Shown here: one piece after another, positions 1 through 42,554 of the stretch | Numbering within the stretch: position 1 is the first letter of the stretch | How the letters are laid out: each line of letters begins with the position of its first letter | Assembly (NCBI GenBank): GCA_947498025.1 | Contig: CANMJR010000025.1 | Coordinates: 1-42,554, forward strand | Reading direction: 5' to 3' | DNA: 42,554 bases | From: Helicobacteraceae bacterium | GTDB lineage: Bacteria > Campylobacterota > Campylobacteria > Campylobacterales > Sulfurimonadaceae | Made by a program: the position numbers and the translations under genes | The notes under the pieces: model-generated | Databases searched by the model: none | Seen by the model: only the letters and a program-made list of their open reading frames with translations | What the model was told of the DNA's origin: nothing

Positions 1-1340
1 TTAAGATAGTTATAATGTGAGTACTCTTCTATAACTTTTAGCACATTATCTATATTATTTTCAAGATTAGAAGCCATATTATTAAGAACGGTTTTTAATT
101 GCATTAAAGCAGGATTAGAAACATTTAACTCAAGTCTTTGACATAAGTCTCCTTGTTCAAACTCACCTAATACAGCTATGGTTTCATCTATAAGTTTTCT
201 ATCTTCATCGATTCCTTTTTTAATCTTTTCGATGTTCTCATTGATGACAACTGCCATTTGTCCGAATTCGTCTTTTGAATCAAGGTTAATTAGTTCGACT
301 TTAGGGGTTTCTCTGTTTAGGAAGGAGAAAAAAGAGATTAGCCCGAGTTGAATGCTGTTTAGCGAGCTAGTAATATTTTTAATCATATAAGATGCTAAAA
401 TAAATAGAGCAATAATTAATAATAACGAGGTTGAAGTGATTAATATCAATGAAGTATTTGCATCTGCTATTTTCTTATCAGCTAATTTTAAAACATTTCT
501 ATATAATTCAAGTTCAATAACTCTCAATAATTCTATAGAAGTTGTTGCCTCCGTAAACCAAACTGACGGTTCTATTCCAAAGTTGCCGCTCATCCATTTT
601 GTTTTTGCAATATCTATCATAGCCTCTGTTTTGTTTACAGATTCACCTTTGTATGTATTTTTATAAAATTCCTTTACTTCATCTGGTGCCAATACATCAA
701 ATTTAGCTAAATTCACAGTATAAGCACCTAGGCTAGTGCTAAATTTAAAAAAAGTATCTTCAACAAAAGTATTTTTACTAAAAGTACCGTTTAGATTTGC
801 TCTAATTTGCCCTAAAGACTCTTTTGATGTAGCTAAATGAGTATATGCTTGGATAATATTTCTTCCGTCTTTATCATCGATAAGTGGCGGTATAATTAAT
901 GCAACATCTAAAAATGTTTTAATAATTTTTGTAAAATATATACCTGTATCTAGAGCGGTTATGGATAATGAATCGATAGAAGCTCTCTTTTGAACTAAAT
1001 CACCTAAAGAGTTCAGAACAGAACTGTTTCCGTGAGTAAAAGCGTAAACTTTTTTCATATCTTCCAAAGCATTATCAACTTTTTGTCTCACTGCTGGAAG
1101 TTTATCACTATTACTTTTGCCGCTATTTATTATAAATCCGACACTCATACCTCTTTCAATCTGCATAAAATGCACTATAGTCGATAATGCTTCAGCTTCT
1201 AAAATACGATCTTTAGTAAAATTTAAATTATCTTTTACATCCAAATCATAAGACATTATTCTAATAGATAGCCATAAAATAGCAATCATTGGGATAATTA
1301 TTAAAATCCACAATTTTAATTTCATATTTATATTTTTCAT
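1..1340 (-). CDS. NIT-domain methyl-accepting chemotaxis protein, N-terminal part (cut by window edge)
   Basis: This is an inner-membrane chemoreceptor seen only as its first ~446 residues; the frame is still open at position 1. It starts MKNINMKLKLWILIIIPMIA, a membrane anchor. A periplasmic region follows with the NIT (nitrate/nitrite sensing, PF08376) signature QIERGMSVGFI and a long helical stretch with SKESLGQIRANLNGTFSKN. A second membrane segment (LILITSTSLLLIIALFILAS) leads into a HAMP-like linker. The last visible residues (NVLKVIEEYSHYNYL) are typical of the segment before the methyl-accepting signalling domain, which lies outside the window. The start at 1340 has AAGGAA as ribosome-binding site. 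NIT domains are proposed to sense nitrate or nitrite in other proteins; the ligand here is not known. A histidine kinase or cyclase output is possible but less likely. Confidence 0.8.
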   Translation of the reverse strand, partial: MKNINMKLKLWILIIIPMIAILWLSIRIMSYDLDVKDNLNFTKDRILEAEALSTIVHFMQIERGMSVGFIINSGKSNSDKLPAVRQKVDNALEDMKKVYAFTHGNSSVLNSLGDLVQKRASIDSLSITALDTGIYFTKIIKTFLDVALIIPPLIDDKDGRNIIQAYTHLATSKESLGQIRANLNGTFSKNTFVEDTFFKFSTSLGAYTVNLAKFDVLAPDEVKEFYKNTYKGESVNKTEAMIDIAKTKWMSGNFGIEPSVWFTEATTSIELLRVIELELYRNVLKLADKKIADANTSLILITSTSLLLIIALFILASYMIKNITSSLNSIQLGLISFFSFLNRETPKVELINLDSKDEFGQMAVVINENIEKIKKGIDEDRKLIDETIAVLGEFEQGDLCQRLELNVSNPALMQLKTVLNNMASNLENNIDNVLKVIEEYSHYNYL

Positions 1341-1610
1341 TTATTTCCTTGTTTTTGTTTTTAGAATTGGTGTTTGTTACATAAATATTGAAAAGAAGTA
1401 GAGTTACGCTGGGCAAATACAGAATTAGAAAAGATTTTATAAGCGATAAAAAATCTAAGCATTTTTTGAGAAGGGTTGTTTTTTGTATTATTTATTAGAG
1501 CAAAAAAGTGGGATTTGAATTTAGAAACAAATTTTTTAGTATAAAAAGAAAGACAGATGGAGTGTTTAGGGTATGTTAGATTGAGATAGTTGTTATTGTT
1601 CGCTTGTTCA

Positions 1611-1619
1611 CCCCCCCCC
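1611..1619. repeat. Homopolymer C9 (G9 on minus strand) followed by T7
   Basis: Nine C residues followed by seven T residues stand in an otherwise AT-rich intergenic region, about 270 bp upstream of the chemoreceptor start. G/C homopolymers of 8-12 are the usual slipped-strand phase-variation tracts in Campylobacter and Helicobacter. Here the tract is not inside a convincing gene. Confidence 0.8.
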
Positions 1620-1860
1620 TTTTTTTCTATCATGCATTTAGGCTAATCTTAAAGTAGAAAGAAATAATATCTCGCAACTAAAATTATTTATTTTATTAAA
1701 AGTGCTATTCATATGGACAGCTAAAATTATTTGTTTATGTAACATATGATTATACAGCCTTGGATATATTTTGTTATTTTTTGAAAAAGCATCATACATC
1801 AGTAGTGTTGCAAGTATGTTGCAATTTTTATGCTTTTGTAAGAATCAGCCATGCCACTTA

Positions 1861-1901
1861 ACTTTGACATGAGGTACTTCACATGCCAAAGTAGCTATAA
1901 T
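1861..1901 (+). promoter_or_regulatory. Inverted repeat next to a -10 box upstream of the CvfB-like gene
   Basis: Arms ACTTTGACATG (1861-1871) and CATGCCAAAGT (1882-1892) pair at 10 of 11 positions around a 10-nt centre. TATAAT follows at 1896-1901, about 53 nt before the ATG at 1955. The geometry fits an operator touching a sigma70-type promoter, but no regulator is identified. Confidence 0.5.
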
Positions 1902-1954
1902 GTCAAACACAATTTCCAATACAGTTGGGATAGACGGAAGTACAAGGAACTACT

Positions 1955-2803
1955 ATGAAACAAAACGAATACCTAGAATTAGGATTAATCAACTGCCTAC
2001 GAGTTGATAGACACACGCCGCATGGCATATTTTTGATGGCATTGGATGGAAATGATGTGCTTTTACCGCAGGCGTATGTAACCCAAACGATGCTTGAAGA
2101 TGATCTTCTTGAGGTCTTTTTATACACCGATTCCGAAGATAGGCTTATCGCCACTACATTAAAGCCGCATGCCATGCTTGATGAGTTCGCACTTTTTGAG
2201 GTAGTGGATGTCGCGCCGTTTGGAGCATTTGTAAACTGGGGGCTCTTAAAAGATTTAATGGTTCCAAACATGTTTCAAAAGGAGCCTTTTAAAGTCGGAG
2301 ACAAAAGATTTCTCAAAGTTGTTTATGATGAGCGAACGCACAGACTTGTAGGAACAGAGAAGCTGGGCGACTTTTTTGAGAAGCGGGTAAAAGGTCTTGC
2401 ACCGAACAAAGAGGTTAAAATCATAGTTATCGCAAAAACTCCGCTTGGATTCAAGTGTTTGGTTGAGGATAAATATGAGGGTCTCATCTACCACAATGAA
2501 ATTTTTCAAAATGTAGAAATCGGCGACACAAGAACAGCTTTTGTAAAAACAATCAGAAAAGATGGAAACATTGATTTAAGCCTGCGAAAACCGGGAACCA
2601 AATCAGGTTCAGGTACCGGAGATATAGTTCTTGACATGCTTAAAGAGAACAACGGCATCATGCCCTATAACTATAAAAGTGATGCGGAGCTTATAAAAGA
2701 TGTTTTTGGCATGAGTAAAAAAGAGTTTAAACGCTCGCTTACGCTCCTTCAAGAGGCTGGCAAGATAGAGGTAAAAGATACAGGAATATATATAAAGGGG
2801 TAA
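1955..2803 (+). CDS. CvfB-like S1 RNA-binding protein with C-terminal winged helix
   Basis: The 282-residue product matches the layout of the CvfB/YitL family: tandem S1-like OB folds (about residues 5-65, 70-130 and 145-210), followed by a winged helix (about 225-280). Visible S1 features include VAPFGAFVNWGLLKDLMVP and LGFKCLVEDKYEGLIYHNEI. Family members bind RNA and influence virulence-factor expression in Staphylococcus; the role in this phylum is not established. The start is preceded by AAGGA, and the small gene at 2807 follows after 3 bases, so the two are probably co-transcribed. Confidence 0.85.
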   Translation: MKQNEYLELGLINCLRVDRHTPHGIFLMALDGNDVLLPQAYVTQTMLEDDLLEVFLYTDSEDRLIATTLKPHAMLDEFALFEVVDVAPFGAFVNWGLLKDLMVPNMFQKEPFKVGDKRFLKVVYDERTHRLVGTEKLGDFFEKRVKGLAPNKEVKIIVIAKTPLGFKCLVEDKYEGLIYHNEIFQNVEIGDTRTAFVKTIRKDGNIDLSLRKPGTKSGSGTGDIVLDMLKENNGIMPYNYKSDAELIKDVFGMSKKEFKRSLTLLQEAGKIEVKDTGIYIKG

Positions 2804-2806
2804 AAG

Positions 2807-3016
2807 ATGGCAATAAAAAAGAAAAGCGTAGAACTCTCAGAGAAAAATATAACTTTTAAGATAGATAAAGTATCCTATAAAGTTATCCGTTTTTATCCCT
2901 CTGCCATGTCCCTTGATGTGATGGTTCATGATGAAAACGGAGTTAAAATTGGTGTACAGAATATTCCTTTTGCACATATAACCAAAGATGTAAAGAAATT
3001 AATTAAGCCAAACTAA
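2807..3016 (+). CDS. Small basic conserved hypothetical protein (69 aa)
   Basis: I do not recognise this protein. It is lysine-rich at the N-terminus (MAIKKKSVELSEKN), has no signal peptide or membrane segment, and looks like a single small alpha/beta domain (KVSYKVIRFYPSAMSLDVMVHDENGVKIGVQNIPFAHI). The gene begins 3 bases after the CvfB-like stop, with a GGGG ribosome-binding site overlapping the end of that gene, so translation may be coupled. Its position suggests a partner of the S1 protein, perhaps in RNA binding; that is inference only. Confidence 0.65.
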   Translation: MAIKKKSVELSEKNITFKIDKVSYKVIRFYPSAMSLDVMVHDENGVKIGVQNIPFAHITKDVKKLIKPN

Positions 3017-3057
3017 TAAGTTTTAAAATTCATAAGTCGAAATTGATACTATCTTAA

Positions 3058-3063
3058 TTATAA
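3058..3063 (+). promoter_or_regulatory. Predicted -10 box for trpB
   Basis: TATAAT lies 40 bases upstream of the trpB start, in an AT-rich gap. No good -35 is seen at 17-nt spacing, which is common in Campylobacterota promoters. Confidence 0.45.
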
Positions 3064-3103
3064 TAGCCCCGAATTAAATTATTTTAAAGAGGGTTATTCA
3101 ATT

Positions 3104-4321
3104 ATGGAAAAAAGTTATTTAGAATTACATCCGGATGAGAAGGGATTTTTTGGAAAATTTGGAGGCTCGTTTATACCTCCTGTTTTGGAACAACCGTTTG
3201 CAGACATCACAAAAGCATACAAAGAACTTAAAAATTCACCTGCTTTTATTGAAGAACTCAAATATGTTCGAAAGCACTACCAAGGTCGTCCTACGCCAAT
3301 ATCCTTCGCTAAAAATCTCACTGAACATTGCGGCGGTGCAAAAATTTATCTCAAACGAGAAGATTTAAATCATACCGGCGCACACAAACTGAACCACTGC
3401 ATGGCTGAAGTAATTCTGGCTAAATACCTAGGAAAAACAAAAGTTATTGCCGAAACAGGTGCCGGTCAACATGGCGTTGCTCTTGCAACAGCTGCAGCCT
3501 ATTTTGGGCTTGAATGTGAAATTCATATGGGTGAAGTTGACATTGCAAAAGAGCACCCGAATGTTGTAAGAATGAAAATTTTAGGTGCTAAAGTTATTCC
3601 AGCAACACATGGATTAAGAACACTTAAAGAAGCGGTTGACAGTGCATTTGAGAGTTATGTTCCTCAAGCTGAGAGTGCTATTTATTGTATCGGCTCCGTT
3701 GTCGGTCCACACCCATTTCCGATGATGGTAAGAGATTTTCAGTCTGTTATCGGTTTTGAATCTAAAGAGCAATTTTTAGAACATGAAAACTCTCTTCCGG
3801 ACAATGTGGTTGCGTGTGTAGGCGGTGGCTCGAATGCAATGGGTATTTTTTCTGCTTTTATAGAAGAGAAAAATGTTAACCTTTATGGTGTTGAACCTAT
3901 GGGCAGAGGTAACAAAATTGGTGAACATGCAGCAACGCTCACCTACGGAACAGAGGGAATAATGCATGGTTTTAATTCTATCATGCTCAAAGATGAAAAT
4001 GGGGAAGCAGCTCCTGTTTACTCCATAGGTTCCGGCATAGATTATCCATCAGTTGGACCTGAACATGCGTACCTCAAAGAGAGCGGAAGAACAAAAGTCG
4101 GTCTTTGCAATGATGAAGAGGCGGTGGATGCTTTTTATAAACTCTCTCAACTAGAAGGAATTATACCGGCACTTGAATCTGCACATGCTGTTGCATTTGC
4201 CATGAAACTTGCAAAAACATTAGATAAAGACAAAACCATTCTTGTAAATCTAAGTGGCAGAGGCGATAAAGATATAGATTTCGTAATTGAAAATTACCCT
4301 ATTCCAAACGCTAAATTTTAA
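3104..4321 (+). CDS. trpB: Tryptophan synthase beta chain (orphan copy)
   Basis: TrpB condenses indole with L-serine using PLP. The 405 residues are the normal TrpB1 length. Visible features are the PLP lysine K95 in HTGAHK, the catalytic glutamate E117 in AETGAGQHG, the phosphate-binding GGGSNA loop and the C-terminal LSGRGDKD. No trpA or other trp gene is adjacent; the gene appears monocistronic between its own -10 box and a hairpin terminator. Several conserved positions differ from classic Trp[10 protein letters not shown] where GAHKINN is usual, and [18 protein letters not shown] where LGTAAGPHPYP is usual. It could be the only TrpB of the strain, or a second copy acting alone on free indole. 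Confidence 0.92.
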
Positions 4322-4324
4322 TTC

Positions 4325-4362
4325 TTAGCATGTGGATTTCTACATGCTAAATCTTCTTTTAT
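4325..4362 (+). terminator. Hairpin terminator after trpB
   Basis: Arms TTAGCATGT (4325-4333) and ACATGCTAA (4342-4350) form a 9-bp stem with an 8-nt loop, starting 4 bases after the trpB stop and followed by a T-rich tail (ATCTTCTTTTATATTT). Confidence 0.75.
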
Positions 4363-4429
4363 ATTTCAACAGATTAAAAATTGATTCCTAGATATTGCTT
4401 TAAATCAAAATATAAAAAATATAAAAGCA

Positions 4430-4435
4430 TATAAT
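4430..4435 (+). promoter_or_regulatory. Predicted -10 box for the hemerythrin-PAS gene
   Basis: TATAAT sits 24 bases before the ATG at 4460. An AAAGGA ribosome-binding site follows. No clear -35 is seen. Confidence 0.45.
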
Positions 4436-4459
4436 TCCTCATTATTATAAAGGAAAAAT

Positions 4460-5443
4460 ATGAGTGAATTTTTAGGTCAAAACACATCTACAAGTCTGCC
4501 GGAAGGTCATCCAATAAAAGTTTATCTGGATGAAAACAAATTAATCAGAGAATTAATATTCAAAATCAACAGCATAAATATAGAAGAGAGTAGTGAAGAG
4601 TTTATAAAACTTTTCGCGAAACTTTGTCTTGTTGAGAAACATTTTGCCAGAAAAGAGAATCAACTTTTTCCATACCTAGAAAAATATGGTTGGACCTCTC
4701 CTAGCCAAAACATGTGGGCTTTTCATGATCAAATCAGAGATGAGATTAAAGCTGCCCATAATGCAATAAAATCTCAAAACATACTCAGCATAAGTCAAAA
4801 CTTACACCGAGTTTTTGAAAGTTTAGAGCATATTTTACAGGTTGAAGAGGGAAGACTTCTGCCAAGAGCATTCAGCATGCTCAGCAGTGATGATTGGGAA
4901 GAGATGAGAGGCGGTGATGAAGAGATAGGCTGGATGTTTGATGAAGCACCTCCTGCTTTTCCTGCAATAAGTGAACAAGAGTATATACATCCAAGTCAAG
5001 ATACAAAAAGAAGAAAACTCCCTTTCTCTCTTGATAATAGGATTAAACTTGATGAAGGTTTTTTACTTCCTGATCAGATAAATTGGCTCCTTAAATTTAT
5101 GCCCGTTGATATAACTTATGTGGATGAGAATGATATAGTACTCTTTTATAATCGCGGTGATAACAGAGTATTTCCACGAAGTGCAGGCATTATAGGCAGA
5201 GAAGTGAAGTTTTGCCATCCTCCTAAAAGTGTTGATCAAGTTTTATTGATACTAAGAGAATTTAAAGCAGGAAGAAAAGATGAAGCAGAATTTTGGATAA
5301 CATTTAAAGATAAGTTTATTCATATCAGATACTTTGCTATTAGAGATGATGAGGGTGCATACAAAGGGGTAATTGAAGTAAGTCAAGATGTTACGCACAT
5401 TAGGAGCCTCGAGGGTCAACAAAGATTACTTGAATGGGAATAA
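4460..5443 (+). CDS. DUF438-like protein: hemerythrin HHE domain plus PAS domain
   Basis: The 327 residues divide into an N-terminal helical hemerythrin-like region (about 15-160: GHPIKVYLDENKLI, LVEKHFARKENQLFPYLEKYG, FHDQIRDEIKAAH, LEHILQVEEGRLLPRAF) and a C-terminal PAS domain (about 195-320: INWLLKFMPVDITYVDENDIVLFYNRG, ending GVIEVSQDVTHIRSLEGQQRLLEW). The His/Glu spacing fits a di-iron HHE bundle that could bind oxygen or NO. The PAS part matches the C-terminal half of DUF438 proteins. No output kinase or cyclase is fused, so the protein probably acts by interaction or as an NO/O2/redox sensor; this role is inferred. It is a single-gene unit. Confidence 0.8.
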   Translation: MSEFLGQNTSTSLPEGHPIKVYLDENKLIRELIFKINSINIEESSEEFIKLFAKLCLVEKHFARKENQLFPYLEKYGWTSPSQNMWAFHDQIRDEIKAAHNAIKSQNILSISQNLHRVFESLEHILQVEEGRLLPRAFSMLSSDDWEEMRGGDEEIGWMFDEAPPAFPAISEQEYIHPSQDTKRRKLPFSLDNRIKLDEGFLLPDQINWLLKFMPVDITYVDENDIVLFYNRGDNRVFPRSAGIIGREVKFCHPPKSVDQVLLILREFKAGRKDEAEFWITFKDKFIHIRYFAIRDDEGAYKGVIEVSQDVTHIRSLEGQQRLLEWE

Positions 5444-5728
5444 GTAAAAATTTAAACTATAACAATTTACGAATTATATATAATTTAAGGCTTAATTTTT
5501 TGATAAAAATCCCAGTGCAAACCGGGATAACGAAGTATAATCTTTATGAATGAGGTAAAAGACCATACAAGGAGAATCGTAGTAGCATTGTATATTTAAT
5601 TTGTTACAAAATCGTTAACAGAGTTGTATCTATTTTTTGATAACATACATAATTAAATATATATTGGGCGGAAAACCGTTAAATTAGTTAACAACCCATT
5701 TCTATCTCAAGCACTTTAAAGGATTAAC
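5444..5728 (+). other. Structured leader region upstream of the chorismate mutase gene
   Basis: These 285 bases hold several elements but no recognised gene. ATCCC (5509-5513) and GGGAT (5524-5528) can form a small hairpin. TATAAT at 5536-5541 is a likely -10 box. A 17-codon frame (5547-5600, beginning MNEVKDHTRRIVV) follows but carries no aromatic-residue run that would suggest attenuation. A folded element lies at 5666-5697. I could not match the region to a known riboswitch. Confidence 0.4.
5666..5697 (+). promoter_or_regulatory. Possible three-way RNA fold in the chorismate mutase leader
   Basis: GGG (5666-5668) can close on CCC (5695-5697), enclosing the hairpin CGG-AAAA-CCG (5669-5678) and a second hairpin TTAA/TTAA (5679-5682 with 5688-5691). 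It ends about 30 bases before the start codon. The stems are short, so the fold is only a suggestion. Confidence 0.3.
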
Positions 5729-6022
5729 ATGAAAGTTTATAACTCATTGGAAGAAGTGAGACACGATATAGATATACTCGATACTAAGCTAGTTGATTTA
5801 ATAGCAGAGAGAAGCCAACTAATACGCCAAGTTGCTAAATTTAAGAATAGTGTTGATGAGGTAAAGGCTGACGATAGGATTGAATTTATACTGCAAAAAG
5901 CTAGACGACAGGCGATAGAGCTTGGGCTGTCTCCAAATTTAATATCAGAACTGTTTACTATTATGATTAATGAGATGGTTGAGACAGAGATTTCTGAGTT
6001 TAGAAATAAACAAGCTTTTTAA
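5729..6022 (+). CDS. Chorismate mutase-family protein, PchB-like
   Basis: This is a single-domain AroQ-fold protein of 97 residues. Helix 1 carries R11 and R28 (RHDIDILDTKLVDLIAER), followed by K39, D48-R50 and a C-terminal helix ending EMVETEISEFR. AroQ enzymes convert chorismate to prephenate for Phe/Tyr synthesis. The spacing and the motifs VAKFK, DRIEFIL and LSPNLISELF align better, from memory, with PchB (isochorismate pyruvate lyase) than with the E. coli P-protein domain. No salicylate or siderophore genes are nearby, so chorismate mutase activity remains the more likely role. AAAGGA precedes the start. Confidence 0.8.
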   Translation: MKVYNSLEEVRHDIDILDTKLVDLIAERSQLIRQVAKFKNSVDEVKADDRIEFILQKARRQAIELGLSPNLISELFTIMINEMVETEISEFRNKQAF

Positions 6023-6032
6023 ATCAAATAAA

Positions 6033-6056
6033 AAGAGGAAGAACCTCTTCTTATTT
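6033..6056. terminator. Bidirectional terminator between the chorismate mutase gene and infA
   Basis: AAGAGG (6033-6038) pairs with CCTCTT (6044-6049). Reading plus, it is followed by TTATTT; reading minus, by a run of five T then ATTT. It can therefore end both convergent units, including the whole ribosomal operon, and its tail runs into the infA stop codon. Confidence 0.8.
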
Positions 6057-6269
6057 GTATCTGTAAGTGATTCGTCCCTTATCAAGACTGTATGGTGTTA
6101 GTTCTAGTTTAACACGGTCACCTGGAAGTATTTTGATATAGTGCATACGCATTTTACCTGCGATATGACATAAAATAATATGTCCATTTTCTAATTCAAC
6201 ACGAAATGTTGCATTTGGTAAAGCCTCTATGATCTTGCCATCAACTTCGATAACATCCGATTTAGCCAT
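6051..6269 (-). CDS. infA: Translation initiation factor IF-1
   Basis: IF-1 binds the 30S A site during initiation. The 72 residues are the standard length, forming one S1-like OB fold ([26 protein letters not shown], then [23 protein letters not shown] and a GRITYRYK tail). It is the last gene of the ribosomal operon in this window, 18 bases after map. rpmJ and the rpsM-rpoA group, which follow infA in many bacteria, are absent here. Confidence 0.97.
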
Positions 6270-6287
6270 TATATATTCCTTACTTCT

Positions 6288-7046
6288 CTATGCAAGAGAT
6301 AAAATTTCAGCTTTACCGTTGATAACTGCAACAGTATGCTCATAGTGTGAACCGCGCAAACCATCGGCACTAACAACATCCCACTTATTTTCTAAAATAA
6401 TTGGTTTTGAATCTTTTTGACAAATCATAGGCTCGAGACAAAAAACCATTCCGTTTTTTATCTTTGGACCTGCTTTAGCATTCTTTCCGTCTAAATAATT
6501 TGGTATTTCAGGCTCTTCATGAGGTTTTTTTCCTATTCCATGTCCACAAAAACTATGAAGAGGAACAAAACCTCTTGCTCTTATGAAATTTTCCATTAAC
6601 AAAGAGAGCTCTTTAAATCGCATCCCCTCTTTTATCTCGCTTATCGCATGATATAAGGTATCTTTTGCGCATGCGATTAAATCTTCATCCTCTTGACTTA
6701 TCACTCCGACAGGAACAGTTATAGCTGCGTCACCGAAATATCCCTCAAGCTCTACTCCGACATCGTAACCTATAATATCTCCATCTTTGAGTTTATAATC
6801 TGTTGGAATTCCATGAATAATTACTTGATTGAGTGAGGTGCAAACAGCGTTAGGAAATCCATAAAGACCTTTAAAAGAGGGTTTGGCACCATGTGAAAGA
6901 ATATACTCCTCTCCCATTATATCAAGCTCTTTTAAGGAGATTCCTGCTTTTGTATTTATACGAAGAAGTTCTAAAGTGCCACCAACTATTTTATTGGCAG
7001 CTCTTAATTTTTGTATCTCATCATGTTTTCTAAGCGCAATGGCCAT
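6288..7046 (-). CDS. map: Methionine aminopeptidase, type I
   Basis: Removes the N-terminal methionine from nascent proteins in the cytoplasm. The 252-residue protein is a type Ia enzyme without the zinc-finger extension. The five metal ligands are visible: the two aspartates in GYDVGVELEGYFGDAAITVPV, the histidine in SFCGHGIGKKPHEEP, the glutamate in VFCLEPMI and the glutamate in SHYEHTVAV. It follows secY by 2 bases, so it is translated from the same transcript; adk, which lies between secY and map in many bacteria, is missing. Confidence 0.97.
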   Translation of the reverse strand: MAIALRKHDEIQKLRAANKIVGGTLELLRINTKAGISLKELDIMGEEYILSHGAKPSFKGLYGFPNAVCTSLNQVIIHGIPTDYKLKDGDIIGYDVGVELEGYFGDAAITVPVGVISQEDEDLIACAKDTLYHAISEIKEGMRFKELSLLMENFIRARGFVPLHSFCGHGIGKKPHEEPEIPNYLDGKNAKAGPKIKNGMVFCLEPMICQKDSKPIILENKWDVVSADGLRGSHYEHTVAVINGKAEILSLA

Positions 7047-7048
7047 TT

Positions 7049-8311
7049 TTATAGACCAACCGCACTTAGTGTTTCATATTTACTCATATATAGCTGAGCT
7101 TCTATTTTTCTCATAGTATCAAGTGCGACTTGAACAACAATCAGGACTGCTGTTCCACCAAAGAAAAATGGCACGCCCATTCCCTTGATAATCATAAATG
7201 GAAGCGTCGCGACAAGACCAAGGTAAAGAGCACCGGTAAAGGTTAATCTACTAGCAGTTTCATTTAAAAACTCCTTCGTAGCTTCGCCTGTACGAATACC
7301 CGGAATAAATCCACCCTGTCTTTTTAAATTATCTGCAATATCTTTTGCATTAAATGTAATTGATGCATAAAAGAATGCAAAAAATACGACAAAAACAAAT
7401 GTCAACAAGTTGAAAAAGTAACTATTTGGGTGCAATAGATCAGCTATACCTTGAATAGTAGGGTTAGTACTGCTCGATAAAACTGTCATAGGAAACATTA
7501 ATATTGCACTAGCGAAAATAACTGGAATAACACCAGCCAGATTTACTTTGATAGGAATATAGTTCATAACTCTTTTATTTTGGTTTTGCATCATAGTCTT
7601 TTTAGCATAAGTAATAGGAACACGACGCTCACCAAGTTCAACATAGATTATTATTGCAACAGTTCCTAGTATAAGTGCCAAAATAGCAATTACAGTTAAG
7701 AATCCCATAGCGCCGGTATTTACCATAGTTACAGTTTGACCTATAGCATTTGGTATTGCTGAGACTATACCGGCAAAGATAATTAAAGATATACCATTAC
7801 CAATGCCGCTTTGCGTAATCTGTTCACCTATCCACATTAAAAGCATTGTTCCTGCTAACATCGATACAGCAGAGAGTGTAATAAATGTAGTATGGTCAAC
7901 TAATATAGCACTATTCCCACTTGGTCCGGTTAAACTTTGAAGTCCAACGCTCACACCTATAGCTTGAATTATAGTAATAACAATAGTTGCATAGCGAATA
8001 ATCTGCATATACTTCACCATGCCATCACGCTCTTTTTTCATTTGCCCTAAAGTAGGAAATGTAGCAGCTAAAAGCTCCATAATAATTGAAGCAGTGATAT
8101 AAGGCATAATTCCAAGTGATATAATAGAAAGTCGCTCAACAGCATTACCGCTAAACATATTAAATAAGCCTAGAGCATCTGATTGATGTGAATCGAAGAA
8201 TGAAGCTATAACAGCAGTATCTACACCTGGTACCGGCACATAGGCCAGTAGGCGGTAGATAAATAAAAACCCTATTGTAATAAGTATCTTATTAACCAGA
8301 TTTTTATTCAC
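7049..8311 (-). CDS. secY: Protein translocase subunit SecY
   Basis: SecY is the channel-forming subunit of the SecYEG translocon in the inner membrane. The 420 residues contain ten hydrophobic segments, starting KILITIGFLFIYRLLAYVPVPG. Recognisable SecY blocks are NMFSGNAVERLSIISLGIMP (plug and TM2 region), GIGNGISLIIFAGI and QGGFIPGIRTGEATKEFL (the C4-C5 loop involved in SecA and ribosome contact). It lies 2 bases after rplO and 2 before map. Confidence 0.98.
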   Translation of the reverse strand: MNKNLVNKILITIGFLFIYRLLAYVPVPGVDTAVIASFFDSHQSDALGLFNMFSGNAVERLSIISLGIMPYITASIIMELLAATFPTLGQMKKERDGMVKYMQIIRYATIVITIIQAIGVSVGLQSLTGPSGNSAILVDHTTFITLSAVSMLAGTMLLMWIGEQITQSGIGNGISLIIFAGIVSAIPNAIGQTVTMVNTGAMGFLTVIAILALILGTVAIIIYVELGERRVPITYAKKTMMQNQNKRVMNYIPIKVNLAGVIPVIFASAILMFPMTVLSSSTNPTIQGIADLLHPNSYFFNLLTFVFVVFFAFFYASITFNAKDIADNLKRQGGFIPGIRTGEATKEFLNETASRLTFTGALYLGLVATLPFMIIKGMGVPFFFGGTAVLIVVQVALDTMRKIEAQLYMSKYETLSAVGL

Positions 8312-8313
8312 GG

Positions 8314-8712
8314 CTAGTTACCAGTTGTAGTAATGTTTTCGTCTTTAATTTTTGATGCTAAATCTTTCGCAGAAGCACCAACCAATTTAACTTTAGTAAC
8401 CATAGCACTGATTTTATGAACACTACGGATTGTTTCCATAGTAATTTCAGCCAATTCAGCGATAGCACTAATTCTTTCAACATTGATTACATAAGGTTTT
8501 ACGACACGAGAAGTAAATCCAATTTTAGGTAATCTTCTTGCAAGTGGAGTTTGTCCACCTTCAAAGTTTCTTTTTCTTGAACTACCAGAACGAGCAGTTT
8601 GACCTTTCCCACCACGAGTAGAAGTCTTGCCCATACCAGAACCTTGTCCACGACCAACACGCTTACGAGAAGATGTTGAACCTTCAGCAGGTGTTAAATT
8701 TTCAATACCCAT
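8314..8712 (-). CDS. rplO: 50S ribosomal protein L15
   Basis: L15 stabilises 23S rRNA in the large subunit. The 132 residues start with the glycine- and arginine-rich extension [20 protein letters not shown], which threads into rRNA, and continue with [15 protein letters not shown]. It follows rpsE by 3 bases; rpmD (L30), normally between them, is missing, as is usual in Campylobacterota. Confidence 0.97.
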
Positions 8713-8715
8713 TTT

Positions 8716-9156
8716 CTATCCTTTTATACAAGACAATGCTTCGATTGTAGCACGTACTAGTGTGTTTGGATTGTTAGAGCCAATTGATTTAGTAAGAATA
8801 TCTTTAACACCAGCAAGCTCAAGAACATGACGAGCAGCTCCACCAGAGATAACACCGGTACCTTCCGATGCAGGCTTTAATAAAACGCGGCTAGCGTTAT
8901 ATTTATGCTCAATATCGTGTGCAATCGTTGAACCTTTAATCTTAACAACTGTTAAGTTTTTAAAAGCGTTATCAACTGCTTTACGAATAGCATCTGGAAC
9001 CTCTTTAGCTTTACCAACACCATATCCAACAGTACCTTTTTTGTTACCTACAACGATAAGTGCAGTAAAACGAAAACGGCGACCACCTTTTACAACTTTA
9101 GTTACACGACCAATATTTACAATTGATTCTTCAAATTCATCTCTATTGATTTCCAT
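8716..9156 (-). CDS. rpsE: 30S ribosomal protein S5
   Basis: S5 is a decoding-fidelity protein of the small subunit that contacts S4 and S8. The 146 residues hold the dsRNA-binding N-terminal domain ([20 protein letters not shown], then [20 protein letters not shown]) and the C-terminal SDHp fold ([20 protein letters not shown]). It is 8 bases downstream of rplR in the operon. Confidence 0.97.
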
Positions 9157-9164
9157 CTTGGCCC

Positions 9165-9521
9165 CTAGAACTTAATTTCGTTAGCACGAAGTGCGTCACC
9201 AAATGCAGCGATAACGCCATGGTATTGGTAACCATTACGGTCAAATACAATTTCAGATATGTTAGCTTTTTTTAGCGTAGCAGCAAATGCCGCGCCAAGT
9301 GCAGCTGCACCTTCTCTATTTGATTTGTGACCAGTTGACTTTGAGTGAAGTGCAGCCACAGTTGTAGCAGATACATCATCAATAGCTTGTACACTTATAT
9401 AACGATTTGAACGAAATACAGAAACACGAGGAAGTGAAGCACAACCAGATATTTTTGCACGAATACGGCGCTTACGCTTTAAGCGATTAGCAACTTTGCT
9501 TTTTAATACTTTAGCATTCAT
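9165..9521 (-). CDS. rplR: 50S ribosomal protein L18
   Basis: L18 binds 5S rRNA with L5 and L25 in the central protuberance. The 118-residue protein has the basic N-terminus [20 protein letters not shown], then [19 protein letters not shown] and the C-terminal block [20 protein letters not shown]. It follows rplF after 14 bases that contain a GGGGG run acting as ribosome-binding site. Confidence 0.97.
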
Positions 9522-9535
9522 TTATACTCCCCCCC

Positions 9536-10072
9536 TTATTTCTTAGAAGTTTTACCGGCTTTACGCGCGATATGCTCTTCCATGTATTTAACACCTTTAC
9601 CTTTATAAGGCTCTGGCGGACGGAAAGAACGAATTTTAGCAGCAGCTTGACCTAGAGCTTGTTTATCATGACTTTTTATAGTAATAACATTCTTCTCTAC
9701 AACTGCTTCCATACTTTCTGGCAACTCATAGTTAATATCATGAGAATAACCTAACTGAAGATTAAGTACATTGCCATTTACAGCAGCACGGTAACCAACA
9801 CCATTGATTTCTAACTGCTTTGTATAGCCAGTTATTAAACCAGTCACTATGTTTGCAGCTAAAGCACGGTAAGTTCCCCAAAAAGCTCTATGAGTTTTTG
9901 CATCAGACAAATTAGCAAAAGTTAATGTATTTCCTTCAATAGTAAAAGCAACATTTCCTTTTGTATCTAAATCAACACTATGTTTGCCTTTAGCAAAAGT
10001 TATAACATTTCCATTTGAACTAACATTTATATCAGCAGTAAACTCTACCGGTAATTTTCCAATTCTTGACAT
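9536..10072 (-). CDS. rplF: 50S ribosomal protein L6
   Basis: L6 binds 23S rRNA near the factor-binding site. The 178 residues show two repeated alpha/beta domains, starting MSRIGKLPVEFTADINV and ending with the characteristic RSFRPPEPYKGKGVKYMEE. It follows rpsH after 9 bases. Confidence 0.97.
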   Translation of the reverse strand: MSRIGKLPVEFTADINVSSNGNVITFAKGKHSVDLDTKGNVAFTIEGNTLTFANLSDAKTHRAFWGTYRALAANIVTGLITGYTKQLEINGVGYRAAVNGNVLNLQLGYSHDINYELPESMEAVVEKNVITIKSHDKQALGQAAAKIRSFRPPEPYKGKGVKYMEEHIARKAGKTSKK

Positions 10073-10081
10073 GCTATCTCC

Positions 10082-10477
10082 CTACCAAACCGTACACATA
10101 ACTTCGCCACCAATGCCAAGCTCATACGCTTTGTCATTTGGTAGTACGCCATGTGATGTACTTACTATAATAGTGCCGTAACCATTTTTAAAACGCTTAA
10201 TCTCTTCTTTACCTTTGTAAACACGACGACCAGGTTTAGAAATTCTTTTAAGCTCATTAACTACAGTTTTACCTTGTTCATTGTACTTAAGTACAACTTT
10301 TATAGTTTTTTTAACGCCATCTTCAACAACATTACAGCTCTCAAGATAACCTTTATCAACTAAGATATTTGCTACTGCTTCAACACTCTTAGAGTGTACC
10401 AAAGTAGTAACATTTAATCTTCTCATACCAGCATTACGAATACGAGTTAAAGCATCCGATACTAAATCATTAATCAT
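10082..10477 (-). CDS. rpsH: 30S ribosomal protein S8
   Basis: S8 organises the central domain of 16S rRNA; in E. coli it also represses the spc operon by binding its mRNA. The 131 residues start [20 protein letters not shown] and end with the family signature [20 protein letters not shown]. An 82-nt gap with a strong hairpin separates it from rpsN upstream, the largest gap in this operon and a candidate place for such control. Confidence 0.97.
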
Positions 10478-10497
10478 ATATTTTCCTTGCTTGTGAC

Positions 10498-10528
10498 TAT
10501 TTTAGTTACGAAAAAGTAAACTAAAATA
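10498..10528 (-). promoter_or_regulatory. Intra-operonic hairpin between rpsN and rpsH
   Basis: In plus-strand coordinates TATTTTAGTTAC (10498-10509) pairs with GTAAACTAAAATA (10516-10528), with one bulged base and a 6-nt loop. There is no T-run after it on the transcript, so it is not an obvious terminator. It lies just upstream of the rpsH ribosome-binding site (AAGGAA) and could be an mRNA processing or translational control element. Confidence 0.5.
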
Positions 10529-10559
10529 ATTACTAATTATCAGAAGTTTCCTCTTGGAC

Positions 10560-10745
10560 TTACCAAGAAGACTTTCTAACACCTGGGATTAATCCCTCAT
10601 TTGCCATTTTTCTAAAACAAACACGGCATATTCCAAAGTCACGAATAACAGAGTGTGGACGACCACAAATCTGGCAACGCGTGTAACCACGAACTTTAAA
10701 CTTTGGCTCTCTTGCTGCTTTAGCGATCATTGACTTCTTAGCCAT
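10560..10745 (-). CDS. rpsN: 30S ribosomal protein S14, zinc-binding short type
   Basis: This is the 61-residue C+ form of S14, part of the 30S head. The zinc ribbon is complete: CQIC, a 12-residue spacer, then CRVC. The N-terminus is [20 protein letters not shown]. It overlaps the rplE stop by one base, so it is translated in a coupled manner. No zinc-independent paralogue is seen in the window. Confidence 0.97.
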
Positions 10746-11290
10746 TAGTTGCTCCCTTTAGTAAAAGGCATACCCATTTTCTCTAAAAGAGCAAAACCAG
10801 CCTTGTCAGAATCAGCAGTTGTAACAACTGTAATATTCATACCATGAATTTGCATGATTGAATCATAAGTAATCTCTGGAAAAATCAATTGCTCTTGTAA
10901 TCCAAAGTTGTAGTTACCACGACCATCAAAACCATTTCTAGGAACACCACGGAAATCCTTTACACGAGGAAGTGCAATAGAAATCAAACGGTCTAAAAAG
11001 TTGTACATGTTTTCACCACGAAGTGTTACACGAATACCAACCGGCATGCCTTCACGAACTTTAAAACCTGCAACAGATTTTTTAGCTATTACAGTAGTTG
11101 CTTTTTGACCGGCAATCGCTGTAATCGTATCTTCAATATTTTTAATAAGTTTATTGTCTTTCATTGCAAAACCTGCACCGACAGAGATAATAATTTTATC
11201 TACTGAAGGAACTTGCATAGGATTTTTAATACCTAAGTCAGCTTGTAATTCAGATTTTAAACCTAAATATTTTTCTTTAAAACGAGCCAT
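10745..11290 (-). CDS. rplE: 50S ribosomal protein L5
   Basis: L5 binds 5S rRNA and contacts the P-site tRNA. The 181 residues include the signature region [16 protein letters not shown] and the C-terminal half with [20 protein letters not shown] and NMTVVTTA-like residues ([20 protein letters not shown]). It is 4 bases downstream of rplX. Confidence 0.97.
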
Positions 11291-11294
11291 CTAA

Positions 11295-11525
11295 TTATGC
11301 CTCCACTTTTCGTACATTTGAAACATCTATTGGCATCTCTTTATTTAAAAAGCCGCCTTTCGTGTTTTCTTCAGTTGGTTTAATAGCTTTTTTAGCTATT
11401 TTGCAACCCTCAACGATTACCTTGTTTTTCTTTGGCATAACTGCTAATACAGTTGCCTTAGTTCCTCGGTCATCTCCAGCGATTATCTCTACTGTATCGC
11501 CTTTTTTGAAATTAAACTTTGCCAT
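11295..11525 (-). CDS. rplX: 50S ribosomal protein L24
   Basis: L24 starts assembly of the 50S subunit. The 76 residues begin with a KOW motif ([20 protein letters not shown]) and contain [20 protein letters not shown]. The protein is shorter than the ~103-residue E. coli form but normal for this phylum. Its start overlaps the rplN stop by one base. Confidence 0.97.
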
Positions 11526-11893
11526 TAAACAACCTCCGGGGCAAGAGATACGATTTTCATAAATCCAGCGTAACGAACTTCACGACCAATTGGTCCGAAG
11601 ATACGAGTTCCTATTGGCTCTCTCTTGTCATCAAGTATAACAGCTGCATTGTCATCAAAACGGATAAGAGAACCGTTTTCACGTTGAATCTCTTTTCTAG
11701 TTCTAACAATAACAGCTTTTACCACTTTACCTTTTTTAACTTTAGAAGTCGGTGCCGCTTTTTTTACTGAAGCAATGATAACATCACCAACAGTAGCGTA
11801 GCGACGCTTTGAACCTCCAAGTACCTTAATACACATAATCTCTTTTGCACCTGTGTTATCAGCTACATTTAGACGAGTAAAACCTTGTATCAT
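11525..11893 (-). CDS. rplN: 50S ribosomal protein L14
   Basis: L14 forms part of the subunit interface and contacts L19. The 122 residues are the standard length, starting [20 protein letters not shown], with [14 protein letters not shown] and the C-terminal [20 protein letters not shown]. One-base overlaps on both sides (rpsQ and rplX) point to translational coupling. Confidence 0.98.
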
Positions 11894-12144
11894 TATTGTG
11901 CTCCTGATACTACTGTTTTAAGTCTAAAAGATTTAGTCTTAGAAAGTGGGCGACACTCGATTGCAATAATCTCGTCTCCTACTTTTACTTCATTTCGTTC
12001 ATCATGTACTAGGTACTTTTTGAAACGCTTTACAACTTTATGGTAACGAGGGTGCATTACACGACGCTCTACCAGTAAAGATACTGTTTTATCGCCTGCA
12101 ATTTTAACTACACTACCTTGAATTTCACGCTTATGTGTCATCAT
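11893..12144 (-). CDS. rpsQ: 30S ribosomal protein S17
   Basis: S17 is a primary 16S rRNA binder. The 83-residue OB-fold protein contains [20 protein letters not shown], the conserved [19 protein letters not shown] and [17 protein letters not shown]. It is 6 bases downstream of rpmC. Confidence 0.97.
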
Positions 12145-12150
12145 TAGCCC

Positions 12151-12339
12151 CTAGTTTGCTACTGCAGTAAGTGCAGTATTGATTCTAGCAATGTCTTTTT
12201 TTGTAACACTTATTTCATTAGTATTAGTCAATTGCATCATCTTTTGTTTAATTTTTAAAGTAAAAAGTTCAGTCTTTTTTGCTTTAAGCATAGCTTGAAG
12301 TTCTGCTGAATTTTTATCTGCTAAATCAGAATATTTCAT
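12151..12339 (-). CDS. rpmC: 50S ribosomal protein L29
   Basis: L29 lies near the exit tunnel, next to L23. This 62-residue helical hairpin protein starts [20 protein letters not shown] and has the segment [17 protein letters not shown]. The start overlaps the end of rplP by 14 bases in a different frame, an overlap also seen in relatives. Confidence 0.95.
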
Positions 12340-12751
12340 TGTTCATCTCCGCAGTGATTATTTTTGTTTTAAATGGCAATTTGTGCATTGCAAGAGTTAA
12401 TGCTTCACGAGCAAGCTCTTCCGGTACACCAGCCATTTCAAAAATGATACGACCCGGCTTAATGTTCATTACCCACGAATCAACTGAACCTTTACCCTTA
12501 CCCATACGAGTTTCAAGAGGTTTTGCAGTTAATGGTTTAGCTGGGAAAACACGAATCCAAATTTTACCACTTCTCTTAATGTGACGAGTTGCAGTAATAC
12601 GAGCCGACTCAATTTGACGAGAATTGATACGACCTGCTTCTACAGCTTTAAAAGCAATGTCACCGAAAGCTAACTTGTAGCCACTACGAGCATAACCACG
12701 GTTACGCCCTTTCATAACTTTACGATATTTTGTTCTTTTTGGCATCAACAT
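12326..12751 (-). CDS. rplP: 50S ribosomal protein L16
   Basis: L16 helps position the A-site tRNA in the large subunit. The 141 residues start [20 protein letters not shown], which matches the usual beginning of L16, so the first ATG is kept. Further signatures are [18 protein letters not shown]-like residues ([19 protein letters not shown]) and [20 protein letters not shown]. It is 2 bases after rpsC. Confidence 0.97.
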
Positions 12752-12753
12752 AA

Positions 12754-13464
12754 TTAATCAGCCTTTCTCGGAGCACGCTTAGGACGACGCGTCTCTTTAT
12801 TTGTATTTTCTTCTTTTACTTCTGCAGGAATACCTTTAGTAAGTACTTCACCTTTGAATATCCATACCTTTACACCAATACAACCATAAGTAGTATGCGC
12901 TTCAGCAAAACCATAATCAATTTTAGCACGCAAAGTATGAAGTGGAACGCGTCCCTCTAAGTACCATTCAGTACGAGCCATCTCTGCTCCACCTAAACGG
13001 CCAGAAACAGAAACTTTGATACCCTTAGCGCCAGAGCGTTGTGCACCTTGCATAACTTTTTTCATAGCACGGCGAAATGCAACACGACGCTCTAGTTGAG
13101 TAGCAACATTCTCAGCAACTAATTGCGCTGAAGTTTGAGCTTTTTTCTCTTCTTTGATATTTACAGCTACATCTTTACCTATAAGGTTTTGAAGAGAAGT
13201 TTTGATTTTCTCAATGTCAGCACCCTTTTTACCAATAATGATACCAGGACGAGCTGCAACGATAGTAACGCGAAGTCTCTTAACTGTTCTTTCTATAATG
13301 ATGTTAGCAACACCAGCATAGTAAAGTTCTTTTTTCAGGTATGTACGAATCTTGTGATCTTCACCTAAAGCTGCCGGAGCAGTTTTAAAATTAGGAAACC
13401 AACGGCTTTCCCAATTTCTGTTGATACCAAGACGTAAACCAATAGGATTAACTTTTTGACCCAT
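12754..13464 (-). CDS. rpsC: 30S ribosomal protein S3
   Basis: S3 forms part of the mRNA entry channel. The 236 residues start [20 protein letters not shown] and include a type II KH domain with the GxxG loop ([17 protein letters not shown]) and the C-terminal domain [21 protein letters not shown] short charged tail ([19 protein letters not shown]) ends the protein. It is one base after rplV. Confidence 0.98.
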
Positions 13465-13465
13465 A

Positions 13466-13783
13466 TTATTTACCCTCTACTTCTACTAATATATGTGCTG
13501 TCGGCTTTCTGATTCCTGATGCCATACCACGAGCTCTCGGACGAAATCTCTTAAGTACTGGACCATTGTCAACACGACATGAAGTAACAACACAATCTTC
13601 AGCTTCACTACCACTATTAGCAACTGCAGATGCAAGTACTTTAGCGATAATTTTTGCTGCTTTGTTTGGAGTAAATTCTAAAGCTGCTAATGCTTTTTCA
13701 GCATTCATACCTTGAATCTCTCTAGCAATTAGACGAGATTTAATAGGTGAAACACGGATGAATTTTAATAATGCTCTAGCCAT
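13466..13783 (-). CDS. rplV: 50S ribosomal protein L22
   Basis: L22 lines the exit tunnel through its long beta-hairpin and is a known site of macrolide-resistance changes. The 105 residues start [20 protein letters not shown], with the hairpin region around [20 protein letters not shown] and the C-terminal [14 protein letters not shown]. It is 2 bases after rpsS. Confidence 0.97.
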
Positions 13784-13785
13784 GA

Positions 13786-14064
13786 TTAACCTACCTTTTT
13801 CTGTACAGAACCTTTATGGCCCTTGAATGTACGAGTTGGTGCGAATTCACCTAATTTATAACCAATGTGGTTCTCTGTAACATATACAGGAACAAATTGG
13901 CGACCATTATGAACATTGAATGTTAAACCAATCATATCAGGCAGAACTGTACTTCTACGAGACCATGTTTTTATTGGTTTTTTGTCGCCTGCTGCTTTTG
14001 CAGAAAGAACTTTTTTCATCAAGTGATCATCTATAAATGGACCTTTTTTTACTGAACGAGCCAT
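13786..14064 (-). CDS. rpsS: 30S ribosomal protein S19
   Basis: S19 sits in the 30S head beside S13. The 92-residue protein starts [20 protein letters not shown] and carries the signature [20 protein letters not shown]. Two bases separate it from rplB upstream. Confidence 0.98.
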
Positions 14065-14066
14065 TA

Positions 14067-14912
14067 TTAACCTACCCTTTTAGCGTTTGGTTTACGGCGA
14101 GTAATAATAAGTTTATCACTTGCTTTCTTACGACGAGTTTTAGCACCCTTCGTTGGTTTACCCCATGGAGTAACTGGGTGACGACCTGAGTTCGTTTTAC
14201 CTTCACCACCACCATGCGGGTGATCAACAGGGTTCATAGCAGAACCACGAGTCTGAGGACGAATACCCATATGGCGAGAACGACCAGCTTTTGCTATAAC
14301 AATGTTAATATACTCTTCATTTCCTACAGTTCCAATAGTAGCTAAACACTCACCCAAAACTAAACGCATTTCAGAAGATGGCATACGAAGTGAAACATAC
14401 TTTCCATCACGACCCATAATTTGAGCCGAAGTTCCAGCAGAACGAACCATTTGTCCACCCTTGCCAACTTTTAACTCAATATTGTGAACGACAGTACCGA
14501 CAGGAATATTTATTAATTTCATTGCATTGCCCGGTTTAACATCTAGACCAGTTTCAGCAGAAGATATAACATCACCAACATTCAAACCTTTTGGTTGAAG
14601 AATGTATCTTTTTTCACCATCAGCATAGTTGATAAGCGCTATACGACAGTTACGGTATGGATCATATTCGATTGCTGCCACTGTACCTGAGATACCGAAT
14701 TTATTTCTTTTGAAATCTACGATACGGTAAAGTTTTTTAGCACCCGCTTGTTTATGGCGAGAAGTGATACGACCATGATTATTACGACCTGCACTTGCAG
14801 GAAGTTTTATCAATAGTGAACGAACACTTGCTTTTGCAGTAATATCAGAATTATCAACATTTGTGTAAAAACGACGACTTGGTGTTGTTGGTTTATAAGT
14901 TTTTATTGCCAT
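14067..14912 (-). CDS. rplB: 50S ribosomal protein L2
   Basis: L2 lies near the peptidyl transferase centre and is needed for subunit association. The 281 residues include the RNA-binding region ([20 protein letters not shown]), [20 protein letters not shown] and the conserved C-terminal [20 protein letters not shown] with its essential histidine. One base separates it from rplW. Confidence 0.98.
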
Positions 14913-14913
14913 A

Positions 14914-15195
14914 TTACACCGCCAAACTTTCTATTTGTGCACCTTCTGGCAATTTAACATAAAACTTTTTAAAGTTATTTTGTTTACCAGCTACACCACG
15001 GAATTTTTTAACTTTTCCGCTTTGATTAAGTGAGTTAATATTTGTTGGAATAATTCCAAAATACTCACGAAAAACTTCTTTAAGACCCATCTTAGTCATA
15101 CGCGGAGATGTTTGAACAACAATTACGCCGTCTTCTTGCATAGCAAGAGTCTTCTCTGTATATATTATTGACTTTATATCTGTAATATCTGCCAT
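14914..15195 (-). CDS. rplW: 50S ribosomal protein L23
   Basis: L23 sits at the tunnel exit and docks trigger factor and SRP. The 93 residues include [40 protein letters not shown] and [11 protein letters not shown]. The start shares one base with the rplD stop. Confidence 0.96.
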
Positions 15196-15809
15196 TATTT
15201 AGCCTCACTTACAAGATTTTCCCAAACCGCTTTTTCGATCACAACTGAACGATAATTAGCAGCTAAGAAAGCATTTAATTCATTAGACTCAATTACATAT
15301 GAAGCAGCGATATTTTCAAACGCTAAATATGTCGGTTCATCTAAAACAGACTTAACTAAAAGTACATCTCTTTGATTAAGAAGTTTAAACATAGCGAATG
15401 CATCTTTAGTCTTACCAGATGCGATTTCAATGCTATCAACTATAAAAAGCGTGCCGTTTTGTGCATGCTCATTCAAAGCGAAATGTAAAGCAAGTTTTTT
15501 TTGCTTCTTATTTACTTTTAAATCATAATTACGGTTGTTTGTAGGACCAAAAGCCTTACCACCACCAACAAAAACAGGAGAACGACGAGAACCTGCACGA
15601 GCACGTCCGCCACCTTTTTGAGCCCATGGTTTTTTACCACCGCCTCTTACACCTGCACGAGTTAAAGCAGATGCACTGTTAGCACGCTGTGCTGCCTGAG
15701 CTGATTTAACATACAAGTAAAGGTTATGCGGGTTGATACCTGCAAAACTCTCTGGCAACGCTAATTCAGAAGCTCTTTGCATTTTTTCATTTAGAACAAT
15801 TGCATTCAT
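15195..15809 (-). CDS. rplD: 50S ribosomal protein L4
   Basis: L4 forms the tunnel constriction and, in E. coli, also represses the S10 operon. The 204 residues contain the extended loop [20 protein letters not shown] followed by [20 protein letters not shown]. Start and stop overlap the neighbours rplC and rplW by one base each. Confidence 0.97.
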
Positions 15810-16384
15810 TATCTAGCTACCTTTAAACGACCTAAAGCACCATTAGCACCTGAAACAGAACCAGCTACTACTAAGATTTTATTCTCAGCATCGTAAGAGA
15901 TTATTTCATTTTTAACACTATTTTTTGTGTTACCGTATTGTCCAGGCATTTTTTTACCCTTCATTACACGACCTGGCCACTCAGCATTACCGATTGAACC
16001 TGTTCTACGACCAAATCTATGACCGTGTTCAGCAGGACCACCACTAAAATTCCAACGCTTCATAGCACCTGTAAAACCGCGACCTTTTGTATTAAAAGCC
16101 ACTTGAATTACTTTTGCTTCGATTAATGGAGCCAGCTCTAAATCACCAGCTTCACTGTTAGCTACACTCATTGTAGCAAAACGATTAAACTCAGTTGAAA
16201 GGCTATACTTTTTTTGTTGACCTTCAATTGCTTTATTCATTCTTTTACCACTATTGTAAGCTACAATCGCAGTACCTTCATTCACTTCACATACCTTAGC
16301 ATCTAATACTCTCAAAAGAGTAACAGCTTTACTCGGAACTGTGATAGTACGGCTCATACCGATTTTTTCAACAATATATTCCAC
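15809..16384 (-). CDS. rplC: 50S ribosomal protein L3 (GTG start)
   Basis: L3 is an early assembly protein whose loop reaches the peptidyl transferase centre. I place the start at a GTG (16382-16384), giving 191 residues that begin [20 protein letters not shown]. It is preceded by AAGGAG 6 bases upstream, and it avoids overlap with rpsJ, which ends at 16395. A longer frame to 16438 would add 18 residues unlike any L3 and overlap rpsJ. The signature [20 protein letters not shown] and [20 protein letters not shown] are clear. Confidence 0.96.
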
Positions 16385-16394
16385 GCCCGACTCC

Positions 16395-16706
16395 TTACTT
16401 ATCCATAGAGCGGACTTCGACATCCACTTCCGGTGCAAGATCTAGTTTCATTAGAGAATCAACAGTTTCCGGCGTAGCAGAAATGATATCGATAACTCTA
16501 GCGTGCATACGGATTTCAAACTGCTCACGAGAACTTTTGTTAATGTGTGGAGATTTTAATACCGTATATTTACGAATCTTTGTTGGCAAAGGGATTGGAC
16601 CACGAATTACCGCGCCTGTACGCTTTACAGCCTCAACTATTGATGCAACTGATCTATCAAGAACACGATGATCGTACGCTTTCAATTTTAAACGAATTTT
16701 TTCCAT
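16395..16706 (-). CDS. rpsJ: 30S ribosomal protein S10
   Basis: S10 is part of the 30S head and, as NusE, of transcription antitermination complexes. The 103 residues start [20 protein letters not shown] and include [20 protein letters not shown] and the C-terminal [20 protein letters not shown]. It is the first gene of the operon; AAGGAA precedes the start, and a promoter lies 60-85 bases upstream. Confidence 0.98.
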
Positions 16707-16761
16707 GTATTTCCTTCTAAAGAACTCGTCAGGTCTAGCCTAACTATTTTAAGGGACGCGA

Positions 16762-16790
16762 ATTGTAGCAAAAGAAAGAGTAATATTCAA
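16762..16790 (-). promoter_or_regulatory. S10 operon promoter
   Basis: On the minus strand TTGAAT (16785-16790) and TACAAT (16762-16767) are exactly 17 bases apart, with TG one base before the -10 box. The sequence after the -10 box (TCGCGTCCC) is GC-rich, like the discriminators of stringently controlled ribosomal promoters. The leader to rpsJ would be about 50 nt. Confidence 0.8.
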
Positions 16791-16827
16791 GGTTTTAGGG
16801 AGCAAAAAGTAAAATAGTATGGAATTT

Positions 16828-16856
16828 ACTTCCTTTTAATAAGGAAGTGATAAAAT
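16828..16856 (+). promoter_or_regulatory. Palindromic operator-like site and -10 box of the AAA ATPase gene
   Basis: ACTTCCTT (16828-16835) and AAGGAAGT (16841-16848) form a perfect 8-bp inverted repeat with a 5-nt centre. TAAAAT (16851-16856) follows as a likely -10 box. The inverted repeat would lie between -35 and -10, so a repressor bound here would block the promoter. There is no T-run that would make it a terminator. Confidence 0.45.
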
Positions 16857-16882
16857 AGCAGATATATTTTTTAGGAGTCATT

Positions 16883-17998
16883 ATGGAAATATTACTAGAA
16901 GAGTTTTATAAAACAGATATTTATTTAGAAAAATTTCATTACAGAAAGGCATTTCTTGAAGAACCTATTTATAACAGTGATAATATAAATAAAAATAGGG
17001 TTATTCTTTCGGCAAAAAGCTACCAAATAAATGGAATTACTCAAAGCGGAAAAACGAAGCTGATTAAAAACTATCTTTTGTCACTCAAAAAAAGCTCCTA
17101 CCTCTATATTGACTGCAGCGATATTAGAATAAATAGAGAGGAGCTAAACAGAACTCTTGCAAACTTTTGTAACGAAAATAAAATAGAGGTACTTGCCCTC
17201 GATAACTATACTAAAGAGATAGAGTTTGTAAATGTATCTCAACTAATTATAAGCTCGCAAACTCATCTTGATATAGATTCTTTGGAATCATTCTGGCTCT
17301 ATCCGCTTGATTATGAGGAGTTTTTGGCATATGAACATAAATATGACTCGAGTGCTTTAAATCACTTCTTCAAGCTTGGAGGGTTCCCATCCATGCACAA
17401 AATTCATTCAGATGAGAAAACATTATACATACAAAAAGCACTCAGATACGCCCTTGATGAAACGGAATTTGATGTCATCTGCTTTTGTGCAAAAATGATG
17501 TCGCAAAAAATCTCTCCCTTTACAATTTATGAAAGACTTAAAAGCAGTAGAAAAATATCAAAAGACAAACTCTATAAATCTTATGAAAATTTAGTTGAAA
17601 AAAAATATATTCATTTGCTAGAGAAGGTTGACTATCCCAAGGCTACAAAAAAACTCTACCTCTGTGACATCTCCCTAAAAACAGCACTTACTATTGACAA
17701 ACATTTTGGGCGTCTTTTTGAGAATATGATATATCTTGAGTTGTTAAAGGCAAACAGAGTCTGCTATTATGATGACGGGGTTGATTTTTATCTTCCGGAT
17801 ACTGAGGAGATTGTGCTTTGCATGCCTTTTACGGATGAGAGGGCACTTTTTAAAAAAATGGAGCAGATTGAGGCATTTATCTTTAGTTACCATGTAAAAA
17901 AAATTACGGCAGTAACTATGAACCATGAGGGAAGGATTTCTCATCCACTCTCAAAAGTAGAGATGATTCCCTTTGATTTATGGGCATTAGGAGATTGA
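16883..17998 (+). CDS. AAA_14/DUF4143-type ATP-binding protein
   Basis: This 371-residue protein resembles the archaeal-type AAA ATPase family with a DUF4143-like C-terminal half. The P-loop is NGITQSGKTKLIKNYLL (about residues 50-66). Further family features are FWLYPLDYEEFLAYEH, KLGGFPSMHKI and the LYLCDISLKTAL region followed by FGRLFENMIYLELL. The Walker B is weak (LALDNYT). The function of the family is not settled. The gene stands alone, divergent from the S10 operon, with a TTAGGAG ribosome-binding site. Confidence 0.7.
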   Translation: MEILLEEFYKTDIYLEKFHYRKAFLEEPIYNSDNINKNRVILSAKSYQINGITQSGKTKLIKNYLLSLKKSSYLYIDCSDIRINREELNRTLANFCNENKIEVLALDNYTKEIEFVNVSQLIISSQTHLDIDSLESFWLYPLDYEEFLAYEHKYDSSALNHFFKLGGFPSMHKIHSDEKTLYIQKALRYALDETEFDVICFCAKMMSQKISPFTIYERLKSSRKISKDKLYKSYENLVEKKYIHLLEKVDYPKATKKLYLCDISLKTALTIDKHFGRLFENMIYLELLKANRVCYYDDGVDFYLPDTEEIVLCMPFTDERALFKKMEQIEAFIFSYHVKKITAVTMNHEGRISHPLSKVEMIPFDLWALGD

Positions 17999-18043
17999 TT
18001 AAAAATATTTCAGCTTTGAGACCAAAATGAGAATGATTTTTGC

Positions 18044-18049
18044 TACAAT
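18044..18049 (+). promoter_or_regulatory. Extended -10 box of the chemoreceptor cassette
   Basis: TGCTACAAT (-10 box TACAAT at 18044-18049) lies 31 bases before the ATG at 18081. Its position inside the longer open frame that begins at 18027 argues that translation really starts at 18081. Confidence 0.5.
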
Positions 18050-18080
18050 TGTCAAAATATCTAACAAAGGGCTTTATTTC

Positions 18081-19391
18081 ATGTTTTTTTCAAGCAAAAA
18101 CGATAACCATAAGACAAAAGAGTTAGAGGATACAATTGAATCTCTCCAAAAGGAGTTGGATTTTTACAAAGAGGCTGCAACTTTTTCTCAAGAAGAGATG
18201 CTAGTTGCATTTGATAGCAAGGGGGAATTTAAATTTCAAAACGAAAAGGCATCTATTGCTATAAAAAATTCGGATGCTCTCTCTGCCGAGCTCAAAAAGG
18301 GCGGCAATGTAGTTAAGCTGAATGATTGCACCGGTAAGGTTGTGTCGCGTAGAACCAAAGACGGTACGATGCTCTACAGAATAACTAAGACCGACATGAG
18401 AGATACAAGAGACAGTAATATTTTAACTCTTCACCAAAATGCTATTACAACAGCTTTAGCTGACACGCAAAAAACTTTTTTACAGATGCTTGATGAGTTA
18501 AAAGTAATGAAGAGTGAATCTGTATCTATTGCCGATGAGTCTAAGCAGGGTCTCATATTAATTGAGCAGTCTGAACATGCCATGGATTTGCTAAGCCAGA
18601 ATATGGAAGAAAATATGCAGGGCATGTCTTCACTCAATCAGAGAAGCGGTGAAATATCTACGGTTATAGCGCTTATTCAAGGCATCGCAGACCAGACAAA
18701 TCTACTTGCTCTCAATGCCGCTATTGAGGCCGCAAGAGCCGGTGAACATGGAAGAGGTTTTGCCGTTGTTGCAGATGAAGTACGCAAACTTGCAGAAAAA
18801 ACAGGAACTGCCACAAAAGATATCTCCTTGGTTGTCAAAGCTATGCAGCAGGAGACAAATCAGGCAGAGACGAACACAACCGAAGTAAACTCAATTGTAC
18901 TAGAGACAAAAGAGAAGATAGAAGATTTAAATATTAAAATTAAATCGTTTGAAGCAAACGCCTCTCGCAGCCAGTATGAGGTGGAACATATCAGCGATAA
19001 AATTTTTACCTCTTTGGCAAAGATTGACCATGTTATCTATAAGCATAATGTATATGCTCTTATCTTCGGCGAAGAGAATAGCTTTAAGTCAACAGCTCAC
19101 ACCGAGTGTCGTCTTGGAAAATGGTACACTCAGGGAGTAGGTAAAGAGAACTTCTCAAACATGCCATCCTATCCTAAACTTGATGCTCCGCATGCAATTG
19201 TTCATAATCAGGCAAATCTGCTTGCAAGTGAGTGCGGCGGCGACAAAGTTTTATGCTCAAAAGAGATTATAGAAGAGCGAATCAATGCCATAGAAGTCGC
19301 TAGCGGTGATGTGTTTAAATATCTTGATGCACTCGTAGAAGAGAGAGCGAATGAAATCATGCACAAAGCTGCAAAAAATCTATTCAAATAG
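18081..19391 (+). CDS. Soluble chemoreceptor with C-terminal zinc-binding (CZB) domain, TlpD-like
   Basis: A cytoplasmic methyl-accepting chemotaxis protein of 436 residues without membrane segments. Order: coiled coil (about 10-35), short PAS-like region (35-115), signalling domain with the hairpin tip around [20 protein letters not shown] (207-226) and the CheW/CheA-contact segment, then a CZB domain. The CZB zinc ligands are visible: H317, C343 in [14 protein letters not shown]371 and H375. CZB receptors such as Helicobacter TlpD respond to oxidants, hypochlorite or zinc. AAAGGG precedes the start with 9-nt spacing. A receiver gene follows after 10 bases, suggesting one transcript and a common pathway. 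Confidence 0.9.
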
Positions 19392-19401
19392 GAGTATTAC
19401 A

Positions 19402-19776
19402 ATGAGCCAAACACAAAAAACAGTAGTGATTATAGATGATGAGAATGATATTTTGCTGATGCTAGAAAAATATCTTACGCGTGAGTGCGGTTATAGAGTT
19501 CAAACATTTAACAATCCGGTAATAGCTATCACTTCTCTTCCTAAAGAGACAGATTTAATACTGCTCGATATTATGATGCCGCAGATGAACGGCTTGGATG
19601 CACTTCCTAAACTGCTCGAAAAAAATCCAAAAACAAAAGTGCTTATGATGACGGCTTACTCTACACTTGATAAAGTTCTTAACGCACACAGACATGGTGC
19701 CAACGATTATGTCATGAAGCCATTCTCTTCACTCAATGCTCTTGGCAAAAAAATAGAAGAAGTTTTAGCAAAATAG
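19402..19776 (+). CDS. Single-domain response regulator (CheY-like)
   Basis: A receiver domain with no output domain, 124 residues starting at the ATG behind AGGAG. The acidic pair is D12-D13, the phosphoacceptor is D56 in LILLDIMMP, the switch threonine is T84 in MMTAYS and the conserved lysine is K106 in VMKPF. It stands directly between the CZB chemoreceptor and the hybrid kinase and ends exactly where that gene starts, so it is most likely phosphorylated by the neighbouring kinase or passes phosphate in this cassette. It could instead act on the flagellar motor; the sequence alone does not tell. Confidence 0.92.
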   Translation: MSQTQKTVVIIDDENDILLMLEKYLTRECGYRVQTFNNPVIAITSLPKETDLILLDIMMPQMNGLDALPKLLEKNPKTKVLMMTAYSTLDKVLNAHRHGANDYVMKPFSSLNALGKKIEEVLAK

Positions 19777-21363
19777 ATGAATTCAAAAGAGATATCTATT
19801 TTATTTGTTGAAGATGATGAAGAGGTTAGAGTTGAAATATCTAACTTTTTGGAGAAGCAATCTTTCAAAAATATCTATATTGCAAAAGATGGCAGAGAGG
19901 GATTGAAAAAATACTATAAATATAAACCCGACATTGTGCTGACAGACTTGACTATGCCTATTTTAAATGGGCTTGAGATGTCAAGGGAGATTAAAAAATC
20001 CGATGTAACCACCCCAATACTTTTAATAACATCTCATTTTGAAAGAGAGATAACTGAAACAATCGTTGACATAGGCATAGATGCTTCCCTCTTTAAGCCA
20101 ATCTCTTTTTCAAGATTAGAAAAAATCTTAGATAAGTATATTAACCGTATTCTACAGCAAAGAAAATTCCAAAAAGAGCATAAACTTTTAGAGGAATACA
20201 AGGGCGCAATAGATGTGAGTGCCTCTGTTACAAAGACAGACATTCATGGTGTGATAACCTATGTAAATGACGCATTCTGTAGCATGTCCGGCTACTCCAG
20301 AGAAGAGCTAATCGGAAGAAAACATAATATTGTAAAACATCCGGATACGGAGATAAGCACATACATGGATATGTGGAAAACTATAATAAACAAAAAAGTG
20401 TGGCAGGGCAGGATAAAAAATCTTAAAAAAAGTGGTGAAACATTCTACGAATACTCTGTTATTGTTCCCATTTTGAATGAAGAGAATGAGATAGAGGAGT
20501 TTATAGCTCTGAGACAAGATATTACAGACCTGTTTAATCAGGAACAATATCTAAAAAAACGGATAAAAGAAGAGGTGAATAAAAATCTTAAACATCATAG
20601 AGAGCGAGAGGATGCACGACTCCTAGAAGAGAAATTTTCGACCATTGGAAAAATGGCAGCCGGAATTACGCATGAGATAAATACCCCTCTTACCTATGTC
20701 AGAGGAAACTTAGAGATGATGATACAAGATATTAATAAGCTCGATGAGAGCATTAAACAAAAAGTATATCTACAAGAGGATAGTAAAACTATTCTTGATG
20801 GAGTCAATAGAATCGCTTCTATCGTGGAATCTATGCGAGAGATGGCATCGCAAACAAACGAGCTTCCGCAACCCGGTAATATCTACTCCTCCTTAATAAC
20901 GGCACTCACGCTTTCCAACAACAAAGCAAAGTTTATCTCCAATATATTTATTCAAGATGAGCTATTTAAAATTGGTATGGATAAAGATAGTTACAGCTTT
21001 ATGGCACCCATTCAAAAACAGAGGATAGAGCAAGTTTTTATTATTATCATAAACAATGCTCTTGATGTGCTAAAACTCACAAAAAACTTTGAGGAGAGGT
21101 TTCTTAAAATCATCATAAAAGAGAGTGATACGTTCATACTCGTTAGCTTTCAAGATAATGGCGGCGGAATTGATGAGGCGATGCTTTCAAAAATATTTGC
21201 TCCATTTCAAAGCAATAAAGAGGAGGGAGGAATGGGCATCGGTCTAAATGTTGCAAAACGAATCGTTGATGACCATGGCGGGAAAATAAATCCTTCTAAC
21301 TTCGAGGATGGAGCACTTTTTCAAGTCTATCTTCCTAAAAACATTCATAAGAGTAAAAAATAA
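19777..21363 (+). CDS. REC-PAS-histidine kinase (hybrid sensor, cytoplasmic)
   Basis: The 528 residues have no membrane segment. An N-terminal receiver (1-125) carries D57 in VLTDLTMP and K107. An Aer-like PAS domain follows (about 142-255; HGVITYVNDAFCSMSGYSRE). A coiled linker leads to a dimerisation domain with H299 in AAGITHEINTPL, and the ATPase domain has N-box FIIIINNALD, G1 DNGGGI and G2 GMGIGL. The PAS type suggests FAD or redox sensing by analogy. The start directly abuts the receiver gene's stop with no clear ribosome-binding site, so translation is probably coupled. rnhB begins 2 bases after its stop. Confidence 0.9.
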   Translation: MNSKEISILFVEDDEEVRVEISNFLEKQSFKNIYIAKDGREGLKKYYKYKPDIVLTDLTMPILNGLEMSREIKKSDVTTPILLITSHFEREITETIVDIGIDASLFKPISFSRLEKILDKYINRILQQRKFQKEHKLLEEYKGAIDVSASVTKTDIHGVITYVNDAFCSMSGYSREELIGRKHNIVKHPDTEISTYMDMWKTIINKKVWQGRIKNLKKSGETFYEYSVIVPILNEENEIEEFIALRQDITDLFNQEQYLKKRIKEEVNKNLKHHREREDARLLEEKFSTIGKMAAGITHEINTPLTYVRGNLEMMIQDINKLDESIKQKVYLQEDSKTILDGVNRIASIVESMREMASQTNELPQPGNIYSSLITALTLSNNKAKFISNIFIQDELFKIGMDKDSYSFMAPIQKQRIEQVFIIIINNALDVLKLTKNFEERFLKIIIKESDTFILVSFQDNGGGIDEAMLSKIFAPFQSNKEEGGMGIGLNVAKRIVDDHGGKINPSNFEDGALFQVYLPKNIHKSKK

Positions 21364-21365
21364 GT

Positions 21366-21914
21366 ATGTTGTGCGGGATAGACGAAGCAGGAAGAGGTCC
21401 AATCGCCGGAGATTTGGTCATTGCCGGATGTATTTTAAATACATGCGTTGACGGATTGAATGACTCAAAAAAGTTGAGTGAGAAAAGAAGAGAGCTTCTC
21501 TATGAAATAATTATTCAAAATTCAAAGTACCACATAGTTCAGTTCTCTCCGAGTGAGATAGATACCCTTGGAATTTCAACATGCCTCAAGAGAGGATTGA
21601 CTGAGATTATGAAAAATCTCACATGTGAAAATTACCTCTTTGACGGAAACTCCGCTTATGGCGTAAAAGGGTTAGAAACGATGATAAAAGCGGATGGTAA
21701 GGTGCAGGAGGTCAGTGCCGCATCCATTTTGGCAAAAGTCACACATGACAGAAATATAATAGAATCAGCCAAAAAATATCCGGAGTATGGGTTTGAAAAG
21801 CATAAAGGGTATGGAACTGCCCTGCATGTGGAGATGATAAAGAGATATGGCTATTGCGAAATTCACAGAAGAAGTTATAAGATAAAAGAGCTGAGAGAAC
21901 CGACACTATTTTAA
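21366..21914 (+). CDS. rnhB: Ribonuclease HII
   Basis: RNase HII cuts RNA in RNA/DNA hybrids and starts removal of misincorporated ribonucleotides. The 182-residue protein has the type II signature DEAGRG near the N-terminus (residues 5-10), a central aspartate in YLFDGN and an acidic position in ILAKVTHDR. It is near the short end of the family length and complete. It sits 2 bases behind the kinase gene on the same strand, so it may be read from that transcript. A dispersed repeat begins 2 bases after its stop. Confidence 0.95.
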   Translation: MLCGIDEAGRGPIAGDLVIAGCILNTCVDGLNDSKKLSEKRRELLYEIIIQNSKYHIVQFSPSEIDTLGISTCLKRGLTEIMKNLTCENYLFDGNSAYGVKGLETMIKADGKVQEVSAASILAKVTHDRNIIESAKKYPEYGFEKHKGYGTALHVEMIKRYGYCEIHRRSYKIKELREPTLF

Positions 21915-21916
21915 TC

Positions 21917-21990
21917 TGATGTTACGCACTAAAACGAACTCGTCCGTTTTAGTGGCAGGGACAGATGTCCCTACAACCCCCTAAAGCTAC
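21917..21990. repeat. Two-hairpin dispersed repeat, copy 1
   Basis: This is one of two nearly identical copies; the other is at 30197-30271. It begins TGATGTTACG and ends with CCCCCTAAAGCTAC. Hairpin 1 has arms CACTAAAACG (21927-21936) and CGTTTTAGTG (21945-21954). Hairpin 2 has arms AGGGACA (21957-21963) and TGTCCCT (21966-21972). The two copies differ in the loops and keep the stems. It lies in the 3' region of rnhB, and further hairpins (22007-22023 and 22035-22051) follow. Confidence 0.9.
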
Positions 21991-22101
21991 AAAACAAGAG
22001 AATCGCTTTTCGCATAGCGAAAATGTTTCTTTAGAAAAAACTCTGTTTTTTGAGAATAATAAGGTTGTTACGCGCTTTTTTATGGGGTAGTTAAAAAGTT
22101 G
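21991..22101. other. Hairpin-rich convergent gap between rnhB and dapB
   Basis: TTTTCGC (22007-22013) pairs perfectly with GCGAAAA (22017-22023). AAAAAAC (22035-22041) pairs with GTTTTTT (22045-22051) and could terminate either convergent unit. GTTACGC (22067-22073) repeats the first bases of the dispersed repeat at 21921-21927. No gene is seen. Confidence 0.6.
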
Positions 22102-22869
22102 CTATAACTCTAAACAATCGCCGATTGTGTAAAGTTTAGCTTCTTTACCAACTATCCAACCGCCTGCTCTCAGGGCGCCTTTGGAGAATGTGCTTCTTGA
22201 AGTTGCGGTGTGGTTGAGTTCTATAAATTCACCCTCATTGTAAAAGCCGACAGTGTGCCGCCCTACAATATCGCCGCCTCTTAGAGCCATAACGCCGATT
22301 TCATCTTTTGTTCTCTCTCCGATGTTTCCGTCTCTGCCGCTTACGCGAACTTTATCTAAACCAACTCCGCGACCCTTCGCTGCAGACTCACCCAGAGTAA
22401 GAGCTGTTCCGCTAGGAGCATCTTTTTTGTGTTTGTGGTGCATCTCTACAATCTCAATATCAAAGCCATCAAGAGCTGCAGAGGCTTGAAAAACAAGCTT
22501 ATTTAAAAGGGCAACGCCCAGAGACATGTTTGTGGCATAAAGAATCGGCATAACTTCACTTGCTTGTTTGAGGAGATTAAGCTGATGCGTGTTTAGCCCA
22601 GTTGTCCCGATAACCAGAGGCTTCGGTGTTTTTATAGCGGACTCCAAAAGAGACTCACATGCCTCAGGGAGTGAAAAATCTATCACAACATCACATGCAT
22701 TTAAAAAAGATTTCATATCAGAGGAGACCAAAACAGAAGGGTCAATCGAAAAATCCAAGCTATTGCGAACATAAACAGAGCTAAGACTCATGTTTGGAGT
22801 AGATTTTAAATCATCTATCAAAAGTTTGCCAACTCTGCCGTTAGCACCGAATACACCGACTTTTATCAT
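22102..22869 (-). CDS. dapB: 4-hydroxy-tetrahydrodipicolinate reductase
   Basis: DapB reduces hydroxytetrahydrodipicolinate with NAD(P)H in the diaminopimelate/lysine pathway. The 255 residues have the N-terminal nucleotide-binding loop [13 protein letters not shown], the conserved block [20 protein letters not shown] with the catalytic His and Lys, and [20 protein letters not shown] with the dimerisation and substrate region following. It precedes nothing closely; trxB is upstream on the same strand, 11 bases before its start, so dapB is probably read with trxB. Confidence 0.96.
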
Positions 22870-22880
22870 ATAATTTTCCT

Positions 22881-23822
22881 TTAGTGACTTAATAATTCAT
22901 CAACATAAGAGATAGACTGAAGGGCTGCAACAGCACCGTCTCCTGCCGCACTTATAACCTGTTTTGGAGCTTCAACTCTCATGTCTCCTGTCGCAAAAAG
23001 ACCTGCGACCGAAGTTCTCATATTGATATCTACCACGACCTGACCTGATTTTGTCATGTCACATAAAAAACTGCCATCCTCTTGAATAAGAGTTTGGTTG
23101 TTCACATCATTTCCTACAAAGGTAAATACACCGGGAATATCTATGTTACGAATTGCACCGGAGCTATTTTTTACTCTTATCCCGGTTACGCCCATTGCAT
23201 CGCCGTAAACTTCCTCGGGAATTGAGTTTAGAACAAGCTCAATATTTGCTGTTCTTTTTACTCTCTCTACTGTGTTTGGAGCGGAGCGGAATGTCTCTCG
23301 TCTGTGAATCAGATAAACTTTTTTACATATTTTTGCAAGGTAAAGTGCCTCTTCCAAAGCCGTATCGCCGCCGCCAACAACAGCAACCTCTTTTCCTTTG
23401 TAAAAAAAGCCGTCACATGTGGCGCAGGTGCTTACACCGCGACCAAAATATTGCTCTTCTCCGGCAAATCCGGCATGGCGAGGGCGAGAGCCTGTTGCCA
23501 TGATTACGCTGTGTGCTTCTTCCACGGTTCCATCGCCCTTATAGATTTTAAAAACAGCACCCTCTTTGCTCACTCGCGTGACTTCTACCATCTCATGTTT
23601 GAGACCAAATTTTTGGCACTGCTCCGGCCACGGCATCATTAAATCCATACCGCTGATTTCACCGGTTACACCGGGGTAATTTTCTATCTCAGAGCTTGAA
23701 GTAATTTGCCCTCCCGGCATCCCTTTTTCAAACATGGTAACACTCTCTAATCCACCGCGTGTAGTATAAAGCCCGGCAGTAAGACCAGCCGGTCCACCGC
23801 CTATAATTGCACAATCCAACAT
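22881..23822 (-). CDS. trxB: Thioredoxin reductase
   Basis: An FAD enzyme that reduces thioredoxin with NADPH. I start it at the ATG at 23822 (313 residues, [19 protein letters not shown]) because AAGGA lies 6 bases upstream; a TTG two codons earlier is a weaker choice. The FAD-binding GGGPAG loop, the redox pair CATC in [16 protein letters not shown], the NADPH-binding [13 protein letters not shown] and the C-terminal FATGDMR motif are all present. Only 11 bases separate it from dapB. trxA lies upstream, separated by a terminator, so the two thioredoxin genes probably have separate promoters. Confidence 0.96.
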
Positions 23823-24046
23823 AGCCAATCCTTAATAATGAGTATAAAGTTAATTTACGAATAGGCGTATGGTACTATCTTGTTTATAAAGAGTCTCTTT
23901 GGATTTATTTGTAAAAAAATAAATTAGAAATATGGATAACATATTTTTACAATCAAAGCAGATAAAAGTTGAAGCTATAAGAAGACGAAAAGGGTAAGTA
24001 AAATGGAGAATAAAAGGAGGGGTCCGCCTCCTTTTATCGTTAAATA
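23823..24046. other. Intergenic region trxB-trxA
   Basis: The region holds AGTATA (23841-23846; TATACT on the minus strand), a possible -10 box for trxB, a 13-bp palindrome AAAGAGTCTCTTT around 23889-23901 and the trxA terminator. No coding sequence is seen. Confidence 0.5.
24010..24037 (-). terminator. Rho-independent terminator of trxA
   Basis: Arms ATAAAAGGAGG (24010-24020) and CCTCCTTTTAT (24027-24037) form a perfect 11-bp stem with a 6-nt loop, a few bases past the trxA stop. The T-stretch within the left arm's complement follows on the minus transcript. Confidence 0.85.
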
Positions 24047-24364
24047 TTATAAATGTGCGTCAATTTTTTGTGCAAGAGCTTGTTTTGACTGAGCTCCAAC
24101 AACTTGATCTACCATCTTTCCATCTTTAAAAAACATGATAGTAGGAATAGAGCGGATACCGAATTTAACAGCAATATCCTGCTCTTCATCCGTATTCACC
24201 TTACAGATTTTAGCTTTTCCTTCATAATCATTTGCCAACTCTTCTATTACCGGAGCTATCATACGACAAGGTCCACACCAAGGAGCCCAAAAATCTACAA
24301 GAGACACGCCCTCAGCAAGAGTAGCTTCAAAATTTGCGCCAGTTAATTCTATGTATTTTCCCAT
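24047..24364 (-). CDS. trxA: Thioredoxin
   Basis: Small cytoplasmic disulfide reductant, 105 residues. The active site WAPWCGPCRM is intact, and the cis-proline segment IRSIPTIMFFKDGK is present. AAGGAAAA precedes the start. It is reduced by TrxB, encoded next door on the same strand but behind a terminator. A -10 box TATAAT is at 24398-24403 on the minus strand, about 34 bases upstream. Confidence 0.97.
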   Translation of the reverse strand: MGKYIELTGANFEATLAEGVSLVDFWAPWCGPCRMIAPVIEELANDYEGKAKICKVNTDEEQDIAVKFGIRSIPTIMFFKDGKMVDQVVGAQSKQALAQKIDAHL

Positions 24365-24397
24365 CTAATTTTTCCTTATATATTTTAATGTGCGTGT

Positions 24398-24403
24398 ATT
24401 ATA
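24398..24403 (-). promoter_or_regulatory. Predicted -10 box for trxA
   Basis: TATAAT on the minus strand, preceded by TTG, 34 bases upstream of the trxA start. No convincing -35 hexamer was found. Confidence 0.5.
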
Positions 24404-24427
24404 CAAATCTAACCTTTAAATGAATCT

Positions 24428-25660
24428 TTATAGTTTTACTTTTAAAATTTTATTAATAGTAATAATAAATATAAGTGCTCCCGTTATCAAAAATGTAATC
24501 CCACTGTAATAAATGTATATATTTTGAACCGCTACTCCTACAGAAGATAACAGAAGCCCTGAGGTAGAAAAAATCCACTGCATGTTTGCTGATTTCTCAG
24601 GAACCATTTCATGCAGCATCGGCACAGCCCTCTCCTCAATGAGAGGGGAGTAGATTTGAAACCAGACAAGAAACGGGATGATTTTATAAAAATTGCCGAT
24701 TATTAAAAATCCAAAAAATCCGACTAATAGAATCCACATGCCAAGCTTTAGAATCAGTTCATTCTCATTAAACAGAAATGAAACCAACAAAATAAAGGCA
24801 ATAATGAAGGAGCTGAATCCTACATACATAGATTTTGTCCAGATGTCATATGTGATTTTGGCTCTTGATGCGGTCATTTTAAAGAGTTGGTAGAGATAGA
24901 GAAGAGTCGCAATAATTGTTAGTGCATATGCAATATTTTTGAGATAGGAAGTTGCAAAAAGTGGCGAAAGTATCATCACCATAACACCAAAACTAAGAGT
25001 AAAAAAACTGCCGGAAAATTCGTTGTCGCTTATTCGTTTTGCACTTCCAAACATAGGAATAAGAATGATGGAGATGCCCATTATCAACAGTAGTACAAAA
25101 CCGACAACAAGTCCGAAAGTGTGAGCCAAAAGTATGGTATGAAGATTGATGTCTAATACGCCGTTCAATCCAAAAGCCATCACAATTCCGCTGATAACGC
25201 CAAGCAGTAAAAAGAAATTGCTCATTTTCATAGCTTTTGTTATGCTTGTTTTTCTTTTGGCAGATTTGAGAGTAAGCAGAAATTCTATTGAGTAGATGCT
25301 CATAGCGATAAGGACAATAACTCCGCCAAATAGCAGAAAAACAACATCTGCATAAAAGCCAAGAAGAATGAAAATAAGCCCAAAAATCAGAAACATCCAT
25401 AAATATTTAAATATCTTTACATGGTAATGTTTTGTCTCTGCAACAATTACTCCAAGCTGTGCCATAGCAGAAAAAATTGCAAATATTACAAAGCCTATCA
25501 TGTAAAGATGCACCCAACCGACTATTTGAAAATTATCAAGTGCGGCATGGGGATTTATAAAAAAAAGCCATAACATGCTGAGCAGATAAAAAAAAGCAGA
25601 AAATAAAAAGTAGGGCTTCATGAGTTTTATAGATGGAGATAAGTCCGGTGATATATTCAT
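24428..25660 (-). CDS. 12-TM membrane protein, distantly heme-copper-oxidase-like
   Basis: A 410-residue integral membrane protein with about 12 hydrophobic segments. Its overall layout resembles subunit I of heme-copper oxidases/NO reductases or the NnrS family. Conserved-looking features are H51 in VGWVHLYMIGF, H174 and H180 in LHTILLAHTFG, and the segment GNFYKIIPFLVWFQIYSP. The HxH pair expected in TM10 and the two adjacent copper-site histidines of true oxidases are not seen, so it is probably not a catalytic oxidase; a heme-handling, NO-related or structural role is possible. It is divergent from a truncated hemoglobin gene, 95 bases apart. The start is not firmly supported. Confidence 0.55.
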   Translation of the reverse strand: MNISPDLSPSIKLMKPYFLFSAFFYLLSMLWLFFINPHAALDNFQIVGWVHLYMIGFVIFAIFSAMAQLGVIVAETKHYHVKIFKYLWMFLIFGLIFILLGFYADVVFLLFGGVIVLIAMSIYSIEFLLTLKSAKRKTSITKAMKMSNFFLLLGVISGIVMAFGLNGVLDINLHTILLAHTFGLVVGFVLLLIMGISIILIPMFGSAKRISDNEFSGSFFTLSFGVMVMILSPLFATSYLKNIAYALTIIATLLYLYQLFKMTASRAKITYDIWTKSMYVGFSSFIIAFILLVSFLFNENELILKLGMWILLVGFFGFLIIGNFYKIIPFLVWFQIYSPLIEERAVPMLHEMVPEKSANMQWIFSTSGLLLSSVGVAVQNIYIYYSGITFLITGALIFIITINKILKVKL

Positions 25661-25755
25661 ATTTTACGAGTACCTTATGGCAAAGATGAAGGAATTTTAT
25701 AGGAATATAACAAATTTTTCTATAAACTTTGGAAAATATTTTTTAAGGCTTACGT

Positions 25756-26199
25756 ATGAAACTTACTATTACAGAGGGTGCAATCGGCGTAAGACCGTCG
25801 GTTGCTAAGCCGCATCCCGGGTTTTTACATGAGGTCGGAGAGGAGAGATTTAAAAAGTTGGTTTATGACCATTACGATTTAATAGAAAAAAGCGATATAG
25901 CTTTTTTGTTTCCCGTAAATGATGAAGAGGATTTTGCAGAGGCAAAAAAACATGCCTTTGATTTTCTTATTCAGATATCAGGCGGACCGGACTACTTTAA
26001 CCAAACGCGCGGAGCACCACAAATGGTGGGCAGACATGCACCTTTTCGCATTGATGAAGCAGGGCGAAAGAGTTGGTTAGCACTTTATGCACCACTTTTA
26101 GAGGCTCTCGTTGACGAGGGCATAACACCCGAATATATACAATCTTTTTGGGATTATTTAGATGTATTTTCAATGTGGCTTGTAAATACTAAAAGTTAA
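25756..26199 (+). CDS. Truncated hemoglobin (probably group II)
   Basis: A 147-residue 2/2 globin that should bind heme and O2, NO or related ligands. Family features are LVYDHYDLIEKSDIAFLFP, then FLIQISGGPDYFNQTRGAPQ and VGRHAPFRIDEAGRKSWL, where the histidine of RHAPF is the expected proximal heme ligand. GGP-Y and the RHxPF-R-W pattern fit group II. An N-terminal extension (MKLTITEGAIGVRPSVAKPHPG) precedes the globin core. AAGG lies 7 bases upstream of the start. Divergence from a heme-oxidase-like membrane gene suggests a shared theme in NO or O2 handling; this is inference. Confidence 0.82.
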   Translation: MKLTITEGAIGVRPSVAKPHPGFLHEVGEERFKKLVYDHYDLIEKSDIAFLFPVNDEEDFAEAKKHAFDFLIQISGGPDYFNQTRGAPQMVGRHAPFRIDEAGRKSWLALYAPLLEALVDEGITPEYIQSFWDYLDVFSMWLVNTKS

Positions 26200-26983
26200 C
26201 AAACTCTCTTTTTCTGTTTCGAAAAATGGCACATTGTGTATATCCTACACTCTTCGCCAGCTCTTCTACTTCTCTGCCAAAGAGCCCGACCTGTTCTGGT
26301 TTGTGGGCATCTGATCCAAAAGTGATTGGAATTCCTAGCATGCATGCCTCTTTTAAAAGCGAGAGTGACGGATACGCTTCGGCAACAGGTTTTCTGTACC
26401 CTGACATATTTATCTCCAAAACCATATCCGCTTCTTTTATGGCTAAAAGGGCATTTTTTGCTATCGAAGTTATCTCTTTTTTTGGCATAAATTTAAAAAC
26501 TTTTATTAAATCCAGATGCCCGACGATATCAAATAACTTGCTTTTTGCCATCTCTTCTACGGCATCAAAATATTTTTGCCAAATTACATCTATATCTTCA
26601 TTCTCATATCGCCCTATAAACTCGGGATTATCAAACCCCCACTCATCTATAAAGTGAACAGAACCTATCAAATAATCGACATGCGGAGTTAAAACTCTCT
26701 CATCCATATGCCCTTTTAGAAAATCAACTTCGTAACCCAAAAGTATCTCAATTTTATCTTTGTACTTCTCTTTTGCATCTAAAACGGCACTTTCATACTT
26801 TTTCATTTGCTCAAAACTCATACGATATTTAGGGTCAAAATTCATCGGTGCATGGTCTGAAAAGCCAAAATATTTCGTTCCATTTTCTATCGCTTTTTCT
26901 ATATACTGCTCTATCTCGCCCTCTGCATGGTTGCATAAAACAGTGTGATTATGTAGGTCTGCTATCATTAAAAGTTCTCTCAT
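26189..26983 (-). CDS. PHP-family phosphatase, likely histidinol-phosphatase (HisK type)
   Basis: The 264 residues show the PHP metal-binding motifs: DLHNHTVLCNHAEG, GFSDHAP, YEVDF, SVHF, GHLDLI and GSDAH. HisK enzymes release phosphate from histidinol phosphate in histidine synthesis and have this length and order of motifs, but PHP proteins vary in substrate. The gene overlaps the convergent globin gene by 11 bases. An alternative start is the ATG at 26968 (MIADLHNHT), which has GAGAG upstream and gives a more typical N-terminus. Confidence 0.8.
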   Translation of the reverse strand: MRELLMIADLHNHTVLCNHAEGEIEQYIEKAIENGTKYFGFSDHAPMNFDPKYRMSFEQMKKYESAVLDAKEKYKDKIEILLGYEVDFLKGHMDERVLTPHVDYLIGSVHFIDEWGFDNPEFIGRYENEDIDVIWQKYFDAVEEMAKSKLFDIVGHLDLIKVFKFMPKKEITSIAKNALLAIKEADMVLEINMSGYRKPVAEAYPSLSLLKEACMLGIPITFGSDAHKPEQVGLFGREVEELAKSVGYTQCAIFRNRKREFVNF

Positions 26984-27004
26984 ATTTTAGATTATTTATG
27001 TTAT

Positions 27005-27010
27005 TATAGT
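27005..27010 (+). promoter_or_regulatory. Possible -10 box for cheZ
   Basis: TATAGT lies 46 bases before the cheZ start, in a short gap divergent from the PHP gene. A GGAGA ribosome-binding site lies 9 bases before the start. Confidence 0.35.
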
Positions 27011-27055
27011 GCCAAATTATTAATTAAAAGAATTTTATAAGTCGGAGATGTTTTT

Positions 27056-27760
27056 ATGACTCAAGAAGAATTAGATGCTTTAATGAACGGCGATATGGAT
27101 GATATTGAGTCGGTGGAAGATGGGGCAGAAATAGAATCTGAGGAAGCTTTTGATGAAGAGCCTGAGCCGAAGAAAGCGCCTAAATATGAGGATACACCGG
27201 TAGGTTATAGTGATGAAACGGCACATCAATGGCCGCTCCCTGCGACAGATGAAAACAAAATGGTGCATCAGCTTGATGATGTTACAAAAGAGAGTGAAGA
27301 GAAAGCGAGTGAAATCTTTGATATTATTGAAGGTATCAGCAGCGAGTTGATGGAGAAAGAGGGCAATCTACAAAATGTAATAGAAGTTTTACAAAGCAAT
27401 ATTGAACTTTTTACAACTTTGAGTACAAAATTTCCGGATATAAAAGTTTTTAGTGAACAGCTTCAAAAGAATGAAGATGCCCTCAATGATGCGAATGAGA
27501 CGGTTGAAACTCTTCAAACGAGCGGAGATTCCATCATGAATGTTATGGATATTATGCAGTACCAAGATATTCACCGCCAAAAAATCGAACGAGTTATTAA
27601 TGTAATGCGTGCACTCTCTAAGTATATGAACACCCTTTTTGAGGGCAGAATAGATGATAGCAAACGCGTTTCTTCTGCGACTCATATTGCAGGCGATACG
27701 CATAATGACGTGGCTTCCACGGATGATATTGAAGCACTCCTTGCTCAGTTTGGGCAGTAG
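27056..27760 (+). CDS. cheZ: CheZ-like CheY-P phosphatase
   Basis: CheZ removes phosphate from CheY and so ends the motor signal. This 234-residue protein has the divergent form known in this phylum: an acidic N-terminal region, a long helical hairpin (about 75-200) and the active-site pair D171 and Q175 in MQYQDIHRQKIERV, with the same D-x3-Q spacing as D143/Q147 of E. coli CheZ. The C-terminus STDDIEALLAQFGQ resembles the CheY-binding tail. Unusually, the N-terminus MTQEELDALMNGDMD resembles the CheY-P-binding peptide of FliM. The neighbours are not chemotaxis genes. It begins behind GGAGA at 9 nt. Confidence 0.88.
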   Translation: MTQEELDALMNGDMDDIESVEDGAEIESEEAFDEEPEPKKAPKYEDTPVGYSDETAHQWPLPATDENKMVHQLDDVTKESEEKASEIFDIIEGISSELMEKEGNLQNVIEVLQSNIELFTTLSTKFPDIKVFSEQLQKNEDALNDANETVETLQTSGDSIMNVMDIMQYQDIHRQKIERVINVMRALSKYMNTLFEGRIDDSKRVSSATHIAGDTHNDVASTDDIEALLAQFGQ

Positions 27761-27809
27761 TTTTTTTAGTCCACCAGCCAACCCTTTTGAGCAAAATCCT
27801 AACAAATTC

Positions 27810-27833
27810 ACTTTAAGCACTTTCGCTTAAAGT
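27810..27833 (+). promoter_or_regulatory. Perfect 9-bp hairpin between cheZ and trhP
   Basis: ACTTTAAGC (27810-27818) and GCTTAAAGT (27825-27833) pair around a 6-nt loop, 18 bases before the trhP start. There is no T-run, so it is not an obvious terminator; a leader or processing element for the next gene is possible. Confidence 0.45.
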
Positions 27834-27851
27834 ACTAAAATGAGAAAATAG

Positions 27852-29144
27852 ATGCAAAAAGTAGAACTCCTCTCCCCGGCAGGGACTTTAGAAAAATTAA
27901 AAATAGCACTTGATTTTGGGGCGGATGCCGTTTATGGCGGGGTCAGCCACTTTTCACTCCGTATTCGCTCCGGCAAAGAGTTTAGCATGGAAGAGTTCAA
28001 AGAGGGCATTGAGTACGCGCATGCACGAGGTAAAAAAGTGTATGCGACTATAAACGGCTTTCCTTTTAACTCTCAGCTCAACCTCCTTAAAAAACATATA
28101 TTGGCAATGGCTGAGCTGAAGCCTGATGCTTTTATAGTCGCAACTCCCGGAGTATTGAAACTCGCCCATGATTTAGCTCCACAAATTCCCCTTCACCTTT
28201 CAACCCAGGCAAATGTTATGAATGTTTTGGATGCTCAGGTTTATTACGATATGGGTGCGACTCGAATTATCACGGCGAGAGAGATTTCACTCAAAGACCT
28301 CAAAGAGATAAAAAAAGAGCTTCCGGATTTGGAGCTTGAAGTTTTTGTGCATGGCTCTATGTGTTTTGCCTACAGTGGCAGATGTCTTATCTCAACACTC
28401 CAAAGCGGACGCGTTCCCAATCGTGGAAGTTGTGCGAACGATTGTAGATTTCCTTATGAAATTTACGCTGCGAATCCTGATACGGGAACACTTTTTAGAC
28501 TCGAAGAGGATGAGGGAGTCGGAACCTACATCATGAACTCAAAAGATTTAAACCTTGCTTCACACCTCAAAGAGATTTTGGACAGCGGTGCGGTGGATTC
28601 GGTAAAAATTGAAGGGCGTACAAAAACAGCGTACTATGCCGCAACGACTGCAAAGGCGTATAGAATGGCGATTGATGATTATTATGCAGATAAAATGGAT
28701 GTCAGCAGATACCAATATGAACTCCAATCTCTTCAAAATCGTGGATATACCGATGCCTATCTGGTCTCTCGCCCGTTTGAAAAACATGATACGCAGAGCC
28801 TAGATTTTACTATGCAACTAGGAACACATCAAGTAAGTGGTGTGGTAAATGAGGAAGGAACACATTTTTTATGCAAGTACAAAACACTTCCACATGATGA
28901 ACTTGAAATCGTAGCACCGCTGAATTCAAAAATAGAATTAGTTGATAATGAAATAGGCACAACTTATGAGAGAGACGGAAGAGTTTATTTGAAACTAAAA
29001 CAGCTTTTGGCTGAAAATAAAAAAGTGTGGGATGAGGTGCATAGCGGAAATTTAAATCCTATATCTTTGCCTACAAAACTGCCAGCTTACACCTTCTTGC
29101 GAATACCTTCAACTGAGGACATGGAAAACTATCCAAAGAGTTAA
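27852..29144 (+). CDS. trhP: U32-family tRNA hydroxylation protein TrhP
   Basis: The 430 residues match the U32 peptidase family, YegQ/TrhP branch. In other bacteria TrhP forms 5-hydroxyuridine at tRNA wobble position 34, using prephenate-derived chemistry and an iron-sulfur cluster. Visible are LLSPAGTLEKLKIALDFGAD, GADAVYGG, HLSTQANVMN, FVHGSMCFAYSGRC and RGSCANDCRFPYE with conserved cysteines. A C-terminal TRAM-like region follows. Protease activity is not supported. No clear Shine-Dalgarno is seen before the ATG. purE follows behind its own -10 box. Confidence 0.85.
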   Translation: MQKVELLSPAGTLEKLKIALDFGADAVYGGVSHFSLRIRSGKEFSMEEFKEGIEYAHARGKKVYATINGFPFNSQLNLLKKHILAMAELKPDAFIVATPGVLKLAHDLAPQIPLHLSTQANVMNVLDAQVYYDMGATRIITAREISLKDLKEIKKELPDLELEVFVHGSMCFAYSGRCLISTLQSGRVPNRGSCANDCRFPYEIYAANPDTGTLFRLEEDEGVGTYIMNSKDLNLASHLKEILDSGAVDSVKIEGRTKTAYYAATTAKAYRMAIDDYYADKMDVSRYQYELQSLQNRGYTDAYLVSRPFEKHDTQSLDFTMQLGTHQVSGVVNEEGTHFLCKYKTLPHDELEIVAPLNSKIELVDNEIGTTYERDGRVYLKLKQLLAENKKVWDEVHSGNLNPISLPTKLPAYTFLRIPSTEDMENYPKS

Positions 29145-29157
29145 AGAAAATAAAATG

Positions 29158-29163
29158 TATAAT
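29158..29163 (+). promoter_or_regulatory. Predicted -10 box for purE
   Basis: TATAAT lies 26 bases before the purE ATG in the 45-base gap after trhP; an AGGAAA ribosome-binding site follows. Confidence 0.45.
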
Positions 29164-29189
29164 TTTAAAAATAAAATCAGGAAAGTTAA

Positions 29190-29690
29190 ATGAAATTTGT
29201 ATCGATTGTGATTGGAAGTAAAAGTGATTATGAGGTTATGAAATATTGTTCAGATACGCTGGAAGCTTTTGGTGTTAGTTATGAGTTAATTATTTCCTCG
29301 GCACACCGCTCACCTGAGAGAACTAAAGAGTATATAGAAACAGCAGAGAAAAAAGGGGCACAGGTTTTTATCGCCGCTGCCGGCATGGCCGCACATTTGG
29401 CAGGCGTTCTCTCCTCTAAAACGGTAAAACCAATTATCGGCGTCCCTATGAGTGCTTCAGCACTCAGTGGAATAGATGCACTCCTCTCAACTGTTCAAAT
29501 GCCGGCTGGAATGCCGGTTGCTACAGTGGCAATAGGAAAAGCCGGAGCAATCAACTCGGCATATTTAGCTATGCAGATATTGGCACTTGACAATGATGAG
29601 TTGTCTATGAAGTTAAAAGAGGATCGTATATCAAAGGCTAAACAGGTTGAGATGGATTCTTTGGAGATTGAAACAATAATCGGTAAATAG
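29190..29690 (+). CDS. purE: N5-carboxyaminoimidazole ribonucleotide mutase
   Basis: Class I PurE, which moves the carboxyl group of N5-CAIR to give CAIR in purine synthesis. The 166 residues begin with the substrate-binding VSIVIGSKSDYEVMKYCSD, followed by ELIISSAHRSPERTKEY with the catalytic histidine, and then IAAAGMAAHLAGVLSSKT and VQMPAGMPVATVAI. All are intact. It follows a short gap with its own TATAAT. No other pur gene is nearby. The DUF3972 gene starts 38 bases later. Confidence 0.97.
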   Translation: MKFVSIVIGSKSDYEVMKYCSDTLEAFGVSYELIISSAHRSPERTKEYIETAEKKGAQVFIAAAGMAAHLAGVLSSKTVKPIIGVPMSASALSGIDALLSTVQMPAGMPVATVAIGKAGAINSAYLAMQILALDNDELSMKLKEDRISKAKQVEMDSLEIETIIGK

Positions 29691-29728
29691 TTTTAGTTGC
29701 ATGAATTAAACAATAGGAAGGGGTTGGC

Positions 29729-30199
29729 ATGAAGTGGATGAGCGATGAAGAGTATAGTGAGTTAACGGGTTTGGATATTTCAGAGATAGATGATTTGTGC
29801 GACCGTGGAAAACTCACTATCAGAGTGGAAGACGGTGTGAGGTTGATTGACCCCTCCAAAGGCACGCAGTCGGTGGTTCCGGCGCAGCTAAGAACTCTCT
29901 CGACTCATAACACGGCAGATATGGTAGTGAATCCTCAGTTTGTAGAAAAAACTATAGGCACAATCATCAACCTTCATGAAAAAGTTTTAGATGCCAAAGA
30001 TGAGACTATCGTTTCTGTCAAGAATGAAAATGCGTTTTTGAGAGAGGCTCTCGAGTCGCTCCAAGAACTTTACGATGAAGACAGAAAAACGATAGCTACA
30101 CTCACGGAACAGCTCAAGCTCTCCCAGCAAGAGGTTGAGTTTATGAGAAGAAAATATAAGCTCATGTGGAATAAAGCAATCGAAGAACATACCAATTGA
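29729..30199 (+). CDS. DUF3972 family protein
   Basis: The 156 residues match, from memory, the DUF3972 family of Campylobacterota. An N-terminal helix-turn-helix-like part (MKWMSDEEYSELTGLDISEI, about 1-45) resembles MerR-type DNA-binding heads. A linker and then a long coiled coil (about 78-150, VLDAKDETIVSVKNENAFLREAL...) follow. It could be a DNA-binding or scaffolding protein; no function is known to me. AGGAAGGGG precedes the start. Its stop codon TGA is formed by the first bases of dispersed repeat copy 2, so the repeat abuts the reading frame exactly. Confidence 0.75.
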   Translation: MKWMSDEEYSELTGLDISEIDDLCDRGKLTIRVEDGVRLIDPSKGTQSVVPAQLRTLSTHNTADMVVNPQFVEKTIGTIINLHEKVLDAKDETIVSVKNENAFLREALESLQELYDEDRKTIATLTEQLKLSQQEVEFMRRKYKLMWNKAIEEHTN

Positions 30200-30271
30200 T
30201 GTTACGCACTAAAACGAACGCGTCCGTTTTAGTGGCAGGGACAATTTGTCCCTACAACCCCCTAAAGCTAC
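30197..30271. repeat. Two-hairpin dispersed repeat, copy 2
   Basis: This copy has the same framework as 21917-21990 and is one base longer. Hairpin 1 arms are at 30207-30216 and 30225-30234; hairpin 2 arms are AGGGACA (30237-30243) and TGTCCCT (30247-30253). The loop differs (ATT instead of GA), while stem sequence is kept. A further small stem CGAAAAA/TTTTTCG follows around 30271-30290, before the DUF89 gene. Confidence 0.9.
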
Positions 30272-30303
30272 GAAAAACTTTATTTTTCGAGGGATGTTAA
30301 TCA

Positions 30304-31161
30304 ATGCTCATAGATGAGGCATGTGTGGGTTGTATTATCAACCAGAGCGTCAAAGTGGCAAATGCAATAAATGCATCTGAATCTCTCTCTTATGAACTCA
30401 CCTCCACGGTTGAATCCATGAGCAGAGAGTTCTCCTTTTCTCAATCCCCGCCCGAAATTGCCTCCTATGTTTATGAAAAAATGGCACAAATCGCCGATAA
30501 AACAGACCTCTACGATGAAGTAAAAGCACTCTCAACCGCAAAAGCACTCTCCTTTATTCCACTGCTTAAAGAGAAGCTTCTATTTTCAGAGAACAAACTC
30601 CTCACTGCTACAAAAATCGCAGTCGCCGGAAATGTTATCGATTTGGCGGCAGAAGTGGAGTTTGACCTAGAAGAAGAGCTTGAGAAAATCTTTCATACTG
30701 AGTTTGCATGTAACGATTTTGAAAAACTAGCCTTGCAACTTTCACATGCCAAGAGTGTTTTAATTATCGGTGATAATGTGGGCGAGCACATCTTTGATTA
30801 CATGTTTCTTGAGACGCTCAAAGAGTTATTTCCGCATGTAAATTATTACTACATGGTGCGTGGCAACCCGATTATCAACGATGTAACTATGAAAGAAGCT
30901 CTGGCTGCAGGATTTGACAATCTCTGCGAAATTGTGGACAGCGGAGTAAACACTCCTGGATTTTTCTACTCTCGTGCAAATCCACATTCCAAGCAACTCT
31001 TTGATAGTGTAGATTTAGTACTATCCAAAGGGATGGGAAATTACGAATGTTTAACCCCATCTCACAGAAAAAATATCTGCTTCTTGCTCAAAGTAAAATG
31101 CCAAGTCGTAGCGAACTCTTTAAATAAAGAGGTCGGCGACATTATTTGTAAGCTGATTTAA
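30304..31161 (+). CDS. DUF89/ARMT1-like damage-control phosphatase
   Basis: The 285 residues have DUF89 features: an N-terminal helical region with a CVGCI pair, then the metal and phosphate-binding blocks [34 protein letters not shown] and [11 protein letters not shown]. Related proteins are metal-dependent phosphatases acting on damaged or unwanted phosphometabolites, and this gene belongs to the ARMT1-like prokaryotic branch. The substrate is not predictable. It lies directly after dispersed repeat copy 2 and 59 bases before glyQ, with glyQ having its own TATAAT. Confidence 0.8.
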
Positions 31162-31184
31162 GTTCCAGCCGTCGTCATCTGAGG

Positions 31185-31190
31185 TATAAT
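31185..31190 (+). promoter_or_regulatory. Predicted -10 box for glyQ
   Basis: TATAAT lies 30 bases before the glyQ ATG; an AGAGG ribosome-binding site follows. Confidence 0.45.
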
Positions 31191-31220
31191 TTCGCAATTA
31201 TTTATAAGAGGCACTACTAC

Positions 31221-32102
31221 ATGATTACTTTTAGCGAAATGTTACTCAAACTACAAGAATTTTGGATGAAACAAGGGTGCAACATCGTGCAACCTTACGA
31301 TATTCCAGCAGGTGCTGGGACATTTCATCCAGCTACTTTTCTTCGTTCACTTGATTCGACTCCATGGTCGGTGGCGTATGTCGCACCGTCTCGTCGTCCA
31401 ACAGATGGAAGATATGGAGAAAACCCAAACAGACTTGGAAGCTACTACCAGTTTCAAGCACTCATTAAACCCTCTCCTGACAACATTCAAGAGCTTTATC
31501 TCAAATCTTTGGAGTATTTGGGTCTTGATGTTTCACAGCATGATATCCGTTTTGTAGAGGACAACTGGGAATCGCCAACGCTTGGGGCATGGGGACTTGG
31601 CTGGGAAGTTTGGCTCAACGGAATGGAAGTGACACAGTTTACTTACTTTCAACAAGTAGGCGGAATCGAGTGTAATCCTGTAGCAGTTGAAATCACTTAC
31701 GGAACAGAGCGACTTGCAATGTACCTTCAAGGTGTGGACACAGTTTTTGACATCGTCTGGGGCGAAAACGCACATGGCAAAACGCTCTACCGTGATGTTC
31801 ACAAAGAGGCTGAAATAGAGTTCAGCAAATACAACTTTGAAGTAGCCGACACGGCAATGCTCTTTGCAGAGTTCAACGCAAAAAGCAACGAATGTTTACG
31901 CACAATTGAAGCAGGTCTGCCACTTCCGGCATACGATTTATGCATGGTTGCCGCAAACACTTTTAATGTCCTCGATGCAAGAAAAGCAATCAGCCAAACA
32001 GAGCGACAAAACTACATCCTAAAAATCAGAGAACTCTCAAAAGGGTGTGCGGAACTTTATAAAGCACAAGAAGAAGAGCGAAATATGAGGGTGAAAGCGT
32101 AA
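31221..32102 (+). CDS. glyQ: Glycyl-tRNA synthetase alpha subunit
   Basis: Catalytic alpha chain of the bacterial alpha2beta2 glycyl-tRNA synthetase. The 293 residues start [20 protein letters not shown] and include [20 protein letters not shown] and [20 protein letters not shown], then WELLGWE-like [34 protein letters not shown] and the C-terminal [17 protein letters not shown]. The beta subunit gene glyS is not in the window; a foreign R-M insert follows immediately. Confidence 0.98.
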
Positions 32103-32129
32103 AATTTATTGCAATTTGCAATAAATTTT
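32101..32129. repeat. 29-bp palindrome at the glyQ stop codon
   Basis: Arms AAAATTTATTGCAA (32101-32114) and TTGCAATAAATTTT (32116-32129) are perfect 14-bp inverted repeats around a single T and overlap the glyQ stop codon. It marks the left border of the R-M insert. It is too AT-rich to be a classic terminator, but a termination hairpin or an insertion scar is possible. Confidence 0.85.
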
Positions 32130-32148
32130 GAACATCATTTGATTTTAG

Positions 32149-32179
32149 TATAGTATCTTCCAAATATATTTGGAGATAC
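32149..32179 (+). promoter_or_regulatory. Promoter and palindrome at the methyltransferase start
   Basis: TATAGT (32149-32154) is a likely -10 box. GTATCT (32153-32158) and AGATAC (32174-32179) flank the palindrome CCAAATATATTTGG (32160-32173), with one extra T on the left. The right half contains the GGAG ribosome-binding site of the ATG at 32181. It could be a DNA operator or an RNA fold hiding the ribosome-binding site. Confidence 0.6.
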
Positions 32180-32180
32180 C

Positions 32181-33494
32181 ATGAAAATACCTAATTTATT
32201 TACATACAATTTAGAAGAAGATTTAATTATGAATATGCAAATGCAACAATTTAAGAAGATGAGAACTGTTGAATTGTTTGCAGGTGTAGGTGGTTTTCGC
32301 ATAGGTTTACAAAGAGCTAGAACTACAGATACCCTTTACGATATTGTGTGGAGTAATCAATGGGAACCATCTACAAAAGTACAGCATGCCTCTGATATTT
32401 ATTGTGCTAGATTTGGGTATGAAAATCATTCTAATGAAGATATAACTACGGTTGAAACTGAAGACATTCCTAATCATGATTTATTGGTAGGTGGTTTCCC
32501 TTGCCAAGACTATTCTGTAGCAAGTACATTAAAAAATTCACATGGCATCATCGGAAAAAAGGGTGTATTGTGGTGGGAAATATATAGGATATTAGAAAGT
32601 AAAAAAGAGAATGCACCTAAATATTTAATGCTAGAAAATGTTGACCGACTTTTAAAATCTCCTGCAAAACAAAGAGGTAGGGATTTTGCAATTATTTTAT
32701 CTTCATTAAACTCACTAGGCTATGCCGTTGAATGGCGTGTGATAAATGCCAGTGAATATGGAATGCCCCAAAGAAGAAAACGAATTTTTATCACAGCATA
32801 TAAAAAGAATACAAATCTTTATAATATTTTACAAACGAATAGTTCAGTAGATATATTGACAAAAGTTGGATTGTTTGCCAAAGCATTTTCAATTCAAGAG
32901 ATACAAAGTGAGAATATAAAATCAGCTAAACTAAGTGATGATTTAGTAGATATAACAAATAATTTCAACAAAGAAACACCAAAACAAAATGCTTTTTTAG
33001 ATGCAGGATATATGGTGAATGGCAACTATTACACATCTCTGTGTAAAGCTGATTATGAAGAAAACTTTAGTGTTTTGGGTGATTTTTTGCAAGATGAAAA
33101 AGAGATATCCAAAGAGTTTTATATAAGTGATGATGAGCTTGAAAAATGGAAATACCACAAAGGTTCTAAATCTATTGAACGAACTCATAAAGTAACTGGA
33201 CATAAATATTTATACACCGAGGGTAGTATGGGCTTTCCTGATTGTGTTAATAAGCCATCTCGAACAATTATTACAGGAGAAGGTGGAACAAGCGCATCAA
33301 GGTTTAAACATGTTGTATATATAAATGGAAAATATAGAAGATTAACACCTTTAGAGCTTGAAAGACTAAACATGTTTCCAGATAATCATACAGCTGGTGT
33401 AAGTGACACAAAAAGAGCTTTTTTGATGGGCAATGCTTTAGTTGTTGGAGTTGTTGAGAAGCTTGGGAAAAAATTACTAGAAGAATTAGCATAA
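32181..33494 (+). CDS. DNA (cytosine-5) methyltransferase of an R-M pair
   Basis: Methylates cytosine at C5 within the R-M recognition site. The 437 residues have the motifs in order: I FAGVGGFRIGL (33-43), IV GGFPCQDYS with catalytic C108, VI ENV (152-154), VIII QRRKRIFIT (197-205), a variable target-recognition region (about 210-370) and the C-terminal X motif MGNALVVGVVEKL. GGAG precedes the start. The endonuclease starts at its stop codon with one shared base, so production is coupled, methyltransferase first. The neighbour's family predicts GATC (GAT-5mC) as target, but this is not shown by the methyltransferase itself. Confidence 0.93.
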   Translation: MKIPNLFTYNLEEDLIMNMQMQQFKKMRTVELFAGVGGFRIGLQRARTTDTLYDIVWSNQWEPSTKVQHASDIYCARFGYENHSNEDITTVETEDIPNHDLLVGGFPCQDYSVASTLKNSHGIIGKKGVLWWEIYRILESKKENAPKYLMLENVDRLLKSPAKQRGRDFAIILSSLNSLGYAVEWRVINASEYGMPQRRKRIFITAYKKNTNLYNILQTNSSVDILTKVGLFAKAFSIQEIQSENIKSAKLSDDLVDITNNFNKETPKQNAFLDAGYMVNGNYYTSLCKADYEENFSVLGDFLQDEKEISKEFYISDDELEKWKYHKGSKSIERTHKVTGHKYLYTEGSMGFPDCVNKPSRTIITGEGGTSASRFKHVVYINGKYRRLTPLELERLNMFPDNHTAGVSDTKRAFLMGNALVVGVVEKLGKKLLEELA

Positions 33495-34894
33495 TGACTA
33501 AATTTCCGTACGACATACATAGCAAAGCTTCTATTATCGCCTACGCTAAGAAATTGATTCATCAAACACTAAGGCTTAAATGTGAAGAGCTCCTAGAACC
33601 TGATAAAATAAAAAACAAAGGAAATTTTGGTCAGATTTTAGAAAAGTATTATTTTTTGTATGAACCAAATTCAAACTCTGAAGCTGATTTTAAAGAAGTT
33701 GCACTTGAATTAAAAACATCTCCGATAAAAAGATTAAAGAAACTTCAATATGTTTCAAAAGAAAGATTAGTTTTAAACATAATTAATTTTATGGAAGTTG
33801 CCGAGCAAACTTTTGACAATAGCTCTTTTTGGAAAAAAAACAAAAACTTACTTTTGATTTTTTATTTTCATGAATTAGAAAAAAACTTTTTAGATTATAA
33901 AATAGAAATAGTAGATGAGTGGAATTTTCCTGAAATTGATTTAGAGATTATCAAAAATGACTGGGAGTTCATCACAAATAAAATAAAGAGTGGAAAAGCA
34001 CATGAGCTCTCTGAAGGAGATACGCTTTATTTGGGAGCTTGTACGAAGGGTTCAAAAGGTGGAAATTTACGGGAACAGCCATTTGCGCAAATAAAAGCGA
34101 AACAAAGAGCTTACTCGCTGAAGCAGGGGTATGTTAACCACATTATAGCCTCGCTTTCTAATAAAAATCCAATATATGGAAAAATTATTTCCTCTTTAGA
34201 GGTTGTAAAATCATCTTCATTAGAAGAGATAGTGGTTTCAAAATTTAAATCTTATTACGGCAAGACGATTTTAGAAATTTTACTACTGCTCGATATCCCA
34301 ATAAATCAAAAAGCAAAAAATTTTTATGCAAATCTTTCAAAAGCAATTTTAGGAATTGAATTAAACAAAGAGATTGAAGAGTTTTCAAAGGCAGATATTA
34401 TAGTTAAAACTGTGCGCCTAAAAGAGAACAATCTTCCAGCTGAAGATATTTCTTTTCCAATATTTAAATATACAGAACTTCTTTCACAAAACTGGGAAGA
34501 ATCTGATATGAAAGATATTCTAGAACATAAATTTTTGTTTGTTTTTTTTAAATTTGAGGAAGAGCAACTTGTTTTAAAAAAGGTAAAATTTTGGAATATG
34601 CCATATAAAGATATTTGCGAAGTGCAAAGGGTATGGGAGCAAACAAAACAAGTAGTCTTGAGTGGAGAGATTGTAAAAAATTTTAAAACAAATAAGAATG
34701 GCAAAAAAACAAGAGTAACAAATTTTCCATCTAAAAAATTTAGTTCTATATCTCATGTAAGACCTCATGCAGTCAATGCGAATGATGTTATTGAATTACC
34801 AATAAAAGACAAAATGACGCAAGCCGAGAAATATACAAAACATTGTTTTTGGCTTAACAACAGTTATGTTAAACAAATTTATTTAGAAAAATAA
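33494..34894 (+). CDS. Sau3AI/MutH-like type II restriction endonuclease
   Basis: The 466-residue protein is the partner endonuclease, presumably cutting unmethylated DNA. The N-terminal half has the MutH/Sau3AI active-site pattern D65-x6-E72-x-K74 in EADFKEVALELKTSP, preceded by E50 in KGNFGQILEKYYF, the same order as E56, D70, E77, K79 in MutH. The length fits Sau3AI (about 490 aa), where a second MutH-like domain lacks the active site and acts as allosteric binder; the C-terminal half here (about 240-466) would be that domain. Sau3AI cuts GATC, so GATC is the predicted target. Its ATG overlaps the methyltransferase stop by one base. Confidence 0.85.
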   Translation: MTKFPYDIHSKASIIAYAKKLIHQTLRLKCEELLEPDKIKNKGNFGQILEKYYFLYEPNSNSEADFKEVALELKTSPIKRLKKLQYVSKERLVLNIINFMEVAEQTFDNSSFWKKNKNLLLIFYFHELEKNFLDYKIEIVDEWNFPEIDLEIIKNDWEFITNKIKSGKAHELSEGDTLYLGACTKGSKGGNLREQPFAQIKAKQRAYSLKQGYVNHIIASLSNKNPIYGKIISSLEVVKSSSLEEIVVSKFKSYYGKTILEILLLLDIPINQKAKNFYANLSKAILGIELNKEIEEFSKADIIVKTVRLKENNLPAEDISFPIFKYTELLSQNWEESDMKDILEHKFLFVFFKFEEEQLVLKKVKFWNMPYKDICEVQRVWEQTKQVVLSGEIVKNFKTNKNGKKTRVTNFPSKKFSSISHVRPHAVNANDVIELPIKDKMTQAEKYTKHCFWLNNSYVKQIYLEK

Positions 34895-34910
34895 ATAATT
34901 AGGAATCTTG

Positions 34911-35351
34911 ATGCCAATCACAAGAGAATTAGTACTAAAAATTTTAAAATATTTGCTAGATAATTCATCTTTTTCTTTTCCATTTAAAATAGTTTGTACA
35001 AATTTTGATAAAGATTATGAACTGTATGATATTGAATTTTCTCAGGAAATGCTTGATGAAGTTTTAGAGAATGATAAGTTTAAAGACTTTGAGTTAGTAG
35101 AAAATCTTCAAAATTTAGATTCAGACACGCTGCAATTGATGTCAAAAGGCTTTATTGAAAAAATAATAAACAATGAAGCAGTTCAGCACATAGCTGATTT
35201 GGCTAAAGAGTACAGAAGTCAATACAAAGAAGAATTATGGGAATCAACGGATATTGAAAAGTTTGGTTTCAATGAATATATTGGTGGTAAAGCTGAAGCA
35301 TATGAAGAGTGTTTAGAGATATTGAAAAAATTAAATAAATTTAATCAGTAA
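34911..35351 (+). CDS. Unknown acidic protein in the R-M insert
   Basis: A 146-residue protein that I do not recognise. The start is an ATG behind AGGA, 16 bases after the endonuclease stop; an in-frame TTG one codon earlier is less likely. It has no signal peptide or membrane segment and looks all-helical, with an acidic middle (NDKFKDFELVENLQNLDSDT) and a C-terminal amphipathic helix (AEAYEECLEILKKLNKFNQ). Low GC and position at the right end of the R-M insert suggest it travels with the R-M genes, perhaps as an accessory or a control component, but nothing supports a given activity. Confidence 0.65.
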   Translation: MPITRELVLKILKYLLDNSSFSFPFKIVCTNFDKDYELYDIEFSQEMLDEVLENDKFKDFELVENLQNLDSDTLQLMSKGFIEKIINNEAVQHIADLAKEYRSQYKEELWESTDIEKFGFNEYIGGKAEAYEECLEILKKLNKFNQ

Positions 35352-35364
35352 GAGAGAACTTTTT

Positions 35365-36348
35365 TTGTCAAAATCCCACTTCCAAAGCACACAAAACAAA
35401 CTTCTATCTTGGTACGAAATACATGGTCGCAAGGATTTGCCTTGGCGTAATACGGAAAATGTTTACCATGTCTATGTGAGTGAAGTGATGTTGCAACAGA
35501 CGCAGGTGAAGCGGGTTTTGGAGGAGTATTATTTTCAGTTTTTAGAGAAGTTTCCTTCATTGTTTGCACTTGCACAAGCTCCACTTGAAGAGGTGTTTGG
35601 TATGTGGAGCGGGCTTGGGTATTATCGTCGGGCGAAGAATCTGCATGCGAGTGCGAAGCTTTGTGTGGATGGGCTTCCGCAAGATTTAAAATCCTTGCAA
35701 AAACTCCCTGGAGTCGGTCGCTACACGGCGAGTGCGATTTGCAGTTTTGGGTACGCTCAGTGTGTGAGCGTGGTCGATACAAATATTGCTCGGGTTTTGG
35801 CTCGTTACTTTGGTGAAGAAGATGTAAAAGAGGCTTTTTTGTGGGAGTTGGCAGATGGATTTTTAAATAGTTCAAATCCCACTTCTCACAACCTTGCTCT
35901 TATGGATTTGGGCGCGATGGTTTGTTTGCCTAAAAGCCCTACATGCGAAGTTTGCCCTTTAAATGAGGCATGCCAAGGTTCAAGTGAGCCTGATAAATAC
36001 TACAAAACTCAAAAGAAAAACTATGAGAACAAAAAACTTCATTTCGGTGTCTGTGTGAAAGATGGAAAAATCGCTATGAAGCGTTCACATAAGGGGATGT
36101 ACAAAGATATGCTTGAACTTCCAAATATTGAGAGTTCGTTTTATGAAAAAAATTTGTTGGGTACATTCGCACATGCCGTGACGAGATATCGCCTTGAAGT
36201 GCATGTTTACAGTTTGAATTCCACTCCGGAGGATGTTACTTGGGTAGCATATGAAACGCTCCATGAAGCCGGAATCTCCTCAATGACAAAAAAAGCTTTA
36301 AAACTCTATAATGGCGTCAAAATTTCTGCCGAGGGCGTACAAAATTGA
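35365..36348 (+). CDS. mutY: Adenine DNA glycosylase
   Basis: MutY removes adenine paired with 8-oxoguanine. The 327 residues contain the helix-hairpin-helix LPGVGRYTASAI with the catalytic aspartate in VVDTN, the catalytic glutamate in SEVMLQQTQV, and the iron-sulfur cluster cysteines C-x6-C-x2-C-x5-C in MVCLPKSPTCEVCPLNEAC. The C-terminal NUDIX-like domain that checks 8-oxoG is short but present (about 225-320). The start is a TTG with AGAGAG upstream. The stop overlaps the recD2 start by 4 bases (TTGA), so the two are translated in a coupled way. Confidence 0.93.
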   Translation: MSKSHFQSTQNKLLSWYEIHGRKDLPWRNTENVYHVYVSEVMLQQTQVKRVLEEYYFQFLEKFPSLFALAQAPLEEVFGMWSGLGYYRRAKNLHASAKLCVDGLPQDLKSLQKLPGVGRYTASAICSFGYAQCVSVVDTNIARVLARYFGEEDVKEAFLWELADGFLNSSNPTSHNLALMDLGAMVCLPKSPTCEVCPLNEACQGSSEPDKYYKTQKKNYENKKLHFGVCVKDGKIAMKRSHKGMYKDMLELPNIESSFYEKNLLGTFAHAVTRYRLEVHVYSLNSTPEDVTWVAYETLHEAGISSMTKKALKLYNGVKISAEGVQN

Positions 36349-38582
36349 GCGAAACTCTCATAGGTCAAATCGACAAAATCTTGTTTGAAGAGGATGGTTT
36401 TTTTATTGCCGTACTCAAGGGCGGCGAAAAGATTAGCGGAACCTATTTTGAGAGCGATGTGTCGCATCTCAAGGGCTCTGCCATAACCTTAAAGGGCGTT
36501 TGGCAGGAGCATAAAAAACATGGCAAAACCTTTAAATTTGACTCCATAAAAGTAAACCAGAATCAACTCTTTTTCTTTCTCAACAAAATCATCAAAGGGT
36601 TTACAAAGAGCCTCAGTGCCGAGCTTATCGAGCACTTCGGGAGTGAAAAACTGATTGATATTTTGGACAACGACATCGAGAGACTTTTGGAGTTTAACGG
36701 CATAAAAGAGAAGCGGCTCAAAAAGATTCAGGCATCTTGGAAACAGTTTCGCTCCATGCGAGAGTTCGGAGAATTTCTCAGCCCCTACGATGTCTCTCCC
36801 GCACTTCTTACAACCATCGCAACGGCTATGAAAGATGTGGAGAATCCATGTGAGAAGATAAAAAACAACCCCTATATTTTGACCTCCATAAACTCCATAG
36901 GTTTTAAACGGGCGGACGAATTGGCTCTTAAAATGGGGGTGGAGAGAGAAAACGAGGGGCGTATAAGTTCTGCCATGGATTTTGTGCTTTTGAACTATTG
37001 CGAACAGCAGGGCAACAGTTGTGTGGCAAAAGAGGTTTTGTTTTCCGGGTTGAATGAGCTTTTAGGTTTTAGTGGCAAAAACCATCTTTATGAAGTGGCA
37101 CTCATCGAGAGAGTTGCCGAGCAGAGCATTGTCATTATGAAAAATGAGAGAGTCTCTCCCGCCAGACTTTATGATGCCGAGAAGTTTTTGTATGATAGTT
37201 TTAAAACAAGAGCAAAGCTTGACAGCGGCGGTTTCGTAAAAGATTTGGATGCCTTTTTAGCCGGTTCTAATCTTCAACTCGGAGAGCAGCAAAAAGAGGC
37301 TGTGGCGATTATAAATAACGGTGCATCTCTGCTCTTTTTGGTCGGTTATGCGGGAACCGGAAAAAGCACGACATCCAAAACAATACTTGATTTACTCAAT
37401 ACCCGCTACGAAAAAGAGGAGATTATGACATGCGCGCTGAGCGGCATAGCCTCGCAACGCATCGCGGATACGACGGGGTACGAGAGTGCGACGATTCAGT
37501 CGCTTTTGGTAAAACATGAATCCAGAGACACCTTTCCTTACGCGGTTTTGCTGATTGATGAAGCATCAATGATAAACTCATCTCTTTTTGCACGGCTTTT
37601 GGCAAAGGTAAATAAAAACGCCATTCTTATCATAGTCGGAGACGATGCCCAACTCCCACCAATCGGTGCCGGAAATGTTTTGAGTGATGCTTTGACGCTT
37701 CAAATCGCCCCGATAGTTAAACTCACAAAGATTTATAGACAGAGTGAAGAGCAGGCGATAACGCTCATCGCAAACGAGATACGCCTTGGAAATGTTCCGG
37801 AGTATAAAAAAGAGTATGAAGATTTTGAGTTTATAGATGTCTCAATACAAAACTACTATGGGCTCAAAAACCAGCTCTCATCCAACGAGTTGCAGGAATT
37901 AAGAGAAGAGAACTCAAATGCAATAGTCGCAGAGATAATGCACAAAGTTTTAGAGAATATTGAAAAAGCGAGATACAGACTTAAAAACAAAGAGATAAAA
38001 GAGTATCTCAACTATTTTCAAGTGATAACGCCTATGAAAGGGGGAATTCTAGGCTCGAATAATCTTAACACAGTTTTACAGGAGTATTTCAACCCAAACC
38101 CTAAAAAGTTTGTAAAAAAGGGTGGTTCAGAGTTTCGGCTGATGGACAAAGTGGTGCATACCAAAAATGAGAATATGACTTCATGGAGCGGGGAGGGGTT
38201 TAAAATGGGCGAAGATTCGGCACAGAGACGCATTTTTAACGGCATGAGCGGACTGCTTTTTAAGATTGAAGAGGAGGATGAACAGGTATTTGTCTTTTAT
38301 CCTAGCGAGGATATCGTGGTCGTCTATGAGTATGAGGAGATAAAATCGCTTTTGATGCTCTCATACGCTTTGACAATCCACAAAGTCCAAGGAATGGAGT
38401 ACGACATCGTAGTGATTCCTATGAGCTTTACCCACTTTATCATGCACAACACAAAGCTGATTTATACCGCAATTACGAGAGCAAAACATAAGTGTATTCT
38501 CATAGGCGAGGGCGGTGCATTTGAGAGTGCATGCAAAAAGTTTGAAGTAACACGGCGAGATACTGTATTATTAGAATTGTAG
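36345..38582 (+). CDS. recD2: RecD2-like superfamily 1 DNA helicase
   Basis: A 745-residue 5'-3' DNA helicase of the RecD2 type (no RecBC genes adjacent). The N-terminal OB and helix-hairpin-helix region (1-300) includes SINSIGFKRADELALKMGV. The helicase core has Walker A VGYAGTGKST (about 333-342), Walker B LLIDEASM, GDDAQLPPIG, and the C-terminal motifs ALTIHKVQGMEYDIVVIP and YTAITRAKHKCILIG. It starts at a TTG that overlaps the mutY stop. The linkage to mutY suggests a role in repair, though RecD2 in other species acts at replication forks and in mismatch repair. Confidence 0.88.
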   Translation: MSETLIGQIDKILFEEDGFFIAVLKGGEKISGTYFESDVSHLKGSAITLKGVWQEHKKHGKTFKFDSIKVNQNQLFFFLNKIIKGFTKSLSAELIEHFGSEKLIDILDNDIERLLEFNGIKEKRLKKIQASWKQFRSMREFGEFLSPYDVSPALLTTIATAMKDVENPCEKIKNNPYILTSINSIGFKRADELALKMGVERENEGRISSAMDFVLLNYCEQQGNSCVAKEVLFSGLNELLGFSGKNHLYEVALIERVAEQSIVIMKNERVSPARLYDAEKFLYDSFKTRAKLDSGGFVKDLDAFLAGSNLQLGEQQKEAVAIINNGASLLFLVGYAGTGKSTTSKTILDLLNTRYEKEEIMTCALSGIASQRIADTTGYESATIQSLLVKHESRDTFPYAVLLIDEASMINSSLFARLLAKVNKNAILIIVGDDAQLPPIGAGNVLSDALTLQIAPIVKLTKIYRQSEEQAITLIANEIRLGNVPEYKKEYEDFEFIDVSIQNYYGLKNQLSSNELQELREENSNAIVAEIMHKVLENIEKARYRLKNKEIKEYLNYFQVITPMKGGILGSNNLNTVLQEYFNPNPKKFVKKGGSEFRLMDKVVHTKNENMTSWSGEGFKMGEDSAQRRIFNGMSGLLFKIEEEDEQVFVFYPSEDIVVVYEYEEIKSLLMLSYALTIHKVQGMEYDIVVIPMSFTHFIMHNTKLIYTAITRAKHKCILIGEGGAFESACKKFEVTRRDTVLLEL

Positions 38583-38734
38583 AATAAACCTTAAAGTCTG
38601 CAATAAGCCTTAAAAGCCTATATACAAGGGCTTGTATGAAAAATAATAAAATGCAATAAACATCAAAAAATGCAATTTCATTGATATCAGGGTAGATATA
38701 GGGTACACTTCTGATACGATTTTTAAAGGATATT
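38583..38734. other. Candidate att/regulatory region left of the integrase
   Basis: Two direct repeats, AATAAACCTTAAAG (38583-38596) and AATAAGCCTTAAAAG (38602-38616), are followed by a palindrome with arms ATACAAG (38622-38628) and CTTGTAT (38631-38637). Together they could be integrase arm sites or an attachment core. No tRNA gene is seen. The partner site would be outside the window. Confidence 0.35.
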
Positions 38735-39823
38735 TTGATTGTGAGCAGAATAAAAAGTAATAAATTTCAAGGTGTTTATTATAGCGAATTAGAGTCTGGA
38801 GAGAAGACTTATTATATTACATATAAAAGTGGTGATAAAAAAGTTTGGCTTAAAATAGGAAAGCATAGCGAGGGTGTGCGTGAAGCTTACTGTAACCAAA
38901 AAAGAAATGAGATTATTACTAAGCAGCGACTTGGTGAAGAACCGCCAGCAATAGCTAAAAAGAAAAGATTCACCAAAGACAACACTATAGATAAGCTCTT
39001 TGATTATTACTATCAACATAAAAAACTACATAATAAACATATAGAACTGGATAAACAGTCATACAATAAACATCTAAGTCCTTTATATGGAGACATGCCG
39101 GTAGAACAAATAGTAGCAGATGATGTAAGAGAATTTCAGAATATAAAGATAAAGACCCTTGCTCCTAAAACAATAAATTTATTAGTATCTCAATTAAAAA
39201 CGGTAATAGCATATGCAATTAAAAATAATAGAATAAAAAATATCGATAATATTGTATTACAAGTTCAAAATTTAAAAGTAGATAACGATAGAGAAAAATA
39301 TTTAGAACTTCAAGAAATTAAAAAGTTGTATCAAGCAATAGAACATGATAATGAACTTTTTATTTTTACAAAGCTACTGTTGAATACTGGAGCAAGACTC
39401 CGTGGAGTATATAATATATCATACAATGACATAGACTTTTCAAATAAAATAATTACAATAAAAGACTTTAAAACGGATACTACATATAAAATGTTTTTTA
39501 GTGATGAACTAGCGGAATTATTAAAAAAAAGAGTTTCGGAAAATAAGAATGAACTGTATAAAAGAAGTCAATTACAATTACAAAAACTATTAAGAAATAA
39601 GCTTAATGAACTGTTTAATGAAAATATAGATTTAGGTGATAGAAAAAATAGAGTAGTAGTGCATAGTTTGCGGCATACTTTTGCCTCTCATTTGGCTATA
39701 AATGAAACCCCAATCTTGACGATTCAAAAATTGATGAATCACCAAGATATTAAATCAACCATGAGATATGCAAAGCTTTCATCTGATAGTGGAAGAGATT
39801 CAGTAAAAAAGCTTGGTTTTTAA
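38735..39823 (+). CDS. Tyrosine recombinase/integrase
   Basis: A 362-residue phage- or plasmid-type integrase. An N-terminal arm-binding/SAM-like part (about 1-180) includes KFQGVYYSELESGEKTYYITY. The catalytic domain (185-362) has R221 in NTGARLRGVYN, H310 and R313 in HSLRHTFASHL, H336 in NHQDIKSTMRYA and the nucleophile Y345. All residues are intact, so it should be active. The start is a TTG four bases after AAAGGA; a GTG at 38741 is the other candidate. It begins the mobile region and probably inserted the following replicase-bearing element. Confidence 0.93.
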   Translation: MIVSRIKSNKFQGVYYSELESGEKTYYITYKSGDKKVWLKIGKHSEGVREAYCNQKRNEIITKQRLGEEPPAIAKKKRFTKDNTIDKLFDYYYQHKKLHNKHIELDKQSYNKHLSPLYGDMPVEQIVADDVREFQNIKIKTLAPKTINLLVSQLKTVIAYAIKNNRIKNIDNIVLQVQNLKVDNDREKYLELQEIKKLYQAIEHDNELFIFTKLLLNTGARLRGVYNISYNDIDFSNKIITIKDFKTDTTYKMFFSDELAELLKKRVSENKNELYKRSQLQLQKLLRNKLNELFNENIDLGDRKNRVVVHSLRHTFASHLAINETPILTIQKLMNHQDIKSTMRYAKLSSDSGRDSVKKLGF

Positions 39824-40187
39824 TAAAAGAATTACAAATTCTTTTATTAATTAGTTTAAAAATTTAAGTTTAAAATAGATACTTCAAAAAATTACACTGC
39901 AATATCACTCAGTAAATAAAATAATAATCAAATAAGTATCATATGTATCAATAGTACAGCTCAGGCAAAAAACTTTCAAAATAATTATACTGCTACATAC
40001 AAAGAGAACTATGAAAATTAGGGATTTTTGAAGTGGTAGATTGAAGAACTTTATAAGTTTTTTTCTCAAGTTTCGCGACTAGAAAAACTTATAAAGCGAA
40101 CACTTTAATTAAAAGTTGCCGTAATTGTACACTCACTTTTATTAAAGTTTCTTTATCTCCTACAAAATCAACACAAAGATTATGTAG
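39824..40187. other. Intergenic region upstream of the replicase gene
   Basis: These 364 bases are very AT-rich and hold no convincing gene. They contain a GTATCA direct repeat around 39935-39950, and a large inverted repeat (40049-40096). Because the replicase starts 90 bases downstream, an origin or control region is plausible. Confidence 0.5.
40049..40096. repeat. Perfect 14-bp inverted repeat upstream of the replicase gene
   Basis: CTTTATAAGTTTTT (40049-40062) and AAAAACTTATAAAG (40083-40096) are exact inverted copies around a 20-nt spacer that contains TCGCGA. It is the strongest palindrome of the element and could be an origin site, a Rep operator or a transcription terminator. Confidence 0.9.
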
Positions 40188-41342
40188 ATGAAAGATTTTC
40201 AAAACGAACTTAGCAAAACACTGAACCGCTTTAATAAGATAAGACTCTTCCATACACATGGATGGATGAATATTTTGCCGATAAAGTACCTCATAAAGAA
40301 CCCTCAGAGATACAATCAAATACAACTCAATACAGGGCACCACTTTAACGCGATTATCATGGACATAGATGATGAAGAACTGCTAACAGAGTGGAACGCC
40401 GTCGGCTTACCTACTCCTACGATCCAAACATTAAACAAACACAACAACAAAGCACACTTAGTCTGGTTACTCAATGTGCCGGTAAGCAAAGAAAACCACA
40501 AAGCAGTCAAATACTACAAAGATATTGTTAACAGCATTAAGCAGCTCATTGGAGCAGATCAAGCATATCAGAATCACCAGACTAAGAATTTTTTAAATGA
40601 AGAGATCTTCAGAGTAATCTATAATGATGTTGCTTATGATTTAGGCGACTTTCAAGAGTTCATAATTAAAGATGAAAAGTATCAATACAATGTGAACAAA
40701 TCAAAAAGCACTGGAAGCCGCCATATAGATCTATTCAATGAGCTTAGACTTTATGGCTATACAATCGCAAAACATAAAGACCTGGAAGAGAAGCTCGTAA
40801 AGAGAGCAGAGCTTATCAACGAGCAATTCGATTCTCCAATCAAACCAAAGTCCATAATTAAATCCGTTCTACAATATTGTGAAGAAAATGCAAACAACTT
40901 CACAAAAAAAAGAGGAGCGATGAATTTCGGAAAAATTAAAAATTTATCTCAAGAACAATATAAGAAAGAAGTTACATCAAGACAAAGCAAATCAGCAGCA
41001 AGAACGGCAGATATAAAACGTTTAAAAGCCTCTGCACGCATCAAAGCCACAGTCGAGACACTTCTACGCAAAAAGATTAAATTAACCTACGCAAACATCG
41101 CAAAACAGGCAAAAATTTCACTCAGAACGGTTAAAAATCATACAAAGATTGTCAGGTTTTTTATACAAAAAACCAATGGTGCAATTAGCCCTTTAAGGGT
41201 AATAGCACTTGGAGCGGGCGGAGCCTGCACCTATCCCCTAAAGTGCTATATAGGTGAGATTAGGTGTCTAATAAGTTTAAATTTACAGAACAAAGGAGAA
41301 ATAAAAAGATGTTATCAACATCAAATAAATATATCAGGATAG
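40188..41342 (+). CDS. Plasmid-type replication protein (ColE2 replicase/primase family)
   Basis: The 384 residues resemble plasmid replicases of the ColE2 Rep family (PF03090), which make the primer for their own plasmid. The N-terminal catalytic half (about 20-150) includes HHFNAIIMDIDDEE and IQTLNKHNNKAHLVWLL, then a PriCT-like part (about 185-250). A basic linker and a helix-turn-helix (KLTYANIAKQAKISLRTVKN, about 302-321) follow. The last ~55 residues are encoded by a GC-rich, palindrome-rich stretch and end inside the start region of the next gene, so the true C-terminus may be earlier. There is no convincing ribosome-binding site. It marks an integrated plasmid-like element. Confidence 0.75.
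   Translation: MKDFQNELSKTLNRFNKIRLFHTHGWMNILPIKYLIKNPQRYNQIQLNTGHHFNAIIMDIDDEELLTEWNAVGLPTPTIQTLNKHNNKAHLVWLLNVPVSKENHKAVKYYKDIVNSIKQLIGADQAYQNHQTKNFLNEEIFRVIYNDVAYDLGDFQEFIIKDEKYQYNVNKSKSTGSRHIDLFNELRLYGYTIAKHKDLEEKLVKRAELINEQFDSPIKPKSIIKSVLQYCEENANNFTKKRGAMNFGKIKNLSQEQYKKEVTSRQSKSAARTADIKRLKASARIKATVETLLRKKIKLTYANIAKQAKISLRTVKNHTKIVRFFIQKTNGAISPLRVIALGAGGACTYPLKCYIGEIRCLISLNLQNKGEIKRCYQHQINISG
41189..41249 (+). promoter_or_regulatory. GC-rich structured patch at the 3' end of the replicase gene
   Basis: CCCTTTAAGGG (41189-41199) is a palindrome. ATAGCACTT (41202-41210) pairs perfectly with AAGTGCTAT (41241-41249), and inside it GCGGGC pairs with GCCTGC around GGA. The patch is far richer in GC than its surroundings. 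It may be an RNA structure, an origin or a remnant of another element. Confidence 0.55.
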
Positions 41343-41629
41343 ATTCTGACTCTTTTCAGAGCAGTCTGTCCTCTATCCTTGAGTTGTTTGAGGATTATGA
41401 GGACAAAGAACGATACAGAATAGTTGAAACCCACAAACCATTAGAGACTAAGCCTTTAGAACGAGAGTATAAAAATAGCTATGAGTTAACACCTATAAGA
41501 AAGAGAGATTTATCAATCAAAGAGAAGAATATGATACAGGACTATTTAGATGCTAATTTTGTAACGCCTTGTTATGATGAGTTCTGTTTTGAAGAAGTGG
41601 CTAAGCTATCCCTAAATACTTATCAATAA
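41309..41629 (+). CDS. Small unknown protein of the plasmid-like element
   Basis: A 106-residue acidic protein without recognisable domain, membrane segment or signal peptide (starts MLSTSNKYIRIDSDSFQSSL). I choose the ATG at 41309 because AAAGGAG lies 10 bases upstream. A GTG start at 41264 would overlap the replicase frame by 79 bases. The middle (KPLETKPLEREYKNSYELTP) is charged and likely flexible. It overlaps the stop region of the convergent gene at 41601 by 29 bases. A control or partition function for the element is possible but unsupported. Confidence 0.55.
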   Translation: MLSTSNKYIRIDSDSFQSSLSSILELFEDYEDKERYRIVETHKPLETKPLEREYKNSYELTPIRKRDLSIKEKNMIQDYLDANFVTPCYDEFCFEEVAKLSLNTYQ

Positions 41630-42374
41630 TTGAAAAAAAATCTTCTTTTTCATAAGAATTTTTATAAATATTAATAGCACTTGTATAAAATTCTATGGCT
41701 AAATACTCATGTAGTTCTCCGGTGTAAATTTCATTACCTTTATAAAGTTTTTCCAAAAAGTATTCATGCCCTTTACCGTCTAAAGATATTTCATCTAAAA
41801 CTTTTTTAAAAATTTTAAATCCAATCTTATATTTTGTACTTCTATGAAATGATACTAGCCCTATATATTCTTTTTTGTATTTATTGTCAGGAAACAATAA
41901 ATTTTTAATAATTTGTAAAAAGAACTCTTTTTCATCAAAAAATTGGCAATATATATATTCTTTAAAAATCAATTCAAATAGTAATTCTATTTTTTTACAT
42001 AATTTTTTTTCTTCTCTTGCGCGCCTGGCAAAATATAACTTATCTGATTCACTCTCAAGCATTGCTTGCTCGAAGGTTAATAAGTTATTTGTACTGATTA
42101 AAACCGTTGCTTCCTCATTTAGCTCTCTGTGTATAAGAAAATCTTCAATACAGTTTATGATTTTTTCTGGATTATCTATCGTTTTAGTTTTTTGAGAATA
42201 TACGATATGTAGCTTTTTGATTATTTTATTATTATGTATACCTGCCTCATCAATCGTTACTAATAAATTATCTATATTAATATTATATTGAGAACCAATG
42301 TTTGCTCCATTAAAATCTTGACCAGTCTGATTGTTTGAATTTTGAAAATTATTTGTTTGATTTTTTGGACTCAT
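41601..42374 (-). CDS. Unknown protein with Asn/Gln/Gly-rich N-terminus
   Basis: A 257-residue protein that I do not recognise. The first ~35 residues (SPKNQTNNFQNSNNQTGQDF, then NGANIGSQYNINID) are rich in N, Q and G, with the pattern of short amyloid-like or adaptor motifs seen at the ends of some bacterial conflict proteins. The rest is alpha-helical and charged (LVTIDEAG, ESESDKLYFARRAREEKKLC, KIFKKVLDEISLDGKGHEYF). There is no membrane segment. It is on the opposite strand to the replicase, on AT-rich DNA. A cargo role in defence or toxin biology is a guess. Its ribosome-binding site is weak. Confidence 0.6.
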   Translation of the reverse strand: MSPKNQTNNFQNSNNQTGQDFNGANIGSQYNINIDNLLVTIDEAGIHNNKIIKKLHIVYSQKTKTIDNPEKIINCIEDFLIHRELNEEATVLISTNNLLTFEQAMLESESDKLYFARRAREEKKLCKKIELLFELIFKEYIYCQFFDEKEFFLQIIKNLLFPDNKYKKEYIGLVSFHRSTKYKIGFKIFKKVLDEISLDGKGHEYFLEKLYKGNEIYTGELHEYLAIEFYTSAINIYKNSYEKEDFFSIIDKYLGIA

Positions 42375-42427
42375 GTTGAATATTTTAAATTACCTAACAA
42401 ATCATCCAAAATTTAAACCTGAAGTGC

Positions 42428-42456
42428 AACTCTTAAAAATTGAAAAATGAGAGTTG
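42428..42456. repeat. 7-bp inverted repeat upstream of the 257-aa gene
   Basis: CAACTCT (42428-42434) and AGAGTTG (42450-42456) pair around a 15-nt spacer, about 55-80 bases upstream of the minus-strand gene start. It could be an operator or part of a mobile-element border. Confidence 0.5.
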
Positions 42457-42473
42457 AGGATTTGGTTTTGAAG

Positions 42474-42552
42474 TAGTTAGATGTTAAACTCTTTGCTTCA
42501 AAAATCCGACCAAAGATAAGGGAATAAATGAGTAATTATAAACATCTAACTA
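42474..42552. repeat. 12-bp inverted repeat at the right edge
   Basis: TAGTTAGATGTT (42474-42485) and AACATCTAACTA (42541-42552) are exact inverted copies 55 bases apart. The right arm lies within the first codons of the edge gene at 42528. It could be a transposase-leader hairpin or an operator. Confidence 0.7.
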
Positions 42553-42554
42553 GA
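42528..42554 (+). CDS. Probable start of an IS30-type transposase (cut by window edge)
   Basis: Only nine codons are inside the window: MSNYKHLTR, behind an AAGGGA ribosome-binding site. Many IS30-family transposases begin with a very similar YKHLT-R peptide. The call rests on this short match and on the repeat-rich upstream sequence, so it is tentative. Confidence 0.45.

Follow-up and report, generated by a model that had tools for sequence, protein, structure and literature searches.

Chemotaxis receptors and two-component kinases are usually treated as separate inputs. The 42,554-nucleotide stretch of DNA analysed here (hereafter, the window) raises the question of whether an ordinary kinase pathway can plug directly into a chemotaxis receptor: on its forward strand, a gene for a cytosolic chemoreceptor is followed immediately by genes for a lone receiver and a histidine kinase. 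Because receptor, receiver and this dedicated kinase are inherited together in many relatives, our analysis suggests that such a direct connection exists.

The receptor gene (436 aa) runs from an ATG at 18081 to a stop codon ending at 19391. After 10 nt comes the receiver (124 aa, 19402–19776) and, with 0 nt between them, the kinase (528 aa, 19777–21363), an order and spacing that an earlier note on this DNA had given correctly. The ribosome-binding site of the receiver gene, AGGAG at 19390–19394 as read from the sequence, overlaps the receptor stop. Outside the module, rnhB (ribonuclease HII by Pfam/NCBIfam, 21366–21914) starts 2 nt after the kinase, and a terminator-like hairpin lies 3′ of it at 22003–22023; the consensus scan that located this hairpin found 7 such sites in the region compared with 3.0 in shuffles. 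Because of this 2-nt spacing and the position of the hairpin, receptor, receiver and kinase likely form one transcript, which may include rnhB and probably does. The adjacency of rnhB holds in 12 of the 14 g1/g16 loci and in none of the other loci compared with them. The same note had described the trio as lacking CheA and CheW, which is true of the window's contig: none of the 5 CheA and 17 CheW-domain matches in the genome falls on it.

Domains, zinc site and phylogeny agree that the receptor is, as proposed earlier, a TlpD-like cytosolic CZB chemoreceptor. Pfam assigns an MCPsignal hairpin to residues 172–305 (18594–18995) and a C-terminal CZB domain to residues 317–379, with no HAMP or membrane domain found. 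The zinc ligands H317, C343, H371 and H375 (19029–19217), a site of three histidines and one cysteine, are invariant in 32 of 32 alignment rows. The residues of the kinase-control tip are intact, being invariant in a 13-row alignment and mostly so in the 32-row alignment. In a quick tree of 75 rows, built after omitting 22 of the 59 trio receptors and 6 of the 44 REC-less ones (two duplicate loci, four divergent), the receptor clusters with TlpD-like receptors of full length (SH-aLRT 99); this clade unites the TlpD-like receptors of family f2, the trio receptors and four relatives, as against 21 other CZB receptors. Judging from its 433-aa ORFs and gene context, f2 is Helicobacter-like. The AlphaFold2 model consists of long helices behind an N-terminal region (residues 40–103, 18198–18389, including C83) that looks PAS-like, with pLDDT of 74–83 at residues 41–100 and 59 at 101–110. 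Foldseek and VIA-align searches with this model were swamped by coiled coils, most of them unrelated, and returned no fold match for residues 40–103, so the PAS-like reading is drawn solely from the predicted order of strands and helices.

These features also bear on where the receptor acts. The earlier suggestion that the trio might work apart from the flagellar array gains no support from the TlpD-like grouping, the intact hairpin tip and a CheA match in 61 of the 62 trio genomes; the tip and the CheA matches are consistent with a receptor working through CheA/CheW.

The receiver carries a Response_reg domain only, by Pfam and by fold, and its model matches so many receivers (Spo0F, CheY and OmpR types) that the matches do not narrow down its type. 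Its D12, D13, D56, T84 and K106 are equivalent to the D-D pair, D57, T87 and K109 of CheY, D56 being the phosphoacceptor. The kinase has Response_reg, PAS, HisKA and HATPase_c domains by Pfam, with H299 in the sequence THEINTPLT and both N and G2 boxes present; in alignments, every zinc ligand, phosphoacceptor and kinase-box residue that the earlier note had called intact is in place. Its PAS domain (20227–20529) has its best PDB sequence matches in 3ewk (1e-30), Aer 8dik (3e-21), 31cj and 2gj3, with KHPD replacing the RHPD of Aer, and is a probable flavin-binding domain of Aer type. We take 2gj3 to be NifL and 3ewk to be MmoS. The sensory part of the kinase is freely exchanged between lineages, however, and many orthologues carry other sensors or none: the kinase at locus L066, at 243 aa, is nearly sensorless. 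The proposal that receptor and kinase share a redox signal is therefore weak, even with a flavin-type PAS in the window.

The trio is conserved far beyond chance, and a failure of conservation in relatives, which had been named as grounds for dropping the idea, did not occur. The lone receiver is present in 38 of 121 family genomes, every one of which has a copy adjoining a CZB receptor, and another 24 genomes, from three other families, have receptor and receiver together. An orthologous kinase stands in 56 of 59 receptor–receiver neighborhoods; in 40 of them it lies downstream of the pair, and the 16 with an upstream kinase all belong to one genus, g14. In a search limited to 63 first-look candidates in each genome, the kinase core was recognized at E ≤ 1e-25 in 28 of the 30 trio genomes but in 0 of 14 non-trio genomes. 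All 29 places where it was found adjoin a receiver, which for the one extra copy is a receiver paralogue. An intact HisKA/HATPase kinase and a receiver are therefore encoded side by side and co-inherited across genomes. Exceptions run in both directions. Receiver–kinase pairs without the receptor occur, and at loci L150 and L159 the receptor–receiver pair has another or unrelated kinase beside it; since these two genomes contain no core match, their receivers may be served by some other kinase, possibly CheA. Among the receptors linked to a receiver, that at L147 is of HAMP type with a CZB domain below the Pfam cut-off and that at L068 is truncated at an in-frame TAG; these two and the L149 receptor were omitted from one receptor comparison. 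Further afield, tblastn of the window proteins against 80 of 574 receiver-profile matches, which are unspecific, gave no trio among the matches listed, one receptor match confined to the hairpin and six weak matches to the kinase, and plasmids gave no receiver match at 1e-20.

We then compared protein distances by partial correlation, with species history represented by a single marker, rplB. Across 28 genomes, the correlation given rplB is 0.81 for receiver and kinase, 0.71 for receptor and receiver, and 0.53 for receptor and kinase; in this set, which leaves out G235 and G159 (another kinase; a HAMP-type receptor), the last value falls to -0.11 once the receiver is also controlled. With all 30 genomes, including these two atypical loci, the values are 0.61, 0.73 and 0.32, the last being reached by 160 of 5000 permutations. 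Because receptor–kinase covariation is gone once the receiver is accounted for, while receiver distances track both partners, the receiver appears to be the link between them, as had been guessed from gene order. Part of this signal, as of the adjacency itself, comes from the three genes being inherited as a single locus.

The reading that we prefer, and to which we would give about an even chance, is that kinase and receiver are a dedicated two-component pair that modulates a TlpD-type receptor; phosphotransfer, docking and an effect on CheA are steps that we infer. The kinase, through a sensor swapped between lineages (here a REC domain and a probable flavin PAS), would phosphorylate the receiver at D56. 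The α4 face of the receiver would then act on the receptor, probably at a C-terminal helix with the residues M-x2-A-x3-LF, by analogy with the grip of CheY on the FliM peptide. Docking would in turn alter how the zinc- and thiol-sensing receptor controls the CheA array, or is recruited to it.

Alternatively, the receiver could be an auxiliary CheY, phosphorylated by CheA in the array and also by the kinase, that serves as a phosphate sink or as a competitor of the motor CheY, next to an ordinary array receptor only for co-expression. We consider this unlikely, though it accounts for several observations: CheA accompanies nearly every trio, the receiver retains Y103 and T84, extra CheY proteins of A. 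butzleri have been proposed as phosphate sinks (PMC2147049, as far as its accessible text goes), and CheYm is classed as a CheY in the available part of PMC9321776. Two of the three FliM-contact residues, in contrast, are replaced. Taking the contact list from the latter source and matching positions by spacing from D56, T84 and K106, we found that W58 corresponds to I57 (95%) and K91 to T88 (98%) across 59 sequences, with K119 at K116/K117, unlike a motor CheY. Helix α4 (residues 86–97) is the most conserved helix of this receiver, with an entropy of 0.48 bits over 59 sequences compared with 1.23–1.65 in its other helices, for which a pure sink would have no obvious need. Nor does an auxiliary CheY explain why the receiver has a dedicated, co-inherited kinase core and why receiver distances follow those of the kinase in both genome sets.

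If the receiver acts on the receptor, the C-terminal tail of the latter, M427-x2-A430-x3-L434-F435 (19359–19385), is a candidate docking site. Scored on aligned columns 427–435, at least three of these four residues are present in 57 of 59 REC-linked receptors, as compared with 0 of 44 REC-less CZB rows (42 distinct loci), one of which has a single residue and none more; the receptor at L147 lacks the tail, and the one at L068 is the truncated protein. Aligned columns were used because the CZB domain can itself end in a stretch that matches M-x2-A-x3-LF, so that the pattern as a regular expression gave false matches in 13 of the 44 REC-less rows. We attach no p-value to this association, since on the tree tail and receiver differ together in only one or two independent contrasts. 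Three cysteines were considered as a further REC-linked trait and rejected: C83 is present in 58 of 59 REC-linked receptors, but C83, C385 and C392 are also found in 3, 4 and 4, respectively, of four close REC-less relatives and so mark the clade. That the phosphorylated receiver docks on this helix of the TlpD-type receptor, gating assembly or kinase control, is a tentative proposal, possible rather than probable.

The tail could instead be a mere clade marker, which would suit an explanation in which receptor and two-component pair are unlinked in function: an old operon held by linkage and moved en bloc, with a tail that serves polar localization only. Transfer or duplication of the whole module at once is probable, as the trio proteins of family f10 are nearer to the window's than are those of g14, whereas rplB shows the opposite (77–78% for f10, 87–90% for g14). 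Mere linkage, however, fits poorly with the persistence of all three cores together in families f1, f7 and f10 while the side of the kinase changes and its sensors are swapped, and with the four REC-less close relatives, which in the best tree fall inside the trio clade (long branches, SH-aLRT 87–89) and have neither receiver nor tail. We regard this explanation as improbable. Least probable is a CheA-independent arrangement in which the receptor controls the adjacent kinase directly as its sensor subunit and the receiver is the output: it would suit a contig free of CheA and CheW matches, the L066 kinase, which as a nearly sensorless protein would need an outside sensor, and the extra kinase-like protein, lacking the N and G2 motifs, that stands beside the kinase in 11 of 14 f7 loci, but it is countered by the loss of receptor–kinase covariation beyond the receiver, by the intact hairpin tip and TlpD-like grouping, and by the state of G100, the sole trio genome in which CheA went unmatched, an assembly of 140 contigs at 93% completeness.

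If the phosphorylated receiver does dock on the receptor in the way tentatively proposed, signals would enter chemotaxis without passing through the receptor's ligand-binding domain, by way of interchangeable kinase sensors and a docking tail built into the receptor. The module also suggests a possible binding partner for the C-terminus of CZB receptors, and so bears on H. pylori TlpD, whose last 45 residues are required for function and for polar localization, the latter through a partner, according to the available part of PMC13001251. If a lone receiver couples a TlpD-type receptor to a kinase of its own, a redox or energy state sensed elsewhere could retune the receptor. The tail, the α4 face and a kinase that tolerates sensor swaps all lend themselves to direct tests of the idea.

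Among known systems, CheV is a CheW-REC adaptor whose phosphorylated receiver adjusts receptor–kinase coupling. The trio receiver differs from it in being a separate protein without CheW and in having its own, non-CheA kinase. PAS kinases of the Aer/NifL/MmoS type resemble the window kinase in their PAS domain; what sets it apart is its probable partner, a chemoreceptor-linked lone receiver. We also weighed Caulobacter HmrABCX as a precedent but rejected it, as the available text describes a hybrid kinase with phosphotransfer proteins. The cytosolic CZB chemoreceptor TlpD of H. pylori (PMC12871147, PMC13001251 and PMC4820699, each in its accessible part) is like the window receptor in length (433 versus 436 aa), zinc site, CZB domain and hairpin extent, and its N-terminal region likewise looks PAS-like. 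Unlike trio receptors, the 13 TlpD-like receptors of f2 have no receiver gene downstream; the tail, C83 and C385 are each present in 0 of 13, and C392 in 5 of 13.

The literature searched, in the portions available, contained no description of the exact trio, as the earlier note had supposed, nor of its kinase or tail, but a receptor–CheY pair is in print. Like the window receiver, CheYm of Arcobacter is encoded by a lone CheY-like gene adjoining a chemoreceptor gene; it keeps Y106-T84 without W58, K91 or K119, where the window receiver is without W58 and K91 (PMC9321776). The available text of that paper names the pair in Arcobacter and contains 0 mentions of a histidine kinase. We infer that CheYm is the f7 receiver of the trio. 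In A. butzleri, AB0453–AB0455 is one of three gene sets in which a sensor/regulator pair is joined by a further sensor or regulator (PMC2147049), and the accessible part of that report proposes no function for it. This set resembles most f7 trio loci, in which receiver, kinase-like protein and kinase stand in a row, and from gene order and approximate map position our guess is that AB0453–AB0455 is the trio locus itself.

The three genes lie in the order receptor, receiver, kinase on the forward strand of the window: a CZB chemoreceptor gene (18081-19391, 436 aa), a lone receiver gene (19402-19776, 124 aa) and a REC-PAS-HisKA-HATPase kinase gene (19777-21363, 528 aa), with rnhB (21366-21914, forward strand) starting 2 nt after the last. 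The gaps of 10 and 0 nt, the zinc ligands, receiver D56 and the kinase boxes are all as the earlier note had described them. Upstream lies an AAA_14/DUF4143-type ATPase gene (16883-17998); such a gene is near the trio in 12 of 14 loci of genera g1 and g16 and absent from the other trio loci of the same reading.

Among the 121 family genomes, the receiver was found in 38 (40 places, E ≤ 1e-25) and the receptor in 40 (42 places, E ≤ 1e-75), with the receiver directly adjoining the receptor at 38 of the 42 receptor places. The two receptor-free receivers (genomes G011 and G030) neighbour kinases instead; these receiver-kinase pairs (loci L100:3998-5547 and L098:4103-5379) carry paralogues of the trio receiver. 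A receiver profile search of the class reached 32 of 298 genomes, spread over four families and 12 of the 58 genera. We examined 59 neighbourhoods with receptor and receiver, 35 from the window's family f1 (window included) and 24 from families f7, f10 and f13, in a sample of genomes from searches that covered the window's order. In 56 of these, a kinase of one core family (HE[IL]NTP box) is the pair's same-strand neighbour; it was found in f1, f7 and f10 and not in the single f13 genome. The three remaining neighbourhoods have a contig end (L069), another kinase (L150) or an unrelated kinase encoded on the other strand (L159). Because the kinase is downstream of the pair in 40 neighbourhoods and upstream in 16, all in genus g14, the three-gene association has outlasted rearrangement. 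At six f7 loci (L145, L146, L148, L152, L157, L163), the trio sits inside a larger cluster, identified by domain scan for L145 and by gene sizes and order for the others. At L145, receptor, receiver, kinase-like protein and kinase are flanked upstream by genes for an OmpR-type regulator, a kinase and an HI0933 flavoprotein and downstream by one for a YmdB-like phosphoesterase.

The catalytic core of the window kinase (residues 289-528, E ≤ 1e-25) was detected in 28 of 30 trio genomes versus none of 14 non-trio genomes, in a search that scored up to 63 first-look candidates in each. All but one of its 29 places are trio loci, the remaining one adjoining the receiver paralogue in G011. By these matches, the kinase is dedicated to the trio and its sensory part is not. 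REC-PAS is found in the window kinase and its near relatives, one PAS at L070, REC without PAS at L147, dCache plus PAS at L153, and no sensor domain in the 243-aa kinase of L066. The kinases of L067 and L068 have three or two PAS domains after hydrophobic N-termini that by eye seem to span the membrane, and those of g14 (e.g. L071:3173-5080) combine PAS with an N-terminal region that by eye resembles a receiver without the phosphoacceptor aspartate; a Pfam scan of this region gave no receiver match. At L095, the acidic pair is degenerate. At 11 of 14 f7 loci, receiver and kinase are separated by an additional kinase-like protein. Neither the N nor the G2 motif searched for occurs in any of the 11, eight carry an Aer-type PAS signature (six sequences were aligned), and one, at L157, still matches HATPase_c.

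The PAS domain of the window kinase is nearest to 3ewk, Aer (8dik, 31cj) and 2gj3, all of which are FAD binders, 3ewk and 2gj3 being MmoS and NifL. Because this PAS is nearest the Aer type and the sensors differ among loci, redox input to the kinase is plausible in the window's clade and is not a common feature of the module. Three other CZB receptors of the window's genome (L003, L004 and L005, on contigs C29, C61 and C76) each have a small gene (159-176 aa) immediately upstream. Its product matches the trio kinase at 30-35% over about 97 residues, presumably the kinase's PAS; this arrangement resembles CetB-CetA pairs.

We compared pairwise protein distances across 30 genomes with rplB, our marker for species history, regressed out. 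Correlations were 0.73 for receptor-receiver and 0.61 for receiver-kinase, each reached by none of 5000 permutations, and lower, 0.32, for receptor-kinase (160 of 5000). With two atypical loci omitted (28 genomes), these values became 0.71, 0.81 and 0.53, and with the receiver also controlled receptor-kinase fell to -0.11, while receptor-receiver (0.56) and receiver-kinase (0.73) persisted. Judged from these distances, the receiver is the link between receptor and kinase; linkage by itself may yield correlation, but not easily such a conditional pattern. All three proteins conflict with rplB alike, placing f10 (77-78% rplB identity to the window) closer to the window than g14 (87-90%), so the module probably moved or was duplicated as a block.

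Mean entropy in the alpha4 helix of the receiver (YSTLDKVLxxH) is 0.48 bits, versus 1.23-1.65 in the other helices of the same 59 receivers. Y103 and T84 are kept; motor binding appears unlikely, since I57 and T88 stand in place of the FliM contacts W58 and K91. At the receptor C-terminus, at least three of M427, A430, L434 and F435 occur in 57 of 59 receptors with an adjoining receiver. Among 44 rows of CZB receptors without one (42 distinct loci, including 13 TlpD-like f2 receptors), one row has a single tail residue and none has more. In the four closest of these relatives, the sequence stops before the tail or differs there; as the best tree nests them within the trio clade (long branches, support 87-89), joint loss of receiver and tail is suggested, with only one or two independent contrasts. 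Receiver and receptor may touch through alpha4 and tail. In H. pylori TlpD, the receptor C-terminus is known to matter: a form lacking the last 45 residues retains two-hybrid binding to CheW and CheV, and in the cell is diffuse, meets the CheVs without meeting CheW, and is no longer functional (PMC13001251).

Nearly every trio receptor has C83, C385 and C392 (18327-18329, 19233-19235, 19254-19256; each in 57-58 of 59), and of the 13 TlpD-like f2 receptors 0, 0 and 5 do. C83 lies within the PAS-like domain and the other two after the zinc site, separate from zinc ligand C343; a thiol switch is possible. The receptor gene of L068 (contig C40 of genome G005), otherwise conserved, has an in-frame TAG ahead of roughly its last 58 codons, which may reflect sequencing error, decay or recoding.

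Because the receptor clusters with TlpD-like receptors (SH-aLRT 99), its MCP hairpin tip is intact and a CheA gene is present in 61 of the 62 trio genomes (the one without it is a 93% complete assembly), we favour a receptor that would work in the CheA array, tuned by the receiver. The CheA count indicates compatibility with the array, not proof of dependence. The window's genome has 38 receptor matches (E ≤ 0.001), 17 CheW-domain matches and five CheA matches, none of the latter two on the window's contig. A CheA-independent pathway from receptor to kinase is a less probable alternative. All mechanistic steps beyond the sequence are ones we infer.

In open-access literature listings and abstract openings, receptor, receiver and kinase are nowhere described as a single module. 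From gene content and published features, we infer that f7 is Arcobacter-like and f2 Helicobacter-like. In Arcobacter, the gene for CheYm, a CheY with Y106-T84 and without W58, K91 and K119, adjoins a chemoreceptor gene; "histidine kinase" does not occur in the main text of that paper (PMC9321776). AB0453-AB0455 is one of three listed pairs that have an additional gene; a phosphate-sink role has been suggested for extra CheYs (PMC2147049). Redox sensing by CZB is covered in PMC8262984, TlpD partners in PMC4820699 and CheO in PMC9665402. The TlpD N-terminus carries a PAS domain, which most non-Helicobacter orthologues lack (PMC12871147); predicted strand order suggests that the window's receptor has an N-terminal PAS, as TlpD does.
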